Source: Nodosilinea sp. E11 (GTDB taxonomy: Bacteria; Cyanobacteriota; Cyanobacteriia; Phormidesmidales; Phormidesmidaceae). Taken from it: a stretch of DNA of 64,000 bases. The notes beneath the pieces were generated by a model. That model was not told the DNA's origin and made no database searches. It saw only the letters and a program-made list of their open reading frames with translations. Numbering within the stretch: the stretch's first letter is position 1; each line of letters opens with the position of its first letter. The translations under genes and the position numbers were made by a program. Below, one piece after another: positions 1-64,000 of this stretch. The DNA is taken from positions 2,722,001 to 2,786,000 of the forward strand of contig NZ_CP136520.1 of assembly GCF_032813545.1 (NCBI RefSeq), read 5' to 3'.

Positions 1-812
1 CGGGGGTCGGCATCCATATAGCTAAACATATAGGTGGTGCGCCCATCCCGCGCCGGAAATGCCTCCCAAAAGTACTGGCACTGGTGCCGCAGGGGAGTGA
101 ACGAGGCGATCAAATCCCCTGTGTCATTTTGAGGAAAGCCCTGGGCACAGGTACCCACCACCAGGCACACCGCATCGGGCTTGGCGGCCCCCCGCGCCTG
201 GTTGACCAGGGGCGAAAAGTGCCCCATAGCGTCGATCAGCAACCGCGTGGTTAGGGATTCACCCGCTTTGACCAGCACCCCGTTAGGATGCACCCAGGCC
301 GAGTCAAAGGCGGTGTGCTCAAACAGCTTGCCCCCCGCCTGTAAAAACTTAGCCTTGAGCTGCTCTAGCAGCTCTCTAGGGTCTATCCCGACATTCAGCA
401 CATCCTCCACCCAGAGAGGGTCTCCATCGCCAAACTGAATGCGGGCGGGGTTGTACTCTGAGGCGATCGCAGAATCTAGCTCGGTTTCTGTCAACAGCCC
501 CAGGTCTACCAGCGCCGCCAGTTCCCGCCGCGAGATGTTCCACTCTTGCTCGCGCCCCTGGAGCACACCGCGCTCTAGCAAGGCCACGCGCCAGCCCCGT
601 TGGGCCAGCCCGGCCCCCACCAGCACCCCCAGGGTGCCACCGCAGATCACCACATCCCACTCGATCGATGCTAGCGGCGTTGTAGCCTGGTGAATAACTT
701 GTGTGGCAGGTAGGCTGCCGGTGCGGTAGCGCAGCCACAGCTCGTCGGCCCGCTGAAGGCCCATCAGGGGATTGCCGGGCAGACCCGAGAGCATGCGTTC
801 AGTCAGCGTCAT
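1..812 (-). CDS. cruP: FAD-dependent oxidoreductase, CruP-like lycopene cyclase paralog (3' end cut by window)
   Basis: I translated this from the complement because it runs off the left edge; about 270 residues are present and the C-terminus is missing. The start is the ATG at 812. A Rossmann dinucleotide-binding region sits at about residues 52-80 (DVVICGGTLG, then LLERG with Glu80 placed to bind the FAD ribose). It is followed by a region rich in small and acidic residues and the segment LLIDAMGHFSPL, as in FAD-dependent cyclases and halogenases. The N-terminal layout resembles cyanobacterial CruP, a paralog of the lycopene cyclase CruA that is reported to limit oxidative damage rather than act as the main cyclase. 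The CruP name is from recalled family resemblance; a different FAD oxidoreductase of the same superfamily is possible. Confidence 0.65.
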   Translation of the reverse strand, partial: MTLTERMLSGLPGNPLMGLQRADELWLRYRTGSLPATQVIHQATTPLASIEWDVVICGGTLGVLVGAGLAQRGWRVALLERGVLQGREQEWNISRRELAALVDLGLLTETELDSAIASEYNPARIQFGDGDPLWVEDVLNVGIDPRELLEQLKAKFLQAGGKLFEHTAFDSAWVHPNGVLVKAGESLTTRLLIDAMGHFSPLVNQARGAAKPDAVCLVVGTCAQGFPQNDTGDLIASFTPLRHQCQYFWEAFPARDGRTTYMFSYMDADP

Positions 813-913
813 GGCAAAAGACTCAGCAGATACTCTTAGCGTAGGTCATATCTGCGGAGCGATCGGCAAGAGAGTGTTGCCGCGCCTGGGTGAACAACAA
901 CAGGCCCTGAGAC

Positions 914-1603
914 CTAGGACTGGATAGGGTCTTCTTTTTGCTGGCGCAGCAGCTCGACTCCGCGAGAGGTGCCAATGCGGGTAGCGCCTTCTTGCACCAG
1001 GGCTACCGCCTGGGCGGCGGTGCCAATACCGCCCGAGGCTTTAATGCCCACCCGCCCCTGGGTGAGTTGCCAGAGCTGGCGCACGACTTCGACCGTGGCT
1101 CCGCCCTGCCAACCGGTGCTGGTTTTGAGAAAGCTCACTCCGGCATCCATACAGACTTCGGCCGCAAGGGCGATCTCAGCAGAGCTGAGAACGGCAGTTT
1201 CGAGAATGGCTTTGACCAGGAGACCCGTTTCTTCGCAGATGGTGGCGATTTCGCGATGAATGGCTTCTGTTTTACCCTCTTTGAGCCAGCCCAGGTTGAT
1301 CACCACGTCGAGTTCGTCAGCACCACGCTCAGCGGCCTCTTGGGCTTCATAGAGCTTAGTGGCTGAGGTGGCGGCCCCGGTGGGAAAGCCAATTACAGTA
1401 CAGACTTTGACCTTGCTGTTGTGCAACAGATCGACGGCCTGGGCCACATGGCTAGGGGCAATGCACACCGCCGCAAACCCGTAGCGATCGCACTCTGCAC
1501 ACCACTGGGCCACCTGCTCTGAGGTTGCGATGGGGTTGAGCAGCGAGTGATCTATATAAGGTGCTAGATCGATCCCCTCTTCTGCCGTGGGTCGTCGGGT
1601 CAT
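914..1603 (-). CDS. deoC: Deoxyribose-phosphate aldolase
   Basis: Cytosolic class I aldolase that cleaves 2-deoxyribose-5-phosphate to glyceraldehyde-3-phosphate and acetaldehyde in deoxynucleoside breakdown. The 229-residue length is normal. Key residues are visible: Asp99 in ADELDVVIN, the Schiff-base Lys160 in FLKTSTGW, and the second active-site lysine Lys188 in GIKASGGI. The phosphate-binding end ([10 protein letters not shown]) is intact. It stands alone, with no other deo genes next to it, and is read toward the cruP-like gene. The start ATG at 1603 gives the usual N-terminus ([10 protein letters not shown]). Confidence 0.95.
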
Positions 1604-2314
1604 GGGTCTAACTGCCTCTAAATGCCAAAAGTGGTCTAGGTCACACGCTTACGCTGGCGTTGGCAGCGGGCTAGCGATGGCCCGTTGGCTGCACTATATA
1701 GCGATCGCCTCTCACTATATAGCGTTCTGGCCGCTGCATCGGCTGCTAACGGCCCTCCATAGCGCCGTTATTTGAAGAAATGTATCGCCGCTCTCCGTGA
1801 ATTTACTCAGATGATGCGCCGGTCAACCCAGTTTCTACTTTATGTAACTTCAATACTTGAGTCAGTATTTCTGCTAAAGCCAGTCAGAACTCAGCGGGGC
1901 AGCCGGTTGGAGCAGAGTAAAAACTGAAAAAACGTTACATTTGCTTACAGGCAAGGCCAGTTAAATTCTCATTTTCGACATAAACAACCGATAGGTTTCT
2001 GAAGTGCGATCGCTCAAAGGCGGGTCATAGCTTCCTAGGGGCGACATTAACAGCCGCAGTGTTGTTCAACTTAGTTACAACGCTTCACCTTGATGGGAGT
2101 GTTTTTAGCACCGATTTAAGCAATAAATACGTTCCCGCTTTAAAGCTATATCCGCCAAAATTGTCACCAAACTACAAAGAGCAGAGATATTTTTAGAACG
2201 ATCGCTTAAATCCCCATTTCTCACAATATTAGGTATTCACGCCATGTTGACCACCCAAGCTAAAGCGATAAAACAAGGATGTTGACACGAAACATCTTTT
2301 AAGGGATTGCCCCC
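1604..2314. other. Intergenic region between divergent deoC and the protoglobin gene
   Basis: About 0.7 kb without a supportable gene; the ORFs here are short and lack cyanobacterial coding character. It must hold the promoters of deoC (leftward) and of the protoglobin signalling group (rightward). A pair of direct repeats lies near the deoC end. The part nearest the protoglobin gene is AT-rich with several T/A tracts, suiting a promoter or a long 5' leader, but I could not assign a -10/-35 pair with confidence. Confidence 0.6.
1692..1724. repeat. Two direct copies of CACTATATAGCG, 21 bp apart
   Basis: CACTATATAGCG occurs at 1692-1703 and again at 1713-1724, two helical turns apart. Each copy contains the palindrome CTATATAG and the first runs into a GCGATCGC octamer. 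It lies about 90-120 bp upstream of the deoC start, so it could be a paired operator site. Confidence 0.5.
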
Positions 2315-2869
2315 ATGAGTCTTGAGCCGACCGAGTTTATGTCTAAGATGGTGACACGCATCGACTTTAGCCCCACAGACCGAAAAGTGCTTCAGTCTAA
2401 CGCCGATTGGGGTTTAGAAATTGCGCCCGAAATGGCCAACTATTTCTATGAATACCTGGGCCGCGATGCTGAAATGAGCGCCATTCTCAACGAGTCTGAA
2501 GGTAGAATCCACCGCCTGCGTGAAACTTTTGTGGCCTGGTTCCATGAAATGTTTACCGGTATGGATGACTGGGCCAATGCCTATGCCGAACGTCGCTGGC
2601 GCATTGGTTTGATTCATGTGCGCATTGGCATTGGGCCTCAGCACGTGGTGCCGGCGATGGCCGTAGTGGTGCATGAAGCGGGCAAACGAGCCAAAGCCGA
2701 TGGCAAAGACCAACAGCTGTGCGATGCCCTCAGCAAAATCTGCATGGTTGACCTGGCCTTTATTGAGCAAGCCTATATCGAAGTCTCTTCGGCAGCGGTC
2801 CTGAGAGAGACCGGTTGGTCTGAGGGCCTCTTCAGACGGCTGATTGCTACCGGTGCTGGGGCAATGTAG
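2315..2869 (+). CDS. Single-domain protoglobin (globin-coupled-sensor globin)
   Basis: A 184-residue protein that is essentially one protoglobin domain with no output domain. The hallmark is RRWRIGLIHVRIGIGP (about residues 93-108), where His101 matches the proximal haem ligand of HemAT-type sensor globins. The helix before it (FVAWFHEMFTG) and the C-terminal helices also fit. It should bind haem and O2, NO or CO in the cytosol. With no transmitter of its own, it probably signals through a partner. The next genes on the same strand encode a Roadblock protein and a Ras-like GTPase, so the likely role is a gas or redox sensor for that switch; this is inference from context. Start ATG at 2315; a later ATG (MSKMVT) is possible. 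Confidence 0.85.
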   Translation: MSLEPTEFMSKMVTRIDFSPTDRKVLQSNADWGLEIAPEMANYFYEYLGRDAEMSAILNESEGRIHRLRETFVAWFHEMFTGMDDWANAYAERRWRIGLIHVRIGIGPQHVVPAMAVVVHEAGKRAKADGKDQQLCDALSKICMVDLAFIEQAYIEVSSAAVLRETGWSEGLFRRLIATGAGAM

Positions 2870-2943
2870 CGCTCATCAGCGAGTTTGTTCAATAATTTCA
2901 ATGTTTAGCTCACTTATTCCCCCTCCAAAAAGAGAGAATTACC

Positions 2944-3315
2944 ATGGCGATTAGCACCGAAAAACTCACCAACATTTTACAAAGCTTTGTCACCTCCACT
3001 ACGGATATCCAAGGGGCAGCCGTAGTTACCCCCGATGGTCTGCCTTTAGCCGCCAGTCTGCCCGGCGGCATGGATGAAGAACGGGTTTCGGCGATGTCGG
3101 CAGCCATGCTTTCCCTAGGCGATCGCATTGGTAGCGAACTGGCCCGAGGTGGTATTGACCGTATTTTCGTAGAAGGCGACAAAGGCTACGGCATTCTGAC
3201 TAGCTGCGGCGAAGATGCGGTATTTCTGGTGCTGGCCGATAAGGCGGCTAAGCAGGGTCTGCTGATGCTCGAAATCAAGCGCACATTGGCTGACCTGAAA
3301 GCTGTTTTGATGTAG
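2944..3315 (+). CDS. Roadblock/LC7 domain protein (MglB-like)
   Basis: A 123-residue protein spanning one Roadblock/LC7 fold: an N-terminal helix (KLTNILQSFV), a strand pair around GAAVVTPDGLPLAAS, a helix with ERVSAMSAAMLSLGDRI, and strands around GYGILTSCGEDAVFLVLAD. Proteins of this family form dimers that regulate small Ras-like GTPases; MglB is the GTPase-activating partner of MglA in Myxococcus. A GGGGGA-rich purine stretch (AAAGAGAGAATTACC) precedes the ATG at 2944. A GTPase gene follows 190 bp downstream on the same strand, supporting a regulator-GTPase pair. Confidence 0.9.
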   Translation: MAISTEKLTNILQSFVTSTTDIQGAAVVTPDGLPLAASLPGGMDEERVSAMSAAMLSLGDRIGSELARGGIDRIFVEGDKGYGILTSCGEDAVFLVLADKAAKQGLLMLEIKRTLADLKAVLM

Positions 3316-3507
3316 CGTCTGGCCCCATTGCTCCCCCAGAAACCCTGCCTACCCTACTCACTATGGCTGTAGATTCCGAAAGCCAAGATAGGCTACAAGC
3401 CGGTCGATCACCAGGTAGGCAGGGGTACATCAGCGGATCTAGAGCCTACTAGGGCATCGATCGCTCAATCTATCGCCATTCGCCGTTATTCATTGCCCCG
3501 CCCAACC

Positions 3508-4056
3508 ATGGAAATCATGCGTTTAGTGGTCACCGGCCCCGTGGGGGCCGGCAAGTCGACCTTCATTCGATCGGTCAGCGAAATTGAGGTAGTTGATACC
3601 GACCGCCGTGCCACCGACGAGGCCCTGCTCATTAAAAAGCGCACTACCGTCGCCTTCGACTTTGGCCGCCTTCAGTTTGGCCCCGATATGGCTCTACACC
3701 TCTACGGCACCCCCGGCCAATCACGCTTTGACTTCATGTGGGACATTTTGATTCAAAAGGCCCATGCCTACATTTTGCTGGTGGCTGCCCACCGGCCCCA
3801 TGAGTTTCGCGAGGCCCGCCGCATCATGATGTTCATGAAACAGCGATCGCAGGTACCCATGATCATCGGCCTCACCCATACCGACTGCCCTGGAGCCTGG
3901 GACAGCGCCAACATTGCCCTAGCCCTCGGCTACCCCAACCCCAGCCGCCGCCCTCCAGTCGTTGCCGTCAACGCCAACGAATCGGCCTCAGTAGCCCAGG
4001 CCGTCATCGCCCTGGTGCAATACGCCTGGGAAAGCACCTTAGCCCCTACCGTCTAG
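3508..4056 (+). CDS. Ras-like small GTPase (COG2229/MglA-like)
   Basis: Predicted cytosolic GTP-switch protein. Numbered from the ATG at 3508: P-loop TGPVGAGKST (9-18), a switch-I threonine pair in KKRTTVAFDFG (about 46-47), G3 motif YGTPGQ (66-71) in which the usual Asp is Gly-Thr, and THTD (123-126) in place of NKxD. These variants are typical of the bacterial COG2229 branch. An upstream in-frame TTG at 3493 exists, but the ATG gives the normal short lead to the first strand. The preceding Roadblock gene encodes a likely regulator, and the DUF4388 gene 41 bp downstream a likely effector or adaptor. In other bacteria such GTPases control polarity and type IV pilus motility; here that is inference. 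Confidence 0.88.
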   Translation: MEIMRLVVTGPVGAGKSTFIRSVSEIEVVDTDRRATDEALLIKKRTTVAFDFGRLQFGPDMALHLYGTPGQSRFDFMWDILIQKAHAYILLVAAHRPHEFREARRIMMFMKQRSQVPMIIGLTHTDCPGAWDSANIALALGYPNPSRRPPVVAVNANESASVAQAVIALVQYAWESTLAPTV

Positions 4057-4097
4057 CACCCACTCACCCACTCGCCTACAGAATAGGGATAACCCCC

Positions 4098-4952
4098 ATG
4101 ACTGTCACCGGATATTTAGCCGACTTCTCTCTGCCAGAGCTATTTCAAATGCTGGAGCAGGGCAGCAAGACGGGTCTGCTCACCATTTGTACCCTCAGCG
4201 ATCAAACCAACAGCGATCGCCGCAACCACCACATTTGGTTTCGCCAGGGGCAAATTGTCGCGGCGGGCAACAGCCTCGACCAGCAGGGCCTCATGCGGTT
4301 GATTGCCCAGCGCGGGTGGATGGGCGATCGCGCCGTCTCTCGCCTGGCCCAGACCTGTCAGATTCATACCCCTCTGGGGCTGTGCCTCAAAAATCAGGGT
4401 GTGCTCAACGTCGAACAGATCAAGCTGCTGTTTTACACTCAGGTCATGCGTCAGGTCTGTGCTCTATTTGCCTTACCCGATGGGTGGTTTCAGTTTGACC
4501 CCAAAGCACCGCTGCCCGTCTCAGAAATGACCGGCCTAATTGCCACCGCCACCGATGTCACCCTGGCGGGGCTGCGAGCCCTCAAAGACTGGAGTGCCCT
4601 CGACGCAAAACTACCCGACCCCTCATCAGCCTTAGTTAGCGTCGTCGAGCGCAAGCCCAACCTGCGCCTCAACCCCAACGAATGGCAGGTGTGGGAGTTT
4701 ACCAACGGCACAATGGCGCTCAAGGACATTGCCCAGCAGCTCAACCTGCCCATTACCAAAGCCCAGCAGATTGCCTTTCGTCTGATTGTGACGGGCTTGG
4801 CCGAAGAAATGCCGCTCATGGCTGCTCCCCCCCCCTCCTCCCTAGTTGTAGACGAGGCCGAAGACCTAGAGCACAGCATCACCGCCGATGCCGCCCCGGT
4901 CAGTCATTCGTTTTTGCAAAATTTAGTCGGTTTTCTCAAAAGCAAGGTGTAG
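4098..4952 (+). CDS. DUF4388 (PATAN-like) domain protein
   Basis: A 284-residue protein. Residues 1-130 carry the DUF4388 pattern, starting with VTGYLADFSLPELFQMLEQG and then GLLTI and HIWFRQGQIVAAG. This domain is found in PatA-type cyanobacterial response regulators. Residues about 190-240 (NEWQVWEFTNG ... IAQQLNLPITKAQQIAFRL) look like a winged-helix module. There is no receiver domain, so unlike PatA or TaxP1/PixG-type proteins it must receive its signal from a partner. PATAN proteins in Synechocystis bind type IV pilus motors, which makes motility control plausible here. The Roadblock and GTPase genes immediately upstream support one signalling unit. Confidence 0.8.
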   Translation: MTVTGYLADFSLPELFQMLEQGSKTGLLTICTLSDQTNSDRRNHHIWFRQGQIVAAGNSLDQQGLMRLIAQRGWMGDRAVSRLAQTCQIHTPLGLCLKNQGVLNVEQIKLLFYTQVMRQVCALFALPDGWFQFDPKAPLPVSEMTGLIATATDVTLAGLRALKDWSALDAKLPDPSSALVSVVERKPNLRLNPNEWQVWEFTNGTMALKDIAQQLNLPITKAQQIAFRLIVTGLAEEMPLMAAPPPSSLVVDEAEDLEHSITADAAPVSHSFLQNLVGFLKSKV

Positions 4953-4954
4953 CC

Positions 4955-5155
4955 ATGCCCCACGGCACATTGCAACTTCTGCAAGGATTTTTAGGCCTGC
5001 TCAAACTCGCCGATTTCGTCACCAGTCCCCCGGGTTTGGCGATCACCCTCTGGATTTGGTTGTACCTCACCCTACCCTACGACAGTGCTCTCGGGCTATG
5101 GCTGGCTACCCTCACAGCCTTGCTGATGGCGAGCCATGAAGTGGCGAAAGAGTAG
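4955..5155 (+). CDS. Small hydrophobic membrane protein (66 aa), unknown function
   Basis: Begins at the ATG 4955, two bases after the DUF4388 stop, which implies translational coupling. The 66 residues contain one or two hydrophobic segments: LAITLWIWLYLTLPY, then LGLWLATLTALLMA, after an amphipathic start (LQLLQGFLGLLKLADF). The C-terminus is charged (SHEVAKE). I do not recognise a family. Its place inside the sensor-GTPase group suggests a membrane anchor or adaptor for that group, but only position supports this. Confidence 0.6.
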   Translation: MPHGTLQLLQGFLGLLKLADFVTSPPGLAITLWIWLYLTLPYDSALGLWLATLTALLMASHEVAKE

Positions 5156-5231
5156 GTTTGAATTTTGACTCCACTCAATACCTCCCCTGACAACGTCCCC
5201 CACCTCCCTTACTCCCCCTTTCCTTACCCCC

Positions 5232-5663
5232 ATGAACCCTACTACCCTGCAAGCCTTCACCTGGGACGACTCCCTCAGCACCGGCGTTCCGATGATTGAC
5301 GCCCACCACAAAGAGCTGATTGCCGCTGTAAATGATCTAGGGCTGGCGATCGAGCACAACAAAGGAGCCAGCACCATCAAAAAGCTGTTTGTGTTCCTCA
5401 AGTTTTATGCCGAGTGGCACTTTGAGCATGAAGAAGCCTGCGCCGCTAAGCACAAATGCCCGATCGCCGAGGTCAACCAGCAGGCCCACACCACTTTTAT
5501 TACGACCTTTGGCCATCTGCACGAAAAGTACCAGGCTAGCGAGGCCAGTGAAGCTGTCGCCCGAGAAATCTATCAGCAACTGGCAGACTGGCTGGTGAGC
5601 CACATCCTGAAAATTGACACCCACATTGGTCGCTGCATCCGCAGTTCAGCATCGGTCTCGTAG
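5232..5663 (+). CDS. Bacteriohemerythrin with one substituted iron ligand
   Basis: A 143-residue single-domain hemerythrin. Ligands align with the Methylococcus protein as His26 (DAHHKEL), His63 and Glu67 (WHFEHEE), His86 (AHTTF), His124 and Asp129 (HILKID). The position of the remaining His ligand, four residues before His86, is Asn82. The di-iron site is therefore non-standard: it may still bind iron with altered O2 affinity, or favour a mono-iron or sensory role. It closes the signalling group and is the second likely O2-binding protein in it, after the protoglobin. The 77-bp gap upstream holds no clear terminator, so co-transcription is possible. Confidence 0.88.
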   Translation: MNPTTLQAFTWDDSLSTGVPMIDAHHKELIAAVNDLGLAIEHNKGASTIKKLFVFLKFYAEWHFEHEEACAAKHKCPIAEVNQQAHTTFITTFGHLHEKYQASEASEAVAREIYQQLADWLVSHILKIDTHIGRCIRSSASVS

Positions 5664-5729
5664 GGGCAAACGGCGTTGGCCCGGCTGTATCCGCAGTTGA
5701 ACGTTTGTCTAAGCACACGGCGTTTGCCC
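5660..5729. repeat. Dispersed GGGGCAAACGGCG / GGCGTTTGCCC repeat pair
   Basis: Just after the hemerythrin stop, GTAGGGGCAAACGGCGTTGG (from 5660) and GGCGTTTGCCC (5719-5729) form the arms of a possible long hairpin. The same repeat type, in compact form, recurs at 54921-54943, and a GTAGGGGCA variant at 56725-56757. It is best read as a dispersed palindromic cyanobacterial repeat. Confidence 0.5.
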
Positions 5730-5780
5730 TGCCCACTCGGGGGTTAATCAGCAGAATTCAGCCCCATACCCACATTCCCT

Positions 5781-6680
5781 TTATCTAGCCCCATCTCTAA
5801 CATCAGCACTGTTGGTCAGACGCTCACTTTCGTTGAACTGGGTCTGATCAAACATATGCACTGTACGAATCGGGTAGGGAATCGAGATGCCCGCCTCGTC
5901 GCAGGCGGCCTTTAAAGCCATCGACACCTGAGACTTAATCCGCCGCACATCGCCAATGTGTGGCGTTGTCCAGTAGCGCACTTTAAAGTCAATTGAGCTG
6001 TCGCCAAAACCCACCACATCTACCTCGGGAGCTGGGTCGCTAAGTACGCCCTCGGCACGGCTAACCACGGCCAAAAAGGTCTGCTTAGCCAGCGGTAAGG
6101 GCGTGGTGTAATCGACCCCGATGTCTAAGTCGGTACGGCGGCTGCGATAGGCCGTCAGCACCCGCACCGGGTTGGTAAATACGATCGCATTGGGAATTTC
6201 TACCATCTCTCCGGTGTAGGTACGCAGCTGGGTCGAGCGAATTTTAATCGCTTCTACCGTGCCTTCGTAGTCGCACATCATCACCTGATCGCCTAAGCGA
6301 AAGGGTTCTTCGACCAGCAACAAAATGCCCGCCAAAAAGTTCTTGAAGATGTCTTGAAAGGCAAACCCGATCGCCACCGAGCCCAGCCCCAGCAGCCCAA
6401 TGACATCCCCCAACCGCAGGTCAGGGAACGCCACCACCGCCGCAATAATGAAGCCTAAGACCCAGGTACCGATGCGAGTCACCTGCACGGCTAGTAACTG
6501 GAGCGAGCGACTGGGCACTAGGCGCTGGGTCATCTTGCGTACCACTCGCTGGGCCACCTGAGCGGCATACCTGGTTAGCAGCAGCACCACCAGCCCAATC
6601 ACAATCCCCGGCAGGAGCTGAATAAACTGCCCGACTAAATCGAGCAGGCTGGTCTGAATGCGATCGAGTAGCGGGTTCAT
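5781..6680 (-). CDS. MscS-family mechanosensitive channel
   Basis: Small-conductance mechanosensitive channel of the inner membrane, about 299 residues from the ATG at 6680. An upstream start at 6743 would add 21 residues that do not look coding. Three N-terminal membrane segments are visible (FIQLLPGIVIGLVVLLLTRY; a second ending in GFIIAAVVAF; the pore helix region GLLGLGSVAIGFAFQDIFKN). They are followed by the conserved beta domain (EEPFRLGDQV, GTVEAIKIRSTQLRT, IPNAIVFTNPV) and the alpha/beta C-terminal domain. It should protect against hypo-osmotic shock. The DUF4336 gene lies upstream on the same strand. Confidence 0.92.
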   Translation of the reverse strand: MNPLLDRIQTSLLDLVGQFIQLLPGIVIGLVVLLLTRYAAQVAQRVVRKMTQRLVPSRSLQLLAVQVTRIGTWVLGFIIAAVVAFPDLRLGDVIGLLGLGSVAIGFAFQDIFKNFLAGILLLVEEPFRLGDQVMMCDYEGTVEAIKIRSTQLRTYTGEMVEIPNAIVFTNPVRVLTAYRSRRTDLDIGVDYTTPLPLAKQTFLAVVSRAEGVLSDPAPEVDVVGFGDSSIDFKVRYWTTPHIGDVRRIKSQVSMALKAACDEAGISIPYPIRTVHMFDQTQFNESERLTNSADVRDGAR

Positions 6681-6799
6681 AGGGGATAAACGTGAATGGT
6701 AATAAGCCTTTCGAAGGCTACCACTCAGATGGGCGATCGTCATCTGCCCCCCAGGGGCTGGCCTGCTATAGCCGCTCCAAAGCTAGTAGACCAGGGTAG

Positions 6800-7537
6800 T
6801 CAGGCTAGTGAGCACCCCAAGAAGCTTTCATAGCCCCGTTTGAACTGCTGTTTGCCGTCGCGCTCTACGATCCTGCCGTGGGCCACAATCACCCGCTCAA
6901 AATTCCAGCGCAAAACCTGCTCTACCGAGGCCTTGACCGGCTGTTTATCGGTTGTCGCCACGCGCTCTAGCAGCGATGGGCTCAGACGTTTGTAGCCACC
7001 GCCAATTTGCGTGACCAGCTGCGTTAGCCACGGAAAGCTTTCATCAAAACAAAAAGCCGTATCGGTCAGAATCAACGTGCGGCTGTCGGTATGGTAAAAC
7101 ACCCATTCCTCCAGGGCATCCGGACCGCCTGGGCCAAGGGTTTTGAACCCGTCAAAGAATAAGTACTCCAGGCCAGGCCACGGACTATCGGCGGCGGCGT
7201 TGGCGAAGCCTTGCCTGTGGCAAATCGCGCGATCGATCGCTAATTCTGTTTTTTTAGCCTTGAGCCCCGCCGTCGCCCAAAACGTCGCGTTTGGGTAAGC
7301 CGCTTTAAACTCAGCGGCAAACAGGTAGTGATAGAGATTGGGCGCAATGATATGGGCAACTGTTCCCAACTCATTCAGCTGGTTCACCAGCGCCTCACTC
7401 ACCTGAATGGGCGAAATAATCACCAGTTGATTGCCCGCCAACCGTATCACCGTCATGCGGGTACCGATGCCCAAGCCAAAGTAACGCAGCGGCTGCTCGA
7501 TCACCCAAAGATCTCGATCAATAGCTCTGAGCATCAT
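6800..7537 (-). CDS. DUF4336 domain protein (metallo-beta-lactamase-like fold)
   Basis: A 245-residue protein with the DUF4336 pattern seen in cyanobacteria, plants and proteobacteria: LWVIEQPLRYFGLGIGTRMTV at the N-terminus (residues about 10-31), IIAPNLYHYLF, a middle segment ending LILTDTAFCF, and the C-terminal VIVAHGRIV. The layout recalls the metallo-beta-lactamase fold, with His in HxxxxF and in AHG and Asp in TDTAF as possible metal ligands, but the usual HxHxDH motif is absent. Function is unknown. The start ATG ATG at 7537/7534 is ambiguous by one codon. Confidence 0.75.
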   Translation of the reverse strand: MMLRAIDRDLWVIEQPLRYFGLGIGTRMTVIRLAGNQLVIISPIQVSEALVNQLNELGTVAHIIAPNLYHYLFAAEFKAAYPNATFWATAGLKAKKTELAIDRAICHRQGFANAAADSPWPGLEYLFFDGFKTLGPGGPDALEEWVFYHTDSRTLILTDTAFCFDESFPWLTQLVTQIGGGYKRLSPSLLERVATTDKQPVKASVEQVLRWNFERVIVAHGRIVERDGKQQFKRGYESFLGCSLA

Positions 7538-7802
7538 TCACCCTTTGAGTCGTCGTAGCGCCATCACAACGGTTTCTCGGTATTGAGCCGGGTGAGAACG
7601 ATGTTGCTGATAGCATTCACCCCGCAGTTTGAGGGCGATCGCCTGCACCTTGCCAGTACCCAATCTACGCCAATTACAGCATCTGCCCCAAATAGATCAA
7701 TTCCGCCCACAGCTAGACGCTGCCCCTAGCCTAGCTACTTAAGCTAAACATTAGCCATTGCAATACCACTATTGCCAACTTTGATCATTCAGGAGAAGCA
7801 GC

Positions 7803-8372
7803 ATGGCCCAAAAACTCACTAACCGCAAAGTGGCGATCTTAGCCACCGATGGCTTTGAGCAAGTTGAGCTCACCGACCCCAAACAAGCACTAGAGCAAGC
7901 CGGTGCCCAAGTGCATGTCGTTGCCCCCGAGGGCGATTCCATTCAAGGCTGGAATCACCAGGACAAAGGTGACAAGATCCCGGTCGACTGCACCCTCGAC
8001 CAGGTCAGCGCCAGCGACTACGACGCCCTGGTGCTACCGGGGGGGCACTTTAACCCAGATCAGCTCCGCACCGACAATCGCGCCGTTCAATTTGTCAGAG
8101 AATTTTTTGCCGCTAGCAAACCCGTCGCCGCCATTTGCCACGGCCCTTGGACTCTGATTGAAGCCGATGTGGTCAAGGGTCGCACGTTAACTTCCTGGCC
8201 GTCTCTCAAGACCGATCTCCGCAATGCCGGTGCTAAATGGGTTGATCAAGAGGTCGTCGTCGACCAAGGGTTAGTCACCAGCCGCAACCCGAAAGATCTA
8301 CCCGCCTTCAACAGCAAAATTGTCGAGGAGTTCTGCGAGGGCAAGCACCCCGCTCAGGCGCAATCGGTTTAA
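7803..8372 (+). CDS. DJ-1/PfpI-family protein, type I glutamine-amidotransferase fold
   Basis: A 189-residue protein of the PfpI/YhbO branch. Conserved residues: Glu19 in DGFEQVEL, the nucleophile elbow AICHGPW with Cys112-His113, and LVLPGGHFNPD. Relatives are reported as stress proteins with glyoxalase or deglycase activity, and some as proteases, so the exact reaction is left open. AGGAGAAGCAGC before the ATG at 7803 is a good ribosome binding site. The gene is divergent from the DUF4336 gene across about 265 bp. Confidence 0.9.
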   Translation: MAQKLTNRKVAILATDGFEQVELTDPKQALEQAGAQVHVVAPEGDSIQGWNHQDKGDKIPVDCTLDQVSASDYDALVLPGGHFNPDQLRTDNRAVQFVREFFAASKPVAAICHGPWTLIEADVVKGRTLTSWPSLKTDLRNAGAKWVDQEVVVDQGLVTSRNPKDLPAFNSKIVEEFCEGKHPAQAQSV

Positions 8373-8643
8373 ATGTAGCCTAGGTCATTGGGGCAAGGTA
8401 TTGGCTGTGTAGCAAGCCCAAGGGCCTGAGCCTTACCCCTTAGCACCTGGTTTTGTAGAGTAGGCACTGCTCATCCATGGGTAAGTAGTGCCCTAAAAAT
8501 CACCAATTACCTAGTACTTGACCAAGCTATTTTGACAGGCCCTAAACGTTGAGGGGGGGCAGGGATCAAGTTGATGGCAGACCTGAAACCTGACGCTTTA
8601 AACCTTGAACCCACTAACCTGTCACCTTTGGCTTGGCAGACGA

Positions 8644-8907
8644 CTAGTAATGGTAACGACAGGAAATAATAGTCAAATAGCGATCATCTATAGCGTAGAC
8701 GAGCCGATGGGTATCGTCGATGCGGCGCGACCAAAAACCGGATAGGTTTTCTTTTAGAGGTTCTGGTTTGCCAATGCCTTCAAAGGGAAGCGTTTTGGTC
8801 GCCTGAATCAGCGAATTAATTCTCTTTAGGGTCTTTTTATCCTGAGTTTGCCAATAGAGGTAATCTTTCCAAGCAGCATCAGTCCAGGCTAGCTGGCGGT
8901 CACTCAT
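8644..8907 (-). CDS. yoeB: Txe/YoeB-family toxin (mRNA interferase)
   Basis: An 87-residue toxin closely matching YoeB over its whole length: KPEPLKENLSGFWSRRID, HRLVYAI and the C-terminal ISCRYHY. Positions equivalent to the catalytic residues of E. coli YoeB are Glu49, Arg68 and His86, so it should be active as a ribosome-dependent RNase. Its ATG at 8907 overlaps the antitoxin stop by 8 bp (ATGAGTGA), the usual coupled arrangement. Confidence 0.95.
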   Translation of the reverse strand: MSDRQLAWTDAAWKDYLYWQTQDKKTLKRINSLIQATKTLPFEGIGKPEPLKENLSGFWSRRIDDTHRLVYAIDDRYLTIISCRYHY

Positions 8908-9154
8908 CGAGCAAGTCTCGCTCCGTGGTTTGGCCCTGGCGGTACTGGGCGATCGACTCTTCTAAATGGGCCACATTCGCGGGAGACTTGAGCAAATAGA
9001 CGGTCTCTAGCAGGCTATTGAAGTAGTCTAGCGACATCACCACGGCATCCTCCGCATCTCGCCGGGTGATGACGGTGTAGTCGGCATCGTTGACCACCTG
9101 GTCAAGAATGGCTTTTAGCTTATTTCTGGCTTCGCTGAAGGTAACGACTCGCAT
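8900..9154 (-). CDS. yefM: YefM/Phd-family antitoxin
   Basis: An 84-residue antitoxin starting at the ATG 9154 (MRVVTFSEARNKLKAILDQV). The reading frame extends upstream, but only through low-complexity repeat DNA, so that part is not real. The N-terminal half is the Phd/YefM DNA-binding fold (YTVITRRDAEDAVVMSLDYF); the C-terminal acidic tail (SIAQYRQGQTTERDLLDE) is the part expected to wrap and inhibit YoeB. It should repress its own promoter together with the toxin. GGACAGG upstream can serve as ribosome binding site. Confidence 0.93.
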   Translation of the reverse strand: MRVVTFSEARNKLKAILDQVVNDADYTVITRRDAEDAVVMSLDYFNSLLETVYLLKSPANVAHLEESIAQYRQGQTTERDLLDE

Positions 9155-9221
9155 GGAAACCTGTCCGCTCATTTGTACAAGTGTAGCTCGATTCTCGTTC
9201 CGAGACCCTGTATGAATGGAA

Positions 9222-9346
9222 TGGTGAAGAGGTGAAGGGTGGGTGGTTGTCCACTTCTCCACCTCTTCACTCTCCCACTCATTCACCCTTCACTCTTCAC
9301 TCTTCACTCTTCACCCATCCACCCTCCCACCCCTTTACTCCCCTAC
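9222..9346. repeat. Short tandem heptamer-type repeats (TTCACTC / GGTGAAG) array 1
   Basis: A low-complexity stretch between yefM and menB. It starts with GGTGAAG units, then switches to TTCACTC units, so the two halves can pair as an imperfect hairpin. Such STRR-like arrays are common between genes in filamentous cyanobacteria. Related arrays lie at 11165-11365 and 54848-54925. The open reading frames through them are artefacts. Confidence 0.8.
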
Positions 9347-10176
9347 GGCAGCCAGGGATATTGGCGAAAATCAGGCTCCCGCTTCTCCAAAAACGCCTGC
9401 CTGCCCTCGGAGCCTTCTTCGGTCATGTAGTAGAGCAGGGTGGCGTTGCCAGCCAGCTCTTGCAGCCCCGCCTGGCCGTCGCAGTCGGCGTTGAAGGCGG
9501 CTTTGAGGCAGCGAATGGCGATCGGGCTTTTTTGCAGAATTTCCTGCGCCCACTGTACGCCTTCGGCTTCGAGCTGGTCTACGGGCACCACACAGTTCAC
9601 CATGCCCATATCGAGGGCCTCCTGGGCGCTGTACTGGCGGCACAGGTACCAGATTTCGCGGGCTTTCTTTTGCCCCACCATGCGAGATAGGTAGCTGGCC
9701 CCAAAACCGCCGTCAAAGCTCCCCACCTTGGGGCCAGTTTGGCCAAAAATGGCGTTATCGGCGGCGATCGTGAGGTCGCACACCACGTGCAGCACGTGGC
9801 CACCCCCGATCGCATAGCCCGCCACCAGGGCAATCACCACCTTGGGCATCGAGCGAATCAGCCGCTGCAAATCCAGCACATTTAGCCGGGGCACACCGCC
9901 CTCATCCACATAGCCGCCGTGGCCACGCACGCTCTGGTCGCCGCCTGAGCAAAAGGCGTATTTGCCATCGGTGTGGGGGCCAGCCCCGGTCAGCAGCACC
10001 ACGCCAATGCGGCTGTCTTCGCGGGCGTTAGAAAAGGCTTCGTACAGCTCGACGATGGTTTTGGGACGAAAGGCATTGCGCTTGTGGGGCCGATTGATGG
10101 TGATTTTGGCGATGCCATCGGCCTTCTGGTAAATGATGTCTTCGTAGGGTTTTACGTCTTGCCAGTCAACCTGCAT
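9343..10176 (-). CDS. menB: 1,4-dihydroxy-2-naphthoyl-CoA synthase
   Basis: Crotonase-fold enzyme that closes the ring of o-succinylbenzoyl-CoA in phylloquinone/menaquinone synthesis, here needed for photosystem I phylloquinone. The 277-residue length is normal. Diagnostic segments: [32 protein letters not shown] (oxyanion-hole region and MenB-specific loop), [25 protein letters not shown] and the C-terminal [13 protein letters not shown]. It is not next to other men genes. The stop lies at the edge of a repeat array. Confidence 0.97.
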
Positions 10177-10239
10177 AGGGGGCGAGTCCAGATAACACTG
10201 GTGTCTAGCCTCTCATAATTGGGGGATAGGTACTCGGTG

Positions 10240-11211
10240 TCACATCTGCTTCAGGTGGTGGAGGCTAAAGAGCTGATGCCGATCGATCCACACCTGCACG
10301 GGCTGGAATCCAGCCTCCATCGCCAGCAGCTGAAACTCATCGACGGTGTATTTGTAAGAGCACTCGGTGCGCAGGGTTTCACCCGCTTTAAACCCAATTT
10401 CTGTATCGCCTAGGTGCACGGTTTGGTCGCAGAGGCTGGCGATCGCCATCTCGATCCGCCCTTTGGCCTCGTTGTAGTGCGCCCGATACTCAAACTGGCT
10501 CAGGTCAAAGTTGGCCCCCAGCTCTCGATTGATTCTCACCAATACATTCAAGGCAAAGGCGGCAGAAATGCCCTGGGTATCGTCGTAGGCCGGTTCGAGA
10601 ATAATCGGCGATTTTTTTAGGTCTACCCCTACGATCAAATCTCCTAGCACCGCCACGGTTTTGAGAAAAGCAATTGCCTCAGCGGGTTCTAAGTTGCCAA
10701 TCGAGGAGCCCGGAAAGAAGCCAATGGTGGGGCGGTTTCGCAGCTCAGGAATACTCTCAATGGGTAGGGGTTGAGTGTAGTCGGCACAGACGGCGATCGC
10801 ATCTAACCCATCAAAATCGGCCATCAGCGCCGCGCAGGCCTCTTGCAGGTGCTGGCGCGATATATCGACCCCCACGTAGGTCGCCACCTGGGGCGCAGCG
10901 TCTAGCAAAATGCGAATCTTTTGGCTACTGCCACTGCCCAGCTCAACTAAGCTGCGATCGCCCAAAGCCGCCGCAATGTCCTTCGCATTAGCCCGCAAAA
11001 TGTCCATCTCGGTGCGGGTGAGGTAATACTCCGGCAGTTGGCAGATGGCATCAAATAGCTCAGACCCTCGCTTGTCGTAGAGAAACTGGGGCGAGAGCAT
11101 TTTCTGCGGCAAACTTAGCCCCCGCAGCACCGCGCTGCGAAAGTCTTCTACCGGCGGGTGAAAGTCGTAGAGCTTGACGGGGGAGGGTTTGATGGGGGAG
11201 GGGGAGGGCAT
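10240..11211 (-). CDS. egtD: L-histidine N-alpha-methyltransferase (ergothioneine biosynthesis)
   Basis: SAM-dependent enzyme that trimethylates histidine to hercynine, the first ergothioneine step. I use the ATG at 11211 (MPSPSPIKPS), giving 323 residues, the family length. The frame upstream of it is built of heptamer repeats. Visible parts: FRSAVLRGLSLPQKMLSPQ, LYDKRGSELFDAICQLPEYY, the SAM motif VELGSGSSQKIRILL, YVGVDIS, and FFPGSSIGNLEP. It is downstream of egtB on the same strand, separated by the repeat array, so the pair probably forms one unit. A clear Shine-Dalgarno is lacking because the repeat lies directly in front of the start. Confidence 0.95.
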   Translation of the reverse strand: MPSPSPIKPSPVKLYDFHPPVEDFRSAVLRGLSLPQKMLSPQFLYDKRGSELFDAICQLPEYYLTRTEMDILRANAKDIAAALGDRSLVELGSGSSQKIRILLDAAPQVATYVGVDISRQHLQEACAALMADFDGLDAIAVCADYTQPLPIESIPELRNRPTIGFFPGSSIGNLEPAEAIAFLKTVAVLGDLIVGVDLKKSPIILEPAYDDTQGISAAFALNVLVRINRELGANFDLSQFEYRAHYNEAKGRIEMAIASLCDQTVHLGDTEIGFKAGETLRTECSYKYTVDEFQLLAMEAGFQPVQVWIDRHQLFSLHHLKQM

Positions 11212-11365
11212 GGAGAGGGGAAGAGTGAATGAATGGGAGAGTGAAGAGTGAAGGGTGAAGAGTGAAGGGTGAAGAGTGAATGAATGGGAGGGTGAAGAGT
11301 GAAGGGTGAAGAGGTGGGGAAATAGGCAATTATCCATTCACCCATCTACCCATCCACCCCTTCAC
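11165..11365. repeat. STRR-like repeat array 2 between egtB and egtD, with a 51-bp period
   Basis: GTGAAGA/G heptamers cover most of this stretch. A longer unit starting AAGAGTGAATGAATGGGAG occurs at 11221 and again at 11272, a 51-bp period. The array abuts the egtD start and the egtB stop, so the spacer of this gene pair is almost entirely repeat DNA. Confidence 0.85.
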
Positions 11366-12645
11366 CCCTTCGCTAGTCGCAGGCCGCTAAATTGCCAGCG
11401 GGCGCTGGGCGGAAAGAAATTGCGATAACTAGGACGAATATGGCCCGGTGGCGTGACGCAGGAACCGCCTCGCAGCACCATTTGGTTGCACATAAACTTG
11501 CCGTTGTATTCTCCCACGGCACCGGGGGCGGGGCGAAAGCGAGGATAGGGAAGGTAGGCGCTCTGGGTCCATTCCCAGGTGTCGCCGTAGAGCTGTTGAA
11601 GCTGACGGTTGCCGCTAGCAGGCTGAGGATGCAGATGATCGGTGGTGAGCAGGTTGCCTTCCACCGGCAGGCGAGCAGTGGCCACTTCCCACTCGGCTTC
11701 GGTGGGTAGACGGCAGCCCCGCCACTGGGCATAGGCATCGGCCTCAAAGTAGCTGAGGTGAGCTACAGGCTCTAGCAGATTGACCGGCTGCAAACCGCCC
11801 AGGGTAAACATCCACCACTGGCCGTCGCGCTGCTCCCAGTAGAGCGGGGCCTGCCAGCCTTCACTCTGCACCATGGCCCAGCCCTCAGCCAGCCAGTGAG
11901 CAGCGGTTTGATAGCCCTTGTCAGCCATAAACTCTAGATAGTCGCCATTAGTGACTAGGCGGTTGGCCAAAGCAAAGTCTTGCAAATACACCGGGTGAGC
12001 CGGGCCTTCGTTATCAAAGGCAAAGTCAGTGGTTTGGTGACCGATTGTATAGAGACCACCGGCAAAGCCCACAAACTCCAGCGGTGTAGGGCAAGCGCAT
12101 TTGACCACGGCGACGTCTTGGCGATAGGCGGGGCGCAGGGGGTTAATGGCCAGGTTGTACTTTAGATCGGTGAGCAACAGTTCTTGGTGCTGCTGCTCAT
12201 GGTGCAGACCGAGGGCCGTCAACTCTGCCACGGCGGGATGGTCGGCCTGGCGGCTCAGCAGCTTGGCCATCGCTTCATCGACGTGGGCGCGGTATTGGTA
12301 GATGTCGGCTACTGTGGGCCGCGACAGTAGACCGCGTTGGGGCCGGGGATGGCGATCGCCCACCGATTCGTAGTAGGAGTTGAACAGATAGCCATAGCTG
12401 GGGTGAAACTCCAAGTAAGTCTCTAGGTATGGGCGCAGCAGAAAGGTCTCAAAGAACCAGGTAGTATGGGCCAAATGCCATTTGGGCGGGCTAACATCGG
12501 CCATGCTCTGCACGCCATAGTCTTCAATTTCTAAAGGCTGACAGAGAGCCGCACTGAGTTGGCGCACAGACCAATAACGGTTGATTAGAGCCGCATTCGC
12601 CAGATCGGCATCTGAAGCCGGGGCCGCTGCAGAAGAAAGAGTCAT
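11362..12645 (-). CDS. egtB: Ergothioneine biosynthesis sulfoxide synthase
   Basis: Iron(II)- and O2-dependent enzyme that joins hercynine to a thiol donor (cysteine or gamma-glutamylcysteine). The N-terminal DinB-like domain carries the facial triad: His60 in KWHLAHTTWF and the HX3HXE motif His149/His153/Glu155 in LHHEQQHQEL. The C-terminal half is an FGE-sulfatase-type domain (GLYTIGHQTTDFAFDNEGP, YAQWRGCRLPTEAEWE, GDTWEWTQSAYLPYPRF, VLRGGSC). The 427-residue length is normal. With egtD it supplies the core pathway; the lyase step is not encoded nearby. Confidence 0.96.
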   Translation of the reverse strand: MTLSSAAAPASDADLANAALINRYWSVRQLSAALCQPLEIEDYGVQSMADVSPPKWHLAHTTWFFETFLLRPYLETYLEFHPSYGYLFNSYYESVGDRHPRPQRGLLSRPTVADIYQYRAHVDEAMAKLLSRQADHPAVAELTALGLHHEQQHQELLLTDLKYNLAINPLRPAYRQDVAVVKCACPTPLEFVGFAGGLYTIGHQTTDFAFDNEGPAHPVYLQDFALANRLVTNGDYLEFMADKGYQTAAHWLAEGWAMVQSEGWQAPLYWEQRDGQWWMFTLGGLQPVNLLEPVAHLSYFEADAYAQWRGCRLPTEAEWEVATARLPVEGNLLTTDHLHPQPASGNRQLQQLYGDTWEWTQSAYLPYPRFRPAPGAVGEYNGKFMCNQMVLRGGSCVTPPGHIRPSYRNFFPPSARWQFSGLRLAKG

Positions 12646-13061
12646 TTTGGGGATTTTGGGGACATTAATGGCAATTGTGGCAGAAATTACTGTGGCAAGG
12701 TGATGGTTGCCTTAAGGTGACTAAGCCCTAGCTCAGCGATCTCTTACATAGCTTGATAGTTAACTTCACCCCCAACATCTATCCACAGATGAGCTTCTCG
12801 GGCGATGGGGCAGGCTAAACAGCGGGGCAGAACCCCTCCATTTGCAGTACGGTTCTACCTACCCAGCGACCCAGCCTAGACTGTTAACTTAATCACATGG
12901 GTTTCAGGAATGACCGATCACTGCGATGAAGACAATAAATATAGTGATCTAGATATAAGTAGTGAGGTTACGCCTTAGTCAGGGCACACTAACAGCATCC
13001 AGCTCAATCTGATAAACCCAGGCGATCGCACCAACACTGCCAGCCAAGCGAGGTATCCATT
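12646..13061. other. Intergenic region, divergent egtB / DUF760 gene
   Basis: About 415 bp with no supportable gene. It must contain the leftward promoter of egtB-egtD and the rightward promoter of the DUF760 gene. The part at 12930-12975 is AT-rich (for example AATAAATATAGTGATC) and could be promoter DNA. No terminator or clear operator was seen. Confidence 0.5.
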
Positions 13062-13409
13062 GTGAGCAACTCTTCCGGTAAAGCCCAAGACCTATTTAAT
13101 GGCTTCAAAAGCTCTGAGCAAGTTAACTCTCTCATGCAGTACGTTCACAGCATGAGCCCCGAGACCATTACTCAGTTGTCTAACCCCACCTCTACAGAAG
13201 TCCAGCAGATGATGGAACACAACATCATCGGCCTGCTCGGCGGCCTGCCCTCCCAGCACTTCGACGTAGAAATCACCACCAACCGAGAAAACCTAGGTCG
13301 TCTGCTGGCCTCTGCTATGATGAGCGGGTATTTTCTACGGGGTGCCGAACAGCGCATGGCCTTCGAGCACTCGCTGATGTCGGTCGACTCAGTCGCTGAC
13401 CCTGAGTAG
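13062..13409 (+). CDS. DUF760 domain protein
   Basis: A 115-residue protein starting with GTG at 13062. The sequence SEQVNSLMQYVHSMSPETIT and then VQQMMEHNIIGLLGGLP, followed by LLASAMMSGYFLRGAEQR, fits the DUF760 family of cyanobacteria and plastids. One plant relative of this family has been linked to chloroplast protein turnover, but no activity is established for the cyanobacterial form. It is predicted soluble and mostly helical. mutY starts 24 bp downstream on the same strand. Confidence 0.8.
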   Translation: MSNSSGKAQDLFNGFKSSEQVNSLMQYVHSMSPETITQLSNPTSTEVQQMMEHNIIGLLGGLPSQHFDVEITTNRENLGRLLASAMMSGYFLRGAEQRMAFEHSLMSVDSVADPE

Positions 13410-13433
13410 TCAAGCCTTCCTCATCGAGCCTGA

Positions 13434-14684
13434 GTGAGCGATCTTTCCCCCCTTTCCTCCGCTAACCTCGACCGCTGTGATACCGCACGCGATGTCGCAG
13501 GTGCTTATACAACGAGGGTTCTAAACCAGCACCCGTTTTCCCCCAATCCGGCCCAGGCGCATCAGCCCTGGCCGGATTTTCCTGTTGAGGCCCTGCGGGT
13601 AGCCCTGCTCACCTGGTATACCGCCTGGGGCCGCACCTTGCCCTGGCGCAACATTGACGACCCCTACGCCATCTGGATCTCTGAGATCATGCTCCAGCAG
13701 ACCCAGGTGAAGACGGTGCTGCCCTACTACCGGCAGTGGCTCAAGCAGTTTCCCACGGTAGAAGACCTAGCCGCCGCCGACCAACAAACTGTGCTCAAAG
13801 CTTGGGAAGGGCTGGGTTATTACGCCCGTGCTCGCAATTTGCACCAGGCTGCCCAGCAGATTGTGGCCGACTACCAGGGCCAAATTCCCCAAGACTTTGA
13901 GGCCATCACGATGCTGCGGGGCATTGGCAAAACCACGGCGGGGGGCATTCTTAGCTCGGCCTTTAACCTGCCCCACGCCATTCTTGATGGCAATGTCAAG
14001 CGGGTGCTGGCTCGGCTGGTAGCGCTACCGGTGCCTCCTGCCAAGGCGCTGAACGACCTCTGGCAACTCTCAGAACAGTTGCTCGACCCTCGGCACCCCC
14101 GCGACTTTAACCAGGCGCTGATGGATTTAGGCGCGACCCTATGTACAAGGCGCAATCCTCAGTGCGATCGCTGCCCTTGGCAGACCCACTGCCAAGCCTA
14201 TAATCGCAATATTCAATCGGAGTTGCCCATGTCAGACACCAAAGGCCCCTTGCCCCACAAGCAGATCGGCGTCGCCGTGATCTGGAACGAGCAAGACCAG
14301 ATTTTGATCGATCGCCGCAAGCAAGAAGGACTGTTGGGCGGCCTGTGGGAGTTCCCTGGCGGCAAACTTGAGCCGGGCGAAACGATCGAAGCCTGTATCG
14401 CACGGGAAATTCAAGAAGAACTGGGGATGGAAATTGCGGTAGGCGATCGCCTCTGCACCGTCACCCACGCCTATTCGCACTTTAAGGTCACTCTCAACGT
14501 GCACCACTGCACCCACCTAAGCGGCGATCCCCAAGCGATCGAATGCGACGAGGTGCGCTGGGTCACCCTCGACACCATCGAAGAATTTCCTTTCCCCAAA
14601 GCAAATATTCACATCATCAATGCCCTACGTGCCTATGCGGCGGGGAAAACACCGGTAGATGTGGTTGAAAGTATTGCTGAATAA
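13434..14684 (+). CDS. mutY: A/G-specific adenine glycosylase fused to a complete MutT-type Nudix domain
   Basis: Base-excision repair enzyme that removes adenine mispaired with 8-oxoguanine. Start is GTG at 13434, 416 residues. Catalytic Glu84 (EIMLQQTQV), helix-hairpin-helix LRGIGKTTAGG with Asp185 (ILDGNVKR), and a 4Fe-4S cluster Cys237/244/247/253 with Cx6CxxCx5C spacing. The C-terminal domain (about 275-400) keeps an intact Nudix box, Gly310-x5-Glu316-x7-Arg324-Glu325-x2-Glu328-Glu329-x-Gly331. In well-studied MutY proteins this domain recognises 8-oxoG but has lost the catalytic box. This protein may therefore also hydrolyse 8-oxo-dGTP. The first 45 residues are an extra N-terminal extension. 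Confidence 0.93.
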   Translation: MSDLSPLSSANLDRCDTARDVAGAYTTRVLNQHPFSPNPAQAHQPWPDFPVEALRVALLTWYTAWGRTLPWRNIDDPYAIWISEIMLQQTQVKTVLPYYRQWLKQFPTVEDLAAADQQTVLKAWEGLGYYARARNLHQAAQQIVADYQGQIPQDFEAITMLRGIGKTTAGGILSSAFNLPHAILDGNVKRVLARLVALPVPPAKALNDLWQLSEQLLDPRHPRDFNQALMDLGATLCTRRNPQCDRCPWQTHCQAYNRNIQSELPMSDTKGPLPHKQIGVAVIWNEQDQILIDRRKQEGLLGGLWEFPGGKLEPGETIEACIAREIQEELGMEIAVGDRLCTVTHAYSHFKVTLNVHHCTHLSGDPQAIECDEVRWVTLDTIEEFPFPKANIHIINALRAYAAGKTPVDVVESIAE

Positions 14685-14939
14685 ACTGCCGGTTGCTCAG
14701 GTGATCGCCATGGCACAAATCAGTTATTCAGCAAGCATCAATACGCAGTCATGAAACCTGCAAGAATCAAGGGCTTTGAAGAGCATCTCATCCCTAAACT
14801 TGTACCGATCCCCCATAAGATGAGACAGAATAAGAAGTAGTAATTTAAAGCTTAAATGATGGCTCGTCCGCGAGTTTTTTCGGGTATATGGGGTGGCGGA
14901 GCCGCTCTCAAGCTCGCATCTATGTTAGGGATCTCCTCA
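14685..14939. other. Non-coding DNA after mutY, leading into the IS remnant
   Basis: No gene supported. There is no clear terminator after mutY. Some of this DNA may be the decayed 5' part of the transposase described next, but I could not translate it convincingly in any frame. Confidence 0.4.
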
Positions 14940-15290
14940 CTTAAGCGGGGCGTGTTTTCAGCACCTTATCAATGCGGCATCGGACACCCTGGTAGTGAGA
15001 TAGCGATGATGTAGATAGATCAGGCACAAGCTCATCGAGCCAAGAGGCTGATTTGGCAGGAGAATCTGATCCCTATCTTTCAACCACCTTACATTCCCAA
15101 ATCCAATCCAGTTGAGTGATTCTGGCAGCATCTAAAGACACCGCTTAAGGGAAAGTGTTTCAAGACCTTGGACCAGTTGCGGAAGCAACTCTGGGACAGG
15201 ATTGAGTTTTTGAGTGCCGAGGCCATCGATTCCTTGACGGGCTATGACTTTATCTTTAAGCTTTATTCTACACAGCTTGGATATAAAATT
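14940..15290 (+). pseudogene. Decayed IS630-family (DDE) transposase, C-terminal part
   Basis: Translating the frame from 15018 gives DQAQAHRAKRLIWQENLIPI, then FQPPYIPKSNPVE, an in-frame TGA where Arg is expected, then FWQHLKTPLKGKCFKTLDQL and about 30 more transposase-like residues. This is the DDE_3 core of IS630 transposases, whose hallmark is PPYSPxLNPIExFW. The final catalytic Glu is retained just before the stop. A TAG lies upstream in the same frame, and the next upstream homology seems to shift frame. The N-terminal half is absent or unrecognisable, and I could not find terminal inverted repeats. It marks the edge of the AT-rich polysaccharide region. Confidence 0.75.
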
Positions 15291-15357
15291 GGCAGTAAAG
15301 CTCACTATACTTATCGCCAGAGTGACGTGCTCCCAGCACCAACCCCAGTTTTTCCAT

Positions 15358-16446
15358 TCAACAAACTAGCATTTTAAGGCCAATTTTTTCTAGCAAAATT
15401 GAAATTTTTAGAGAGACAAAAAACAAAAAGATCCAGCCTAAAATTTTGACAATCAGTATTTCCGCAAAGCTAAATTCAGCATTATAAAACCACTGACTGC
15501 CTAATGAAAGAAAAACCTGACTGAGAATTCCATTAATACAGAATATCCCTAAACTGTACTTCGAAAATAGTAGTGTAATTTCCCCTAGATTAGTCCCTAG
15601 CTGCTGATATGTTACTGAGGCAAAACACAAGAAAAATATAGGGATGCTAAGCAGACAGGATGTCATCAAGTATTCTAATGGAGGGATAGAGCCATTAGTA
15701 AGAATGCTGAGCTGAGTATACTCTGCGACCAAGAGAATAGTCAATCCTCCCAACATAAAAGCTTTTACTTTCCAAGATAAGCATCTAGACTGGGATACTA
15801 GCCAAGATAAATTTTTATGACAGAAAATTCCTAAGGGAATATAAGCAAACCAATAGAACAGCAGTGGACGTCTTAATAATTTAAGCAGAGTTATTATATC
15901 CATCCAACAAGAGCTAGATAGAGCCAACTTAATTCCCAGAAAGATAACGATCTGAGCAGCAATAAGAATAGCCAATACAATCGGCTTCTTGAACTGACCT
16001 CTGAAACAGAAATATAGCAGAGTCAACTGGAGCACAATCAACAAATAGTATCCACCAGTAAAAATTTCCCCGGTTAGTATTTGGTATATTAACGTTGACA
16101 TTGGATTTCCTACTAACAGCTTCAGAATAATAGCAATTGAGAACCAGGTAATACATGGGATTGTCAGGCGAGACAATCGTTTCTTTAGGCTATTCCAGGT
16201 TTCAACATTAGGTTTACTGTCAAAACTAAGCTCAGACAGGAGAAAATTAATGGCCAAAAACATAGGAACACAAAATCTGAGTGGAGCGAAAAGAATTTCA
16301 AGTATAAGGAAAGAGTCGGAATAGGTAGAGGCAGGGACAAAAACAGAATGATACGATACAGCTGAAACAATACTAATTGCTTTTATAAAATCTAGGAAGA
16401 AAATTTGTTTTGACTCATTTGTTTTGAGTTTAATAGCATCATTCAT
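15358..16446 (-). CDS. Acyltransferase family 3-like membrane protein
   Basis: A 362-residue multi-pass protein. It opens with KQIFFLDFIKAISIVSAVSYHSVF, the start typical of acyltransferase-3 enzymes, with the conserved His in SYHS, then has about ten hydrophobic segments and a basic C-terminus. These enzymes O-acetylate or otherwise acylate cell-surface sugars. It is the last gene of the minus-strand polysaccharide block and probably decorates its product. Base composition is AT-rich like its neighbours. The substrate cannot be told from sequence. Confidence 0.8.
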   Translation of the reverse strand: MNDAIKLKTNESKQIFFLDFIKAISIVSAVSYHSVFVPASTYSDSFLILEILFAPLRFCVPMFLAINFLLSELSFDSKPNVETWNSLKKRLSRLTIPCITWFSIAIILKLLVGNPMSTLIYQILTGEIFTGGYYLLIVLQLTLLYFCFRGQFKKPIVLAILIAAQIVIFLGIKLALSSSCWMDIITLLKLLRRPLLFYWFAYIPLGIFCHKNLSWLVSQSRCLSWKVKAFMLGGLTILLVAEYTQLSILTNGSIPPLEYLMTSCLLSIPIFFLCFASVTYQQLGTNLGEITLLFSKYSLGIFCINGILSQVFLSLGSQWFYNAEFSFAEILIVKILGWIFLFFVSLKISILLEKIGLKMLVC

Positions 16447-16805
16447 GAGAAAATTAATATTTTTGATTTTCGTTTAGTTCAAAGATAATAACATTAAAAG
16501 CTGACCTAAAAGATACATTCATTTGAAGTGGATTATGATCAAGATAATTTGCTAGTTTTAGCTATCACTTAATTCTCCTTCTATTATAATAACTATGTCT
16601 ACAACCAGAAAATTATCTAGCGATCACTCTATTTTCATCAATGGGCCACTTGGCTTAATCATCCCCCTTCTGAAGCTATTGACTACTTCCAAGATTCAAG
16701 TTGGCGGCTATTGAATAATAACTACTTACATGGCCAATCACTCACTAGAAGCTGGCAGTTATCCTCACTGAAATAGGGAGGATAATAGGCAGGAGGCACG
16801 TAAGC
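16447..16805. other. Intergenic region between wza-like gene and acyltransferase
   Basis: About 360 AT-rich bp with no supportable gene or clear hairpin. The acyltransferase may have its own promoter here, since this gap is larger than the others in the downstream part of the block. Confidence 0.4.
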
Positions 16806-17891
16806 TTAAAAGCCATCGAGAATCCTCAAAATGCCTGACACGGGAGATAAAATAGTTCCGACGATATCCGAGACTAGCGACAAACCAGAGCGACTCACTA
16901 TAACCGTGTCGTAGTTCCGTAAAGCTGGGTTCAAACTATCTTCAATGTTGCGGCTAAAGTCAATGTCAATATTCCGCTGGGATACGGTGCCGTTAGCATT
17001 AAGCCGAATCAAATCAACGGCATTTTGATTGGCGCGATTACTAAAACCACCGGCGGCGAGGATTGCCTGATTTAGCGGTGTGTTTGGCGGAATCTCCACT
17101 ATGCCTGGATTGGCAACCTCACCAACCACATATACAGTCATCACACTTGGGGCAAAGCTAGCGGAGGCCAAGGCCCTCGCGTCCTCTGCCTCTAGGGTCA
17201 ACGCCTCTGGAATGATAACCTTATCCCCGTCTTGCAGAACGATATCTTGGCTCAAATTGCCATCCTGCAGCAGTTCCCATAGATTTATCACAATTGTTTG
17301 GTCTGAACCAGTTGCTCCGTATCCAGAACGAACCACCTGAATATCACGAATATTCGCAGATTGGGTAATACCTCCTGCAAGTTGAATAGCTTTTGTAACC
17401 GTTATTCTCTCTGCCTGGCTGCCCTCTGGAGTAACTGTATAGGAGCCAGGACGTTTGACTTCACCGGCAATCGCAATTTGCACCGAACGGGCTTGCAACA
17501 AAATGAGCGTAATGGTAGGCCTTCGAAAAAAACGACTATAGCGCTGAGTAATGTTTGCAGATGCTTCTTCTAGGCTCATCCCAGCCACTTCAACTGTGCC
17601 AAGGAGGGGCAAGCTCAAAGTGCCATCAGATAAAACTTGATACTCCTGGCTATACTCTGGCACATTAAAAACCTCTAACCGTAAGCGATCGCCTGATCCT
17701 AAGGTATATCGATTGGGGACTATTAAAGCAGGCAACAGCGATGGCAATGTATTGACGGTGGACAGAGGGAGCGTATCAGGAGGCGATTGTGCTAGTCCCG
17801 GCACAATACAGCCTCCGGCGCAGATCGTGGCTAGTACAGTCAGCGCAGCAATTGAGGATTGAGGGCAGTGGCGGGAAAGCAGCATTGGCAT
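16806..17891 (-). CDS. Wza-like polysaccharide export protein (outer membrane, SLBB domains)
   Basis: A 361-residue secreted protein. An N-terminal signal sequence (SIAALTVLATICAGGCIV) carries a Cys that could be lipidated, although cleavage at VPGLAQS is also possible. The export domain starts at YTLGSGDRLRLEVFNVPEYS and runs through VLSDGTLSLPLLGTVEVAG to the repeated TxxF/Y segment. Two SLBB-type segments follow (IAIAGEVKRPGSYTV; VYVVGEVANPGIVEIPPNT). It should form the periplasmic/outer-membrane exit channel. It works with the Wzc-like kinase and Wzx/Wzy proteins encoded upstream on the same strand. Confidence 0.93.
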   Translation of the reverse strand: MPMLLSRHCPQSSIAALTVLATICAGGCIVPGLAQSPPDTLPLSTVNTLPSLLPALIVPNRYTLGSGDRLRLEVFNVPEYSQEYQVLSDGTLSLPLLGTVEVAGMSLEEASANITQRYSRFFRRPTITLILLQARSVQIAIAGEVKRPGSYTVTPEGSQAERITVTKAIQLAGGITQSANIRDIQVVRSGYGATGSDQTIVINLWELLQDGNLSQDIVLQDGDKVIIPEALTLEAEDARALASASFAPSVMTVYVVGEVANPGIVEIPPNTPLNQAILAAGGFSNRANQNAVDLIRLNANGTVSQRNIDIDFSRNIEDSLNPALRNYDTVIVSRSGLSLVSDIVGTILSPVSGILRILDGF

Positions 17892-17938
17892 CCGAAGTAA
17901 ACAGTAGATTAAGAGCAGCCAATAATGAGGATTGAAAT

Positions 17939-19414
17939 CTAACGAGGATTTAAAGGCTTAGCCTCTGGCGGCTCGGTCTTGAATAGCTGTCGGACTAAAC
18001 TAATAAGCATCTGAGGAATGCGCCCTGCTGACCCTACAGATAGAACGAATCCGTAAATTAGCAACAGTACAGCGGGCTGAAGTGCTAGCTTGTAAGGCGA
18101 ATTGTCAGGTAGAAGAGTGGCTCCCCAGAGAGCGACCGCAGCAGATCCTGTGGGTAAAATCACCGGCTTGGCTAGGAGTAGAAAAGGGCATGCCATAACT
18201 CGGCTGGTGGCTAGCCAAAACCAAATCGAAGCACCGATTCCCATAACGCCTGCGGCAGCGATCGCAACCCCCATAATTCCCAGCCACCTAGCACCGATTA
18301 GAAAAGCCGGAACAGCGGCAGGTACTAATACCCAATTAATAGCGGCGTTAATCTGGGGCTTATTTAGAGCATTGAGAGTCGTTCCCAGAATAGACATAAA
18401 GCCTCTGGAATAGGCAAATATCAGAATGACCTGAAATAAGGGAACTACAGCAGTCCACTCAGACCCATATAGCCGTGGAATCAACCAGGGAGCTATCACA
18501 AACCCCACTCCATATATTGGGGCAGACAATAGAGCGCATAGTTCCAGCATTTTGCACACATAACGCTGCTGGCCAATAGTATCTCGCTGGGAAATAACGG
18601 CAAGGTTCACTCGGTTAATTTGAGACAGCGCAAAAGCAGGCAGCATAGCCAGTTGGTAGGCCATGCTATAAAAACCTAAGGCTTGCGCACCCAGCAATCG
18701 ACCTACGATCAGGTTATCGCCATTAGTATTGGCATAGACAGCCAGGTTAATGCCTACCAGACTGCTAATATAGCTGCGCACATTGCGCACGGCTTCCGGG
18801 TCGGGCCGCAGGTAGTAGCGAAACGGATATCGACTAAACCAACGCTTCAGCCCCGCATCTACGATCGCCCTGGCCACTTCTGCAATGGCAAAAGACCAAA
18901 CCCCAAACCCCATTGAGGCGCAAACGACAGCGCCTCCCATACGGGCGAGCCCCGCGCCGCTATCTGCGATCGCCAGTTCACGAAACTGCATCCGGCGAGA
19001 AAGAACAGCACCATGAGATCCGGCTCCTGCCCCGACCAGAAAAATAAGAGCGGTGATGGCTGTTAGAGGCCAAACAATGGGCTCATTAAAGAACTGAGCT
19101 AAAGGATAACCCAACAAACTCTGGGCTACAAACATGATCACTGAAATCGTGATTCCCAAACTGTAGACAGCATCCGCTAATGGCTTATTATCTAGACCTC
19201 GCTGCACTAAAACTTGGGCAATTGCACTATCTTTAAACAGCTCTGCAAGGGTTGTTATCACCATCACCATGCCCCAGACACCAAACATCTCTGGGGTAAG
19301 AATACGAGCCAGAAAAATTTGTGAGATCAGCTGTAGAGCCTTTGAAAAACCATAGCTAATAGTTAGCCAAAGGCTACTTTTTGCAACTGACTGGACAGTA
19401 TTAGATGATGTCAT
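17939..19414 (-). CDS. Wzx-like polysaccharide flippase
   Basis: A 491-residue protein with about 12-14 membrane segments. It begins SVAKSSLWLTISYGFSKALQ and continues with LARILTPEMFGVWGMVMVI, the signature of the MOP/flippase branch (polysaccharide synthesis family, often WzxC-like). It should move lipid-linked repeat units from the cytosolic to the periplasmic leaflet. It sits 47 bp upstream of the wza-like gene and 17 bp downstream of a glycosyltransferase gene, so the three are almost surely co-transcribed. Confidence 0.92.
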   Translation of the reverse strand: MTSSNTVQSVAKSSLWLTISYGFSKALQLISQIFLARILTPEMFGVWGMVMVITTLAELFKDSAIAQVLVQRGLDNKPLADAVYSLGITISVIMFVAQSLLGYPLAQFFNEPIVWPLTAITALIFLVGAGAGSHGAVLSRRMQFRELAIADSGAGLARMGGAVVCASMGFGVWSFAIAEVARAIVDAGLKRWFSRYPFRYYLRPDPEAVRNVRSYISSLVGINLAVYANTNGDNLIVGRLLGAQALGFYSMAYQLAMLPAFALSQINRVNLAVISQRDTIGQQRYVCKMLELCALLSAPIYGVGFVIAPWLIPRLYGSEWTAVVPLFQVILIFAYSRGFMSILGTTLNALNKPQINAAINWVLVPAAVPAFLIGARWLGIMGVAIAAAGVMGIGASIWFWLATSRVMACPFLLLAKPVILPTGSAAVALWGATLLPDNSPYKLALQPAVLLLIYGFVLSVGSAGRIPQMLISLVRQLFKTEPPEAKPLNPR

Positions 19415-19431
19415 AAACCCTTTGCAGCCCC

Positions 19432-20634
19432 TTATGCAGAAATAACAGATGGGTATAGTGCCTGGTAAGACGGTTGGCGCTTTGCAAACGCCTGCCCTGT
19501 TTTTCCAAGACGCTCTCGCAAATCTGCGTCAGCACAAAGCTGGCTTAAAGCATCTAACAGATCAGTAGGTGAAGTAGGCTCGACAAGAAGACCATTTTGC
19601 AAATGGTGCACTGCATCGACAACGCCACCAACCCGTGATGCAATCACAGGTTTACCAAAGAAGCCAGCTTCAACATAAACAATTCCAAAGCCTTCAATAC
19701 TGGCAGCCGTCGCATCAAAAAACGTGAGCATGGCAAATACATCACAGGCCGCGTAATAGTTACCCAGTTCCACATCGGGAACATAGCCGGCAAAATGAAC
19801 CCTCGATCCCATCCCCAACTGCTGCGCAAGTTCTTGCAGCTCTCCTTCCATCGCACCACGACCACAAACTAAATAGTGAACATCCAAGCCTTTATCTACC
19901 AACGCAGGAAGTTGTGCAATCATACGATCAAAGCCCTTGCGCTTGACTAGACGCCCAACTGACAAAATTAAAATCGCATGATCTGGTATGTTGCATTGAT
20001 AACGAACTGCCTTCACTGATACTGGATCAGGATATTCACCAAAAGAAAGGCCAAACTTTTCAGGTCTAACGCCAGGATTAATCACCTGAACAGGAGTCAG
20101 GAATAAAAAATTACTAGTTAAATATTCTTTAGTAAAAGAGCTATTGCAAACAATACAACTAGCTCGCTTCAGAGTCAAACTAAAAACAGATTTTAAGAGA
20201 GAATTTTTTAGTGGACAAAGCAAATCATTGCCGTGCAGATAGACGATGTATTTAATAGGTAATAAATAGCCAAGAATCAACAAGGACAGAAAGTCATACC
20301 CATGCCCCCACTCAAGATATTGATACCGATGTTTTTGGTAAAGTTTGATGCTAATCACAAACGACCAAAATAAGCAAATAAACTGTTTAATTAAACCCCC
20401 AAACAGAATCTTTTTCAAGATTTTAGGATTGGGCCAACGGTAGACAAGAAATGGCTGTAATCGATCAAATTCATCAGCCCCTGGGCAATTTGCTGCTAGT
20501 ACAACAATACGATCAGGATCTTGCAGGCAGCGATTGTATACATATTCCTCAATCCCTCCCTCCATAGGAAGAAAAGTACGAGAAACCATGAGAACATCTA
20601 TTTTCATGTTGTCAAAAGTACTGATTAATGACAT
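19432..20634 (-). CDS. Glycosyltransferase, GT4 family
   Basis: A 400-residue GT-B enzyme. The acceptor half starts IDVLMVSRTFLPMEGGIEEY. The donor half has ILSVGRLVKRKGFDRMI, VHFAGYVPDVELGNYYAACD and the EX7E motif in EGFGIVYVEAG, followed by GGVVDAVHHLQNG. It should add one sugar from a nucleotide donor to the growing lipid-linked unit on the cytosolic face. An earlier Met adds eight residues before MKIDVLMV; the ATG at 20610 is the likelier start. The sugar is not predictable. Confidence 0.92.
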   Translation of the reverse strand: MSLISTFDNMKIDVLMVSRTFLPMEGGIEEYVYNRCLQDPDRIVVLAANCPGADEFDRLQPFLVYRWPNPKILKKILFGGLIKQFICLFWSFVISIKLYQKHRYQYLEWGHGYDFLSLLILGYLLPIKYIVYLHGNDLLCPLKNSLLKSVFSLTLKRASCIVCNSSFTKEYLTSNFLFLTPVQVINPGVRPEKFGLSFGEYPDPVSVKAVRYQCNIPDHAILILSVGRLVKRKGFDRMIAQLPALVDKGLDVHYLVCGRGAMEGELQELAQQLGMGSRVHFAGYVPDVELGNYYAACDVFAMLTFFDATAASIEGFGIVYVEAGFFGKPVIASRVGGVVDAVHHLQNGLLVEPTSPTDLLDALSQLCADADLRERLGKTGQAFAKRQPSYQALYPSVISA

Positions 20635-20643
20635 GCTAAAGCC

Positions 20644-21744
20644 CTAGCAACTTTCATTCAAGCAAGATTTAACTAGTTTCGTGAATTTAGAACATGTTTC
20701 TTCCCAGCGATAACTGGTTTTGACAAATTCAAAGCCTCGGCTTCCCATATTTTTTCCTATATTGGGATTTTCAGTAAGGATTTTGAGAGCCCTAGCAAGC
20801 TCTTGAATGTTGCCAGGAGAAACAAGCAATCCATTTTCATTATGTTTAACTAGTTCAGGCATAGCAGATACATTAGTAGTGATAATGGGCAATTTGTAAT
20901 ACATTGCTTCAATCAGAACAATTCCGAATGTTTCCTTAAAGGAAGGAAGAACAAATATACTTGAGGCCAGGTATAATTCTTTGACCAGCTGCTTGTTCCT
21001 GCCATCATGAAGAAAAACCTGCTTTTCTAATTTCAGACTTTTGATAAGTCTCTGAATTTTTATATAATAATTTCGATGTTTGCCTGGAGATCCGACGAGA
21101 TGCAAGGTATACCCGCTAGGCTTAATACTCGCGTAGGCTTTGATCAGATAATCTTGCCCCTTACGAGGAATAAAATTAGCGACACAGAGTATTTTTCTGG
21201 GCTCTGAATTCCTTTCAGATTCAGAAAGTAAGTTTGAGTCTTCCTGATCCAGACCAGGGGGTAACGAATAAACAATATCTGGGCTAATTCCTAATGATAT
21301 AACTTCCCTTCTTGAATATTCACTAGTTGCGACAATAACATCAGAAAAAACCAGTCTCGTTTTTTCTAAAAAACTAAAAATGTATCTTCGAAAACCGAAA
21401 GAGTCGGCACTATTATATCCATCAAAAAGATGTACAAGAGTGATTATCTTTCCACTTCCAAAAGCCTTTTTGAAGGCTTGAAGAAGCACAGTATATTTAC
21501 TGTAGTAGTGATCTACAATCAAAACGGAATCACTTTTCTTAATCACAATTAGCAAAAACAAAGAAATCAGAAAATTACCTACAAAAGGCAAAAGGTTAAG
21601 TTTAAAGAAAAGCTTATATTTGTGAAGACTGACGTACTCTTGTTCAAGCCCTTGGGACGCTATATACTTAGAGACCTTGAAGTTATATAGCTCCCCACCA
21701 GTTTGAGGCGGAACAGCACCAGATAAGAAGATGATTGATTTCAT
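20644..21744 (-). CDS. Glycosyltransferase, GT4 family
   Basis: A 366-residue GT-B enzyme, nine bases upstream of the next GT4 gene. N-terminal MKSIIFLSGAVPPQTGGELYN carries the donor-side glycine loop. The C-terminal half has ILCVANFIPRKGQDYLIKAY, LVGSPG, and ETFGIVLIEAM (EX7E). There is a short hydrophobic stretch around residues 53-70 (LLPFVGNFLISLFLLIVI) that could dip into the membrane. Strongly AT-rich codon use, as in its neighbours. It is an elongating transferase of the same polysaccharide. Confidence 0.92.
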   Translation of the reverse strand: MKSIIFLSGAVPPQTGGELYNFKVSKYIASQGLEQEYVSLHKYKLFFKLNLLPFVGNFLISLFLLIVIKKSDSVLIVDHYYSKYTVLLQAFKKAFGSGKIITLVHLFDGYNSADSFGFRRYIFSFLEKTRLVFSDVIVATSEYSRREVISLGISPDIVYSLPPGLDQEDSNLLSESERNSEPRKILCVANFIPRKGQDYLIKAYASIKPSGYTLHLVGSPGKHRNYYIKIQRLIKSLKLEKQVFLHDGRNKQLVKELYLASSIFVLPSFKETFGIVLIEAMYYKLPIITTNVSAMPELVKHNENGLLVSPGNIQELARALKILTENPNIGKNMGSRGFEFVKTSYRWEETCSKFTKLVKSCLNESC

Positions 21745-21849
21745 GAAGACTAAGATTGGGGAATAATCAGTTGTTAATTCTCAAATATTACTCCTTCTCA
21801 AAAGTAACATTTATTCGATAAGGCATCTCTAGAAAAATCTCAAAATAAT

Positions 21850-22995
21850 CTAGATGGGTATAGAGACTATACGTAAAATTTCGGAAGCATATTTCTCAAT
21901 TCCACAGTTCTCTACAACCCATTCTCTGGCTTTTAACAAAGTATTGTGTGTTTCAAGAGAGTTTGTTACTTCGATGATTTTGTAGGCAACAAGATTAGGG
22001 CAATCAGGATTAACAGCCCAGTCTGGAGCAAAGTTCAATAATATTTCATAAATTCCTCCTGTGTTACTTCCAATAATAGGAACACCACAAGAAATAGCCT
22101 CAACTACTATTCTACCAAAAGGTTCTCTAGGAGCAAGCGTTACAACTGCACTTGCATAAGGATAAAAATTTTCTATGTCTATTTGAGAAGGCAAAATTGT
22201 TAATCTATCTGCGACTCCCCATTGTTCCGCCTGGTTTAGTAACTCTCGACTATATCTACCATCAGTTGATTGATCTGAACCAACAATCACACCATGGTAG
22301 TTATGTCCTAATCTTTTTAATTCTGCAATAACTGGAATTAATGCCCTTAAGTTTTTGTCATTAACAATACCGGGCTTGTTGAGTCGTGAGGGCGTCAACA
22401 AAATTTTTCTTTCTTTTTCTATAATTGAGACTAAAGCAGATGGAATATTCTGAGCCCCAGGCGAAAATTTATGTGTATCTACAGGCTGATAAAGAACTCC
22501 TTTGATATTAGTAATTAGCACTCGAATATGATTGGCTGTAAATTGAGAATTACAGATAGCCTTAGGGGAAAGACATGTAAAGGCTAGCTTTCGCAAAAGA
22601 AACCCTAGGTAGTTATTAGAGGCACACAAATCATGACAGAAATGATATACAGAGCGTCTGGTTAGCCTTAATCTTACAGACTCAAGAATTAACAGCGGCA
22701 TTAGTTCACGATTTGTCCAATTATCTAGCAATAAAGGATCGTGCCTAGGTTGCTGGTTGATCCATTCAAACGCCTGACGCATGCATTTTATAGGCGAACT
22801 TTCATCAATCAGAACTAAGCAATCAGTTTGCCCTGTTTTTTTTAGATATTGGTGTGTTATTGAATTAGCTTGAACAATCACACAAATTCTATTCACCTGA
22901 TTTAGACTTTTAAATCCCTGTATCAGTAGAGAAAGTGAAACTACAGTTCCACCTAAATACTGAAATCCTCCCGGCAATATTATTAGCTTTTTCAT
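21850..22995 (-). CDS. Glycosyltransferase, GT4 family
   Basis: A 381-residue protein. MKKLIILPGGFQYLGGTVVS is the N-terminal nucleotide-side loop. KILLTPSRLNKPG and HGVIVGSD are typical of the GT4 donor domain, and EPFGRIVVEAI is the EX7E motif, followed by PIIGSNTGGIYEIL. The middle segment (SVYHFCHDLCASNNYLGFLL) is rich in Cys and His, which is unusual. It is the first of three consecutive GT4 genes on this strand. Confidence 0.9.
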   Translation of the reverse strand: MKKLIILPGGFQYLGGTVVSLSLLIQGFKSLNQVNRICVIVQANSITHQYLKKTGQTDCLVLIDESSPIKCMRQAFEWINQQPRHDPLLLDNWTNRELMPLLILESVRLRLTRRSVYHFCHDLCASNNYLGFLLRKLAFTCLSPKAICNSQFTANHIRVLITNIKGVLYQPVDTHKFSPGAQNIPSALVSIIEKERKILLTPSRLNKPGIVNDKNLRALIPVIAELKRLGHNYHGVIVGSDQSTDGRYSRELLNQAEQWGVADRLTILPSQIDIENFYPYASAVVTLAPREPFGRIVVEAISCGVPIIGSNTGGIYEILLNFAPDWAVNPDCPNLVAYKIIEVTNSLETHNTLLKAREWVVENCGIEKYASEILRIVSIPI

Positions 22996-23039
22996 TTCCT
23001 TTTTTTGTTCTTATTTCAAAAATGCTGACCATAGAGACA

Positions 23040-23759
23040 CTAATTATTTTCGTCAGAAAATATTACGTTGATGTCAAAGGTTTCTACATTAAGAACTCTC
23101 AGATAAGACAGAAGAGCGAATATAAAAACCGTTAGACCAAACATTTCTAACACCTCCTCAAGAGTTACAAGCATCTCATAAAAGAAATTCTCTTCTCCAT
23201 ATAAATCAGCATACATTCCATTCAACAACTCAATGCCTAATGCCCCTCCAATGTAAATAGCTCCAGAAATGAAGAACAACGTGCGGATCCGAGCTGGCAA
23301 CGATAGCCAGAGCTTTAGGAAAAATAGTCCTAATAACGGAAGAATAATAAGCGCTAAGATTACCCATCCATGATAAAAGAAACCACTCGCACCTAAGCGT
23401 TCAAAGAAAGGTATGACTCGTTCGTGCAAACTTAACAATTCATCAAGAGACAAATAGAAGAATATGTAAGATAAAAACATCCAAGATTTAGAGTGTCGAT
23501 CTCGAGTTTGGCGCTTTGCCCTATGTATTAGGCTCAGAAAAAATGAGCACGATAGTAACATAAAAGACGAGAAAAGAGATGGAAAATTTCCTTCTGCATC
23601 AACATTGAACTCTTCTGCAAAAGCATCTCTAAGTGGAAAGTCAGGCAAAAAGTAAACTGCAAATTGACCGATGATAGAGATGACCATAAGAAAAATTATG
23701 ATGGTCACTAATGATCGTACTGTTTTCAATGGTGATAGAGAGATTTTTAAACTATTCAT
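23040..23759 (-). CDS. Six-helix membrane protein with conserved acidic/His motif, unknown function
   Basis: A 239-residue protein with about six hydrophobic segments (near 14-36, 62-78, 92-108, 128-150, 159-178, 205-221). Charged residues cluster within or beside the helices: YLSLDELLSLHER (Asp106, Glu107, His112, Glu113), GIELLNGMY (Glu177) and LVTLEEVLEMFG (Glu201, Glu202, Glu205). Acidic and His residues buried at matching depth suggest a metal site and an intramembrane enzyme rather than a simple transporter. I do not recognise a named family. It lies between the Wzy-like gene (30 bp) and the GT4 genes, so it probably modifies or handles the polysaccharide or its lipid carrier. Confidence 0.7.
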   Translation of the reverse strand: MNSLKISLSPLKTVRSLVTIIIFLMVISIIGQFAVYFLPDFPLRDAFAEEFNVDAEGNFPSLFSSFMLLSCSFFLSLIHRAKRQTRDRHSKSWMFLSYIFFYLSLDELLSLHERVIPFFERLGASGFFYHGWVILALIILPLLGLFFLKLWLSLPARIRTLFFISGAIYIGGALGIELLNGMYADLYGEENFFYEMLVTLEEVLEMFGLTVFIFALLSYLRVLNVETFDINVIFSDENN

Positions 23760-23789
23760 AGTTTCTAATTTACTTGCAGGTTTTATGGG

Positions 23790-25157
23790 TTAAAATTTGT
23801 TTAGCTGATAGTCGCGTTCCTGAGTAACTACGGCTATCAACATAATTGGCATGACTACTGATTCAAACGCCATCACACAAAAAGTTAGGCTGAAGATCAA
23901 AAACATCATCACACATCCAAAAGGTCTTGACTTCCGCGTTTGAATAAGCCAAGAAATTAATGATGTCCAGTATGTTAGAAATAGAACACTCCCCAAAATG
24001 CCTCGGATATACAATAAGCTGCCTAAATAAAAGCTATGAGTACCAACCATAGCAGGAGCATAACCTGGCAATACCGTTTCTCCAGGTACGACATGGCCAA
24101 AAAAAAGCTGAAAATTTGAGCTATTAAGAATAGCCTCGTATGTTCGCCTATAGATCTCTGAACGGACAGCTGTAGAATCACCTCGGAATTCGCTAGTTGA
24201 CTCCGCAGTTCCAGCTAATATATTTGTGGTGACATCAGTAACAACAGGAAACATTAGAACTAAAGCGCTAGTAGTGGCAATGCAAGCGAAAAAAAGCCAT
24301 GAACTTTTTGAGTTAGCTGCGCTAAGAAGAAACCATATGAATAAAGCAAAAGGTAAAACTATCCAGACTGATCTCGTCCCACTAGTAAGCAATAAAAAAA
24401 AAGTAGTTAAAAATAGTAAATATTTCCACAGCTTAGATCTTTCCTCAAGAGATAATAGGCAGATGAAAGCACTTACGAGAGCTAGAGATTCAGGACCATG
24501 AAAGAAGTAAAAATATCTTGATAAACCTGAGATAGAGCTATCTTCTGGTCGAAAAGGAATGAGATAGTTTGTATTGCCTAAGCCTGGTACGTATTGCAAA
24601 GGCTTATTAGTCAACGCTCCAAATAAACTTCGTGGAGGCAAAAAAGTAGCCTGCCGATGAATGAAGAAAATATAGGCCCAGACGGCCACCATTAATAATA
24701 CCAAGAAGGAAAATGACCAAATAACAGTCCGTGGTCGAACACGAATATCTCTAGTTTTTATATACCATAAAATAAAGGCAGGGCTAAAAATAGTGTTAGC
24801 GGGTTCAATCAAGTCACGCATCCCAAGTTCAGTGCTATTATTTAATCCATGAAAAATAGTTAAAATGATATCATATAAACCATATAAAACTAAGGCTATG
24901 ACAAATAGACTAGGTCTTTGAATGCGGATAGAGCCGTATCTATAAATATCATGACTAAGGATACCTAGTCCCAAAAATAGAAGTAAATAGCTCCATCCCC
25001 AAAACCACCAAAGAGGAATTAGGACGATCCCTAAGACTACTACTTTCTCTGATTGAACCAGAGCATTCCAACGCAGAAAGAAACCGTTAAAGAGGCTAAT
25101 CTGCTGAGCATTATTTTGATTTTTCTGGGTAGGCAGGGCTGAGCGAGAATAGCTCAT
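23790..25157 (-). CDS. O-antigen ligase/polymerase-like membrane protein (Wzy-type)
   Basis: A 455-residue protein with about 11-12 membrane segments and a large periplasmic loop between the later ones. Segments such as FFLLLTSGTRSVWIVLPFAL and GHVVPGETVLPGYAPAMVGTHS followed by FYLGSLLYIRGILG fit the O-antigen ligase/Wzy superfamily: SGTRS marks the conserved Arg and the GTHSFYL loop the conserved His. It would polymerise the repeat units at the periplasmic face. Its start overlaps the stop of the Wzc-like gene (ATGA), so the two are translationally coupled. Confidence 0.85.
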   Translation of the reverse strand: MSYSRSALPTQKNQNNAQQISLFNGFFLRWNALVQSEKVVVLGIVLIPLWWFWGWSYLLLFLGLGILSHDIYRYGSIRIQRPSLFVIALVLYGLYDIILTIFHGLNNSTELGMRDLIEPANTIFSPAFILWYIKTRDIRVRPRTVIWSFSFLVLLMVAVWAYIFFIHRQATFLPPRSLFGALTNKPLQYVPGLGNTNYLIPFRPEDSSISGLSRYFYFFHGPESLALVSAFICLLSLEERSKLWKYLLFLTTFFLLLTSGTRSVWIVLPFALFIWFLLSAANSKSSWLFFACIATTSALVLMFPVVTDVTTNILAGTAESTSEFRGDSTAVRSEIYRRTYEAILNSSNFQLFFGHVVPGETVLPGYAPAMVGTHSFYLGSLLYIRGILGSVLFLTYWTSLISWLIQTRKSRPFGCVMMFLIFSLTFCVMAFESVVMPIMLIAVVTQERDYQLNKF

Positions 25158-27184
25158 ATTATCTCTACCTCACGATGGCGATAAAGATAGTTTTCCCTCC
25201 TATTTCCTATTCCATTAATGACTAGCCCTAGGACATTAGCTTGGTGTCTATTAAGCTGCTCAAGGCTATCATGAAAAGGATTGTAGTTGCTCATACTTGG
25301 CCAGGCAACAAGTAATATGTTATGGATAAACTGAGACATTAACATTGTCTCATCACCTAGGCTAGTAGGAGGCGTATCAATCAATACATAGTCATACTTT
25401 CCATGCATTTGTGCAAAGTTTAATACCTGCTCAAATCCTCCACGTGCCAAGAACTCAAAAACTCCTTGTTTATTAGGCTTGGGAACTAAAAGATCTAATC
25501 CAGAGTTAATAGAAATGGGTTGATTTTTTGAATGTTCATCTTTTTGGTTTTCATAGGATAAGATAAGCTTCAAATGAGAATTTTGGAAATCAGCATCCAC
25601 GACAAGAACACGAAATCCTAAGCTCAGTAAGGCATTAGCTAAACCTATGGTAACCGTTGTTTTACCTTCCCCTTTGCTTGCACTAGTAATGATAAGTGTA
25701 CGACTTTCTAGGGATGTCATACTAATCACAGAGGCAAGACGTTGAAATCCAGGATATATATTTTTACAATCATAGTTTTCCCTGGGGAGTTGGCGTAAAT
25801 AAGAAATTTTACCGACAATTGGCAAACCAGTCTTTAAAACATCATTGGCTGTTAACAAAGGATTACGACTTTCTAAAAATAAGATAATTGCGGTATTTCC
25901 AAAAATAATAGTTAGTAGTGCACCGAGAGCAATGGGCTTACGGCCAGGGCCAACTGGCGTAGGACTTCCTGCCGGTTGATCAAGAACTTGAACATTAGGA
26001 TAAATACTGAAAGCGTTAACTTGTGTAACTTGAACCTGAGCTGTGAGGCCGTTATAAACGCTTTCAGCAATATCGTATCGGCGTTGTAGTACAGCCAGTT
26101 GAGCTTGGGCAGAAGGCATGGCCTGTAGTTGGCGGTTTAGTTGACCAACTTGGCTTTGGAGCTGTATAACTTGTTGCTGTAAAGCATTTTTTTCACTCTC
26201 CGCTAAAATCATTCTTTCTACCAAGTTTGAGTAGCCTTGGCCAATAGAAGGATTAATTCCAGCGGTGGTTTCAGCAGCTTTGTTAATGGCTTCTTGCTGT
26301 TGTTTAAGTAATGTATCTCTCTGATCCAGTAAATACTGCACTTGCGGATGCTCATCAGTAAATTGGGCTCTTGCATCTACAATTTCAACTCCTAGCTCAG
26401 ATAATCTTTCCTGAATTGCTTGGTAATCTTGATCCTCAGATAACTGCAAAGCACGGATAGCCTGATCTGGAGTTTGTCCTAAACGAGATGATAAGGAAGA
26501 CACCTGAGATTTACTCGCTTCAAATTGGGCGCTCACTTCACCTTGAATTACCCTAAGAGAACTAATTGCTCCTACTAACTCTTTGGTTTGGCTATCACTA
26601 TCTACTAAATTATACTTTTCTTTAAAGGAGACCAGTTCTCTTTCTGCTTCGGCTAGCGTTGACTCCGCATAAATTAGTTCTTTTTGAATAAACTCTGATC
26701 TCTGATCCGCATCACTTCTTCTCAATTGATTCAAACGTTGTTGAAATATTTCTATTAAGGTTTCAAGGCGTTGATGAGCAATTTCAGGAGTTGATGCTTC
26801 AACACTCAGCGTGATGATAGTTGAGCTATCATCAGGCTGAACATTAAATAATGATTTATACTCATCAATGCGGCCATAAAGCTCTTTTTCTGGATCTAAC
26901 TCCCTAACTTTTATCAAAGAATCATTACTCAATAAAATCGAAGCTATAATTTTTCGAGAATCAACTTGCTGTGAAAAAATCAAACCATCATTTCCGCCTA
27001 AATCTCCTAATACACCCAAATTAAGATTTAAATCTGTTGGTGTACTGGGCAAAATAAGTTTTGCTTTTGCCGACCAAATATCTTCTACTGATTGAGCATT
27101 CAATCCTGCAATAACCGCAACAGCCAGATTAAAGACGGCAAGAGGCATCCAATGTCTTTTTGCAACTGCAAGAAATCGGTTCAT
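25154..27184 (-). CDS. Polysaccharide chain-length/tyrosine autokinase protein (Wzc-like)
   Basis: A 676-residue inner-membrane protein. Residues 10-30 form the first membrane helix, followed by the Wzz periplasmic domain with a long coiled coil (about 150-350) and the proline-rich segment PAGSPTPVGPGRKP before the second helix. The cytosolic BY-kinase has Walker A ASKGEGKTT (about 502-510), Walker A' LVVDADFQ and Walker B YVLIDTPP (about 600). The tail ends with two tyrosines (ENYLYRHRE), a very short Tyr cluster compared with E. coli Wzc. It should set chain length and gate export together with the Wza-like protein. Confidence 0.94.
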   Translation of the reverse strand: MNRFLAVAKRHWMPLAVFNLAVAVIAGLNAQSVEDIWSAKAKLILPSTPTDLNLNLGVLGDLGGNDGLIFSQQVDSRKIIASILLSNDSLIKVRELDPEKELYGRIDEYKSLFNVQPDDSSTIITLSVEASTPEIAHQRLETLIEIFQQRLNQLRRSDADQRSEFIQKELIYAESTLAEAERELVSFKEKYNLVDSDSQTKELVGAISSLRVIQGEVSAQFEASKSQVSSLSSRLGQTPDQAIRALQLSEDQDYQAIQERLSELGVEIVDARAQFTDEHPQVQYLLDQRDTLLKQQQEAINKAAETTAGINPSIGQGYSNLVERMILAESEKNALQQQVIQLQSQVGQLNRQLQAMPSAQAQLAVLQRRYDIAESVYNGLTAQVQVTQVNAFSIYPNVQVLDQPAGSPTPVGPGRKPIALGALLTIIFGNTAIILFLESRNPLLTANDVLKTGLPIVGKISYLRQLPRENYDCKNIYPGFQRLASVISMTSLESRTLIITSASKGEGKTTVTIGLANALLSLGFRVLVVDADFQNSHLKLILSYENQKDEHSKNQPISINSGLDLLVPKPNKQGVFEFLARGGFEQVLNFAQMHGKYDYVLIDTPPTSLGDETMLMSQFIHNILLVAWPSMSNYNPFHDSLEQLNRHQANVLGLVINGIGNRRENYLYRHREVEII

Positions 27185-28209
27185 TATATTTCCAAAAATC
27201 CACAGGAAGCATGATCTTCAGCTTAGATAACTTTAGGCAAATTGTAAGCTAAATCCATCTTTATAAATATGAAAATTTAGTAAGCGATTTGTCAAGTTTT
27301 AGTTTTGAGAAATTGCTTGTGTCTAAATTGCAAGATTCAACAATAAGTATTTGATTCGATCGGCTATAGAGAATAATTATAGCGGTTACCATTTAGATAA
27401 AGTAGAATAACAATCATTTCAAAGCAGACCATCCTACTAATGACAAACTTATTGAAATCAAGCTTTCGGTAGCTATGCACTCACAAAGTGTGTCTAAGGC
27501 CGTATTACTATTGTATTAGCCAGGGCTTTCACAAGCCTCAACTCTTCCAAATTGAGTTTAGGTCGAAGACATCCCTATGTGGATTAGATAGAATATTATC
27601 TGTTTTTTGAACACGCTACAGCAAAGTTTTAAGAATAATCTTTGATACACTAAACCACTTATCAAGCTCGCGAACCAATAACTGCTCTACAAATCAGGCA
27701 TCAAGAAGATTTTTCTGTAAATCACCAAGAATAGGCTTTCGTCATATTCTCTTGAGGGGAGACTATTACTGTAATATGTGCGGTGTTTTCCCTGCATTGG
27801 GCATTTCTTACTTATTCAAGAACTGTTGTAGTATTCCTCATTGATCTAATTAGAGAATGAGCAAAATAGCGTAAACATGTAATTTTTCATACTCGCTGCC
27901 AACCAGATCGAGAGGATTCAGCACTTTGAACCTGAGAGCCATTGAAGAGTAATAGTACATAGGCATCGGTGTCTTCAGCAAAATGACGGCGCTGATTTTT
28001 TGCGTTAAATCATCGCTTCGCCGATCCCTTCTTGTCAAGGCACTCAAAGTACAGGGCCAATCTCGCAAATCAACATTAATTTGTTTTTATGGGTATTATC
28101 TTGATAGTTTTTTATCTTTTTTAGCCATCGCAGGAAGTATTACTATGATTAAGGATATACATTTTAGCAAGCCAATAACTTTGCAGTAAAATTGAAGTTA
28201 TCACGCAAA
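27185..28209. other. 1-kb AT-rich region without a supportable gene
   Basis: Only short ORFs are present on both strands (minus 27850-28068; plus 27983-28189) and neither shows a recognisable domain. The minus-strand frame near 27850-27950 (FKVLNPLDLVGSEYEKLHVY) vaguely recalls the end of an IS4-type transposase, but too weakly to call. The right part of the gap should hold the promoter of the wzc operon, for which the AT-rich segment at 27250-27420 is the best place. Confidence 0.45.
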
Positions 28210-28836
28210 CTACTCCCTATCATCTAAAATATTAGGGTTAGAAACTACTTCTTGACATTTATTTAGAAATAATTTTATTTTTTTGGCTAGCAAGTAACCA
28301 TCAAATTTAGTGACGCTACGATTAATACTATTTTCTCTGGCACTTAATAAGAAATCTTGAGGGTATTTTTTGTTGAGGTATTCTCCTAATTTTGGGCCGT
28401 CAAAAAGGTCTCTCTTGACTCCTACTGGTGAATTAATAATTGCATCTTGAAGATGCTCTTTAGAGTAGCACGCTATCACACCTAAATCTTCAACGGCTTC
28501 AGAAAAAAGAAGCTGATGATCATCAATATGTTCTCTATATTTAGCTAGTCTTGGCACTATTATAAAGCTCATTCCTCTAGATGAAAGATAGCGAGTTGAG
28601 CCCTGGCCAGCGTGAGAAATTACAAGTCTAGACTCATCTAGTTTTTCTTGTAGAATCTCTTTAGAAACTTTTGATACAGCCGTCACAAGTGGATGTTTTT
28701 CTATTCTTTCAATATTGCTACAGCCATACTGAAGGAATACAGGTTCTTGGATTATCCCGTCTTCTAAAGAATCAGAAACCCATTCAATTAATCGATCAAA
28801 CGGAAAAGATATTGTTCCGACAGTAACGCTAATCAT
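28210..28836 (-). CDS. Alg13/PssE-like glycosyltransferase catalytic subunit
   Basis: About 208 residues from the ATG at 28836. The frame extends 53 residues further upstream, but the family start is MISVTVGTISFPFDRLIEWV. Later segments are VISHAGQGSTRYLSSRGMSF and IIVPRLAKYREHIDDHQLLF, which is the GT28-type donor-binding half: GxGS and the H-x2-DHQ motif contact UDP-sugar. Such proteins work only with a membrane-anchoring Alg14/PssD partner, and one is encoded just upstream. The pair should transfer an early sugar of the repeat unit. A strong ribosome binding site is not visible at this start. Confidence 0.82.
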   Translation of the reverse strand: MISVTVGTISFPFDRLIEWVSDSLEDGIIQEPVFLQYGCSNIERIEKHPLVTAVSKVSKEILQEKLDESRLVISHAGQGSTRYLSSRGMSFIIVPRLAKYREHIDDHQLLFSEAVEDLGVIACYSKEHLQDAIINSPVGVKRDLFDGPKLGEYLNKKYPQDFLLSARENSINRSVTKFDGYLLAKKIKLFLNKCQEVVSNPNILDDRE

Positions 28837-29122
28837 TCGTTCTAAATATTTTTTTGTAATTAATGTTAAATCTATAGATTTTAATAATTCCTGAACGCAT
28901 AAGATACACTTCAACCGAGAGCAACCATCCTTAATGCTTGACGAGGATAATAATTTTAAAATCTCAAACTTAAGAGCTATTAAAAAAAGACACAAAAACT
29001 CTATTAAGTTTCGGTTGCCATTAAGAATAATATTACGACTGGAAGAAACCTTGAAGATTAATAGATTTAAACATCTGTCCTATACTCTGCAAGAACTACT
29101 ATAAACAGGCTATTTGTGTTAT

Positions 29123-29575
29123 TTAGCCTGTATAACCATTGAATTGGGCATGCTCATATTGTTTAGTTAGACCTTCCCATTGAACATAAAATTCATTTGA
29201 TACTGGATAAACGAGCCTACCTGTGATGCTTAGCTGATGAGCCCGTGAAACACTTTCTACATAAATAAATTTTTTCCCTAAGATCTTTGCTGTATAACCA
29301 AAGTTTATAGCAATACTAGCTCCTGTTGATATCACAATATCAGGAGAATGCTGTAACACGAGTTGTACGGTCTTTGGAATATTTAAGACCAGCCTAGTTA
29401 AATCTCGGGGAGCTTGGTATGGTATCCAATGTACAACTTCTCCCATATTTAATAAAGAAGTTGTATCTCCATGCTCATGAGTAACCCAAACTCTCTCATG
29501 ATTCTCCCAAAAGGATCTGAGACCCATCATGGTTGAGAAATGACCTCCAGACGTACAAGCCAGTAGCAATTTCAT
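29123..29575 (-). CDS. Alg14/PssD-like glycosyltransferase anchoring subunit
   Basis: A 150-residue protein. It opens MKLLLACTSGGHFSTMMGL, the typical Alg14/PssD start, continues VVHWIPYQAPRDL and VISTGASIAINFGYTAKIL, and ends with FIYVESVSRAHQLSITGRL and VYPVSNEFYVQWEGL. It supplies the acceptor side and membrane contact for the Alg13-like subunit. In most loci the two genes touch; here about 290 bp separate them, or the partner's longer reading frame fills part of that gap. It is the first gene of the minus-strand block. Confidence 0.88.
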   Translation of the reverse strand: MKLLLACTSGGHFSTMMGLRSFWENHERVWVTHEHGDTTSLLNMGEVVHWIPYQAPRDLTRLVLNIPKTVQLVLQHSPDIVISTGASIAINFGYTAKILGKKFIYVESVSRAHQLSITGRLVYPVSNEFYVQWEGLTKQYEHAQFNGYTG

Positions 29576-30547
29576 AATGTGGTGGATCCTAATTGAGTAA
29601 CATACATCATGACTAAGTTCTAACTTCCGCCAATCTCTGGCTATCTAAGTCACACTCCGCACTTCTTTACCAAGAAACGGGATTTTTTTGGCGCTCCACT
29701 TCCACTGGAGTCATATCTGAATAGATGAGCATAATCTTGTGTGAAGCAAAATAAAAGAATTAATAGTGGCCTGAATTCCACCAACCATTAAACTCCATGG
29801 ATCGCATGGATAAAACTGGCTTTTCAATATAGTTTCGCCTTCAGTCCACAGGTAACCTTTTATTCAAGTGGGACATGAACACACAGAAATTTTCCCCTTG
29901 GACACTGATTTACAACTCGAGGATCAGTACAACTTTCACTTAGAGACGGCGTATTCTGAGACTGCCTTAGTCTGTATATTCACTAAATTAACCTTAGATT
30001 AATATACGCTTAACCTCAGACTGTGTCAATACCTATCTGTCGGTAGATGTACTGTTAAAGAACACTAGTTCTCCCACCAGGATTTTGCAGAATTACGGTT
30101 CCCTCTTGCTGTCAAACTTCCTGGGTTAGCTGATGAAATCCTTGTTGCCATAGGGCTTTGGCAACAGGGCGACTTACTGTTTAGCAGCAATCCAAAGCTT
30201 TGTAATTATTGAAGCGATGGACTCTGCTAGATAATATTGCCCTTTTTGTGCCCCCTTAGGAGGCACAAAAGTCTATGTAAAGCCTGTGTGTGGTCGAAGT
30301 CGTTTATCGGTCTACAGAAGATCGATGTCTACGACGCAAGAAGGTAGAAAGGGTATATGTACAAGGTAAGGTGAGGAGTGGAGTGGACAAAATGCGCTAA
30401 ACCTCGACGCATGATACAAATCATGGCAATTTGAAGCGGGGCCTTTGCGTTTCTGGGAAAGCCGCTCACAATCCTAAATCGGTGAGTGTGCTAGGGGTAT
30501 TAGCTAAAGGGCCAAACCTCAGTTACCACTGGAAAAGGGGTATTGCT
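29576..30547. other. Divergent intergenic region at the centre of the polysaccharide locus
   Basis: Nearly 1 kb without a supportable gene, between the leftward Alg14-like gene and the rightward WecG-like gene. A reading frame continues upstream of the WecG-like start but lacks homology. The region should carry divergent promoters. It contains a strong 9-bp inverted repeat at 30244-30270 and repeated TTAACCT-type words around 29988-30030, which could be regulatory. AT content falls sharply toward the right end. Confidence 0.5.
30244..30270. repeat. Perfect 9-bp inverted repeat (TTTTGTGCC / GGCACAAAA)
   Basis: Arms 30244-30252 and 30262-30270 with a 9-nt loop that contains the small palindrome CCTNAGG. 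No T-run follows on either strand, so it is not a standard terminator. It lies 278 bp upstream of the WecG-like start and could be an operator or the remains of a small mobile element. Confidence 0.5.
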
Positions 30548-31321
30548 ATGGTGGAGTTAGATCTACAATCCAGGTACATTCTCAAAACTCGGGTGGATGC
30601 CACCAGCTACGAGGATGCCTGCGATCGCATTCAAACATGGGCGACTACCGGGCGATCGGGCTACGTGGTTGCCGCCAATGTGCACGTAGTGATGACCGCC
30701 TACTGGGACTCGCAGTACCAGCGTATTCTCGAAGATGCTGCTCTGGTAACGGCCGATGGCATGCCCCTGGTGATCGGGCTACGGCTGCTGGGTATCCCTG
30801 GCCAGAGCCGGGTTTACGGACCAGATTTGATGCTGGCCTGGTGCGATCGCGCCGTCCAATGCGGTTTGCCCATCTATCTCTATGGCGGCACCACTCCCAT
30901 GCTGGAGAAGATGTCAGCTTATCTCCAGCAGCGATTTCCCGGTCTGCCCATTGCGGGTGCCCATGCCCCGCCATTTCACCCGCTTTCCGCCGAAGAAGCC
31001 GCCGCCGATGTGGCGCGCATTAACCAGTCGAGGGCGCGGGTGGTGTTTGTGGGCCTAGGCTGCCCCAAGCAAGAGCAGTGGATGCACCGCCACCAGGGCC
31101 AGGTCAACGCTGTGATGATCGGGGTCGGAGCCGCCTTTAGTTTCTTTAGCGGTGAGGTCTCCCAAGCGCCTCGGTGGATGATGCGCCTGGGGCTGGAGTG
31201 GCTCTACCGTTTTGGCCAAGAGCCACGCCGCCTGTGGCAGCGCTACTTGGTGAATAATCCTATGTTTGTGCTGTTGTTTGGAGCGCAGGTCGTTAAGTAT
31301 CGGATTTTAGGGGGAGGCTAG
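30548..31321 (+). CDS. WecG/TagA/CpsF-family glycosyltransferase
   Basis: A 257-residue GT26 enzyme from the ATG at 30548 (MVELDLQSRYIL); AAGGGG seven bases upstream is a fair ribosome binding site, and the longer frame upstream has no homology. Diagnostic parts: VVAANVHVVMTAYWD, LVTADGMPLVIGLRLLG (catalytic Asp), RVYGPDLML, PIYLYGGTTPML, VVFVGLGCPKQEQWM and the C-terminal GLEWLYRFGQEPRRLWQRYL. It adds the second sugar to an undecaprenyl-linked monosaccharide. It is the first gene of the plus-strand half of the locus, upstream of the initiating transferase. Confidence 0.95.
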   Translation: MVELDLQSRYILKTRVDATSYEDACDRIQTWATTGRSGYVVAANVHVVMTAYWDSQYQRILEDAALVTADGMPLVIGLRLLGIPGQSRVYGPDLMLAWCDRAVQCGLPIYLYGGTTPMLEKMSAYLQQRFPGLPIAGAHAPPFHPLSAEEAAADVARINQSRARVVFVGLGCPKQEQWMHRHQGQVNAVMIGVGAAFSFFSGEVSQAPRWMMRLGLEWLYRFGQEPRRLWQRYLVNNPMFVLLFGAQVVKYRILGGG

Positions 31322-31381
31322 GATAGCCCGTTTGGATGGGTAAGAGAAGAGGTTGGGGTTTGACAATTATGCAGGTTGAAA

Positions 31382-31430
31382 GGTTTGAAGGTTTGATTGG
31401 CTAGCCTGCCAAATGGCCAACCTTCAAACC
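31382..31430. repeat. Perfect 12-bp inverted repeat with nested stem (GGTTTGAAGGTT / AACCTTCAAACC)
   Basis: Arms at 31382-31393 and 31419-31430. Inside the 25-nt loop, TTGGC (31397-31401) can pair with GCCAA (31408-31412). It lies 61 bp after the WecG-like stop. With no T-run it is more likely an mRNA-stabilising or attenuating hairpin than a plain terminator. Confidence 0.6.
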
Positions 31431-31433
31431 TAC

Positions 31434-31463
31434 TGAGTTCTAAAAGACTGAGTTCCAAAAGAC
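31434..31463. repeat. Tandem 15-bp duplication (TGAGTTCYAAAAGAC x2)
   Basis: Two copies, 31434-31448 and 31449-31463, differ at one base. They immediately follow the inverted repeat and precede the sugar-transferase gene, so they may be part of its leader or promoter. Confidence 0.6.
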
Positions 31464-31596
31464 TAATAACCAGGTCCTCGGCGTTCCATGATGGATTCTC
31501 AGCACAATTGCGGAATACTGAGGGCAACTCCCCTTTGTGTGTCTGCCCACTGCTATGGCCCCCGTTATCCACTGTCACCGTGCTGTACCCGCTGTG

Positions 31597-33033
31597 ATGC
31601 AACAGCGGCCTCACCACCGCCGAGATATTCGCGCCCCCCGAGGACTTAGATTTCAGCTGCGCGATGCTTTTACCGGAACAGGGCGACGGGGGCTGGTGCT
31701 GCTGGCTACAGATAGTCTTGCCCTGGGACTGTCGTGGTACATTGCGCGATCGCTCAACCAGTTTTTCTCGCCCATTCCGCCCCAGCTTGTATGGTGGACT
31801 TGGCTGGGCCTACCCAGCCCCTTTTGGGTACTGGTGGTCTGCACCGTGGGTTTGTTTGCATATGGTGGTCTCTACGACACCAAGTTTCAGGGGCAAAAGC
31901 ACCTGCGGGCAGGCAAATTGCTCAGCCTAGTTTACTTAGGGTCACTGGTGCTGATGTATTTTTACGACCCCAAGCTCGATTTGCCACGATCGCTGTTTTT
32001 CTCGGCTTGGCTCAGCGGAGTAGGGTTGGTGGTAGGCCTACGGCTCATGGCCACCCTGCTGCTGAGTCCATTCCCTCAAACCAAGCAACCGACCTCAGTC
32101 TTTTTGATTGCCCCAGCTCCTCAGATTAAGCGTCTGGCCGACGTGCTCTCGCAGCGGGCTCAATTGCCGGTGATTGGGGCTGCCCTAGCCACCACGGCCA
32201 ACTCACCGACTACCTACGATGCGATCGTGGCCTCGGGGGCTACCCTAGTGCTGGCCGAGAGCATTCCCTCCGCCGATTTAGCGTCAGAACTGTACTGGAA
32301 ACTGCGGCGGGCGGGCATTGCCATGCAACTCATCCCCACTAGCCGCGACATGCTCTATCGCCGGGGCACCCCCGAAACCGTGGCTGGTCTGCCCACACTG
32401 CGTCTCGATGCCCCTCTGATGGGCGGCTGGGACTACCGCTTTAAGCGCTGGATGGATTACCTGGGGGCGGGGCTGGGGGCGATCGCCCTAGCCCCAGTGC
32501 TGGCCGGTATCGCCCTGGCCATTCGCTTCGACTCAGCCGGGCCAATTTTCTTTCGTCAAGAGCGGGTAGGACTGCACGGCAAAACCTTCCAGGTGTGGAA
32601 ATTTCGCACCATGGTCGTCGATGCGCCTCGGCTCCAGGCCGAGCTAGAGCAGCACAATGAGTCGGCGGATGGGGTGCTCTTCAAGGTCAAGTATGACCCC
32701 CGCATTACTCGGGTGGGTCGTCTGTTGCGCCGCACCAGCCTTGACGAGTTGCCTCAGTTGTTTAACGTGCTCTGCGGCCAGATGAGCCTGGTAGGGCCGC
32801 GCCCTCTGCCCGTGCGTGACGTGGCTAAGTTCGACGGCTGGCATAACATTCGCCACCAGGTACTGCCGGGGGTGACGGGGCTGTGGCAAATTTCGGGTCG
32901 CTCTGATATTGACACCTTTGACGACGTCGCTCGCCTCGATCTGCACTACATCGACAACTGGTCTTTGAACTTAGATCTAGAAATTCTCACGGCCACCCTG
33001 GGCATTGTGCTCTGGGGCAAGGGGGCCTATTGA
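31597..33033 (+). CDS. Undecaprenyl-phosphate sugar phosphotransferase (WbaP/exopolysaccharide polyprenyl transferase type)
   Basis: About 478 residues from the ATG at 31597; GTG 31537 and ATG 31555 are alternative starts and none has a clear ribosome binding site. Four N-terminal membrane helices, then a degenerate nucleotide-binding-like middle, then the catalytic bacterial sugar transferase domain: KRWMDYLGAGLGAIALAPVL, GPIFFRQERVGLHGK, WKFRTMV, RRTSLDELPQLFNVLCGQM, SLVGPRPLPVRDV and LPGVTGLWQISGRSD. It transfers a sugar-1-phosphate to undecaprenyl phosphate and starts each repeat unit. Its stop overlaps the TTG start of the next gene. Confidence 0.95.
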   Translation: MQQRPHHRRDIRAPRGLRFQLRDAFTGTGRRGLVLLATDSLALGLSWYIARSLNQFFSPIPPQLVWWTWLGLPSPFWVLVVCTVGLFAYGGLYDTKFQGQKHLRAGKLLSLVYLGSLVLMYFYDPKLDLPRSLFFSAWLSGVGLVVGLRLMATLLLSPFPQTKQPTSVFLIAPAPQIKRLADVLSQRAQLPVIGAALATTANSPTTYDAIVASGATLVLAESIPSADLASELYWKLRRAGIAMQLIPTSRDMLYRRGTPETVAGLPTLRLDAPLMGGWDYRFKRWMDYLGAGLGAIALAPVLAGIALAIRFDSAGPIFFRQERVGLHGKTFQVWKFRTMVVDAPRLQAELEQHNESADGVLFKVKYDPRITRVGRLLRRTSLDELPQLFNVLCGQMSLVGPRPLPVRDVAKFDGWHNIRHQVLPGVTGLWQISGRSDIDTFDDVARLDLHYIDNWSLNLDLEILTATLGIVLWGKGAY

Positions 33034-35609
33034 CCGCCGATTCTCTCGAACCGTCGTCGGCAAAGGATACAGACCTTACTTGCGATCGCCCAGGGGCATT
33101 CCTTTGGCGCAGGCCTACCCCAGCGTGGCTCCAGGTGGGGCTGGTAGGGGGACTGGTGCTGCTGGTGTTTAGCTGGCTACCCCTAAGCTATTACCGCATG
33201 GTGGGCTGGGCCTGGATTGTACTGTGGCAGGCCGGGGGGTTGCTGCTGCTGCTGGGGCTATGGAGGCAGCAGCAGCGGGCAGTCTACGGTCTGGGCTACG
33301 GGTTAGATCGAGTTGGGCTGGGGCTAGGGCTAATTCTTGGGGTCTCGTCCCTTATCTCACCCTTTCCCCGAGTGGCTCTGTGGAATGTGAGTTTGGTGGT
33401 GGTCTACGGGGCAGCACTGTACTTTTACCGCAACAGTGTTGACCGCAGCTGGCTGACTCGCCAGCGACTGGGTTGGGGGCTGGTGGCGATCGCCACCGGC
33501 AGTGCCATCATTAGTCTGGCCCTGTGGCGACCCGACGAAACCATGTGGGCAGCAGACAACTTCTTAACGGCCCTACGCAATCACCAGCCCCTAGGGCACC
33601 ACAACTTTGTAGGCGGTTATTTTGTCTTGACTTTGCCTCTAGCAGTGGCAATGGCCGTGGCTAGCCGAGGGTGGCAGCGCTGGGCAGCGGCTGGAGCCAG
33701 TGGTTTGATTGGGATCGCGCTCTATATTAGTGGTTCTCGCGGGGCGGCCCTAGGGCTAGTGGTGTGGCTATTGGCCATGTGGCTGAGCCGTCTGGGCCGG
33801 GTCACCTCTGCCCAGCGGTGGCGCTGGGGGTGGGCTGGGTTGGGTGGCCTAGTAGCTGTGGGCCTAGTTTTAGCCAGTAATCCCCGCATTCGCGGCTGGT
33901 TTAGTGGTGGCGGTACTGCCGACGGCCCCACCCTCGATCGCTGGTTTATGCTGCGGTTAGGGGGCAATATTCTGCGCGATCGCCCCCTGGTTGGCGTTGG
34001 CCCTGGAGTGATGAGCCGAGTCTCCAACCTCTATCGCCCGATCGAAGCTGGGGCTGGCCTCGACCACATTCAGCAGTTGCACAACACGCCGGTTCAGGTA
34101 GCCGGAGAACTGGGCTGGCTGGGGCTGGCGGTGTTTTTCGCTGGCATCGTTCTGATAGTGCGGCTGTGGGGCAGGCTTTGGCAACAACCCCTCACCCCGA
34201 CCGATCGAGTGCTGCTGGGGGGCATTGGTGGCAGTCTGCTGGCCTACGGCACAGCCAGCCTAACCGACTATCAACTCGAGAATATTCCTATTGCAGGCAC
34301 GCTGCTGGGATTGGTGGTGCTGCTGCTGGCGTTGGGCGATCGCTACCTGCCAGATCAGACCGCCCTTGCCAGCCCTAGGCAACGGCGGCACTGGTGGGGC
34401 ATAGCCTCGCCAACCCGGCTGGCCGTCACCCTGGGGCTGGGGCTAGTTCTGCCCCTGTGGCTACCGTTTACCTTCACCGTAGCCTTTGGGGCGTTGGCCG
34501 ATGGGGCCTTTTATAGCCAGCAGCTCAATTTGGCGGATACCCGCTGGTACAAGGCCTACCGCCTTAGTCATTGGGATCCAACTGCTTCAGCGGTGGCTAG
34601 CGAGGCTCTGTGGGGGCTAGAGCAGGTGCTGGGTGAGTCAGAAACCCAGGAGAATGTGCGATCGCTCATGCTCGACTATGCCCAGCAAGCCCAGCAGGCG
34701 GCCCCCAACGATGCCTGGTTTAACCACAACCTGGCGGTGCTGCACCAGACCACCGACCCGGCCACTGCTCTACCCTACGCCGCCCGCGCTGTGCAGCTGT
34801 TGCCCCGCCACCGCCACTATGGCTACTGGCTGCTGGGCGACGTGCTGTTAAGACAGGGCAACGATGCAGCAGCCATTGCCGCCTTTACCCTAGAAGCCCT
34901 GGTTAACCCCGCTGCCCTCACCCATCCCCAGTGGCAAGAGCAGCCCTATCAAGCCATCTACCCCGCTGTGGTACAGGCTACCCTGGCCGAGTATGATGTT
35001 TTACTCAGAGACGTCGCTCCCGGCGAGCCTGGCTTTGCCACTCTTTATGAAACCCACACCTTATTGGCCTGGTGGACCGAGCAACCCATCATAGAGGTCG
35101 ATCCCAACCTGCTGCGGCCCGTGGTTTCGGGGTTGCTCTTAGCAGATTCTGATCCCGCCGCCGCCCTAGAGTTAGTAACGCACAATCTGCGCCTAGGCCA
35201 GCAGCCCCCCGAGCTACGGCTGCTCGCTGCCTGGCTCAACCCTGATCGCTATGCTGCTACCCCACCCCAGCCTCAAGATGCACTACCAGATCTCGACACC
35301 CTACTGATAGAAGAAAGTCTGCGCACCCAGCCCCTGCGCCTGTGGCTGACATCCCTGATCACCCACCCAGACGAAGGATATCGGAGTGCGTTGACCTTTG
35401 CCTACCGCAACTACCAGGCTAAGCAAATCACGCTCATGCTGACGCCGCAAAACCTTCAGCGTTATACCCTAGTAGCCAAGCTCAACCTCTTCCCCGCCTG
35501 GCCCCGCGAGTTTCCTTCCCTTGATCGCCGCATTGAAACCCTGCGAACTCAGGCTTTAGGGCTGCCCCACCCCACCCACAATCGCTTTCGCCTCTCGGAT
35601 CTAGATTAG
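33030..35609 (+). CDS. O-antigen ligase/polymerase-like protein with C-terminal TPR region (paralog 1)
   Basis: An 859-residue protein starting at TTG 33030, overlapping the preceding stop by four bases. The first ~480 residues have about 12 membrane helices and the O-antigen ligase pattern: RNHQPLGHHNFVGGYFVLTL, ISGSRGAALGLVVW, and RDRPLVGVGPGVMSRVSNLY. The rest is soluble and rich in TPR-like helices (NDAWFNHNLAVLHQTTDPAT, WLLGDVLLRQGNDAAAIAAF). It probably joins or polymerises saccharides at the periplasmic face, with the TPR half as a docking or length-sensing part. A paralog of the same layout follows. Confidence 0.88.
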   Translation: MTADSLEPSSAKDTDLTCDRPGAFLWRRPTPAWLQVGLVGGLVLLVFSWLPLSYYRMVGWAWIVLWQAGGLLLLLGLWRQQQRAVYGLGYGLDRVGLGLGLILGVSSLISPFPRVALWNVSLVVVYGAALYFYRNSVDRSWLTRQRLGWGLVAIATGSAIISLALWRPDETMWAADNFLTALRNHQPLGHHNFVGGYFVLTLPLAVAMAVASRGWQRWAAAGASGLIGIALYISGSRGAALGLVVWLLAMWLSRLGRVTSAQRWRWGWAGLGGLVAVGLVLASNPRIRGWFSGGGTADGPTLDRWFMLRLGGNILRDRPLVGVGPGVMSRVSNLYRPIEAGAGLDHIQQLHNTPVQVAGELGWLGLAVFFAGIVLIVRLWGRLWQQPLTPTDRVLLGGIGGSLLAYGTASLTDYQLENIPIAGTLLGLVVLLLALGDRYLPDQTALASPRQRRHWWGIASPTRLAVTLGLGLVLPLWLPFTFTVAFGALADGAFYSQQLNLADTRWYKAYRLSHWDPTASAVASEALWGLEQVLGESETQENVRSLMLDYAQQAQQAAPNDAWFNHNLAVLHQTTDPATALPYAARAVQLLPRHRHYGYWLLGDVLLRQGNDAAAIAAFTLEALVNPAALTHPQWQEQPYQAIYPAVVQATLAEYDVLLRDVAPGEPGFATLYETHTLLAWWTEQPIIEVDPNLLRPVVSGLLLADSDPAAALELVTHNLRLGQQPPELRLLAAWLNPDRYAATPPQPQDALPDLDTLLIEESLRTQPLRLWLTSLITHPDEGYRSALTFAYRNYQAKQITLMLTPQNLQRYTLVAKLNLFPAWPREFPSLDRRIETLRTQALGLPHPTHNRFRLSDLD

Positions 35610-35758
35610 TCTGCCAGAATTAATCTGCCGAACAGCCCCACAGGCTTGCTGCTTAGCCCCCTTTTTCTGCCGGAGATGCTTGCGGGAATACTTTACTAAC
35701 CACAAGCACCCCAATCGCTAACTATCCAACCCCTTACCCCTCTACTCTTTTCTTTGCC

Positions 35759-38326
35759 ATGCCCGAGGACGCTCTTTCCCAGCCCAAACCCATCGCCCAA
35801 GACCCCAGCGACGGCACACTGCTGGCCTTACTAACGGCGACATTCTATGCGCTGTTCACCCTCATACCGGGCAGCAGCACCTTAATGGTGTCGTGGCCCT
35901 GGGTGTTTTTGTGGCAGGTGGGCCTCACCCTGCCGATGCTGTGGCTGCTGTGGCAACTGTGGCATCGACCCTTAGCCAAGCTGGGCAATGGCTTTGACTG
36001 GGTAGCGTTATTGGCAGTGGTCGGCCTAGTGGTATCTACCCTGGGGGCCGAGTTTCCAGCTCAGGCGCGATGGTATAGCTGGGCGGCGATAGGGGCGATC
36101 GCCGCGATCTATGCTCTCGGCGGCTGGCTGCGTTACCCTCAGCGACTGCACACCCTACTGCGTTGGCAGGGCTACATTGCCCTGGGATTCATTCTGCTCA
36201 GCCTAGTACTGTGGACAACTCAGATCTATCGACCCGAGCTGGCCCGGTTGTCCACGCTCCAGGGCTATGGAATCGATCAAGCTTTTAACTTTGGGCTCAC
36301 GAGTCTGCGCAACTGGCAGCCGATTGGCCACCAAAACTACGTAGCAGGCTATTTAGTGCTGGTGTTGCCCCTGCTGGCAGCGCTGGCTTGGGTCGAGCGG
36401 GGCTGGCAGCGCTGGCTGTGGCTGACAGGGGTAGTGCTGGGCCTGCTAAATCTCTACACCACCAGCTCGCGCGGCGGCTGGCTGGCACTCATGGTCACCG
36501 GCCTCATTGCGGTAGGCATTTCTCTGATCTACAACCGGTTGCCCAAGCCGTTGGCCCTGGGCTTAGGCGGTTCTGCGCTGGGGTTACTGGTGCTGGGCTT
36601 GGTTGCCAACCCTCGGCTGCGGCAGATGCTGGGCAACCTGGCCCAGGGCAATTTTGCCGGGGGCGAACTGTCCTACCGAGTGGTTACCAATGTCACAGGT
36701 TGGCGCATGGGGCTGAACCATCCTCTCACTGGAGTAGGACCGGGTAGCGTGCCTCTAGTGTATCAGCAGTACCGCCCCCACTGGGCCGGGCGCGATGCGG
36801 AGCTTCAATTTCAGCTCCACAGCACCCCAGCACAGTTGTGGGGCGAACTAGGGCTTTGGGGCATAGTTGTGCCGTTGGCTCTGGGGGCAGCGCTAATCCT
36901 GCTGGTGTTGCGATGGATGCGCCAGGGGGCTCAGACCACGCCAGCGGGGCTGCCGCCAGTGTTCGCCTGGAGCCTCGTAGGGGGGCTATTCGCCTTCGGG
37001 ATGATCAGTCTGACCGATTACCAACTCGACATTCCCGCGATCGCTGGTAGCCTCGCTCTCTACCTCGCTGTGCTGGCCCGTATGTTTCATCCCGGTGCTA
37101 GCACCACCGACCTCCCATCTGGCCCCTTTCGCCACCGTTGGCTAGCAGGGGTGGGCCTGGGTCTCGCCCTGGCGATGAGCCTGGGGATAATGCCCACTCA
37201 TCGGGCCTGGAGCACTGCCAGCAATGGCTTCTCAGCCCTCACCGACGAGCCCCCGGACATCGATCGATTCGCCACTCAGCTCGAACAGGCCCACACCCTG
37301 GCCCCCTGGGAGCCCTACTACCCCTATCAACTGGGCTACAACTTGGGGGAGTTGTCTTTGCGATCGGGCGACGACCCAGATCTGCGTCAGGTATTGCTAG
37401 ACGACGCGATCGCCTGGTTTCAGGCCGGTAACCAGGCAGTGCCCTACCAAGAATTTGGCCACGCCAACCTGGGCTGGTTACAGATCGAGAATGGTCAGCC
37501 CGCCGATGCCAGAGCCTCGTTTACCAAGGCGATCGCCCTAGTGCCCGCCAAAATGGGTTTGTTCTTTGGCCTAGGCGTCGCCTGTCTGCAAACCGGCGAT
37601 GTTAACTGCGCCACCGAGGCGCTAGCCCTAGAGATCGTGCGCCATCCAACCCTGCTGACCAGCCCCTTGATGCGCGTGAACCCCTTCGCTAACCTGTACC
37701 CAGCGGTGCTCAATCGCCTTGAGCAGATCTACGGCGAACTGCTGCAACAGACCGAAGACCCAACCCTAGAGCGCTTTCTACACCAAGCTAGGGGTAGCCT
37801 CCGCTGGTGGCTGGGCGATCTGGCGGCCGCTGCTCAAGACTGGCAGCCCCACGGTGGCGACCTTCAGCAAGGTATGTTGGCCCTCTCTACCAGACAACCG
37901 GTTGACGTCAGCCCTTGGCCTGAAACCCCAGCTAAATACGCGATCCTGGCCTGGCAGACCCCCGCTCAGCGCCAAGCCCTGCTAGAGCAAGCCTGGGTCA
38001 CTCAACCCGCAGATATGGACGACCTTACCCAGGCCTTGCCGCCCCCCGAGGTAATCACCAACCTGGTGCTCAGTATGGAAAATGCCACTGACTTTACCGA
38101 CTGGCTTCAGCGCACCGCCCCCAACTGGCAGCCCCGCAGCGAACGCCTTGGGTTTGGCGTGCTCAGCCGTCAGGTCGATGGCCCCATCCCATCCGACTTT
38201 TTACCCCGTGTAGAAAATATTCCGGTGGTGCAGTTCTTTGCGCCGTTATTTACATCCCCGGTGTTCTTCCCTGCCCTAGACAATGCCCTCGCTCCTTACC
38301 AGACCCAGATCCAAGACCCTGCTTAA
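35759..38326 (+). CDS. O-antigen ligase/polymerase-like protein with C-terminal TPR region (paralog 2)
   Basis: An 855-residue paralog of the preceding protein, from the ATG at 35759, 149 bp downstream. Shared positions include LRNWQPIGHQNYVAGYLVL, TTSSRGGWLALMV, LNHPLTGVGPGSVPLVYQQY and LTDYQLDIPAIAGSLALYL. The C-terminal half again shows TPR-like helices (GHANLGWLQIENGQPADARA, SFTKAIALVPAKMGLFFGLG). Sequence divergence is large, so the duplication is old and the two may act on different acceptors or repeat units. It ends four bases into the oppositely oriented mntB gene. Confidence 0.88.
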   Translation: MPEDALSQPKPIAQDPSDGTLLALLTATFYALFTLIPGSSTLMVSWPWVFLWQVGLTLPMLWLLWQLWHRPLAKLGNGFDWVALLAVVGLVVSTLGAEFPAQARWYSWAAIGAIAAIYALGGWLRYPQRLHTLLRWQGYIALGFILLSLVLWTTQIYRPELARLSTLQGYGIDQAFNFGLTSLRNWQPIGHQNYVAGYLVLVLPLLAALAWVERGWQRWLWLTGVVLGLLNLYTTSSRGGWLALMVTGLIAVGISLIYNRLPKPLALGLGGSALGLLVLGLVANPRLRQMLGNLAQGNFAGGELSYRVVTNVTGWRMGLNHPLTGVGPGSVPLVYQQYRPHWAGRDAELQFQLHSTPAQLWGELGLWGIVVPLALGAALILLVLRWMRQGAQTTPAGLPPVFAWSLVGGLFAFGMISLTDYQLDIPAIAGSLALYLAVLARMFHPGASTTDLPSGPFRHRWLAGVGLGLALAMSLGIMPTHRAWSTASNGFSALTDEPPDIDRFATQLEQAHTLAPWEPYYPYQLGYNLGELSLRSGDDPDLRQVLLDDAIAWFQAGNQAVPYQEFGHANLGWLQIENGQPADARASFTKAIALVPAKMGLFFGLGVACLQTGDVNCATEALALEIVRHPTLLTSPLMRVNPFANLYPAVLNRLEQIYGELLQQTEDPTLERFLHQARGSLRWWLGDLAAAAQDWQPHGGDLQQGMLALSTRQPVDVSPWPETPAKYAILAWQTPAQRQALLEQAWVTQPADMDDLTQALPPPEVITNLVLSMENATDFTDWLQRTAPNWQPRSERLGFGVLSRQVDGPIPSDFLPRVENIPVVQFFAPLFTSPVFFPALDNALAPYQTQIQDPA

Positions 38327-39243
38327 GACGATCTGGGTCGCCAGAGGCGCTGAAGTCGTCGCCAGGGGCGATCGCGCCCTGGCCCCACCAGCACCCCGTA
38401 GCGGGGGCCAAACAAAAACGCCACCGCAAACAGTGTAGACACCACCAGCACAATGGCTGGTCCTGAGGGCAAGTTGATGTAGTAGCTCAAGTACATGCCG
38501 CTCACGCTGGAGAAGACCCCGATCGCCGCTCCTAAAATCATCACTTGGTGCAGGCGGGGCACCAGCAGGTAGGCCGTCGCCCCCGGTGCAATCAGTAGCG
38601 ACAGCACCAAAATCACCCCAACCACCTTCATGCTGGCCACCACGGTGAGGGCAATCAGCACCATTAGCCCGGCGTTGAGCAGCCCGGTGGGCAGGCCGCC
38701 GGCTTGGGCACCCAGGGGGTCAAAGCTATAGAACAGCAGCTCTTTGTAAAGTAACGCCACCGCCAACAGCACCAAAACCGCAATAATGGCTGTATCTCGT
38801 ACATCCCCAGCGGTGACGCCGAGAATATTACCAAACAAAAAGTGGTTGAGGTCGATTTTGTTATCCCGCTGGATGGTGGTGATTAGGGTAATGCCCAAGG
38901 CAAAGAAGGCCGAAAACACAATGCCCATGGCGGCATCTTCTTTAATGGGCGATCGCGTATGGATCCACCCAATCATCACGGTGCTGATCACCCCGGCGAT
39001 AAAGGCCCCGACAAAAATGTTAATTCCCAGCAAAAAGGCGATCGCCAGCCCCGGCAGCACCGAGTGGCTGATGGCATCTCCTAGCAGGGCCAGGCGCTGC
39101 ACCATCAGGTAGCTGCCCACCACCGCACAAATCACGCCCACCATGATCGCCACCGCCAGCGATCGCTGCATAAAGGCAAATTGCAGCGGCTCAAAAAACC
39201 AGTCCAGCACCGCCAAGTTCAACACCGCCATCTCAAGCGACAT
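38323..39243 (-). CDS. mntB: Manganese (metal) ABC transporter permease
   Basis: About 306 residues with eight to nine membrane helices, of the ABC-3 permease family: YLMVQRLALLGDAISHSVLPG, GLAIAFLLGINIFVGAF, HTRSPIKEDAAMGIVFSAFF and GVILVLSLLIAPGATAYLLV. The ATG at 39243 overlaps the end of the ATPase gene; ATG 39231 just before the stop is an alternative, and 39261 is too far in. It forms the pore of a group I metal importer. The Mn assignment comes from the ligand set of the neighbouring binding protein, not from this gene. Confidence 0.9.
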   Translation of the reverse strand: MSLEMAVLNLAVLDWFFEPLQFAFMQRSLAVAIMVGVICAVVGSYLMVQRLALLGDAISHSVLPGLAIAFLLGINIFVGAFIAGVISTVMIGWIHTRSPIKEDAAMGIVFSAFFALGITLITTIQRDNKIDLNHFLFGNILGVTAGDVRDTAIIAVLVLLAVALLYKELLFYSFDPLGAQAGGLPTGLLNAGLMVLIALTVVASMKVVGVILVLSLLIAPGATAYLLVPRLHQVMILGAAIGVFSSVSGMYLSYYINLPSGPAIVLVVSTLFAVAFLFGPRYGVLVGPGRDRPWRRLQRLWRPRSS

Positions 39244-39973
39244 GGCCAAAAAAGCCCACATGGCCGCCGTAGGCGCGAGTCATGTTGTCGCGGGTGAGTA
39301 CCCAGTCGCGGGGACCAGCGGCGATCAGCTCTTTGTTGAGCAGCACCAGCTGATCAAAGTTGGTAATTGACTCGCCTAGGTCATGGTTGACCACCATGAC
39401 GATGTTGCCTGCCGCGGCCAGCTCGCGAAAAATCTCAAAAATGACCGTTTCAGTCTTTTGATCAACCCCCACAAAGGGTTCGTCAAAGCAGAAAATCTCA
39501 GCCTGCTGAGCCAGAGCACGGGCCAGAAACACCCGCTGCTGCTGACCGCCCGAGAGCGCTCCGATGGGGCGATCGCAAAACTCCGCCATGCCCACTCGCT
39601 CTAGCGACTCTCGGGCAATCTGACGGCTACTAGCCGAAAAGCGTCTCAACCAACCGGTTTTCTGCACTCGGCCCATCATCACCACATCCCACACCGTGGC
39701 CGGGAAGGTCCAGTCGATCTGCGATCGCTGGGGCACATAGGCCACCCGGTCAAGCTGGTGGGCAAGAATGTCATCGCCGTAGGTCACGCGCCCAGTCACC
39801 ACTGGCACCAGCCCCAGCATCGCCTTGATCAAGGTGCTCTTGCCCGCACCATTAGGACCAAAAATGCCCACCACCTTACCGGCTCGTACCGTTAAGTTGA
39901 CGTTGCGCAAGGCCTGCACGTCACGGTAGTTGACACTAAGGTGGTCAACCATCATTTTAGGAACAGCCACCAT
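39233..39973 (-). CDS. mntA: Manganese (metal) ABC transporter ATP-binding protein
   Basis: A 246-residue ATPase from the ATG at 39973, chosen because GGAGGTAGG lies ideally upstream; a start at 40024 is less likely. Walker A GIFGPNGAGKSTLIKAM, Q-loop YVPQRSQIDW, signature LSGGQQQRVFLARAL, Walker B EIFCFDEPF and switch His in MVVNHDL are all intact. It energises the mntB permease, whose gene overlaps its stop. Divergent from mntC across about 190 bp. The symbol follows the Synechocystis mntCAB convention. Confidence 0.92.
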   Translation of the reverse strand: MVAVPKMMVDHLSVNYRDVQALRNVNLTVRAGKVVGIFGPNGAGKSTLIKAMLGLVPVVTGRVTYGDDILAHQLDRVAYVPQRSQIDWTFPATVWDVVMMGRVQKTGWLRRFSASSRQIARESLERVGMAEFCDRPIGALSGGQQQRVFLARALAQQAEIFCFDEPFVGVDQKTETVIFEIFRELAAAGNIVMVVNHDLGESITNFDQLVLLNKELIAAGPRDWVLTRDNMTRAYGGHVGFFGHVA

Positions 39974-40106
39974 AAACCTACCTCCAGCAGATAATCTGTA
40001 GCCCAATCGGGGTTTAATTCCCACCGGGAAACGTTATGGCCGAGAAAGCCAGCGGCGGCGACTCCTTCGGCCTGACCAGCATCCCCATAGAGGGAAGACA
40101 CTCTTC

Positions 40107-40161
40107 AAAAATGAAAGGAATATGAAAAATATTGTATCGTAAAAATGAAAGGAATATGAAA
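40107..40161 (+). promoter_or_regulatory. Perfect 21-bp direct repeat in the mntC leader, second copy carrying the ribosome binding site
   Basis: The same 21 bases (core ATGAAAGGAATATGAAA) occur at 40107-40127 and 40141-40161, 34 bp apart. The second copy ends at the mntC start codon and includes its AAAGGA Shine-Dalgarno. The first copy thus mimics a start region (AAGGA then ATG), and the element sits between the divergent mntAB and mntC genes. It may be a metal-regulator site or a translational control element. Confidence 0.65.
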
Positions 40162-41144
40162 TGCAGTCAATGCAACGAAATAATCTACTTTCACAGTATG
40201 GAAGCCTGGCCGCCGTGGTAATGGCCCTAGGGTTAGGATTAAACGGCTGCGACTCCGCCGAAAGAGGGGCATCGGCTCCTCCAGCGGTGGTCGCCGACGG
40301 TCGCCCAGCTGTAGTGGCCACCAGCACCTTAATTGCCGACTGGGCGGCCCAGGTCGGCGGCGAACAGATCGATCTCACCGGTATTTTGCAGCCCGGAGCT
40401 GATCCCCACGTCTACGAACCCGTGCCCGCCGATACCATTGCTTTTGAGCAAGCCGACCTGATTCTCTACAATGGCTACAACTTAGAACCCAACTTAATTC
40501 GTCTGCTCAACGCCGCCGGGGTCAGTGCTCGTCAGGTCGCTGTGGGCGAAGTGGTCCCCCCCTTAGATTTAGCTGACGGCAACGGCACAGTGCCCGATCC
40601 CCACGTTTGGGGCGATGTCAGTAACGCAGTGCCCATGGTCGAAGCGATTCGCGACGAGCTAATTGAGCTGGCCCCCGATCACGAGGCCTTGTTCACGGCT
40701 AATGCCGAGGCTTACATCACCGAACTGACTCAACTTCACGAGTGGATTGAGACTCAAACCGCCACCATTCCCGCCCAGCAGCGGCAGCTAGTCACCACCC
40801 ATGATGCCTTTCAGTACTACGCTACGGCTTACGGGCTCAACGTAGTCGGCACCCTAATTGGCCTCAGCACCGAAGAACAACCCAGCGCCCGCACCGTGCA
40901 ACAGCTAGTAGCCTCTATTCAGGGGTTGGGGGTGCCCGCCATCTTCGCCGAAACCACCATCAACCCCCAGCTGATTCGCACCGTGGCCGAGGAGGCTGGC
41001 GTTAGGCTGGCTTCCCAAGAGCTATATTCTGACTCGATTGGGGCTCCCGGCAGCGAGGGCGATAGCTACTTGAACATGATGGTGGCCAACACCCGAGCCA
41101 TTGTAGAAAACTTGGGCGGTATGGTCTCAGAGCCTAATTTTTAG
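40161..41144 (+). CDS. mntC: Manganese ABC transporter substrate-binding lipoprotein
   Basis: A 327-residue cluster A-I binding protein. N-terminal signal with lipobox LNGC (Cys30). Metal ligands read His83 (GADPHVYEP), His148 (DPHVWGDV), Glu264 (IFAETTINP) and Asp291 (YSDSIG). The His-His-Glu-Asp set matches MntC/PsaA-type manganese proteins rather than zinc ZnuA (three His), and there is no His-rich loop. It delivers Mn2+ for photosystem II and superoxide dismutase. It is divergent from mntA-mntB, unlike the single mntCAB operon of Synechocystis. Confidence 0.9.
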   Translation: MQSMQRNNLLSQYGSLAAVVMALGLGLNGCDSAERGASAPPAVVADGRPAVVATSTLIADWAAQVGGEQIDLTGILQPGADPHVYEPVPADTIAFEQADLILYNGYNLEPNLIRLLNAAGVSARQVAVGEVVPPLDLADGNGTVPDPHVWGDVSNAVPMVEAIRDELIELAPDHEALFTANAEAYITELTQLHEWIETQTATIPAQQRQLVTTHDAFQYYATAYGLNVVGTLIGLSTEEQPSARTVQQLVASIQGLGVPAIFAETTINPQLIRTVAEEAGVRLASQELYSDSIGAPGSEGDSYLNMMVANTRAIVENLGGMVSEPNF

Positions 41145-41168
41145 GGCCTGATTTTCAAGGCCTAGACA

Positions 41169-43013
41169 TTAGTTGTCGGTGGGAGGCAAGCCTTCTAAAA
41201 CCACCAGCGCCTCAGTTACTTTTTTCACGAGAGGAGCGGCGACAGTGGAGCCGTAGGCATCGTCACCCTGGGGTTCATCAATGATCGCCAGCACGACGTA
41301 ACGGGGCGCATCGATCGGCAAAATGCCCACAAAGCTGGTCACTCGACCCCGGCCATACCCCCCCGACGCTGCCGCTTTTTGCGCTGTGCCCGTCTTGCCC
41401 CCAATGCGGTAGCCAGGCACCTTCGCCGAATCACCGGTGCCGGTGGCCACGACAGCTTCCATCATGGTCAGCACCTGCTCAGTGGTCTGGGGCGAGAAGA
41501 TAGTTTTGGGCTGAGGGCGATCGGGCACCCACAGTTCTCGGCCATCGGGGGCGATCATGCCGCGCACCACGTGGGGCGTTACCAGCTTGCCACCGTTCGC
41601 CAATGTAGCCTGTAATTGCAACATCTTAATGGGCGAGAGCGAAAACCCCTGCCCAAAGGACGTAGTAGCCGGTTCTACCCGGCTGTTGATGAACTGCTCA
41701 CGATTTTTCATTTGCCCAGCTGCCTCGGCGGGCAAATCAATGCCGGTAAGACCATCTAAGCTGAGCTGTTGCAGCCAGGCAAAGTAGTCGGAGGCAGGCA
41801 TTTTTTGCATAATCCGAATCATGCCGATGTTGCTGGAATACTTCAGCACATCGGTGACTGAAATGAGACCGCGTCCGCCTGCGGTGACAAAGTCGTGGTT
41901 TCTAATTTTCCACTCGCCAAACTGAATCTGACCACTGTCGTTGACGATTTCATCGGCGGTAATCAACCCGGCTTCTAGGGCGATCGCAATGTTGATCGGC
42001 TTAAAGGTAGACCCTGGCTCGTAGAGGTCGCTAATCGCCCAGCTGCGCAGATCGCTGAGGTCAGCGCGGAAGTATTGGTTGGGGTCATAGGTAGGCACAC
42101 TGGCCAGGGCTAGCATTTCGCCGGTGTGGGCATCCATCACCATGACCGTGCCCCGCTTCGCTCGATGGCGATCGACGACCGCCTGTAGCTCTTGCTGGGC
42201 TGCCCGCTGCAGTCGGCTATCGAGGGTCAGGTGCAGGCTGGCACTACCACTAGGCCAATGCTGAGGTGGGGTATCGGTAGCTGAGTCGGGGGTAGCGGCA
42301 TTTTCGGCAAAAAGACTGTCTGGAGGCCCATAAACTGCTGGATCAGAGAGGGCCTCGGCTGCCGTCACTGCCGTGTCGTCGCTAGGGGGCAGCAGGGAGA
42401 GCTGCTCTTGGTAAGCCAGCTCTAAGCCCGCCTGGGGCTGCCCATCAAAATTGACAAAGCCCACGATGGGGGCAAACAGTTGCTGCTGGGGGTAAAATCG
42501 CTGCTGCTGCGGGTGCAGCTCTAACCCATTCATGCGTAGGGCACGAATGCGATCGACGGTGGCCTCAGACAGACCATCAACTAAGCGAATGCCTGTGGGC
42601 TGGCGACTAAACTGACCCATCAGGTTAGAGACTGGCGTCTCTAACAGGGGACTGAGGGCCGTTGCCACTTCCTGCATCGACAGCGTAAACAGTCGCGGGT
42701 GCACGTAGAGCGTATACACCACATGGTCAGCAGCCAGCACATTGCCCTGGCGATCGACAATCGAGTGGCGCAACTGCCGCTGCACTGGCGTTGAGAGGCG
42801 CTGCTGTTGGGCCAAACTGGCCAGATTGTCTCCCTGCACTAGCTGTAGCCACGCCAAGCGACCGGCGATCGCCATGAGCGATAGTACCAACAACCCCCAC
42901 ACCAACAGCACTCGCACTCGCGTCGCAGCTGTCGTGGGAGCCACGCCCACCGGAGGGCTAGACGTAAGACGACGGCGACGACGACGACGGGCAGAATAGG
43001 CAGAACTAGCCAT
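41169..43013 (-). CDS. ftsI: Septal peptidoglycan transpeptidase (class B PBP, FtsI/PBP2-type)
   Basis: A 614-residue division transpeptidase. A basic N-terminus (RRRRRRR) and membrane helix at about 32-50, then the dimerisation domain, then the penicillin-binding domain with Ser334-x-x-Lys337 (EPGSTFKP), SSN 392-394 and KTG 539-541 (GGKTGTAQK). A low-complexity Asp/Ala/Pro insert at about 208-252 is not part of the core family. The gene directly upstream encodes an FtsL-like protein, the usual ftsL-ftsI order. The two genes are 34 bp apart, so co-expression is likely. Confidence 0.93.
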   Translation of the reverse strand: MASSAYSARRRRRRRLTSSPPVGVAPTTAATRVRVLLVWGLLVLSLMAIAGRLAWLQLVQGDNLASLAQQQRLSTPVQRQLRHSIVDRQGNVLAADHVVYTLYVHPRLFTLSMQEVATALSPLLETPVSNLMGQFSRQPTGIRLVDGLSEATVDRIRALRMNGLELHPQQQRFYPQQQLFAPIVGFVNFDGQPQAGLELAYQEQLSLLPPSDDTAVTAAEALSDPAVYGPPDSLFAENAATPDSATDTPPQHWPSGSASLHLTLDSRLQRAAQQELQAVVDRHRAKRGTVMVMDAHTGEMLALASVPTYDPNQYFRADLSDLRSWAISDLYEPGSTFKPINIAIALEAGLITADEIVNDSGQIQFGEWKIRNHDFVTAGGRGLISVTDVLKYSSNIGMIRIMQKMPASDYFAWLQQLSLDGLTGIDLPAEAAGQMKNREQFINSRVEPATTSFGQGFSLSPIKMLQLQATLANGGKLVTPHVVRGMIAPDGRELWVPDRPQPKTIFSPQTTEQVLTMMEAVVATGTGDSAKVPGYRIGGKTGTAQKAAASGGYGRGRVTSFVGILPIDAPRYVVLAIIDEPQGDDAYGSTVAAPLVKKVTEALVVLEGLPPTDN

Positions 43014-43047
43014 AGGGGCAACAGCAAGTAAACAATTGGGCTAGTGC

Positions 43048-43605
43048 TTAATACCCTAGGGGTACATCTACCTTGGGTAGGGCAAAGCGCCCCAGCGCTG
43101 AGGTAGACCCCTGACTAGGCAGTGCTACCGCCGCTGTTGGCTGCGCCGGTTTCAAAAAAATCACGTTGCCGGGTTGAGGTGGCTGAAACCCCATGGCGCT
43201 CACCTCCACCTGCTGGGCCAGATGGTTTTTGAGCATCTCGTTGGCGTTGGTGAGTTGCTGTTCGCTGCGCTGCAGACGGTTGAGCTGTCGGTTGGCCTGG
43301 CTCAGCTGATGGTTAACGTAAACCGATGTGCCATAGCTCACCAAGGTCAGACCTAGCAAGGCCACCGACAGGGCCGAAGACACCAGATGAACCTGAGACA
43401 GTAGGCGTACTGCCGGACTGGCTTTATCCAGACTAGGTGGCGTTGGCAAGACCACCGGCGGGGAAACCCGCTGCGGGGGTCTAGGCTGTACCTGCGCCGA
43501 CAAAACGGCAGAACCGTGACGCAATGAAGCTCGGGTACGGGCTGTGGCTGTTCTGCGCCGAGATGGCACGGGGCGAGGCACATAGGATTTCAGCGCAGCG
43601 GACAT
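43048..43605 (-). CDS. FtsL-like cell division protein
   Basis: A 185-residue bitopic protein: a basic, Pro-rich cytosolic tail (1-65), one membrane helix (VSSALSVALLGLTLVSYG, about 75-92), a heptad-type coiled coil (NHQLSQANRQLNRLQRSEQQ, about 97-130) and a periplasmic tail with the MGFQPPQPGNVIFLKP segment that recalls the end of the FtsL/DivIC fold. Position directly before ftsI agrees with an FtsL role in the divisome. Identity is by topology and context because FtsL proteins share little sequence. Confidence 0.7.
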   Translation of the reverse strand: MSAALKSYVPRPVPSRRRTATARTRASLRHGSAVLSAQVQPRPPQRVSPPVVLPTPPSLDKASPAVRLLSQVHLVSSALSVALLGLTLVSYGTSVYVNHQLSQANRQLNRLQRSEQQLTNANEMLKNHLAQQVEVSAMGFQPPQPGNVIFLKPAQPTAAVALPSQGSTSALGRFALPKVDVPLGY

Positions 43606-43692
43606 AAACGACCCACACCAGTAATGAAACTGAGGTTAGGATACTGCATTCTGAAAAAATTGAGCCATTCACCCGACAAAAAGACCGAGTTT

Positions 43693-43744
43693 AAGGGCAG
43701 GCTGAAGCTTGGTGGAATCTCCTAAAACCTTCAGCCTTGCCCCT
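43693..43744 (-). terminator. Hairpin downstream of ilvB (possible terminator)
   Basis: AAGGGCAGGCTGAAG and CCTTCAGCCTTGCCCCT form a long stem with one bulge around a ~20-nt loop. On the minus strand it follows ilvB and precedes the FtsL-like gene; a T5 run comes about ten bases after the stem. It could end ilvB transcription before the ftsL-ftsI pair. Confidence 0.45.
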
Positions 43745-43800
43745 AACGCCCAAACGTTTTTGCGCCCATAGGGGGCTAGTCGTAGACCGTTTGTCGCTCC

Positions 43801-45687
43801 CTAGAGCTTGGTGCCACACTCCGAACAGAAGTTGCTGGTGGAGGGGTTTTGGTGGCCACAGTTAACGCAGGGATCGGGGCCATAGCCATCACCAGTGCCG
43901 TGCACCTCGGGTAACCCCAACATCTGGTGGTTGCCCTTGCCAGGAGCCACCATCGGATAGCAGTTTTCGTCACGGCGCACATGTACATCCAGCAGCACTG
44001 GACCATCGTGGGCCAGCATGGTGGCAACGGCCATGCTGAGCTGATCGCGATCGCGCACCACCATACCTTTGATCCCGTAGGCCTGGGCTAGCACCTCAAA
44101 GTCAGGCATGCCCACTTCCATATTTGAAGACGAGTAACGTTCGCCGTGGAACGCCTGCTGCCACTGGCGCACCATGCCCTGCCAACCGTTGTTGACAATC
44201 ACGGTCTTCACCGGAATGCCGTACTGGGCCAGGGTGCCGAGTTCTTGCAGGTTCATCTGGAAGCTAGCGTCACCGCTAATGCAGATCACTGTCTCGTTGG
44301 GCAGCGCCACCTGCACTCCCATCGCCGCAGGCATGCCAAAACCCATCGTGCCTAGACCAGCGCTAGAAACCCACTGGCGAGGTCCATTCTTTAAGAACTG
44401 GGCCGACCACATCTGGTGCTGACCGACATCAGTGGTGTAGTAAGCGTGGGGAGCTTGGGTAGCCAGCTCGAAGATCACCTCTTGGGGCGACAGCACGTCG
44501 GGGTAGGTCGGCACCACCAGGGGGTAGTCACGTCGCCAGCGGTCAATGCGATCGCGCCAGGCCTTAGTTTGATTGGGGGGTGGCACCTGGTTCTCTTCTT
44601 CCAAGCGGTGAAGCAGGGTGGTTAACACCTGCTTGACATCGCCCACAATCGGCACCTGGGGGCTACGGTTTTTACCCACTTCCGCTGGGTCAATGTCAAT
44701 GTGAATGACCTGGGCACGAGCGGCAAATTCGTCGAGCTTGCCGGTAACGCGATCGTCAAAGCGAGCGCCCACCGCAATCAGCAGGTCACACTCGCTGACG
44801 GCAAAGTTGGCGTAGGCGGTGCCGTGCATGCCCAGCATGCCCAGGCCCAAGGGGTGGTGTTCATCAAACGACCCCTTGCCCATCAGCGTCGTCGTTACCG
44901 GAATTTGAAAGTATTCGGCCAGCCGCAGAACCTCAGCATGGGCATTGGCGGTAATGGCACCGCCGCCTACGTATAGCAGAGGCCGTTCACTCTGGCGCAG
45001 CAGCCGCAGGGCATGGTTGATCTGGCGGGGGTTGCCCTTGATGGTGGGCTTATAACCCGGCAGATTGACCTGGCCCGGCTCTACGGGCACGTAGTCGAAC
45101 TCGGCTAAGCCAATGTCTTTAGGAATATCGATCAGCACCGGCCCAGGGCGACCGGTCTGGGCAATATAAAACGCCTCCGCCACCATCTGAGGAATTTGGT
45201 CGGGCCGCCGGGCCACGTAGGAATGCTTCACCAGGGGCAGGGTAATGCCAAAAATGTCGGTCTCCTGAAAGGCGTCACTACCGATCGCATGGCTGGGCAC
45301 CTGACCGGTAATCACCACCATGGGCACCGAGTCCATCTGGGCGGTGGCGATGCCTGTGACCAGGTTAGTAGCCCCAGGCCCAGAGGTGCCGAAGCAGACC
45401 CCTACCTTGCCCGTAGCGCGAGCGTAACCGTCAGCGGCGTGGGCACCCCCCTGCTCGTGGCGCACCAAAATATGGCTAATGCCCCCAGCCGCCTCAGCCC
45501 GGTACAGCTCATCATAGATAGGCAGAATCGCCCCACCGGGGTAGCCGAAGATATGCTCTACCCCATGCCGTCTCAGGCTATCAATCAGAGCAAAGGCCCC
45601 GGAGGCGCGGCGCACAAGAACACTGTTAGGAGTAGCAACGGGAGTTGTCGTCATAGCGGCGGGTGCTTGGGTTGGGCTAGAGTGCAT
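43801..45687 (-). CDS. ilvB: Acetolactate synthase large subunit with C-terminal zinc-ribbon-like tail
   Basis: TPP- and FAD-dependent first enzyme of branched-chain amino acid synthesis. I take the ATG at 45687 (628 residues); GTG 45732 and ATG 45654 are alternatives. Motifs: [32 protein letters not shown] (catalytic Glu), [13 protein letters not shown], and the TPP motif [14 protein letters not shown] with [11 protein letters not shown]. The usual family end ([15 protein letters not shown]) is followed by about 30 extra residues ending in [19 protein letters not shown], two CxxC pairs typical of a zinc ribbon. The tail may serve assembly or redox control; its role is unknown. Confidence 0.95.
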
Positions 45688-45882
45688 TGCTTCAGAAGAA
45701 AAGTAAGGTAGACCGTTTCCCCTTGAGGCCACACGAGCGGTGAATTAGCTCACCGCCGCTGCTTTACAGGAATGACGTTGCAGAAATAGGCAGGAAAAGC
45801 TGTTAAATGAGCAACAATTCCCTTCATATTAGCAGCAGAGGCTAGGGTGTTTATGGCCCTAAAGCCCAGTTTAGACCTCGGG

Positions 45883-46473
45883 TTATGGCCCGTTGATATT
45901 TAGGCCATAGCGGCAGAGGTGATCCCGCGATCGCCGGCAGAGAAAGTCTGCCGCAGTCAGGCTTTCGCGATCGCGCCCAGCGGTGGCCCAGCCATTAGTG
46001 GTCTGCGGTTGCTGCCACAGGTGTAGGTGAGGTACCGCCGGGTCGGCGTAGAAATCCTCATCGCCTGCCCCCAACCAGCGAGAACTGTCGTGGGTGAAGC
46101 GATCGTGACTGAGACGATGCACAGGTACCCCGGGCGGGCGGGGCACCCCCCAACCATCCACCATAAACAGAGCCAGCACCGGCCCTCGGCCTTGCTGCCA
46201 GTGGGCCGCCAGGGCCGCTGCCCCCACACACCCGGCGCTAAACGCCCAGATGAGCAGCCCTAGCTCCGGCTCGGGAAGGGATGCTTTCTCAGCCTTGTCG
46301 AGGGCTTGGCGTAGGGCATAGGCCGAGAGCACATCCCCAGACCGCTGGGGCGCACACACGACTCGCCTGAGCTGACCCAGCACCTCATCTCTGGCAATGG
46401 TAGAGAGGATCTGGCCGGTGTAGCTGGGCGGGTGCATACCCCCCACGACTAATAAAACAACCTGTTGCAACAC
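45883..46473 (-). CDS. Conserved hypothetical protein, unknown function
   Basis: A 196-residue protein. The N-terminus VVLLVVGGMHPPSYTG and the middle WAFSAGCVGAAALAAHW, with a Gly/Ala-x-Ser-x-Gly-like turn, followed by VLALFMVDGWGVP, suggest an alpha/beta-hydrolase-type fold. LSHDRFTHDSSRWLG holds His and Asp residues that could complete a catalytic set. I do not recognise a named family. Codon use matches the chromosome, and homologs in other cyanobacteria are likely but were not checked. Confidence 0.6.
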   Translation of the reverse strand: MLQQVVLLVVGGMHPPSYTGQILSTIARDEVLGQLRRVVCAPQRSGDVLSAYALRQALDKAEKASLPEPELGLLIWAFSAGCVGAAALAAHWQQGRGPVLALFMVDGWGVPRPPGVPVHRLSHDRFTHDSSRWLGAGDEDFYADPAVPHLHLWQQPQTTNGWATAGRDRESLTAADFLCRRSRDHLCRYGLNINGP

Positions 46474-46947
46474 TGCCCTCAGATCAACTGCTTAGCTAGC
46501 CCAAAACCTAAACATTTGGCCCCCAGATTACACAATGTAATAAACCATGAGACAAACACTTACGCCAAAAACAACAAGGATTGAGAAAGACTTCACTTTA
46601 CGTAGTTTTCATAATCATTTGCAAGAGAAAAATTATTTCTTTCTAAAACTTAGATAGGGCGATCGCCATTGTCACGCTTATATGGGGAATACCTGAGATC
46701 GCTGGGACACGTTCAATTCAATGATTTAGAACCTTCGTGCTGACTGAGCTGCAATTGTTTTCTTGAGGCAATCTCTGAGCCGAATTGAGGACTAGCAAAA
46801 GGCCTAATTCACCAACACTTCATCCAATGAGTCGCCATTTCTCTGCTTTTTTAGTTTGATCCCTGCCTGTCAGGACAAGTAACCCTGCCTGTCAGGACAA
46901 GTAATATCCCTCGGTTTCACTACTAGACATCCCTGGAGCTGAATTCA
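46474..46947. other. Intergenic region with duplicated palindrome
   Basis: About 470 bp between divergent genes. The left two thirds is AT-rich with no gene. The right end contains the tandem palindromic repeat listed separately, 44 bp before the next start codon, so the promoter of that gene should be here. Confidence 0.5.
46861..46904 (+). promoter_or_regulatory. Perfect 22-bp tandem repeat containing palindrome CCTGTCAGG
   Basis: Two identical 22-bp units, 46861-46882 and 46883-46904, each with the core CCTGTCAGG (inverted CCTG/CAGG). A spacing of 22 bp puts both palindromes on the same face of the helix, as expected for a dimeric repressor or activator. It lies 44-87 bp upstream of the start at 46948. 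Confidence 0.65.
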
Positions 46948-47304
46948 ATGACCCAAACCATTGTCAACTTAACTTTGCCAATCGTAACAGACAAAATTGA
47001 CGACATTTTAGCCGCCTATCCGCTCTACGAGTACCGTCAGGTTTTTGCCGTTCCTGAACTGCGGCAAAAGCTCACGACTTATGTGCTCGCGCGGTTGCCC
47101 GTGGTCTATGTCACCATGGACAGCGGCACCGCCTGCGGTTTGGAGTCCACCGGCCACTGCTATTCCTCTGAGCAGCATGCTCAGATCAACCAGCTCATTC
47201 ACCAGGGCATTGAAGCCCTGCTGGGTCGGCCTGAAATTTGGCAGCGCCGTCATAGTCCTGAGCGGGTCGAGGTTGAGGCGATTCCTTCTAGCTGGTTTGG
47301 TTAG
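46948..47304 (+). CDS. Small conserved protein, possibly ComFB-like
   Basis: A 118-residue protein. LPIVTDKIDDILAAYPLYEY, then FAVPELRQKLTTYVLARLPV and VYVTMDSG. The YVLxRLPxxY stretch resembles the core of ComFB-type proteins, some of which bind cyclic dinucleotides in cyanobacteria, but the rest does not clearly match. Two Cys (GTACGLESTGHCYS) are not in a metal pattern. It precedes a histidine kinase gene by 150 bp on the same strand and is preceded by a duplicated operator-like repeat. Function unassigned. Confidence 0.55.
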   Translation: MTQTIVNLTLPIVTDKIDDILAAYPLYEYRQVFAVPELRQKLTTYVLARLPVVYVTMDSGTACGLESTGHCYSSEQHAQINQLIHQGIEALLGRPEIWQRRHSPERVEVEAIPSSWFG

Positions 47305-47454
47305 GTCATGGCCGGGTTTTCGTTCGGTTCTACCCATAGCCCCATCTGGCGCTAAGGGCTTAGTCTCGTAATAGACATTGGGTTGTCTGCTGTAGACAAC
47401 CCACCCGCTGTGGTTTAGGTGCCACGGCTAGCCTATTGCAGAGGCAGGTAACCC

Positions 47455-49077
47455 TTGGTGCAACAGTTTCTACCCCTCAGTCAATTGCTCAACGAGCACC
47501 AAACCTCCTTTGGCCCCAGGTCAGAGGAGGCTCCCCGTGGGCGGGGGGCAGCGCTGGGTTTTCCCGGTGGCAGCTCCAGCGTTTTTCATAGACAGGCTGA
47601 GCAAGAATGGCTGAGTGGGCTGGCGGCCCTGATTCGGCTACTGATAGAACTTCCCCCTGATGTTCCCCCCCCGGGCGCTTCAACGGCTGCTCAAGCCAGT
47701 GAGCTACTGCCCCTGATGGGAGGAGTCTTGTCAGGGCCATTTCCAGTATTGCCCGATCGCCTCCTAGGGCAGCGGCTCTCCCACTGGCTGCTGGTGCCTG
47801 AGCAGTTAGAGCAGATTCTCTCCGTCACTCGGCCCCTCTTGCCTGGCCAAGGCAGAGGGTCGACAGCAGCCCCAGCCTGTGATTTACAGATGGTGCCCTT
47901 AGCGAGCCACGACCCCGTTGGAGAAGAGCGGTTTTGTCTACTGCTAACCCGCAACTTTAGCCTTTTGCTGGTGTTGGGGCAGGGGGCCAATGGGTTGCCC
48001 CAGTTTCAGTTTTCCTTTGATCCAGCGGTGGTAGAGCAAGGTTGGCAGCAGTTGCGCGATCGCGTTGTCGCCATTCGTCCCCCGCTGGTGCCAGCCCTAG
48101 ATCGCCTGATCGACCAGTTTCCACCTGTCACGCCCGACTACCGCCTCGTAACTCGCTACAGCCACCTGCTCATGACCCAACTGCGTCAGCAGGTGCAAGT
48201 CGATGTCGCTGCAGAATCTCACAGTTCTGCTGGGGCGCTGGCGTCTTTAGCACTCCCGGCCCGGCCTACTCTCGCAGCATTTCAGACCGACCCCAGTCCT
48301 CACGTTGGTGGTGCTCACTACACGGCTCCGCCCAAGCCAGACCCGAGGCCACCCTGCCAAGACAGCCCCGACACCGAGCTGTTAAAGGCTATGGCCCACG
48401 AAATTCGCACGCCCCTAACCACCATTCGCACCCTGACGCGATCGCTGCTCAAGCGCAAAGACGTTGGCGACGAGGTCGCTAAGCGATTGCGGTTGATCGA
48501 TCGCGAATGCACCCAACAGATCGATCGCTTTAGCCTCATCTTTCGCGCCGTAGAGCTAGAGACCGATCGCGCCCCCAGACCGCGATCGCCCCTGTCGGCC
48601 ATTTCTCTCAACCAACTCTTCGACGACGCCATTCCCCACTGGCAGCAGCAAGCAAGCCGCCGCAACCTTAGCCTGACGGTCAATGTGCCCCCCTGCCTAC
48701 CCATGGTCAACAGCGACCCGGCCATGCTCACCCAGGTGCTCACCGGGTTAATCGACCGCTTCACCCACAGCCTGCCCCCCTACAGCCACATTGAACTGGC
48801 TGTCACCCTGGCAGGGCACCAGCTCAAGCTCCAGTTTCAGTCGCAGCCCCCGGAGGGCAGTGCCGAGTCTAAGCCCGAACACGATCCCTTCTCGTCGCCC
48901 TTTAAGGCCCTGGGGCAACTGTTGATGTTTCAACCCGAAACCGGCGGCCTGAGCCTCAACCTCAACGCTACCAAAAACCTATTTCAGGCGTTGGGCGGCA
49001 AGCTGATCGTGCGGCAGCGGCCCCAGGCAGGCGAAGTGCTGACGGTATTTTTGCCGATGGAAACCAAGACGTTGTAA
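47455..49077 (+). CDS. Histidine-kinase-like protein with His box but degenerate ATP-binding domain
   Basis: A 540-residue soluble protein beginning at TTG 47455 or GTG 47458. Residues 1-250 form an unassigned sensor region (for example FCLLLTRNFSLLLVLGQG, then QFSFDPAVVEQGWQQLRDRV). HisKA is intact: KAMAHEIRTPLTTIRTL with His315-Glu316. The C-terminal domain keeps ATPase-like flanks (DPAMLTQVLTGLID; FQALGGKLIV; VLTVFLP) but the N-box Asn residues are Gly431 and Arg435, the DxGxG box is replaced around 459-468, and the G2 box reads GGLSLNL. It can probably be phosphorylated but is unlikely to bind ATP itself. Confidence 0.85.
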   Translation: MVQQFLPLSQLLNEHQTSFGPRSEEAPRGRGAALGFPGGSSSVFHRQAEQEWLSGLAALIRLLIELPPDVPPPGASTAAQASELLPLMGGVLSGPFPVLPDRLLGQRLSHWLLVPEQLEQILSVTRPLLPGQGRGSTAAPACDLQMVPLASHDPVGEERFCLLLTRNFSLLLVLGQGANGLPQFQFSFDPAVVEQGWQQLRDRVVAIRPPLVPALDRLIDQFPPVTPDYRLVTRYSHLLMTQLRQQVQVDVAAESHSSAGALASLALPARPTLAAFQTDPSPHVGGAHYTAPPKPDPRPPCQDSPDTELLKAMAHEIRTPLTTIRTLTRSLLKRKDVGDEVAKRLRLIDRECTQQIDRFSLIFRAVELETDRAPRPRSPLSAISLNQLFDDAIPHWQQQASRRNLSLTVNVPPCLPMVNSDPAMLTQVLTGLIDRFTHSLPPYSHIELAVTLAGHQLKLQFQSQPPEGSAESKPEHDPFSSPFKALGQLLMFQPETGGLSLNLNATKNLFQALGGKLIVRQRPQAGEVLTVFLPMETKTL

Positions 49078-49686
49078 TCTCGTCCCCCTTGTACCCAATT
49101 TTGCTTGGGTACTCCGATGTAAGCAACTTTTGGAAAACTTTCTCCCTAATGGTGGGCAGTGCCCGCCCTACGGTGGCTACAGTCGCCGAAGACAGTGGAG
49201 AGATTCTTTTCCAAAAATCTCCTTATATCAGGTCCGCTTAAATGCTCCTAATCTGTCATTCCCACTTCCGAGGGAATCCATTGTGGATAAGTGACTCCAG
49301 GATAAATTCCCGCCTCTGCAGGAATGATAGGCAAGCCGTTTTCTGTTGGTTAATTAATTGGACTTCATATTAGCAGGGCGAAGGCAATAGATCCTTTGGC
49401 GCGGCTACGCCTATGCCCTTACAGGCAAGCTTTTTGGGAATTGGGATTATATGATTCAGACTTGGCATTAGACTTTAGAACTCTGAGCACTATACCTAAA
49501 GACATAAATTTTTAGTGCTTAACATTATCTATACAAAAATGTCATATCTTTGTCAGAGGAGTTTCCTCAAGTCACTGTCAAAGTGCTGCTTAGCACTCCA
49601 GGCTTAGGCTGCACGCTTAGAAAGCGAGGCTTAGCCTCGCTGGCACCGGCAAACGATGATCCAAACCCAATCAAGGAGATATCTCC
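49078..49686. other. Intergenic region with hairpins and short palindromes
   Basis: About 600 bp with no supportable gene. Just after the kinase stop, GTACCCAA/TTGGGTAC (49091-49112) forms an 8-bp hairpin without a T-run. GGGCAGTGCCC around 49154 is another small palindrome. Near 49600-49645, GCTTAG and CTTAGCCTCG words repeat in both orientations. The promoter of the small lipoprotein should be in the right part. Confidence 0.45.
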
Positions 49687-49869
49687 ATGACGTTTAAACA
49701 GTTGCTTGCGCTACCTTTAATTGTAGGTTTATCTATAGTTGGGGTTGCCTGCGGTGGCCCAGAACCTACCGCCCCTGATCCTGGCGAACCCGCACCCGGT
49801 GGGGTTCCTGTTGAGCCCACCGATCCTGCTGATCCGGCAGCACCTGGGACCCCTGGAGGTACGCCTTAG
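49687..49869 (+). CDS. Small proline-rich lipoprotein, unknown function
   Basis: A 60-residue protein. AAGGAG seven bases before the ATG is a strong ribosome binding site. Residues 1-22 are a signal peptide (FKQLLALPLIVGLSIVGVAC) ending at a Cys that fits a lipobox loosely. The mature part is almost only Pro, Gly, Asp, Glu, Ala and Thr (APDPGEPAPGGVPVEPTDPA), so it is disordered and acidic. A strong terminator follows 26 bp after the stop, marking an independent, probably well expressed short transcript. Confidence 0.75.
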   Translation: MTFKQLLALPLIVGLSIVGVACGGPEPTAPDPGEPAPGGVPVEPTDPADPAAPGTPGGTP

Positions 49870-49894
49870 GGCGACGGTTTAGCTATTTTTGCGG

Positions 49895-49939
49895 TTGGGT
49901 GTGTTGCTGTATTGCATTACAACGACACACCCAATTTTT
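49895..49939 (+). terminator. Rho-independent terminator after the small lipoprotein
   Basis: TTGGGTGTGTTG (49895-49906) pairs with CGACACACCCAA (49923-49934), 12 bp including one G-T pair, followed directly by TTTTT (49935-49939). Confidence 0.9.
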
Positions 49940-50291
49940 GTTAGTTGGATTGACTGCCATAGTTCCAACCTAGATGGGGTAAAACTTGGCATTGGCTAGC
50001 CGATCGGGCTCCAATTGAGTTTTGCGATCGCTGCACGCAGAAAATATCAAATTGATCGACAGCTATACTGCCATTGCGGTGAAAAACCGCTTTAGCTCCG
50101 TTCCACAAAGACTTGGCCATCAGGTCTAGAGAGGTAGGTTAATTCAACTGTAGGATGGGTTAGCGCAACCCAAGAGGCGTTGTTTTACTGCCTTCGGCAA
50201 AGTTTTGCCAACAGGCCTTAACCCAATCTATATCTACCCCAGCGTCTACCGAGCCGCTGTGCCGTGACTGTCTTTCCTGTGACTGAACTCT
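49940..50291. other. Intergenic region upstream of the glutaredoxin-like gene
   Basis: About 350 bp with no supportable gene. A short A/T-rich stretch near 50040-50070 could be promoter DNA for the glutaredoxin-like gene. No hairpin of note. Confidence 0.4.
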
Positions 50292-50579
50292 ATGACAAAA
50301 TTCGTGCTCTATAGCAAGCCCGGCTGCCACCTGTGCGAAGGGCTCGAAGAAAAACTGACCGCCGCCAACCACCTGCCCTTCAAGCTAGAAGTGCGCGACA
50401 TCACCACCCGCGACGACTGGTTTCAGCGCTACCAGTACGAGATTCCAGTACTGTGTCAGGTGATCCAGGCAGAGTCGGGCAGCCAAGAAATTCCTCTGCC
50501 GCGCCTATCGCCTCGGGCACCCCAGGCCAAGGTGGAGCAATTGATACAGACTTATCTGGGCCAGAGTAAGGCAGAATAG
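50292..50579 (+). CDS. Glutaredoxin-like protein (DUF836 type)
   Basis: A 95-residue thioredoxin-fold protein: MTKFVLYSKPGCHLCEGLEE holds the CxxC site (Cys12, Cys15), followed by VRDITTRDDWFQRYQYEIPV, where the cis-Pro segment YEIPVL is conserved. The family matches glutaredoxin-like DUF836/YruB proteins that reduce or bind thiols in the cytosol. It lies 31 bp upstream of murE on the same strand, but no functional link is known. Confidence 0.88.
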   Translation: MTKFVLYSKPGCHLCEGLEEKLTAANHLPFKLEVRDITTRDDWFQRYQYEIPVLCQVIQAESGSQEIPLPRLSPRAPQAKVEQLIQTYLGQSKAE

Positions 50580-50610
50580 GGCAACTTCAATGATGTGAGG
50601 AGTTGCTGAC

Positions 50611-52119
50611 ATGAAGCTGCGCCAACTGCTTGAGGACCTGCCCGCCGGGCTGATCGACGCTGGATTTTCGCTATCGGAGGGGATGGGCGACCCTGACATC
50701 AAAGGCATTTGCACCAATTCTCACGCCTGCCAGCCTGGGGATGTATTCATTGGTATGCCAGGTACCCGCGTCGATGGCGGTGAGTTTTGGCCTAGCGCGA
50801 TCGACTCTGGGGCGGCAGCGGCTCTGGTATCGGCTCAGGCGCTCCAGGTACGACCGGTCGAGGGCGATGCCTGTGTGGTACCCATGACCGATATGTCGGT
50901 GGCCTGTGCCGAAGTGGCAGCCAAGTTCTACAACTATCCAGCCCGGCAGATGGGCTTAATCGGGGTGACAGGTACCAATGGCAAGACCACCACAACGCAT
51001 TTGGTAGAGCACTTGCTGAATGCATCAGAGCAGCCCACAGCCCTGTTAGGCACGCTCTACACTCGCTGGCCAGGGTACCAAAAGACAGCGCTTTACACTA
51101 CGCCTTTTGCGGTCGAACTCCAGGCCGAACTGGCCACCGCGCGGGATGCAGGCTGTCGCTACGCGGTGCTGGAAGTCAGCTCCCACGCCCTGGCCCAAAA
51201 GCGGGTGTGGGGCTGCCCCTTTGAGGTGGCGGTGTTCACCAACCTGACCCAGGACCACCTCGACTACCACCGCGACATGGAGGACTACTTCCAGGCCAAG
51301 GCGCTGCTGTTTAACGAGACCTATCTGGCTGGTCGCGCGGTGGTGAATATCGATACGCCCTACGGCGATCGCCTCGTTGCCCAACTGGCGAGCGATCGCG
51401 TCTGGACCTACAGCACCCAAAACTCTGGAGCCGACCTGTATACGGGCGATCTGACCTACCAGGCCAATGGCGTGACGGGAACGCTGACAACCCCTCTAGG
51501 CACGGTGCCCTTTAGCTCGCCGCTGGTGGGGCAGTTTAACCTAGAGAATTTGCTGGCGGCGGTGGGGGCAGCCCTGCACCTGGGCGTTTCCCTAGACACG
51601 ATCGCAGCTGCCCTACCGGGCTTTGGCGGCGTGCCGGGACGCATGGAGCAGGTGAAGGTGGCCGAGGCCCAAGACATCAGCGTGATCGTGGACTACGCCC
51701 ACACACCCGATAGTTTGAAAAATTCATTGCAGGCGGCGCGGCCCTTTGTGCCGGGGCGGCTGATCTGCGTATTTGGCTGCGGCGGCGATCGCGATCGCAC
51801 CAAACGCCCCCAGATGGGTCGCATTGCCTACGAATTAGCTGATGCCGTGGTGGTCACCTCCGACAACCCCCGCACCGAAGACCCCGAGCAGATCCTGCGC
51901 GATGTCGTGGCGGGCATTCCAGCCGAGCTAGGGGCAGACCAGGTGGTGGGCGATCGCGCTACCGCTATCCAGGCTGCGATCGAGATGGCCCAGCCGGGCG
52001 ACGGCATTTTGATTGCAGGCAAGGGCCACGAAGATTACCAGATTCTCGGTACCGAAAAGATCCACTTTGACGATCGCGAGCAGGCTCGCTGTTTCCTTAA
52101 AAAACGGTATATTAGCTAA
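50611..52119 (+). CDS. murE: UDP-N-acetylmuramoyl-tripeptide synthetase, meso-DAP adding
   Basis: A 502-residue cytosolic Mur ligase that adds meso-diaminopimelate to UDP-MurNAc-L-Ala-D-Glu. P-loop GVTGTNGKTTTTHLVEHLL, central LEVSSHALAQKRV and FTNLTQDHLDYHRDMEDYF, and the specificity motif DNPRTEDP in the C-terminal domain, which marks DAP (not Lys) enzymes. The N-terminal domain (CTNSHACQPGDVFIGMPGTR) is complete. Length and start (ATG 50611) are normal. In this window it sits between two kinase genes. Confidence 0.97.
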   Translation: MKLRQLLEDLPAGLIDAGFSLSEGMGDPDIKGICTNSHACQPGDVFIGMPGTRVDGGEFWPSAIDSGAAAALVSAQALQVRPVEGDACVVPMTDMSVACAEVAAKFYNYPARQMGLIGVTGTNGKTTTTHLVEHLLNASEQPTALLGTLYTRWPGYQKTALYTTPFAVELQAELATARDAGCRYAVLEVSSHALAQKRVWGCPFEVAVFTNLTQDHLDYHRDMEDYFQAKALLFNETYLAGRAVVNIDTPYGDRLVAQLASDRVWTYSTQNSGADLYTGDLTYQANGVTGTLTTPLGTVPFSSPLVGQFNLENLLAAVGAALHLGVSLDTIAAALPGFGGVPGRMEQVKVAEAQDISVIVDYAHTPDSLKNSLQAARPFVPGRLICVFGCGGDRDRTKRPQMGRIAYELADAVVVTSDNPRTEDPEQILRDVVAGIPAELGADQVVGDRATAIQAAIEMAQPGDGILIAGKGHEDYQILGTEKIHFDDREQARCFLKKRYIS

Positions 52120-52277
52120 CATTTTTGCCCAAAAATGACGGTGGTATGTGAATACACGCAACATTCTTTCCGTCATTTTGGGTGGTTAAAGATACCCTAA
52201 TAGGTGCTAGCACCGATTTCCATAGCCGATCGTTATGGCCGCCTGGTTCTAGCCTGGCCCCGGCCCGTTGGAGCACT

Positions 52278-53777
52278 ATGCAGTCTTATCAAGAGCTATC
52301 TTTACACCGGCTACTTCAGCATAGTGCAGCGGTGCCTGACTACGTACAGGTCAAACCCAAAGGGTTTAAGGCCATTCTGCAATCGACGGTAGACTTTCTC
52401 GAAGCCCAAGATATTCAGGCGCACCTGCTGGTCAAGCTGCCGGGGGGCACCGCCTGGAATGATGATATTCAGCGCTACGGACAGGGGCTGGTGCCCCCCT
52501 ACCGAGTGTGGCGATTTCTGCGGCTGGCTCCCCATCAGCCCCTGCCCGCAGCGACCGATCATGAGGTTTTGCTAGCTCTACGAGAGGGACATACTTGGCG
52601 CGGCGACTATTTCATTGTGGTTCAGTCTGAGGTGTTTGCGGCCATGGTGGTGGCCCACCGCATGCAGCCGCTGTCCGCGACCCCGCCGAGTGAGGGGCAA
52701 AGACTGCCCACTGAGACCGATGAGGACGACGATGGATCTTCCCCAGGGGAAGATGCTAGCGCTCGGTCGTCATACCTGTCGGTGTGCTGTTCGGTCAATC
52801 CTGAATTAATTGCCACGGTGGTCGAGGCCATTCGCTACCCCATCGACCAGGAGATAGCCGCAGGTGATTTAGATGCAGAGGTGGCGGCGCTTGCCCAAGC
52901 TTGGCCTCAGCCCGGCCCCAGTACCGCTCCAACCTCAGTGTCCTTAGCCCTGATCGATCGCTGGCTCAACTGGCAGCTCAAGCGCCAAGAGCATTTGCGC
53001 CAGTCGGCTTCTACCTACCGCCGCCAGGCCCTGAGCATGTCGACGCTGTCGTCCCAAAACGAAGTGCTGCTCAACACTTTGCGGCTCAAAGACAACTTTT
53101 TCAACACCGTAGGTCAAGAGCTACGCACCCCCCTAACGACCATTAAGACCGCCCTCACCCTGCTCGACTCGCCCCATATCAAGCCCCCCCAGCGACAGCG
53201 CTATATGGAGATGATCAGCCATGAGTGCGATCGCCAAAGTGCTCTGATCAGCGGTGTGCTCAACCTACTCCAGGTCGAAACTAGCCTCAGCCAAACCGAG
53301 CTAGACCCGCTCAATCTGGCAGAAGCCGTACCCCCGGTGGTGAGCACTTACCAACCCTTAGCCGCCGAAAAGGGCATTATGCTGGCCTACACAATTCCCA
53401 AAAAGATGCCTGCGGTAAGTTGCCCCGACAGCTGGCTGCGGCAAATCATGATGCACCTGCTCAACAACAGCCTGAAATATACCCCCAGCGGCGGCCAAGT
53501 GTGGGTGACAGCTCGTAGCACCCCCAACTTCGCTGAGATCGAAGTACGCGATACCGGTATTGGCCTATCTTCAGGCGATCTTCCTCGCATCTTCGATCAC
53601 TTTTATCGCGGTCGCAACCTGCCCCCCGACGAAACCGAGGGAGCTGGGCTAGGGCTGTCGATTGTGCAGCAGCTACTGCTGTACTGTGGCGGCACCGTAG
53701 TGGCCCACAGCCAGCCCGACCTAGGGACGACGATGGTGGTGCGGTTACCCCTCTACCACAGCAGCCCCGACCGTTAG
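52278..53777 (+). CDS. Histidine-kinase-like protein lacking the phospho-accepting His (Gln instead), intact ATPase
   Basis: About 499 residues from the ATG at 52278; a longer frame from 52182 lacks family character. The N-terminal 240 residues are an unassigned sensor region (AHLLVKLPGGTAWNDDIQRY; YFIVVQSEVFAAMVVAHRMQ) with an acidic insert around 143-162. HisKA reads NFFNTVGQELRTPLTTIKTA, with Gln280 (codon CAA) where His is expected. The ATPase domain is complete: N-box HLLNNSLKYTP, DTGIG (425-429), FDHFYRG and EGAGLGLSIV. It cannot autophosphorylate in the usual way but could phosphorylate a partner or act as a phosphatase or scaffold. Confidence 0.88.
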   Translation: MQSYQELSLHRLLQHSAAVPDYVQVKPKGFKAILQSTVDFLEAQDIQAHLLVKLPGGTAWNDDIQRYGQGLVPPYRVWRFLRLAPHQPLPAATDHEVLLALREGHTWRGDYFIVVQSEVFAAMVVAHRMQPLSATPPSEGQRLPTETDEDDDGSSPGEDASARSSYLSVCCSVNPELIATVVEAIRYPIDQEIAAGDLDAEVAALAQAWPQPGPSTAPTSVSLALIDRWLNWQLKRQEHLRQSASTYRRQALSMSTLSSQNEVLLNTLRLKDNFFNTVGQELRTPLTTIKTALTLLDSPHIKPPQRQRYMEMISHECDRQSALISGVLNLLQVETSLSQTELDPLNLAEAVPPVVSTYQPLAAEKGIMLAYTIPKKMPAVSCPDSWLRQIMMHLLNNSLKYTPSGGQVWVTARSTPNFAEIEVRDTGIGLSSGDLPRIFDHFYRGRNLPPDETEGAGLGLSIVQQLLLYCGGTVVAHSQPDLGTTMVVRLPLYHSSPDR

Positions 53778-53945
53778 CCCCATTCGGCCTCTGTCACGGG
53801 ACTCTGTTGCAAGCCTTTGTCACGGGCCTTTTGTCAATAGACCCCATCGATAGAATTCGGCCACCTAGGTCGATAGCGACTCGCCACCCAGGCCGCTAGA
53901 ATTTTTCCTATCCATCGATTATGGGTCTGCATTGCAGCAACTAAC

Positions 53946-54866
53946 TTGACCTTACCTACCTCTGCTACCCGGAGCCAGCACAGCGAGGCCAGCCTAGGCC
54001 CGCTCTATGCCCTACTGGCCTACAGCAGTTGGGGGCTGTTGCCCGTCTACTGGAAGTTTTTTGGCGGCACCCCCGCGGTAGAGGTGCTGAGCCACCGGAT
54101 GATTTGGTCGGCTGTATTTTTGGTGGGCATTTTGCTGGTGAAGCGGCGGCTGGGCGATCTCAGGGCGCTGCTCCAGTCGCCCCGCAAGGTTTTAGTGCTG
54201 CTGCTAACCGCCAGCCTGCTCACCTTTAATTGGGGGCTGTACATCTACGGGGTCAATAGCGATCGCGTAGTAGAGGCCAGCCTGGGCTACTATATCAACC
54301 CCCTGGTGACCGTGCTGCTAGGGTTTGTCTTTCTCAAAGAACGCCTGTATCGGGGGCAGCAGGTGGCTGTGGCCCTGGCGGTAGTGGGGGTGGGCTACTT
54401 TATCTGGCAGTTGGGCACCGTGCCGTGGATTGCGCTGAGCTTAGCCGTTTCGTTTGCCTTCTACGGGCTACTGCGCAAGGTGGTGACGGTGACTCCCCTG
54501 GTGGGCCTCACCGTCGAAACGTTGCTGATTACACCGATCACGCTGTTGTTTGTGGGCTGGCTAGGGGCCACCGGGCAAGGTCGGTTTGGCGAAAGCTGGC
54601 CGATGACGCTGCTGTTTGTTGGCGCTGGGGTAGCCACGTCCATGCCGCTGCTGTGGTTTAACAATGCCGCCAAACGCCTGAAGCTGGCGACGCTTGGTTT
54701 TTTTCAATACCTGGCCCCTTCGCTATCGCTGCTGCTGGGGGTGTTTGTGTACGGCGAACCGTTTACCCCCGTGCATGGGGTTACCTTTGGCTGCATTTGG
54801 GCGGCGCTGTTGTTGTACTCGGTGACAGCGCTGCGGGCGAGGGGGGAGGTGAAGGGTGAAGGGTGA
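53946..54866 (+). CDS. rarD: RarD-type EamA transporter
   Basis: A 306-residue inner-membrane protein with ten helices, starting at TTG 53946. The N-terminus GPLYALLAYSSWGLLPVYWK, then VEVLSHRMIWS, WGLYIYGVNSDRVVEASLGY and FFQYLAPSLSLLLGVFVYGE match RarD across its length. Members of the drug/metabolite transporter family are exporters or importers of small molecules; RarD's natural substrate is unclear. The final residues (ARGEVKGEG) are encoded by a tandem repeat array that has run into the gene's 3' end. Confidence 0.92.
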   Translation: MTLPTSATRSQHSEASLGPLYALLAYSSWGLLPVYWKFFGGTPAVEVLSHRMIWSAVFLVGILLVKRRLGDLRALLQSPRKVLVLLLTASLLTFNWGLYIYGVNSDRVVEASLGYYINPLVTVLLGFVFLKERLYRGQQVAVALAVVGVGYFIWQLGTVPWIALSLAVSFAFYGLLRKVVTVTPLVGLTVETLLITPITLLFVGWLGATGQGRFGESWPMTLLFVGAGVATSMPLLWFNNAAKRLKLATLGFFQYLAPSLSLLLGVFVYGEPFTPVHGVTFGCIWAALLLYSVTALRARGEVKGEG

Positions 54867-54925
54867 GGGGTGAAGGGTGAAGGGTGAGGGGTGAAGGGTG
54901 AAGGGTGGATGGGTGGATGGGTAGG
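54848..54925. repeat. STRR-like heptamer array 3 (GGTGAAG)
   Basis: GTGAAGGGTGAGGGGTGAAG-type units run from the last codons of rarD into the gap before the permease gene. The array is of the same kind as those at 9222-9346 and 11165-11365. It supplies the last residues and stop codon of RarD, so the original 3' end was overwritten or extended. Confidence 0.8.
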
Positions 54926-54943
54926 GGCAAACGGCGTTTGCCC
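54921..54943. repeat. Palindrome GGGCAAACGGCGTTTGCCC (dispersed repeat)
   Basis: A 9-bp stem with a one-base centre preceded by GTAGG. The same words occur at 5660-5729. It lies between convergent rarD and the permease gene and could act as a bidirectional terminator or simply as a repeat. Confidence 0.6.
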
Positions 54944-54966
54944 ATGCGCGCGGGATGGGGCTGAAT

Positions 54967-55860
54967 CTAGCGCCAGTTTTCGCGGCGCTGGAGGGGGTTC
55001 ATCAATTCGTTTAGGCCTTCGCCTACCAGCGACAGCCCCGTCACCATTAGGGTGAGGGCTAGGCCAGGAAACAGGGCCGTCCACCAGATGCCAGTGGGCA
55101 GGGCATCAAGGGCTTGGCGAATGTCGGCCCCCCACTCGGGCACCTGCTCGGGCAGACCCAAGCCCAAGAACCCTAGGCCCCCCAGCACCAAAATGGCGTC
55201 GGCGGCGTTGAGGGTAAACAGCACCGGCACGCTTTGAATCACGTTGAGAAACAGGTAGCGGGTGAGCACCGTCCAGGTAGAAGCCCCCATGGCCTGGGCC
55301 GCTTCAATAAACAGCTCGGTCTTGATGCTGACCGTGTGATTGCGCACCACCCGGTAGTACTGGGGAATGTAGGCAATGCTGAGGGCGATCGCGGCATTGA
55401 GCACCCCCCGACCCACCACAAAGGCCAGGGTGACCGAGAGCAGCAGCCCCGGCAGAGTGTAGATCGTATCCATGAAGAACAGCAGGGCGCGATCGAGCCA
55501 GCCACCCAGGTAGCCGCTGACCATGCCCAAAGGCACCCCGATCGCCACACTGAGTAGGGTCGCCAGCAGCACCACCTGCCAGGCAGCACGGGTGCCAAAC
55601 AGCGTGCGAGAAAAGACGTCGTAGCCCTGGCGAGTCGTGCCAAACCAGTGGTCACCGCCGGGGGGCTGGTGAATCGGGTTTTGGAGAGCGGTGGTGGGAT
55701 TGGCCACCCAGCCCCAGGTCTGCATGACCGGAGCCAGCAGAGCGATGAGAATGAACCCCAGCGTAATGACAATGCCGACCCACATCAGCACCACCGAGAC
55801 GTTGGCCGCTGACTTGGTGGCAGGGTTGCGCAGCAGGGGCGATCGCGGAGTAGTGGCCAT
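54967..55860 (-). CDS. Oligopeptide/nickel-type ABC transporter permease (DppC-like)
   Basis: A 297-residue permease with six membrane helices. The N-terminal OppC segment is present (WVANPTTALQNPIHQPPGGDHWFGTTRQGYD, residues about 50-80), and the EAA loop reads TELFIEAAQAMGAS. The C-terminal half has the LGGLGFLGLGLPEQVPEWG signature of DppC/OppC. It would import peptides or similar small solutes with a DppB partner, ATPases and a binding protein. None of these is adjacent, so it is an orphan here, as is common in cyanobacteria. Confidence 0.9.
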   Translation of the reverse strand: MATTPRSPLLRNPATKSAANVSVVLMWVGIVITLGFILIALLAPVMQTWGWVANPTTALQNPIHQPPGGDHWFGTTRQGYDVFSRTLFGTRAAWQVVLLATLLSVAIGVPLGMVSGYLGGWLDRALLFFMDTIYTLPGLLLSVTLAFVVGRGVLNAAIALSIAYIPQYYRVVRNHTVSIKTELFIEAAQAMGASTWTVLTRYLFLNVIQSVPVLFTLNAADAILVLGGLGFLGLGLPEQVPEWGADIRQALDALPTGIWWTALFPGLALTLMVTGLSLVGEGLNELMNPLQRRENWR

Positions 55861-56019
55861 AGCAGCGCAGTTTAGAACGGAATTCCATTATGCCAGAGCC
55901 AGGCGATAGCCCCCGCGCTGACCTTGGCATAATGAATCTAGCTAAAGCTAGGCCAGGTTAACCCCTGTGCCTCCAAGCCCCTGCCGCAGAGCTACCCCTC
56001 CCACCCTCTAGGAACCCCC

Positions 56020-56634
56020 ATGACCGCCACCGATAGCCTTTCTGCCCTATCTACTACCCAAGTGCTGGAGGCTGCGGCCTCAGGATCGCGACCGGGGGCA
56101 GAGTCTGTAACGGCGGCTCTGCTGACAGCCGAGCGGCAGGTTAAGCAGCAGCGGCAGCAGTTTTCGCCCGATGGACTGCTGGGCACCTGGCGTCTGCGGT
56201 TTACAGCCCCAAAAAAGCCCACTACCCAAGCCGGAAAACCCACCAGCAGCGGCTTTTATATACCGGGGTTGGCGGTGGCCACTTTGAGCTTTAGCCGCGA
56301 TCGCGCCCCTGACCTAGCCCCCACCACCGATCTATTCACCATACAAAACCAGCTTCAGGTGGGGGCACTCAAGCTGCGGTTTACCGGACCAGCCAAATTT
56401 TTGCCCAAAAAGAATCTGCTCGCCTTCGATTTTGTGCGGCTTCAGGTGCTAGTGGGCGATCTCTGCCTAGTCAATCTGCCCCTCAAGGGCAAAGCCGCTA
56501 AACCTGAGCCGTTTTTAGCGGCTTCGGTAGGCAAGCTGCCCTTCTTTTCGTTTTTTGCCGTTGAGCCAGGCTACGTGGCTGCTCGGGGCCGGGGCGGGGG
56601 GCTCGCGCTCTGGGTCAAGGCTGACCCCAGCTGA
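56020..56634 (+). CDS. PAP/fibrillin-like conserved protein
   Basis: A 204-residue protein. Residues 1-50 are helical; then GLLGTWRLRFTAPKKP, GFYIPGLAVATLSFSRDR and LKLRFTGPAKFL, and the tail PFFSFFAVEPGYVAARGRGG, LALWVK. The order of GxWxLxxT and beta-rich segments recalls the plastid-lipid-associated (fibrillin) fold, though this variant is distant from the typical LLGTWxLLYTS form. A role in lipid or isoprenoid binding at thylakoids is possible but unproven. Confidence 0.5.
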   Translation: MTATDSLSALSTTQVLEAAASGSRPGAESVTAALLTAERQVKQQRQQFSPDGLLGTWRLRFTAPKKPTTQAGKPTSSGFYIPGLAVATLSFSRDRAPDLAPTTDLFTIQNQLQVGALKLRFTGPAKFLPKKNLLAFDFVRLQVLVGDLCLVNLPLKGKAAKPEPFLAASVGKLPFFSFFAVEPGYVAARGRGGGLALWVKADPS

Positions 56635-56724
56635 TCCATCCCTGACCGTCTAACCAAGCTGGAGGGTCTGACCAAGCTGGCGAATCAAACCTTATACCAA
56701 ATCCTATCTGTATACCCCCGATTT

Positions 56725-56757
56725 GTAGGGGCATTTTTGTAGGGGCATTGCCCCTAC
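56725..56757. repeat. GTAGGGGCA repeat with palindromic second copy
   Basis: GTAGGGGCA at 56725-56733 and again at 56739-56747, the latter followed by its complement TGCCCCTAC (56749-56757). This is a variant of the dispersed repeat at 5660 and 54921. Confidence 0.6.
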
Positions 56758-56827
56758 AGGTACTGGTTTTGAACCGGGGTTTTGTAGGTCAGATTCGGTC
56801 TTACAGCTTTTTCTATAAAAAGCTACG

Positions 56828-56845
56828 AAAAAGGGCAGGTTGCCC
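56828..56845 (-). terminator. Probable rho-independent terminator of the gene at 56896-57288
   Basis: Read on the minus strand: GGGCA-ACC-TGCCC stem-loop followed by TTTTT. It lies about 50 bp beyond that gene's stop. Confidence 0.55.
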
Positions 56846-56895
56846 CGCCCCTTCAGGAGATATGTCTTACAGACAATCTGGTGTTACTCGTTGCC

Positions 56896-57288
56896 CTAGG
56901 CCAACGTTTCAGGGCAATAGCCCAAGCCCATGACAAACTGACGACGAAAGGCTTCGATCTCTTCGCGATCGGGTTTGCCGTGAGAAACAATGGCTACCTG
57001 GTAGCGGCGCATGACATCGATGGGCGACTGGCCGGTTTCTAGACCCCACAGGGCCATCCGCACCCGAATACCGGGGTCGTAGGCAATGCCCAGCTCGTTC
57101 ATGTAGGCGCGAAAATCTTCGGCATCCGAGACGGCGATGTTGTCGTTCATTTTGACGCGAATGACCCAACCATCAATTTGATGAATCACCGTCATAAACT
57201 CCAGGGGCAGCCGACAGTAGCCGAGCAGGTGTTCGACCACACGAAGGGTCAAACTGGCGTTGGCGAGATAGTAGGTGTATTCCATCAT
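56896..57288 (-). CDS. Conserved cyanobacterial hypothetical protein
   Basis: A 130-residue soluble protein. It starts MMEYTYYLANASLTLRVVEH (either of two ATGs may be used), then LLGYCRLPLEFMTVIHQIDG, WVIRVKMNDNIAVSDAEDF and GLETGQSPIDVMRRYQVAIV. No motif of a known enzyme or binding fold is recognised. It has its own terminator and is divergent from queA, with only about 118 bp between the two starts. Confidence 0.6.
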   Translation of the reverse strand: MMEYTYYLANASLTLRVVEHLLGYCRLPLEFMTVIHQIDGWVIRVKMNDNIAVSDAEDFRAYMNELGIAYDPGIRVRMALWGLETGQSPIDVMRRYQVAIVSHGKPDREEIEAFRRQFVMGLGYCPETLA

Positions 57289-57406
57289 TGACCTTTAGGC
57301 AGGTGCTACAGTTCTTATTGACTTCATTGTCGGAGATAAGGCTCGGGGCGGTTAGGGTTAAGTCCCCCCACATCACCTGGGTGTATCCCCCCAACCTGGA
57401 CAGGTT

Positions 57407-58567
57407 ATGCACGATCGTCAACAACTGACACCCCCAACAGACTCAACCTTAGGCCTGGCATCAAGCCCCCAGGACCAACCCTCATCCCCTGACTATGCCT
57501 TGGAGGCGTATCAGTATCTCTTGCCGCCAGAAAAAATTGCTCAAACCCCGGTTACGCCGAGAGATGCCTCACGGCTGCTGGTGGTCGATAGCCCCACCAC
57601 CCATCGCCACCACCACTTTCGCGACCTGCCGACCCTGCTGCGCCCCGGCGATCTGCTGGTTCTCAACGATACGCGGGTAATACCGGCTCGATTGCTCGGC
57701 CACAAGCCGGGCGGTGCCCAAGTCGAAGTGTTTTTGCTAGAAGACCAGGGCAACCACCAGTGGCTGGCGCTGGTGCGTCCGGGTCGCCGCCTGAAGCCAG
57801 GGGCAACGGTGCACTTTGGCCCCAACCCCGACCAGCCCGACCTGGTGGCCCAGGTGCTGGCTACCGACCCCGAGACTAGCGGTCGCCTGCTCCAGTTTGA
57901 GCCCCAGGGCGGTGAGTCTCTGTTTGCCCTCTTTGAGCGCCTGGGGGAAGTTCCCCTCCCTCCCTACATTACCGATACCGCCGCCTCGCCTGAGCAGTAC
58001 CAAACGGTTTACGCCACAGCCCCCGGTGCGGTGGCGGCCCCAACGGCGGGGCTGCATTTTACCCCTGAGCTATTTGAGCGCCTCGATGAGATTGGGGTGG
58101 GGCGATCGCACATTACGCTCCACGTGGGGGTAGGCACCTTTCGCCCCGTCGAAGCCGACAACATTCTTGAGCACAAAATGCACGGCGAATGGATCGATGT
58201 CTCGGCAGAAACGGTAGCGCAAATCAACGCCACCAAAGCCCAGGGCGGACGGGTGATTGCCGTGGGCACGACCGCCGTGCGCGCCTTAGAAGGGGCCGCC
58301 CAAACCGGTCAGCTAGGCCCCTGGCAGGGCAAAACCAATCTATTTATTTATCCTGGTTACCAGTATCGGGTGGTGGATGGGCTGATCACCAACTTTCACC
58401 TGCCTGGATCGAGCCTGCTGATGCTGGTCAGTGCCCTGGTGGGGCGAGAGCGGCTACTGGCCCTCTATGCCGAGGCCATTGAGCAAGACTATCGGTTTTA
58501 CTCCTTTGGCGATGCCATGCTGATTTTGCCAGAAGCCAAATTGTTGCCACCCAGCCCTCAACCCTAG
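57407..58567 (+). CDS. queA: S-adenosylmethionine:tRNA ribosyltransferase-isomerase
   Basis: A 386-residue enzyme that converts preQ1 in tRNA to epoxyqueuosine. Core motifs: [89 protein letters not shown] and [18 protein letters not shown]. The first 33 residues before the usual start are a Pro/Ser-rich extension with no internal Met, so a non-ATG start nearer the core is possible. The gene order with htpX downstream is not obviously functional. Confidence 0.96.
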
Positions 58568-58653
58568 TTTCTTTCTCTAGGTAGACCTCAGCCGTGGGTT
58601 CCTTTGAGATGCTGAGGAAACACGAACTTGCACTGCGCCCCGAGGGGTTACCT

Positions 58654-59559
58654 ATGGCTGGAATGAATCTGTTCAGAACCTTTGCGTTGTTGGCCTTGCT
58701 CAGCGGGCTAATTGTGCTGGCAGGGTATCTGCTGGTGGGCAATGAAACCGGCCTGATCTATGGGCTGGGGTTTGCCGCTCTGGGCAGTTTTGGCTCTTGG
58801 TACTACTCTGACAAAGCGGCGCTGGCAGCCTTTAAGGCCAAGCCCACCCCCCGAGACGACGCCCCAGAACTCTACGCAAGGCTAGATCAGTTGTGCGATC
58901 GCGCCGGTATTCCTACCCCTGCTCTCTACCTGGTGCCGTCGGAGTCGCCCAACGCCTTTGCCACGGGGCGAGATCCAAACCACGCGGCGATCGCCCTCAC
59001 CGAAGGCATCATTGATCTGCTGCCCGATGACGAACTCGACGCCGTCATTGCCCACGAACTCACCCACGTACGCAACCGCGACACCCTGACCCAGGCCGTA
59101 GCAGGCACCCTGGCCGGGTCGCTCACTTTTCTGGGGCGCATTCTCACCCTGGGGGCGCTCTATTTCCCCATGGCACGGGCGGGCGGACGTCGGGGCAGCA
59201 ACCCCATTGCCATCTTGTTTTTGTTGGTAATTGCGCCCTTTGCCGCCGGGCTGATTCGCATGGCCATTTCGCGCACCCGTGAGTACGCCGCCGATGCCGG
59301 AGCCGCCGAAATCACCGAAAACCCCATGGCCCTGGTGCGAGCGTTAGAAACCCTAGAAGCCATGGGGCAGAAAGTTCCCATTCATGGCAACCCAGCCTTT
59401 TCGGCCATGTTTATTGTCAACCCCCTCTCTAAAGAAGGGATGATGACCTTGTTTATGACCCACCCCTCTACAGCGGATCGAATTCAACGACTAAAAGACT
59501 TGGCCGACAAAGCGATCGCTAGGCAAACCGAAGCAGCCGCACTCAGCCCAACGGCCTAA
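58654..59559 (+). CDS. htpX: M48-family membrane metalloprotease HtpX
   Basis: About 301 residues from the ATG at 58654; earlier starts add residues without family resemblance, and ATG 58663 is another choice. Two N-terminal membrane helices, the zinc motif HELTH in VIAHELTHVRNRD, the third ligand Glu in SRTREYAADAGAAEI, two further hydrophobic helices between them (GTLAGSLTFLGRILTLGALY; IAILFLLVIAPFAAG), and the C-terminal MTHPSTADRIQRL. It degrades misfolded membrane proteins at the inner membrane. Genes of this type respond to membrane stress in other bacteria. Confidence 0.95.
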   Translation: MAGMNLFRTFALLALLSGLIVLAGYLLVGNETGLIYGLGFAALGSFGSWYYSDKAALAAFKAKPTPRDDAPELYARLDQLCDRAGIPTPALYLVPSESPNAFATGRDPNHAAIALTEGIIDLLPDDELDAVIAHELTHVRNRDTLTQAVAGTLAGSLTFLGRILTLGALYFPMARAGGRRGSNPIAILFLLVIAPFAAGLIRMAISRTREYAADAGAAEITENPMALVRALETLEAMGQKVPIHGNPAFSAMFIVNPLSKEGMMTLFMTHPSTADRIQRLKDLADKAIARQTEAAALSPTA

Positions 59560-59578
59560 GTACACTCTTGCAGCAAGA

Positions 59579-61429
59579 TCATTGATTCATCAGCGGTAGC
59601 CTGACGGTAAACGTGGCCCCCAGCCCTTCTCCTGGGCTATCGGCTTGCACTGTGCCACCGTGCAGTTCTACCAGGTGGCGCACGATCGCCAGCCCTAGGC
59701 CCAAGCCGCCAAACTTGCGGGTAGTGGTGCCATCTTCTTGGCGAAAATACTCAAACACATGAGGCAAAAAGCTAGGATGAATTCCTTTGCCGGTATCGCT
59801 AACTTTAATTTGGGCCTGATTACCAATCTGCACTAGGTTAACCTTGATAGTGCCTTTTTCTTCAGTAAATTTAACGGCATTACTGAGCAAGTTCCAAACG
59901 ACCTGCTGAAGCCGCGTAGGGTCGCCAAATACCTCTCCAACGGTTCGATCTAGATCGGCTTGAATATGAATGAATTTTGCCTCTGCCGTCAACCGCACCG
60001 TTTCTAGCGCCGCATCTACAATAGAGGCTAATTTGACCGACGTTTTGTTGAGTCTTACCTTGCCCCGCATGATGCGGGTAATATCTAACAAATCTTCGAT
60101 CAGATGGGTTTGCAGTTTGGCATTGCGCTCGATAGTGTCTATAGCAAAGGCTGTTTTTTCAGCGCTTAATTGGCCATGGCGCAGTAGATTAGACCAGCCC
60201 AAAATTGGGTTAAGTGGTGTTCGCAACTCGTGGGATAACACGGCCAAGAACTCATCCTTAATCCGGTTAGCTGTTTCCGCCTCCTCTCGAGCCGCCTCGG
60301 CCCGTTGCAAATGTTCAGTTCGTTCTTGCTCTCGCTGTGACAACAGGTCAGCCGCAAATTCTAGCGATCGCCCTAGCAAGACAACTTCCCTAATCGAAAG
60401 CGGGCTAATCTGCGGGTACTCACCATTGGCTAGAGCAGCCGCAGCCAAAGCAGCCGAGTTAATACTACGAGAAATCTGCCGTGAGAGCAGAAAGGCCCCA
60501 ATACCACTGACCAAAAGCACAACTATACCAGCGCCCAATACCATCCCCATCGCTTCTTGGGCTGGCTTATGCACCACCTCAATAGGCACAGTAACCGCCA
60601 CCGTCCAAGGAGAATTACGGATTCGGCTAAAGGCGACGTACACCCTGATGCCTTCTAAATTTTCAGTTTGAAAAACCCCCTCACTAGCCGCTCCAATTTT
60701 TTGTAAAAACACGGGAGTGCCCCGCTGTCCGACAAACCGTTCAAGACTGAGCGTGCGGGCTACAACACTCCCTTGTCCATCGACAACAGTACGCGTCCAC
60801 TCTCCTTCAGCCGGGATCTGTTCATTAATCACATTGACGAGGGAACGGGGAGTAATGACAGCTGTTAAAACGTATTGCAAGCTGCCGTCATAAATAACAG
60901 GGACATGTAGAGGAAAAGCAAAGTCTTCCCCCAACGCTCCCTCCACCAGATCACCTAGGACAGGCTGACGGGTGTTAAGTAATCGGGTCAAGTTTTCTGA
61001 GTTGTTTTCTGAGGGCAATGGCGTTGTCAAGGGCAAGGTACTGTTGATTAGCTGTTGCCCCTCAGCATCAAGCAAAATTACAGCGGACCAAATTGACTGC
61101 GTCTCCGTCAATCGAGTTACTTCGCTGTAAAATGCCTCAAAGTCTCCTTCATAGAGCGGTTCAGATGCCGCTAAGGCTTGTAAAGTACGGGTTGTAGTCG
61201 TAAATTCACGCTCGACGGTTGAGGCCAGATTACGGGCTTCGCGCAGCATCCGTCGCTCTGAGGCTTCTTGATCTTGAACCGACAGCTTAAATACAACGGC
61301 AATGGCGAATAGTACAACAGGAAGCAAGGTGCCCGCGACGAGCAAGACTAGATACCACCGTAAGGAGAGTACCCGAGCACTAGAATGCTGCGGTTGGGAA
61401 GATTTATGGTTGTAAGCAAATCGCTTCAT
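59579..61429 (-). CDS. Membrane sensor histidine kinase with Cache-type periplasmic domain
   Basis: A 616-residue protein. Membrane helix at about 27-47, a ~250-residue periplasmic region of dCache type (for example GSLQYVLTAVITPRSLVNV and GIRVYVAFSRIRNSPWTVAV), second helix at about 293-315, HAMP-like linker, HisKA with ALSHELRTPLNPILG (His near residue 399) and a complete HATPase: WNLLSNAVKFTE, VSDTGKGI, FGGLGLGLAIV. All catalytic boxes are intact. No response regulator gene is adjacent. It should sense a small extracellular molecule. Convergent with htpX. Confidence 0.93.
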   Translation of the reverse strand: MKRFAYNHKSSQPQHSSARVLSLRWYLVLLVAGTLLPVVLFAIAVVFKLSVQDQEASERRMLREARNLASTVEREFTTTTRTLQALAASEPLYEGDFEAFYSEVTRLTETQSIWSAVILLDAEGQQLINSTLPLTTPLPSENNSENLTRLLNTRQPVLGDLVEGALGEDFAFPLHVPVIYDGSLQYVLTAVITPRSLVNVINEQIPAEGEWTRTVVDGQGSVVARTLSLERFVGQRGTPVFLQKIGAASEGVFQTENLEGIRVYVAFSRIRNSPWTVAVTVPIEVVHKPAQEAMGMVLGAGIVVLLVSGIGAFLLSRQISRSINSAALAAAALANGEYPQISPLSIREVVLLGRSLEFAADLLSQREQERTEHLQRAEAAREEAETANRIKDEFLAVLSHELRTPLNPILGWSNLLRHGQLSAEKTAFAIDTIERNAKLQTHLIEDLLDITRIMRGKVRLNKTSVKLASIVDAALETVRLTAEAKFIHIQADLDRTVGEVFGDPTRLQQVVWNLLSNAVKFTEEKGTIKVNLVQIGNQAQIKVSDTGKGIHPSFLPHVFEYFRQEDGTTTRKFGGLGLGLAIVRHLVELHGGTVQADSPGEGLGATFTVRLPLMNQ

Positions 61430-62089
61430 AAACGGGCTAAAGCCCTTTGCCCACCTAGGCTATTGGTCTACTATCTACAGCTTAAGGAATGAGCAACGGG
61501 GTGCATCACAGGGAAAAAGCACACTTGAAACCTTCCCTAAGGCGATCAAGCTATTGTCCGCTGATAGGTGCGAGTACAGTCACTATAGCAATTGATGTTT
61601 GTCGACTCTTTATTTTCCTCAATTGGGATGTATTTACAGGTCAACCCTAGGATAGATTTTTACTGGCTGACCAGCCTTAGTGCTCCTCCCCAGCGTGTCA
61701 AAGACCGAGCTGCGATCGCTTTTTCCCCTAAGTCAAGCCCTACTTTAGCTCAGCAATGCGATCGCGGCCCTAAGGCAACCGCCAAACTCCGCCTGCCAAA
61801 CCCCACCCAACTGTCGGTGACTAGGAGCCTTGTGCTGAGCTTGACAGGGTCTATTAGCTCAGAAGCAAGCAATACCGCCAACTAAAAACATTTTTAGTTG
61901 GCGGTAGTTTTATAGAAAGCACACCTTGCTTATTTTGGAAGCAACGCAATGTATTGCTCCATACTTCTAGTGCAGCCAATGTCATAAACGGCTAAATTGT
62001 CGCCAATGCTTTCTATCATATGGATGATGATTTCCCTCTGATTAGGCTGCTATAAATGTCTCAATATTGTTTGATTACAAGCCTTTCCA
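61430..62089. other. Intergenic region with candidate short transcript
   Basis: About 660 bp between divergent kinase genes. The ORF 61592-61885 (97 residues) has no recognised domain and weak coding character, but its stop codon falls inside a strong terminator hairpin. The stretch 61575-61912 could therefore encode a small RNA or a small protein. An AT-rich block at 61920-62080 may carry the promoter of the RsbRD_N-type kinase. Confidence 0.5.
61873..61912 (+). terminator. Strong rho-independent terminator in the inter-kinase gap
   Basis: TACCGCCAACTAAAAA (61873-61888) and TTTTTAGTTGGCGGTA (61891-61906) are perfect complements of 16 bases, followed by GTTTTAT. The inner A/T pairs probably open into the loop. 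No accepted gene ends here, so it terminates an unannotated transcript. Confidence 0.8.
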
Positions 62090-63211
62090 ATGCTAGTCTC
62101 CCACTCCTCAGACAACCAAGCTAAGCTAAGCCAAACCTCTGAGGAACTGAGAAGAAATTCTAAAAAAATTATGGAATTATGGGAGAAGCGTGCCCGTGAT
62201 GAGGTAAGTGCGTCTATTCACCAGGACTCTCTGGCCTTACAAAACTCTTTACCTTTATATTTAGATCAGCTAGCTGACGAACTCTCTAACCAGTCTAAAA
62301 AAACATCTCTTCAAACTGAAGATGTCAAGTTAAAAAATACTCAAATCGGCAGAAATCATGGCCACGAGCGAGCCGGTTATGTTGACTACACTATGAGTCA
62401 GCTTATCTTGGAATATCACATCTTGCGGCAGGTAATATTTCAGATTTTAGAAAAAGAAACCCCTTTAAGTCCGCGCGCCCGCGACATTATTATTGACTCC
62501 ATTGAGCAAGCCGTTAATGATGCAGCCACTCAATTTTCAGATACGTTGAGAGACATCCAAGAGATGTTTATGGTAACTCTAACTCACGACCTTAGAGGCC
62601 CGGTTAATGTTGTAAAGATGGGCACTCAACTGATTCTCCGTCGGTTTGAGCTAGGCGACACCCACTTAGATATTACGGTGAGAATGATTAGCGCCATTGA
62701 GCGGATGGATGCCATGATTCAGAACCTGCTCGATGCCAGTCGGCTAAGAGCCGGACAGGGGTTAAAGCTAGAGTTTGAAGACTGCAAGCTGGATCAGCTG
62801 CTTCACGAGGTAATTGAAGATTTAAGCTTTACCCATGGCGATCGCTTTGTGATCGTCTCAGAGTCAAATGTGGTCAGCCGTTGCAGTCGCAAACAAATCC
62901 GCAGGGTGATTGAAAATCTAGCGGTTAATGCCATCAAGTATGGCGACTCTGATGCCCCCATTACCCTAACCCTACAAAAAACTAGCGACCATATCCAGCT
63001 CGCCATCCACAACCGAGGTAATCCCATTCCTCCAGAGACCCAGGCCATTTTATTTCAGCAGTTTCGTCGTCCCCCCTCGGCAGAGGAAAAAACCGGCTGG
63101 GGTCTAGGTTTATTTTTAGCTAAAAATATTATTGAAGCCCACAGAGGCACCATCGAAATTGACAGCTGTGAGGCTCAAGGGACAAAGTTTGTTATTAGAC
63201 TGCCTAAGTAG
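62090..63211 (+). CDS. Soluble histidine kinase with RsbRD-like N-terminal domain
   Basis: A 373-residue kinase without membrane helices. Residues 15-145 fit an RsbRD_N-type helical sensor (SKKIMELWEKRARDEVSASI, LQNSLPLYLDQLADEL). The His box reads MVTLTHDLRGPVNVVKMGTQ with His166. The N-box is VIENLAVNAIKYG; the DxGxG box has Asn instead of Asp (IHNRGNPIPPE), a variant common in this kinase subfamily; G2 is GWGLGLFLAKNI. It is likely to sense a stress cue in the cytosol. An orphan without a regulator beside it. Confidence 0.88.
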   Translation: MLVSHSSDNQAKLSQTSEELRRNSKKIMELWEKRARDEVSASIHQDSLALQNSLPLYLDQLADELSNQSKKTSLQTEDVKLKNTQIGRNHGHERAGYVDYTMSQLILEYHILRQVIFQILEKETPLSPRARDIIIDSIEQAVNDAATQFSDTLRDIQEMFMVTLTHDLRGPVNVVKMGTQLILRRFELGDTHLDITVRMISAIERMDAMIQNLLDASRLRAGQGLKLEFEDCKLDQLLHEVIEDLSFTHGDRFVIVSESNVVSRCSRKQIRRVIENLAVNAIKYGDSDAPITLTLQKTSDHIQLAIHNRGNPIPPETQAILFQQFRRPPSAEEKTGWGLGLFLAKNIIEAHRGTIEIDSCEAQGTKFVIRLPK

Positions 63212-63411
63212 GCAGTTGAGAAACAGCTACCCCGCCATCGGGTGGCTTATACCAAATCCGAATTCCATACCCTCGATTTCCAGTTGACCAACCCGTAGGA
63301 GCGCATGACATGCACCCTCCAGAATCGGCGGTAGCCCAGCAGGATTTGGTCTGGGGGCGTCAATAGAGAAGCGTAAATAATTTAGGCTGGCGCGAAGCTA
63401 TTGCATCGACC

Positions 63412-63439
63412 GGTGAAAGGCGCGATCGCGCCTTTCACC
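63412..63439. repeat. 28-bp perfect palindrome centred on GCGATCGC
   Basis: GGTGAAAGGCGCGA (63412-63425) is followed directly by its reverse complement. It lies between the convergent kinase and glycine-zipper genes and has no T-runs. It may end transcription from both sides as a very stable hairpin; it incorporates a HIP1 octamer. Confidence 0.7.
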
Positions 63440-63457
63440 CTAAGTTCAGCTAGCCGC

Positions 63458-63982
63458 CTACTTCAGATCGCTGTCAGTAGCAGCAGCACCGTACTCGAGC
63501 CGGTGCCAAGCATCTTGACTGGCGTATCGAGCCCGATCCCAACCTAGGCGACCCGCACCATACTGCTCTTCATATCGCTGTTTTAGGTGGGGCTCAGCCT
63601 GTTGATAGGAGAGGCCTTGGCGCGAGTAGGTTGAGTAGCCTTCGTAGCCTGTACGGTAGGCGGGGCTGTAATCGTCGTAGGTATAGTTAGGCTCGATGTA
63701 GGGACGACTGCTGTAGTTCTGACGCCAGTAGTGGTCCTCAATGGTGGGGTCGAGGGTCTCTGCCACTCCTTTACCGAGTAAGCCTCCAGCCACAGAACCA
63801 ACGACGGCCCCTACCGCACCGCCAACCGGGCCACCGACAATTACGCCAACGGCAGTACCAATTGTGCCTGCCCCAACGGCTCCTACCCCAGTGCCTACCG
63901 GGCGAGCTCCTTGCTCACCGGTAATGGGATCAGGATTGCTGTCGGAGTGAGGATGAACATGGGCTTCTTCGTTAATAGTCAT
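63458..63982 (-). CDS. Glycine-zipper protein, unknown function
   Basis: A 174-residue protein: a hydrophilic His-rich start (NEEAHVHPHSDSNPDP), a Gly/Val-rich hydrophobic stretch (residues about 30-72, with repeated GxxxG such as GGPVGGAVGAVVGSVAGG), and a Tyr/Arg-rich tail (YRTGYEGYSTYSRQGLSY). The glycine zipper suggests insertion in a membrane or an oligomer; no cleavable signal is seen. Proteins with this plan occur in many bacteria and are sometimes stress-induced. Function unknown. Confidence 0.75.
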   Translation of the reverse strand: MTINEEAHVHPHSDSNPDPITGEQGARPVGTGVGAVGAGTIGTAVGVIVGGPVGGAVGAVVGSVAGGLLGKGVAETLDPTIEDHYWRQNYSSRPYIEPNYTYDDYSPAYRTGYEGYSTYSRQGLSYQQAEPHLKQRYEEQYGAGRLGWDRARYASQDAWHRLEYGAAATDSDLK

Positions 63983-64000
63983 GCTAGTTAAACTTCCATA

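Follow-up and report, generated by a model that had tools for sequence, protein, structure and literature searches.

In Mycobacterium tuberculosis, HK1 (Rv0600c), HK2 (Rv0601c) and TcrA reportedly form a three-protein system described as split, in which the ATPase and the His of a HisKA-type kinase lie on separate proteins. Given this system, the suggestion of an earlier sequence-only reading of the locus studied here, that a split kinase of the HisKA type would be wholly new, is doubtful. Its statement that split kinases are known among CheA proteins agrees with the literature: in Rhodobacter sphaeroides, the acceptor His and the ATPase are reported to lie on separate proteins, CheA3 and CheA4, neither of which autophosphorylates alone (PMC3591291). 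The Hik36/Hik43 (PilL-N/PilL-C) pair of Synechocystis has likewise been termed a split histidine kinase, with two-hybrid contact shown (PMC7656254). Caulobacter DivL is described as a HisKA kinase with Tyr in place of His and otherwise intact motifs, which senses DivK~P and whose CA domain is reported to be dispensable (PMC4211667). RetS of Pseudomonas aeruginosa is described as having a degenerate HATPase and an intact HExxT motif, interacting with another kinase and acting as a phosphatase (PMC5992135).

Within the window, the 64-kb stretch of DNA analysed here, two histidine kinase genes, termed A and B, lie on the same strand with 3.2 kb between them. Kinase A (47455..49077, + strand; 540 aa, TTG start) is the proposed phospho-acceptor half; its frame, Pfam matches and ortholog alignment indicate a DICT-like N-terminus, a HisKA (DHp) region with His315 and a degenerate HATPase. 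Pfam recognises HisKA (E 3e-8), and HATPase_c scores 14.2 bits, below the cut-off of 26.4. The DHp helices (residues 305-370; 48367..48564, + strand) contain the HExxT motif, and the phospho-acceptor His315, followed by Glu316, is encoded by CAC (48397..48399, + strand). This His is present in all 136 ortholog frames covering the position (136/136), as is the T of HExxT (136/136), and the E is found in 133/136. The pseudo-ATPase domain (approximately residues 381-536; 48595..49062, + strand) has lost the N-box, DxGxG and G2, so that kinase A retains the H-box of a histidine kinase and lacks its ATP motifs. Gly occupies the first N-box position in 121/137 orthologs, GxGLGL is found in 0/138, and [DN]xGxG occurs within the last 190 aa in 3/138 only. 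The domain has its own invariant residues (G454, G487, T496, G497 and G514; 137/137), which suggests that it has been repurposed.

Kinase B (52278..53777, + strand; 499 aa), the proposed catalytic half, shows by the same lines of evidence a DICT domain, a HisKA region with Gln280 and an intact HATPase_c, the latter two matched by Pfam at E 1.7e-10 and E 2.3e-24, respectively. A long predicted signalling helix leads into the DHp hairpin (residues 223-337; 52944..53288, + strand; AlphaFold2 helices 223-296 and 303-337), where Gln280 (codon CAA, 53115..53117, + strand) occupies the phospho-acceptor position. Among 78 orthologs read, 77 carry a residue other than His at this position (Gln 66, Arg 9, Glu 2), the sole exception being L053; the lost acceptor site drifts among Q, R and E instead of reverting to His. 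Every catalytic motif is present in the HATPase_c domain (residues 386-493; 53433..53756, + strand), as seen from Pfam and from the ortholog counts: Asn397, Asp425, Phe439 and Phe442 are each found in 78/78, Gly427 in 77/78 and the G2 glycines in 76-77/78. Kinase B thus has the ATP motifs of a histidine kinase and lacks the H-box (His 1/78), and, judged by these counts, its ATP site is kept under strong constraint despite the absence of its own acceptor His. Two of the genomes read, both of genus g117, have a kinase B that has lost DICT yet keeps the Gln and the ATP motifs, suggesting that the catalytic core is the part retained. The complementary defects that the sequence-only reading had assigned to the two kinases, A with His315-Glu316 but without the N-box Asn residues and DxGxG, and B with Gln280 and an intact ATPase, are thus real and conserved.

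That reading also noted, without naming a domain, soluble N-terminal regions of similar style; the region of B proves to be a DICT domain, and that of A a diverged, DICT-like one. The DICT domain of B (residues 7-128; 52296..52661, + strand) scores above the Pfam cut-off (PF10069, 43.7 bits, E 3.2e-11), and PF10069 was found in 24/24 kinase B members at E <=0.1, with P0002 above the cut-off. The putative sensor domain of A (approximately residues 39-207; 47569..48075, + strand) is too diverged for that cut-off, weak DICT hits being obtained for 3/20 members (best E 0.023); its DICT homology comes solely from a profile-profile match to the DICT region of kinase B. Its predicted order of helices and strands equals that of the DICT domain of B, plus one extra helix, and residues 249-301, upstream of the DHp, are predicted to be disordered. 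Over 364 columns, DICT part included, the A and B profiles align (99.8%). A strict sister relationship is not supported: the best tree joins A and B at a support of only 13, and in a FastTree run the clade also takes in three other kinases of this genome (0.74). The second-best DHp match to both is L073, a GAF kinase that is an ordinary kinase and is found at E 1e-45 in 46/292 genomes.

A genome-wide survey, in which 79 of 92 known kinase places were read, provided 75 complete cores. Kinase B is the only one of these cores without His and with an intact ATP site, and kinase A the only one with His and without N-box, DxGxG and G2. Other degenerate cores do occur in this genome: both sites are lost in L389, L384 consists of a receiver and a His-less DHp without an ATPase, and Asn replaces Asp in DxGxG in six cores.

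Across the phylum sample, kinase A is present in 137/139 class genomes and kinase B in 36/139. Co-occurrence of the two is one-sided: B is always accompanied by A (36/36), and 101 of the 137 A-bearing genomes have no B ortholog. The two genes lie at most 5 kb apart in 13 of the 36 B-bearing genomes. Of 80 A loci surveyed in named genomes, 22 have B in the examined flank, 21 of them in convergent orientation; this tail-to-tail adjacency recurs in many lineages (Nostoc, Moorena, Microcoleus, Chroococcus, Aliterella, Gloeocapsopsis and Leptolyngbyaceae). The one-strand, 3.2-kb arrangement is correct for this genome and is not the general layout: it is a local rearrangement, linked pairs elsewhere being nearly always convergent. 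Here, three frames, named from sequence, lie between the two genes: a small one resembling a lipoprotein gene (49687-49869), one resembling a glutaredoxin gene (50292-50579) and one resembling murE (50611-52119). In neighbour clustering of 122 loci, the kinase cluster adjoining A is mostly B. At two loci, another kinase takes the place of B beside A: a short His-bearing kinase overlapping the end of the A frame in G177, and a truncated GAF kinase in G127. Over 41 linked pairs, A and B distances correlate at r 0.97 (0/2000 permutations) in a mirror-tree comparison made without a control gene.

The pairing of A and B is beyond chance, because both lesions are conserved, the two kinases are the only ones of their kinds among the 75 cores, and they are linked in many lineages. 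Decay, that is, two unrelated degenerate kinases lying close by accident, has next to no probability: degenerate cores do exist in this genome, but the conservation of both lesions (137 genomes read for A, 78 for B) and the linkage across lineages already contradict it.

Since the same complementary losses adjoin in many relatives, A and B may act together as one enzyme. Their motifs place the acceptor His and the predicted ATPase on two proteins, each without the function of the other, and we consider it somewhat short of an even chance that the ATPase of B phosphorylates the His of A in a heterodimer, as a HisKA-type split kinase. The two halves would derive from related DICT-sensor kinases. 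B would sense by means of its DICT domain and its long signalling helix, bind ATP and phosphorylate A at His315, most likely within an A:B heterodimer of DHp helices. A would then hand the phosphate to a response regulator encoded elsewhere or, alternatively, use its intact HExxT motif to strip phosphate from that regulator. In the 64-kb window, no gene lying between the two kinases or immediately flanking them was seen to encode a response regulator, and no response-regulator cluster was recognised near A among the neighbour clusters listed. The fuller account, in which paralogous DICT-sensor HisKA kinases became one heterodimeric split enzyme by complementary loss, anciently within cyanobacteria, with the ATPase of B phosphorylating the His of A and with A alone a near-universal signalling protein in which a new conserved domain surface has taken the place of the ATP site, is one that we put forward only tentatively.

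The main obstacle to a split kinase is that A is widespread without B. In all 79 A-only genomes read, of the 101, the His of A is kept (79/79) beside the same lesion. This is the pattern that the sequence-only reading had named as refuting its proposal; an obligate pair is therefore not supported, and B would not be the only, or not the original, phosphate donor. In each of four tiny genomes (1.6-1.7 Mb), B is absent and A is accompanied by four other histidine kinases, every one of them with its His. Also against a split kinase, 23 of the 36 B-bearing genomes do not have A and B within 5 kb of each other, and the B of L053 has its His. Because most cyanobacteria carry A alone, A must also act independently of B, perhaps as a phosphatase or phosphotransferase in the manner of RetS or ChpT, and B would be an additional kinase dedicated to A wherever it is present.

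A competing explanation, plausible but not one we would favour, is that A, with no kinase catalysis of its own, serves as a phosphatase or phosphotransferase (of the RetS, ChpT or Spo0B kind) in a different, widespread kinase pathway, and that B is a pseudokinase resembling DivL, which binds and thereby regulates A or that pathway but transfers no phosphate to A. The near-universal presence of A without B (137 versus 36 of 139 class genomes) fits this, as do the repurposed pseudo-ATPase and the four other His-bearing kinases of the tiny genomes. A shares with RetS the degenerate HATPase and the intact HExxT, the motif reported to underlie RetS phosphatase action (PMC5992135), and the RetS structure 7n0e ranks fourth among the structure matches of A; RetS, however, is described as a membrane hybrid kinase acting on GacS, whereas A is DICT-like and has no receiver domains. 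Similarly, B shows the DivL pattern of a replaced His with the remaining motifs kept, and DivL ranks second among its structure matches; that DivL, as described, can act without catalysis counts against reading B as half of a split kinase. B differs from DivL in its Gln, Arg or Glu at the acceptor site, its DICT sensor and its neighbour with a reciprocal lesion. Moreover, the CA domain is reported not to be needed for the essential functions of DivL (PMC4211667), and this explanation accounts neither for the strict retention of the catalytic residues of B nor for its position next to A.

It is improbable, although less so than decay, that B phosphorylates a different protein (the DHp or HPt of another kinase) while A takes phosphate from other kinases, linkage reflecting a shared pathway only. 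The separation of A and B in 23 of 36 genomes would agree with this, and cyanobacterial kinases are reported to share regulators, as Hik2 and Hik34 share Rre1 (PMC9321951), but it would make a coincidence of the complementary lesions and of the recurrent adjacency.

As a split kinase, the A/B pair would differ from those described. HK1/HK2 of M. tuberculosis is said to be one gene cut in two, whereas A and B are two full-length proteins with reciprocal losses. CheA3/CheA4 resembles A/B in having the His on one protein and the ATPase on the other; as described, it is of CheA type, with an HPt-like P1 acceptor and separate P3/P4 domains, and is split by whole domains, whereas A and B are of HisKA type, with the full domain layout in both and site losses only. 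Pfam finds HisKA in 20/20 A and 24/24 B members, and neither an HPt nor a CheW domain is among the Pfam matches listed for them, which sets the pair apart from a CheA-type split. The known cyanobacterial split kinase Hik36/Hik43 was considered as an identity for A/B and ruled out, being a CheA homolog with HPt and CheW-type domains that controls pili and, as far as its source describes it, has no DICT or HisKA. Among the titles and abstracts listed in literature searches, no description of the A/B pair was found. If the split-kinase reading is true, the pair would be a natural two-gene HisKA kinase with each partner disabled alone, and a direct test case both for labour division in dimeric kinases and for complementary loss after duplication.

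Independent of B, nearly all class genomes, including those of only 1.6 Mb, keep kinase A, whose His is invariant and whose ATP site is gone; the phosphate source of A is a question approachable in model cyanobacteria. The first DHp helix of A is nearest to that of a Hik2-like kinase of a tiny genome (10/20 positions versus 7-8 for the others). Hik34 (slr1285) is described as a modulator of the Hik2-Rre1 pathway and a conserved partner of Rre1, and its identity with A is a lead only; recombinant Hik34 is reported in a review to autophosphorylate in vitro, which would not fit the dead ATP site of A. In the tiny-genome loci (f20), A is flanked by one gene resembling rodA/ftsW and another resembling psaD.

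We confirmed both same-strand frames in the 6.1 Mb genome of the cyanobacterium Nodosilinea sp. E11: kinase A (window 47455-49077, +), an open frame with Pfam matches to HisKA and, at sub-threshold level only, HATPase_c, and kinase B (window 52278-53777, +), an open frame in which Pfam finds a DICT sensor and HisKA together with a strongly matching HATPase_c. The complementary defects described in the sequence-only reading, namely a lost ATP site in A and a lost acceptor His in B, are conserved across orthologs, although these counts are not independent events because many of the genomes are closely related. In A, read from 115 of the 137 phylum-sample genomes carrying it and from 22 further family genomes, the acceptor is His in 136/136 frames covering that position, and the HExxT phosphatase motif is retained (E 133/136, T 136/136). 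Gly occupies the first N-box position in 121/137, GxGLGL occurs in 0/138, and a [DN]xGxG pattern appears anywhere within the last 190 residues in only 3/138. In B, read from all 36 phylum-sample genomes and 42 family genomes, the acceptor site is non-His in 77 of 78 sequences (Gln 66, Arg 9, Glu 2, His 1; in the 36 phylum-sample genomes only, Gln 25, Arg 9, Glu 1, His 1), while Asn397, Asp425, Phe439 and Phe442 are each present in 78/78 and the glycines of DxGxG and G2 in 74 to 77 of 78.

The sole His-bearing B among those read is at locus L107:8159-9583:+ of genome G167; B of three genomes with the same genus code (G068, G125, G278) has Gln. In two loci of genus g117, B is a bare DHp-ATPase core lacking DICT, with Gln and intact ATP motifs (L221:3551-4393:- and L222:4215-4982:+), and the B frames of five other g117 genomes are similarly short in extent.

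Each kinase is also singular within its own genome, where 92 B-like places were found, 79 read and 75 distinct full cores aligned. Among these 75, no core other than B combines loss of the His with an intact ATP site, and none other than A retains His while lacking the N-box, DxGxG and G2. Milder deviations occur: Asn replaces Asp in DxGxG in six cores, one of which (L412, 843-2351) also lacks the first Gly. A further kinase frame near the window's end (62075-63208, +) has His-Asp and Asn replacing Asp in DxGxG. Elsewhere in the genome, a GAF-HisKA-HATPase protein (L389:554-2020:+, C7 at about 1030 kb) has Gln-Asp replacing His-Glu and has lost its ATP motifs, so that both sites are gone. In a 264-aa protein (L384:1307-2098:-, C7 at about 715.3-716.1 kb), a receiver precedes a DHp-like hairpin in which Glu takes the place of His; the protein has a sub-threshold HisKA match and is without an ATPase domain.

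The profile of A matches that of B (364 aligned columns, including the second half of DICT, 99.8%) and the predicted helix/strand order of the two N-terminal domains is identical except for one extra helix in A, which makes A a probable divergent DICT-HisKA-HATPase protein. With N-terminal parts only, the match was 95.8% for A-B, 77-79% for A against other DICT proteins and 91-93% for B against them. The trees did not establish A and B as sisters (support 13 for the two together, 0.74 for a wider clade). AlphaFold2 models of A (pLDDT 75.9, pTM 0.47) and B (80.9, 0.49) both retain the DHp-CA fold. In the B model, helix 223-296 connects sensor to DHp; in the A model, residues 249-301 mostly have pLDDT <50 and DHp begins at 305. 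The best PDB matches were HK853 and DivL for B, and ZraS and RetS (7n0e, GacS complex) for A.

Because the losses are reciprocal and the genes adjacent, the simplest account would be an A:B heterodimer in which the CA domain of B phosphorylates the His of A; we infer all of this beyond the sequence facts, and hold it tentatively, at slightly under even chances. B has maintained its ATP site for an acceptor that it lacks, and A its acceptor His and phosphatase motif without an ATP site of its own. M. tuberculosis HK1/HK2/TcrA is reportedly a HisKA-type split kinase case. Split kinases of the CheA type are known (PMC3591291, PMC7656254), and none of the papers listed by our literature searches describes the A/B pair.

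The expectation that the two genes co-occur held in one direction only. A orthologs (E 1e-20) were found in 137/292 phylum-sample genomes, namely all but two of the 139 listed as class or closer (G085 and G241, both of family f18); 135 misses, not itemised, fall after the class rows. B orthologs, delimited by a score gap (at least 156 versus at most 139 bits; with a profile, at least 330 versus at most 173 bits), occur in 36, every one also with A. In the window's family, A is present in 56/57 genomes (E 1e-30) and B in 53/57 (E 1e-50). However, 101 of the 137 A-bearing genomes are B-less, in that B was not among the five candidates scored per genome, and A keeps its His in 79/79 of those read; A alone with the same lesion, which the sequence-only reading had named as refuting a split kinase and which speaks against the heterodimer account, is therefore common.

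Given these B-less genomes, tiny ones among them, A has a B-independent function. Four genomes of 1.6-1.7 Mb each have four other histidine kinases found with HATPase_c, all with His and, by our own reading, SasA-, NblS-, PhoR- and Hik2-like; this search did not recover A in them. With A the total is five, matching the number cited for Prochlorococcus MED4; judging by their size, we infer that these tiny genomes are Prochlorococcus. A good model for this role is RetS, which likewise combines a degenerate ATPase with an intact HExxT and acts as a phosphatase on a partner kinase (PMC5992135). B, for its part, could act without catalysis, since DivL, a His-less kinase, does so (PMC4211667).

A may be Hik34. 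Hik34 reportedly modulates Hik2-dependent Rre1 phosphorylation, and Hik34 and Hik2 are described as Rre1 partners. According to a review, recombinant Hik34 autophosphorylated, which would count against this identity.

Turning to the adjacency on which the heterodimer account draws, the two genes are no more than 5 kb apart in 13/36 B-bearing genomes, 12 convergent and the window's own same-strand. Of 25 stretches selected for proximity of the two genes, 20 are convergent (in 12, the frames are separated by 96 nt or less), four same-strand at 7-16 kb and one divergent, the five non-convergent all from the window's genus. The analysis also covered 80 A loci from named genomes; many of these are on short contigs, and some coincide with contigs of our genome loci. 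B is present in 22 of the 80 (Gln 21, Glu 1), convergent in 21. Over the 41 linked pairs remaining after removal of identical ones, the distances of A track those of B with a correlation of 0.97, with no control gene.

At f20 loci of tiny genomes (for example L189, L150 and L173), A lies between rodA/ftsW-like and psaD-like genes, followed by a trpE-like gene, in conserved order, the names being assigned from sequence. A GroEL-like frame (L146 of G095, 11798-13507) about 3.4 kb from A is a single occurrence. In the B-lacking 3.0 Mb genome G177, the A frame is overlapped at its downstream end, on the same strand, by a sensor-less kinase with His and intact ATP motifs (L175:5791-8254:-), a possible alternative partner of A.
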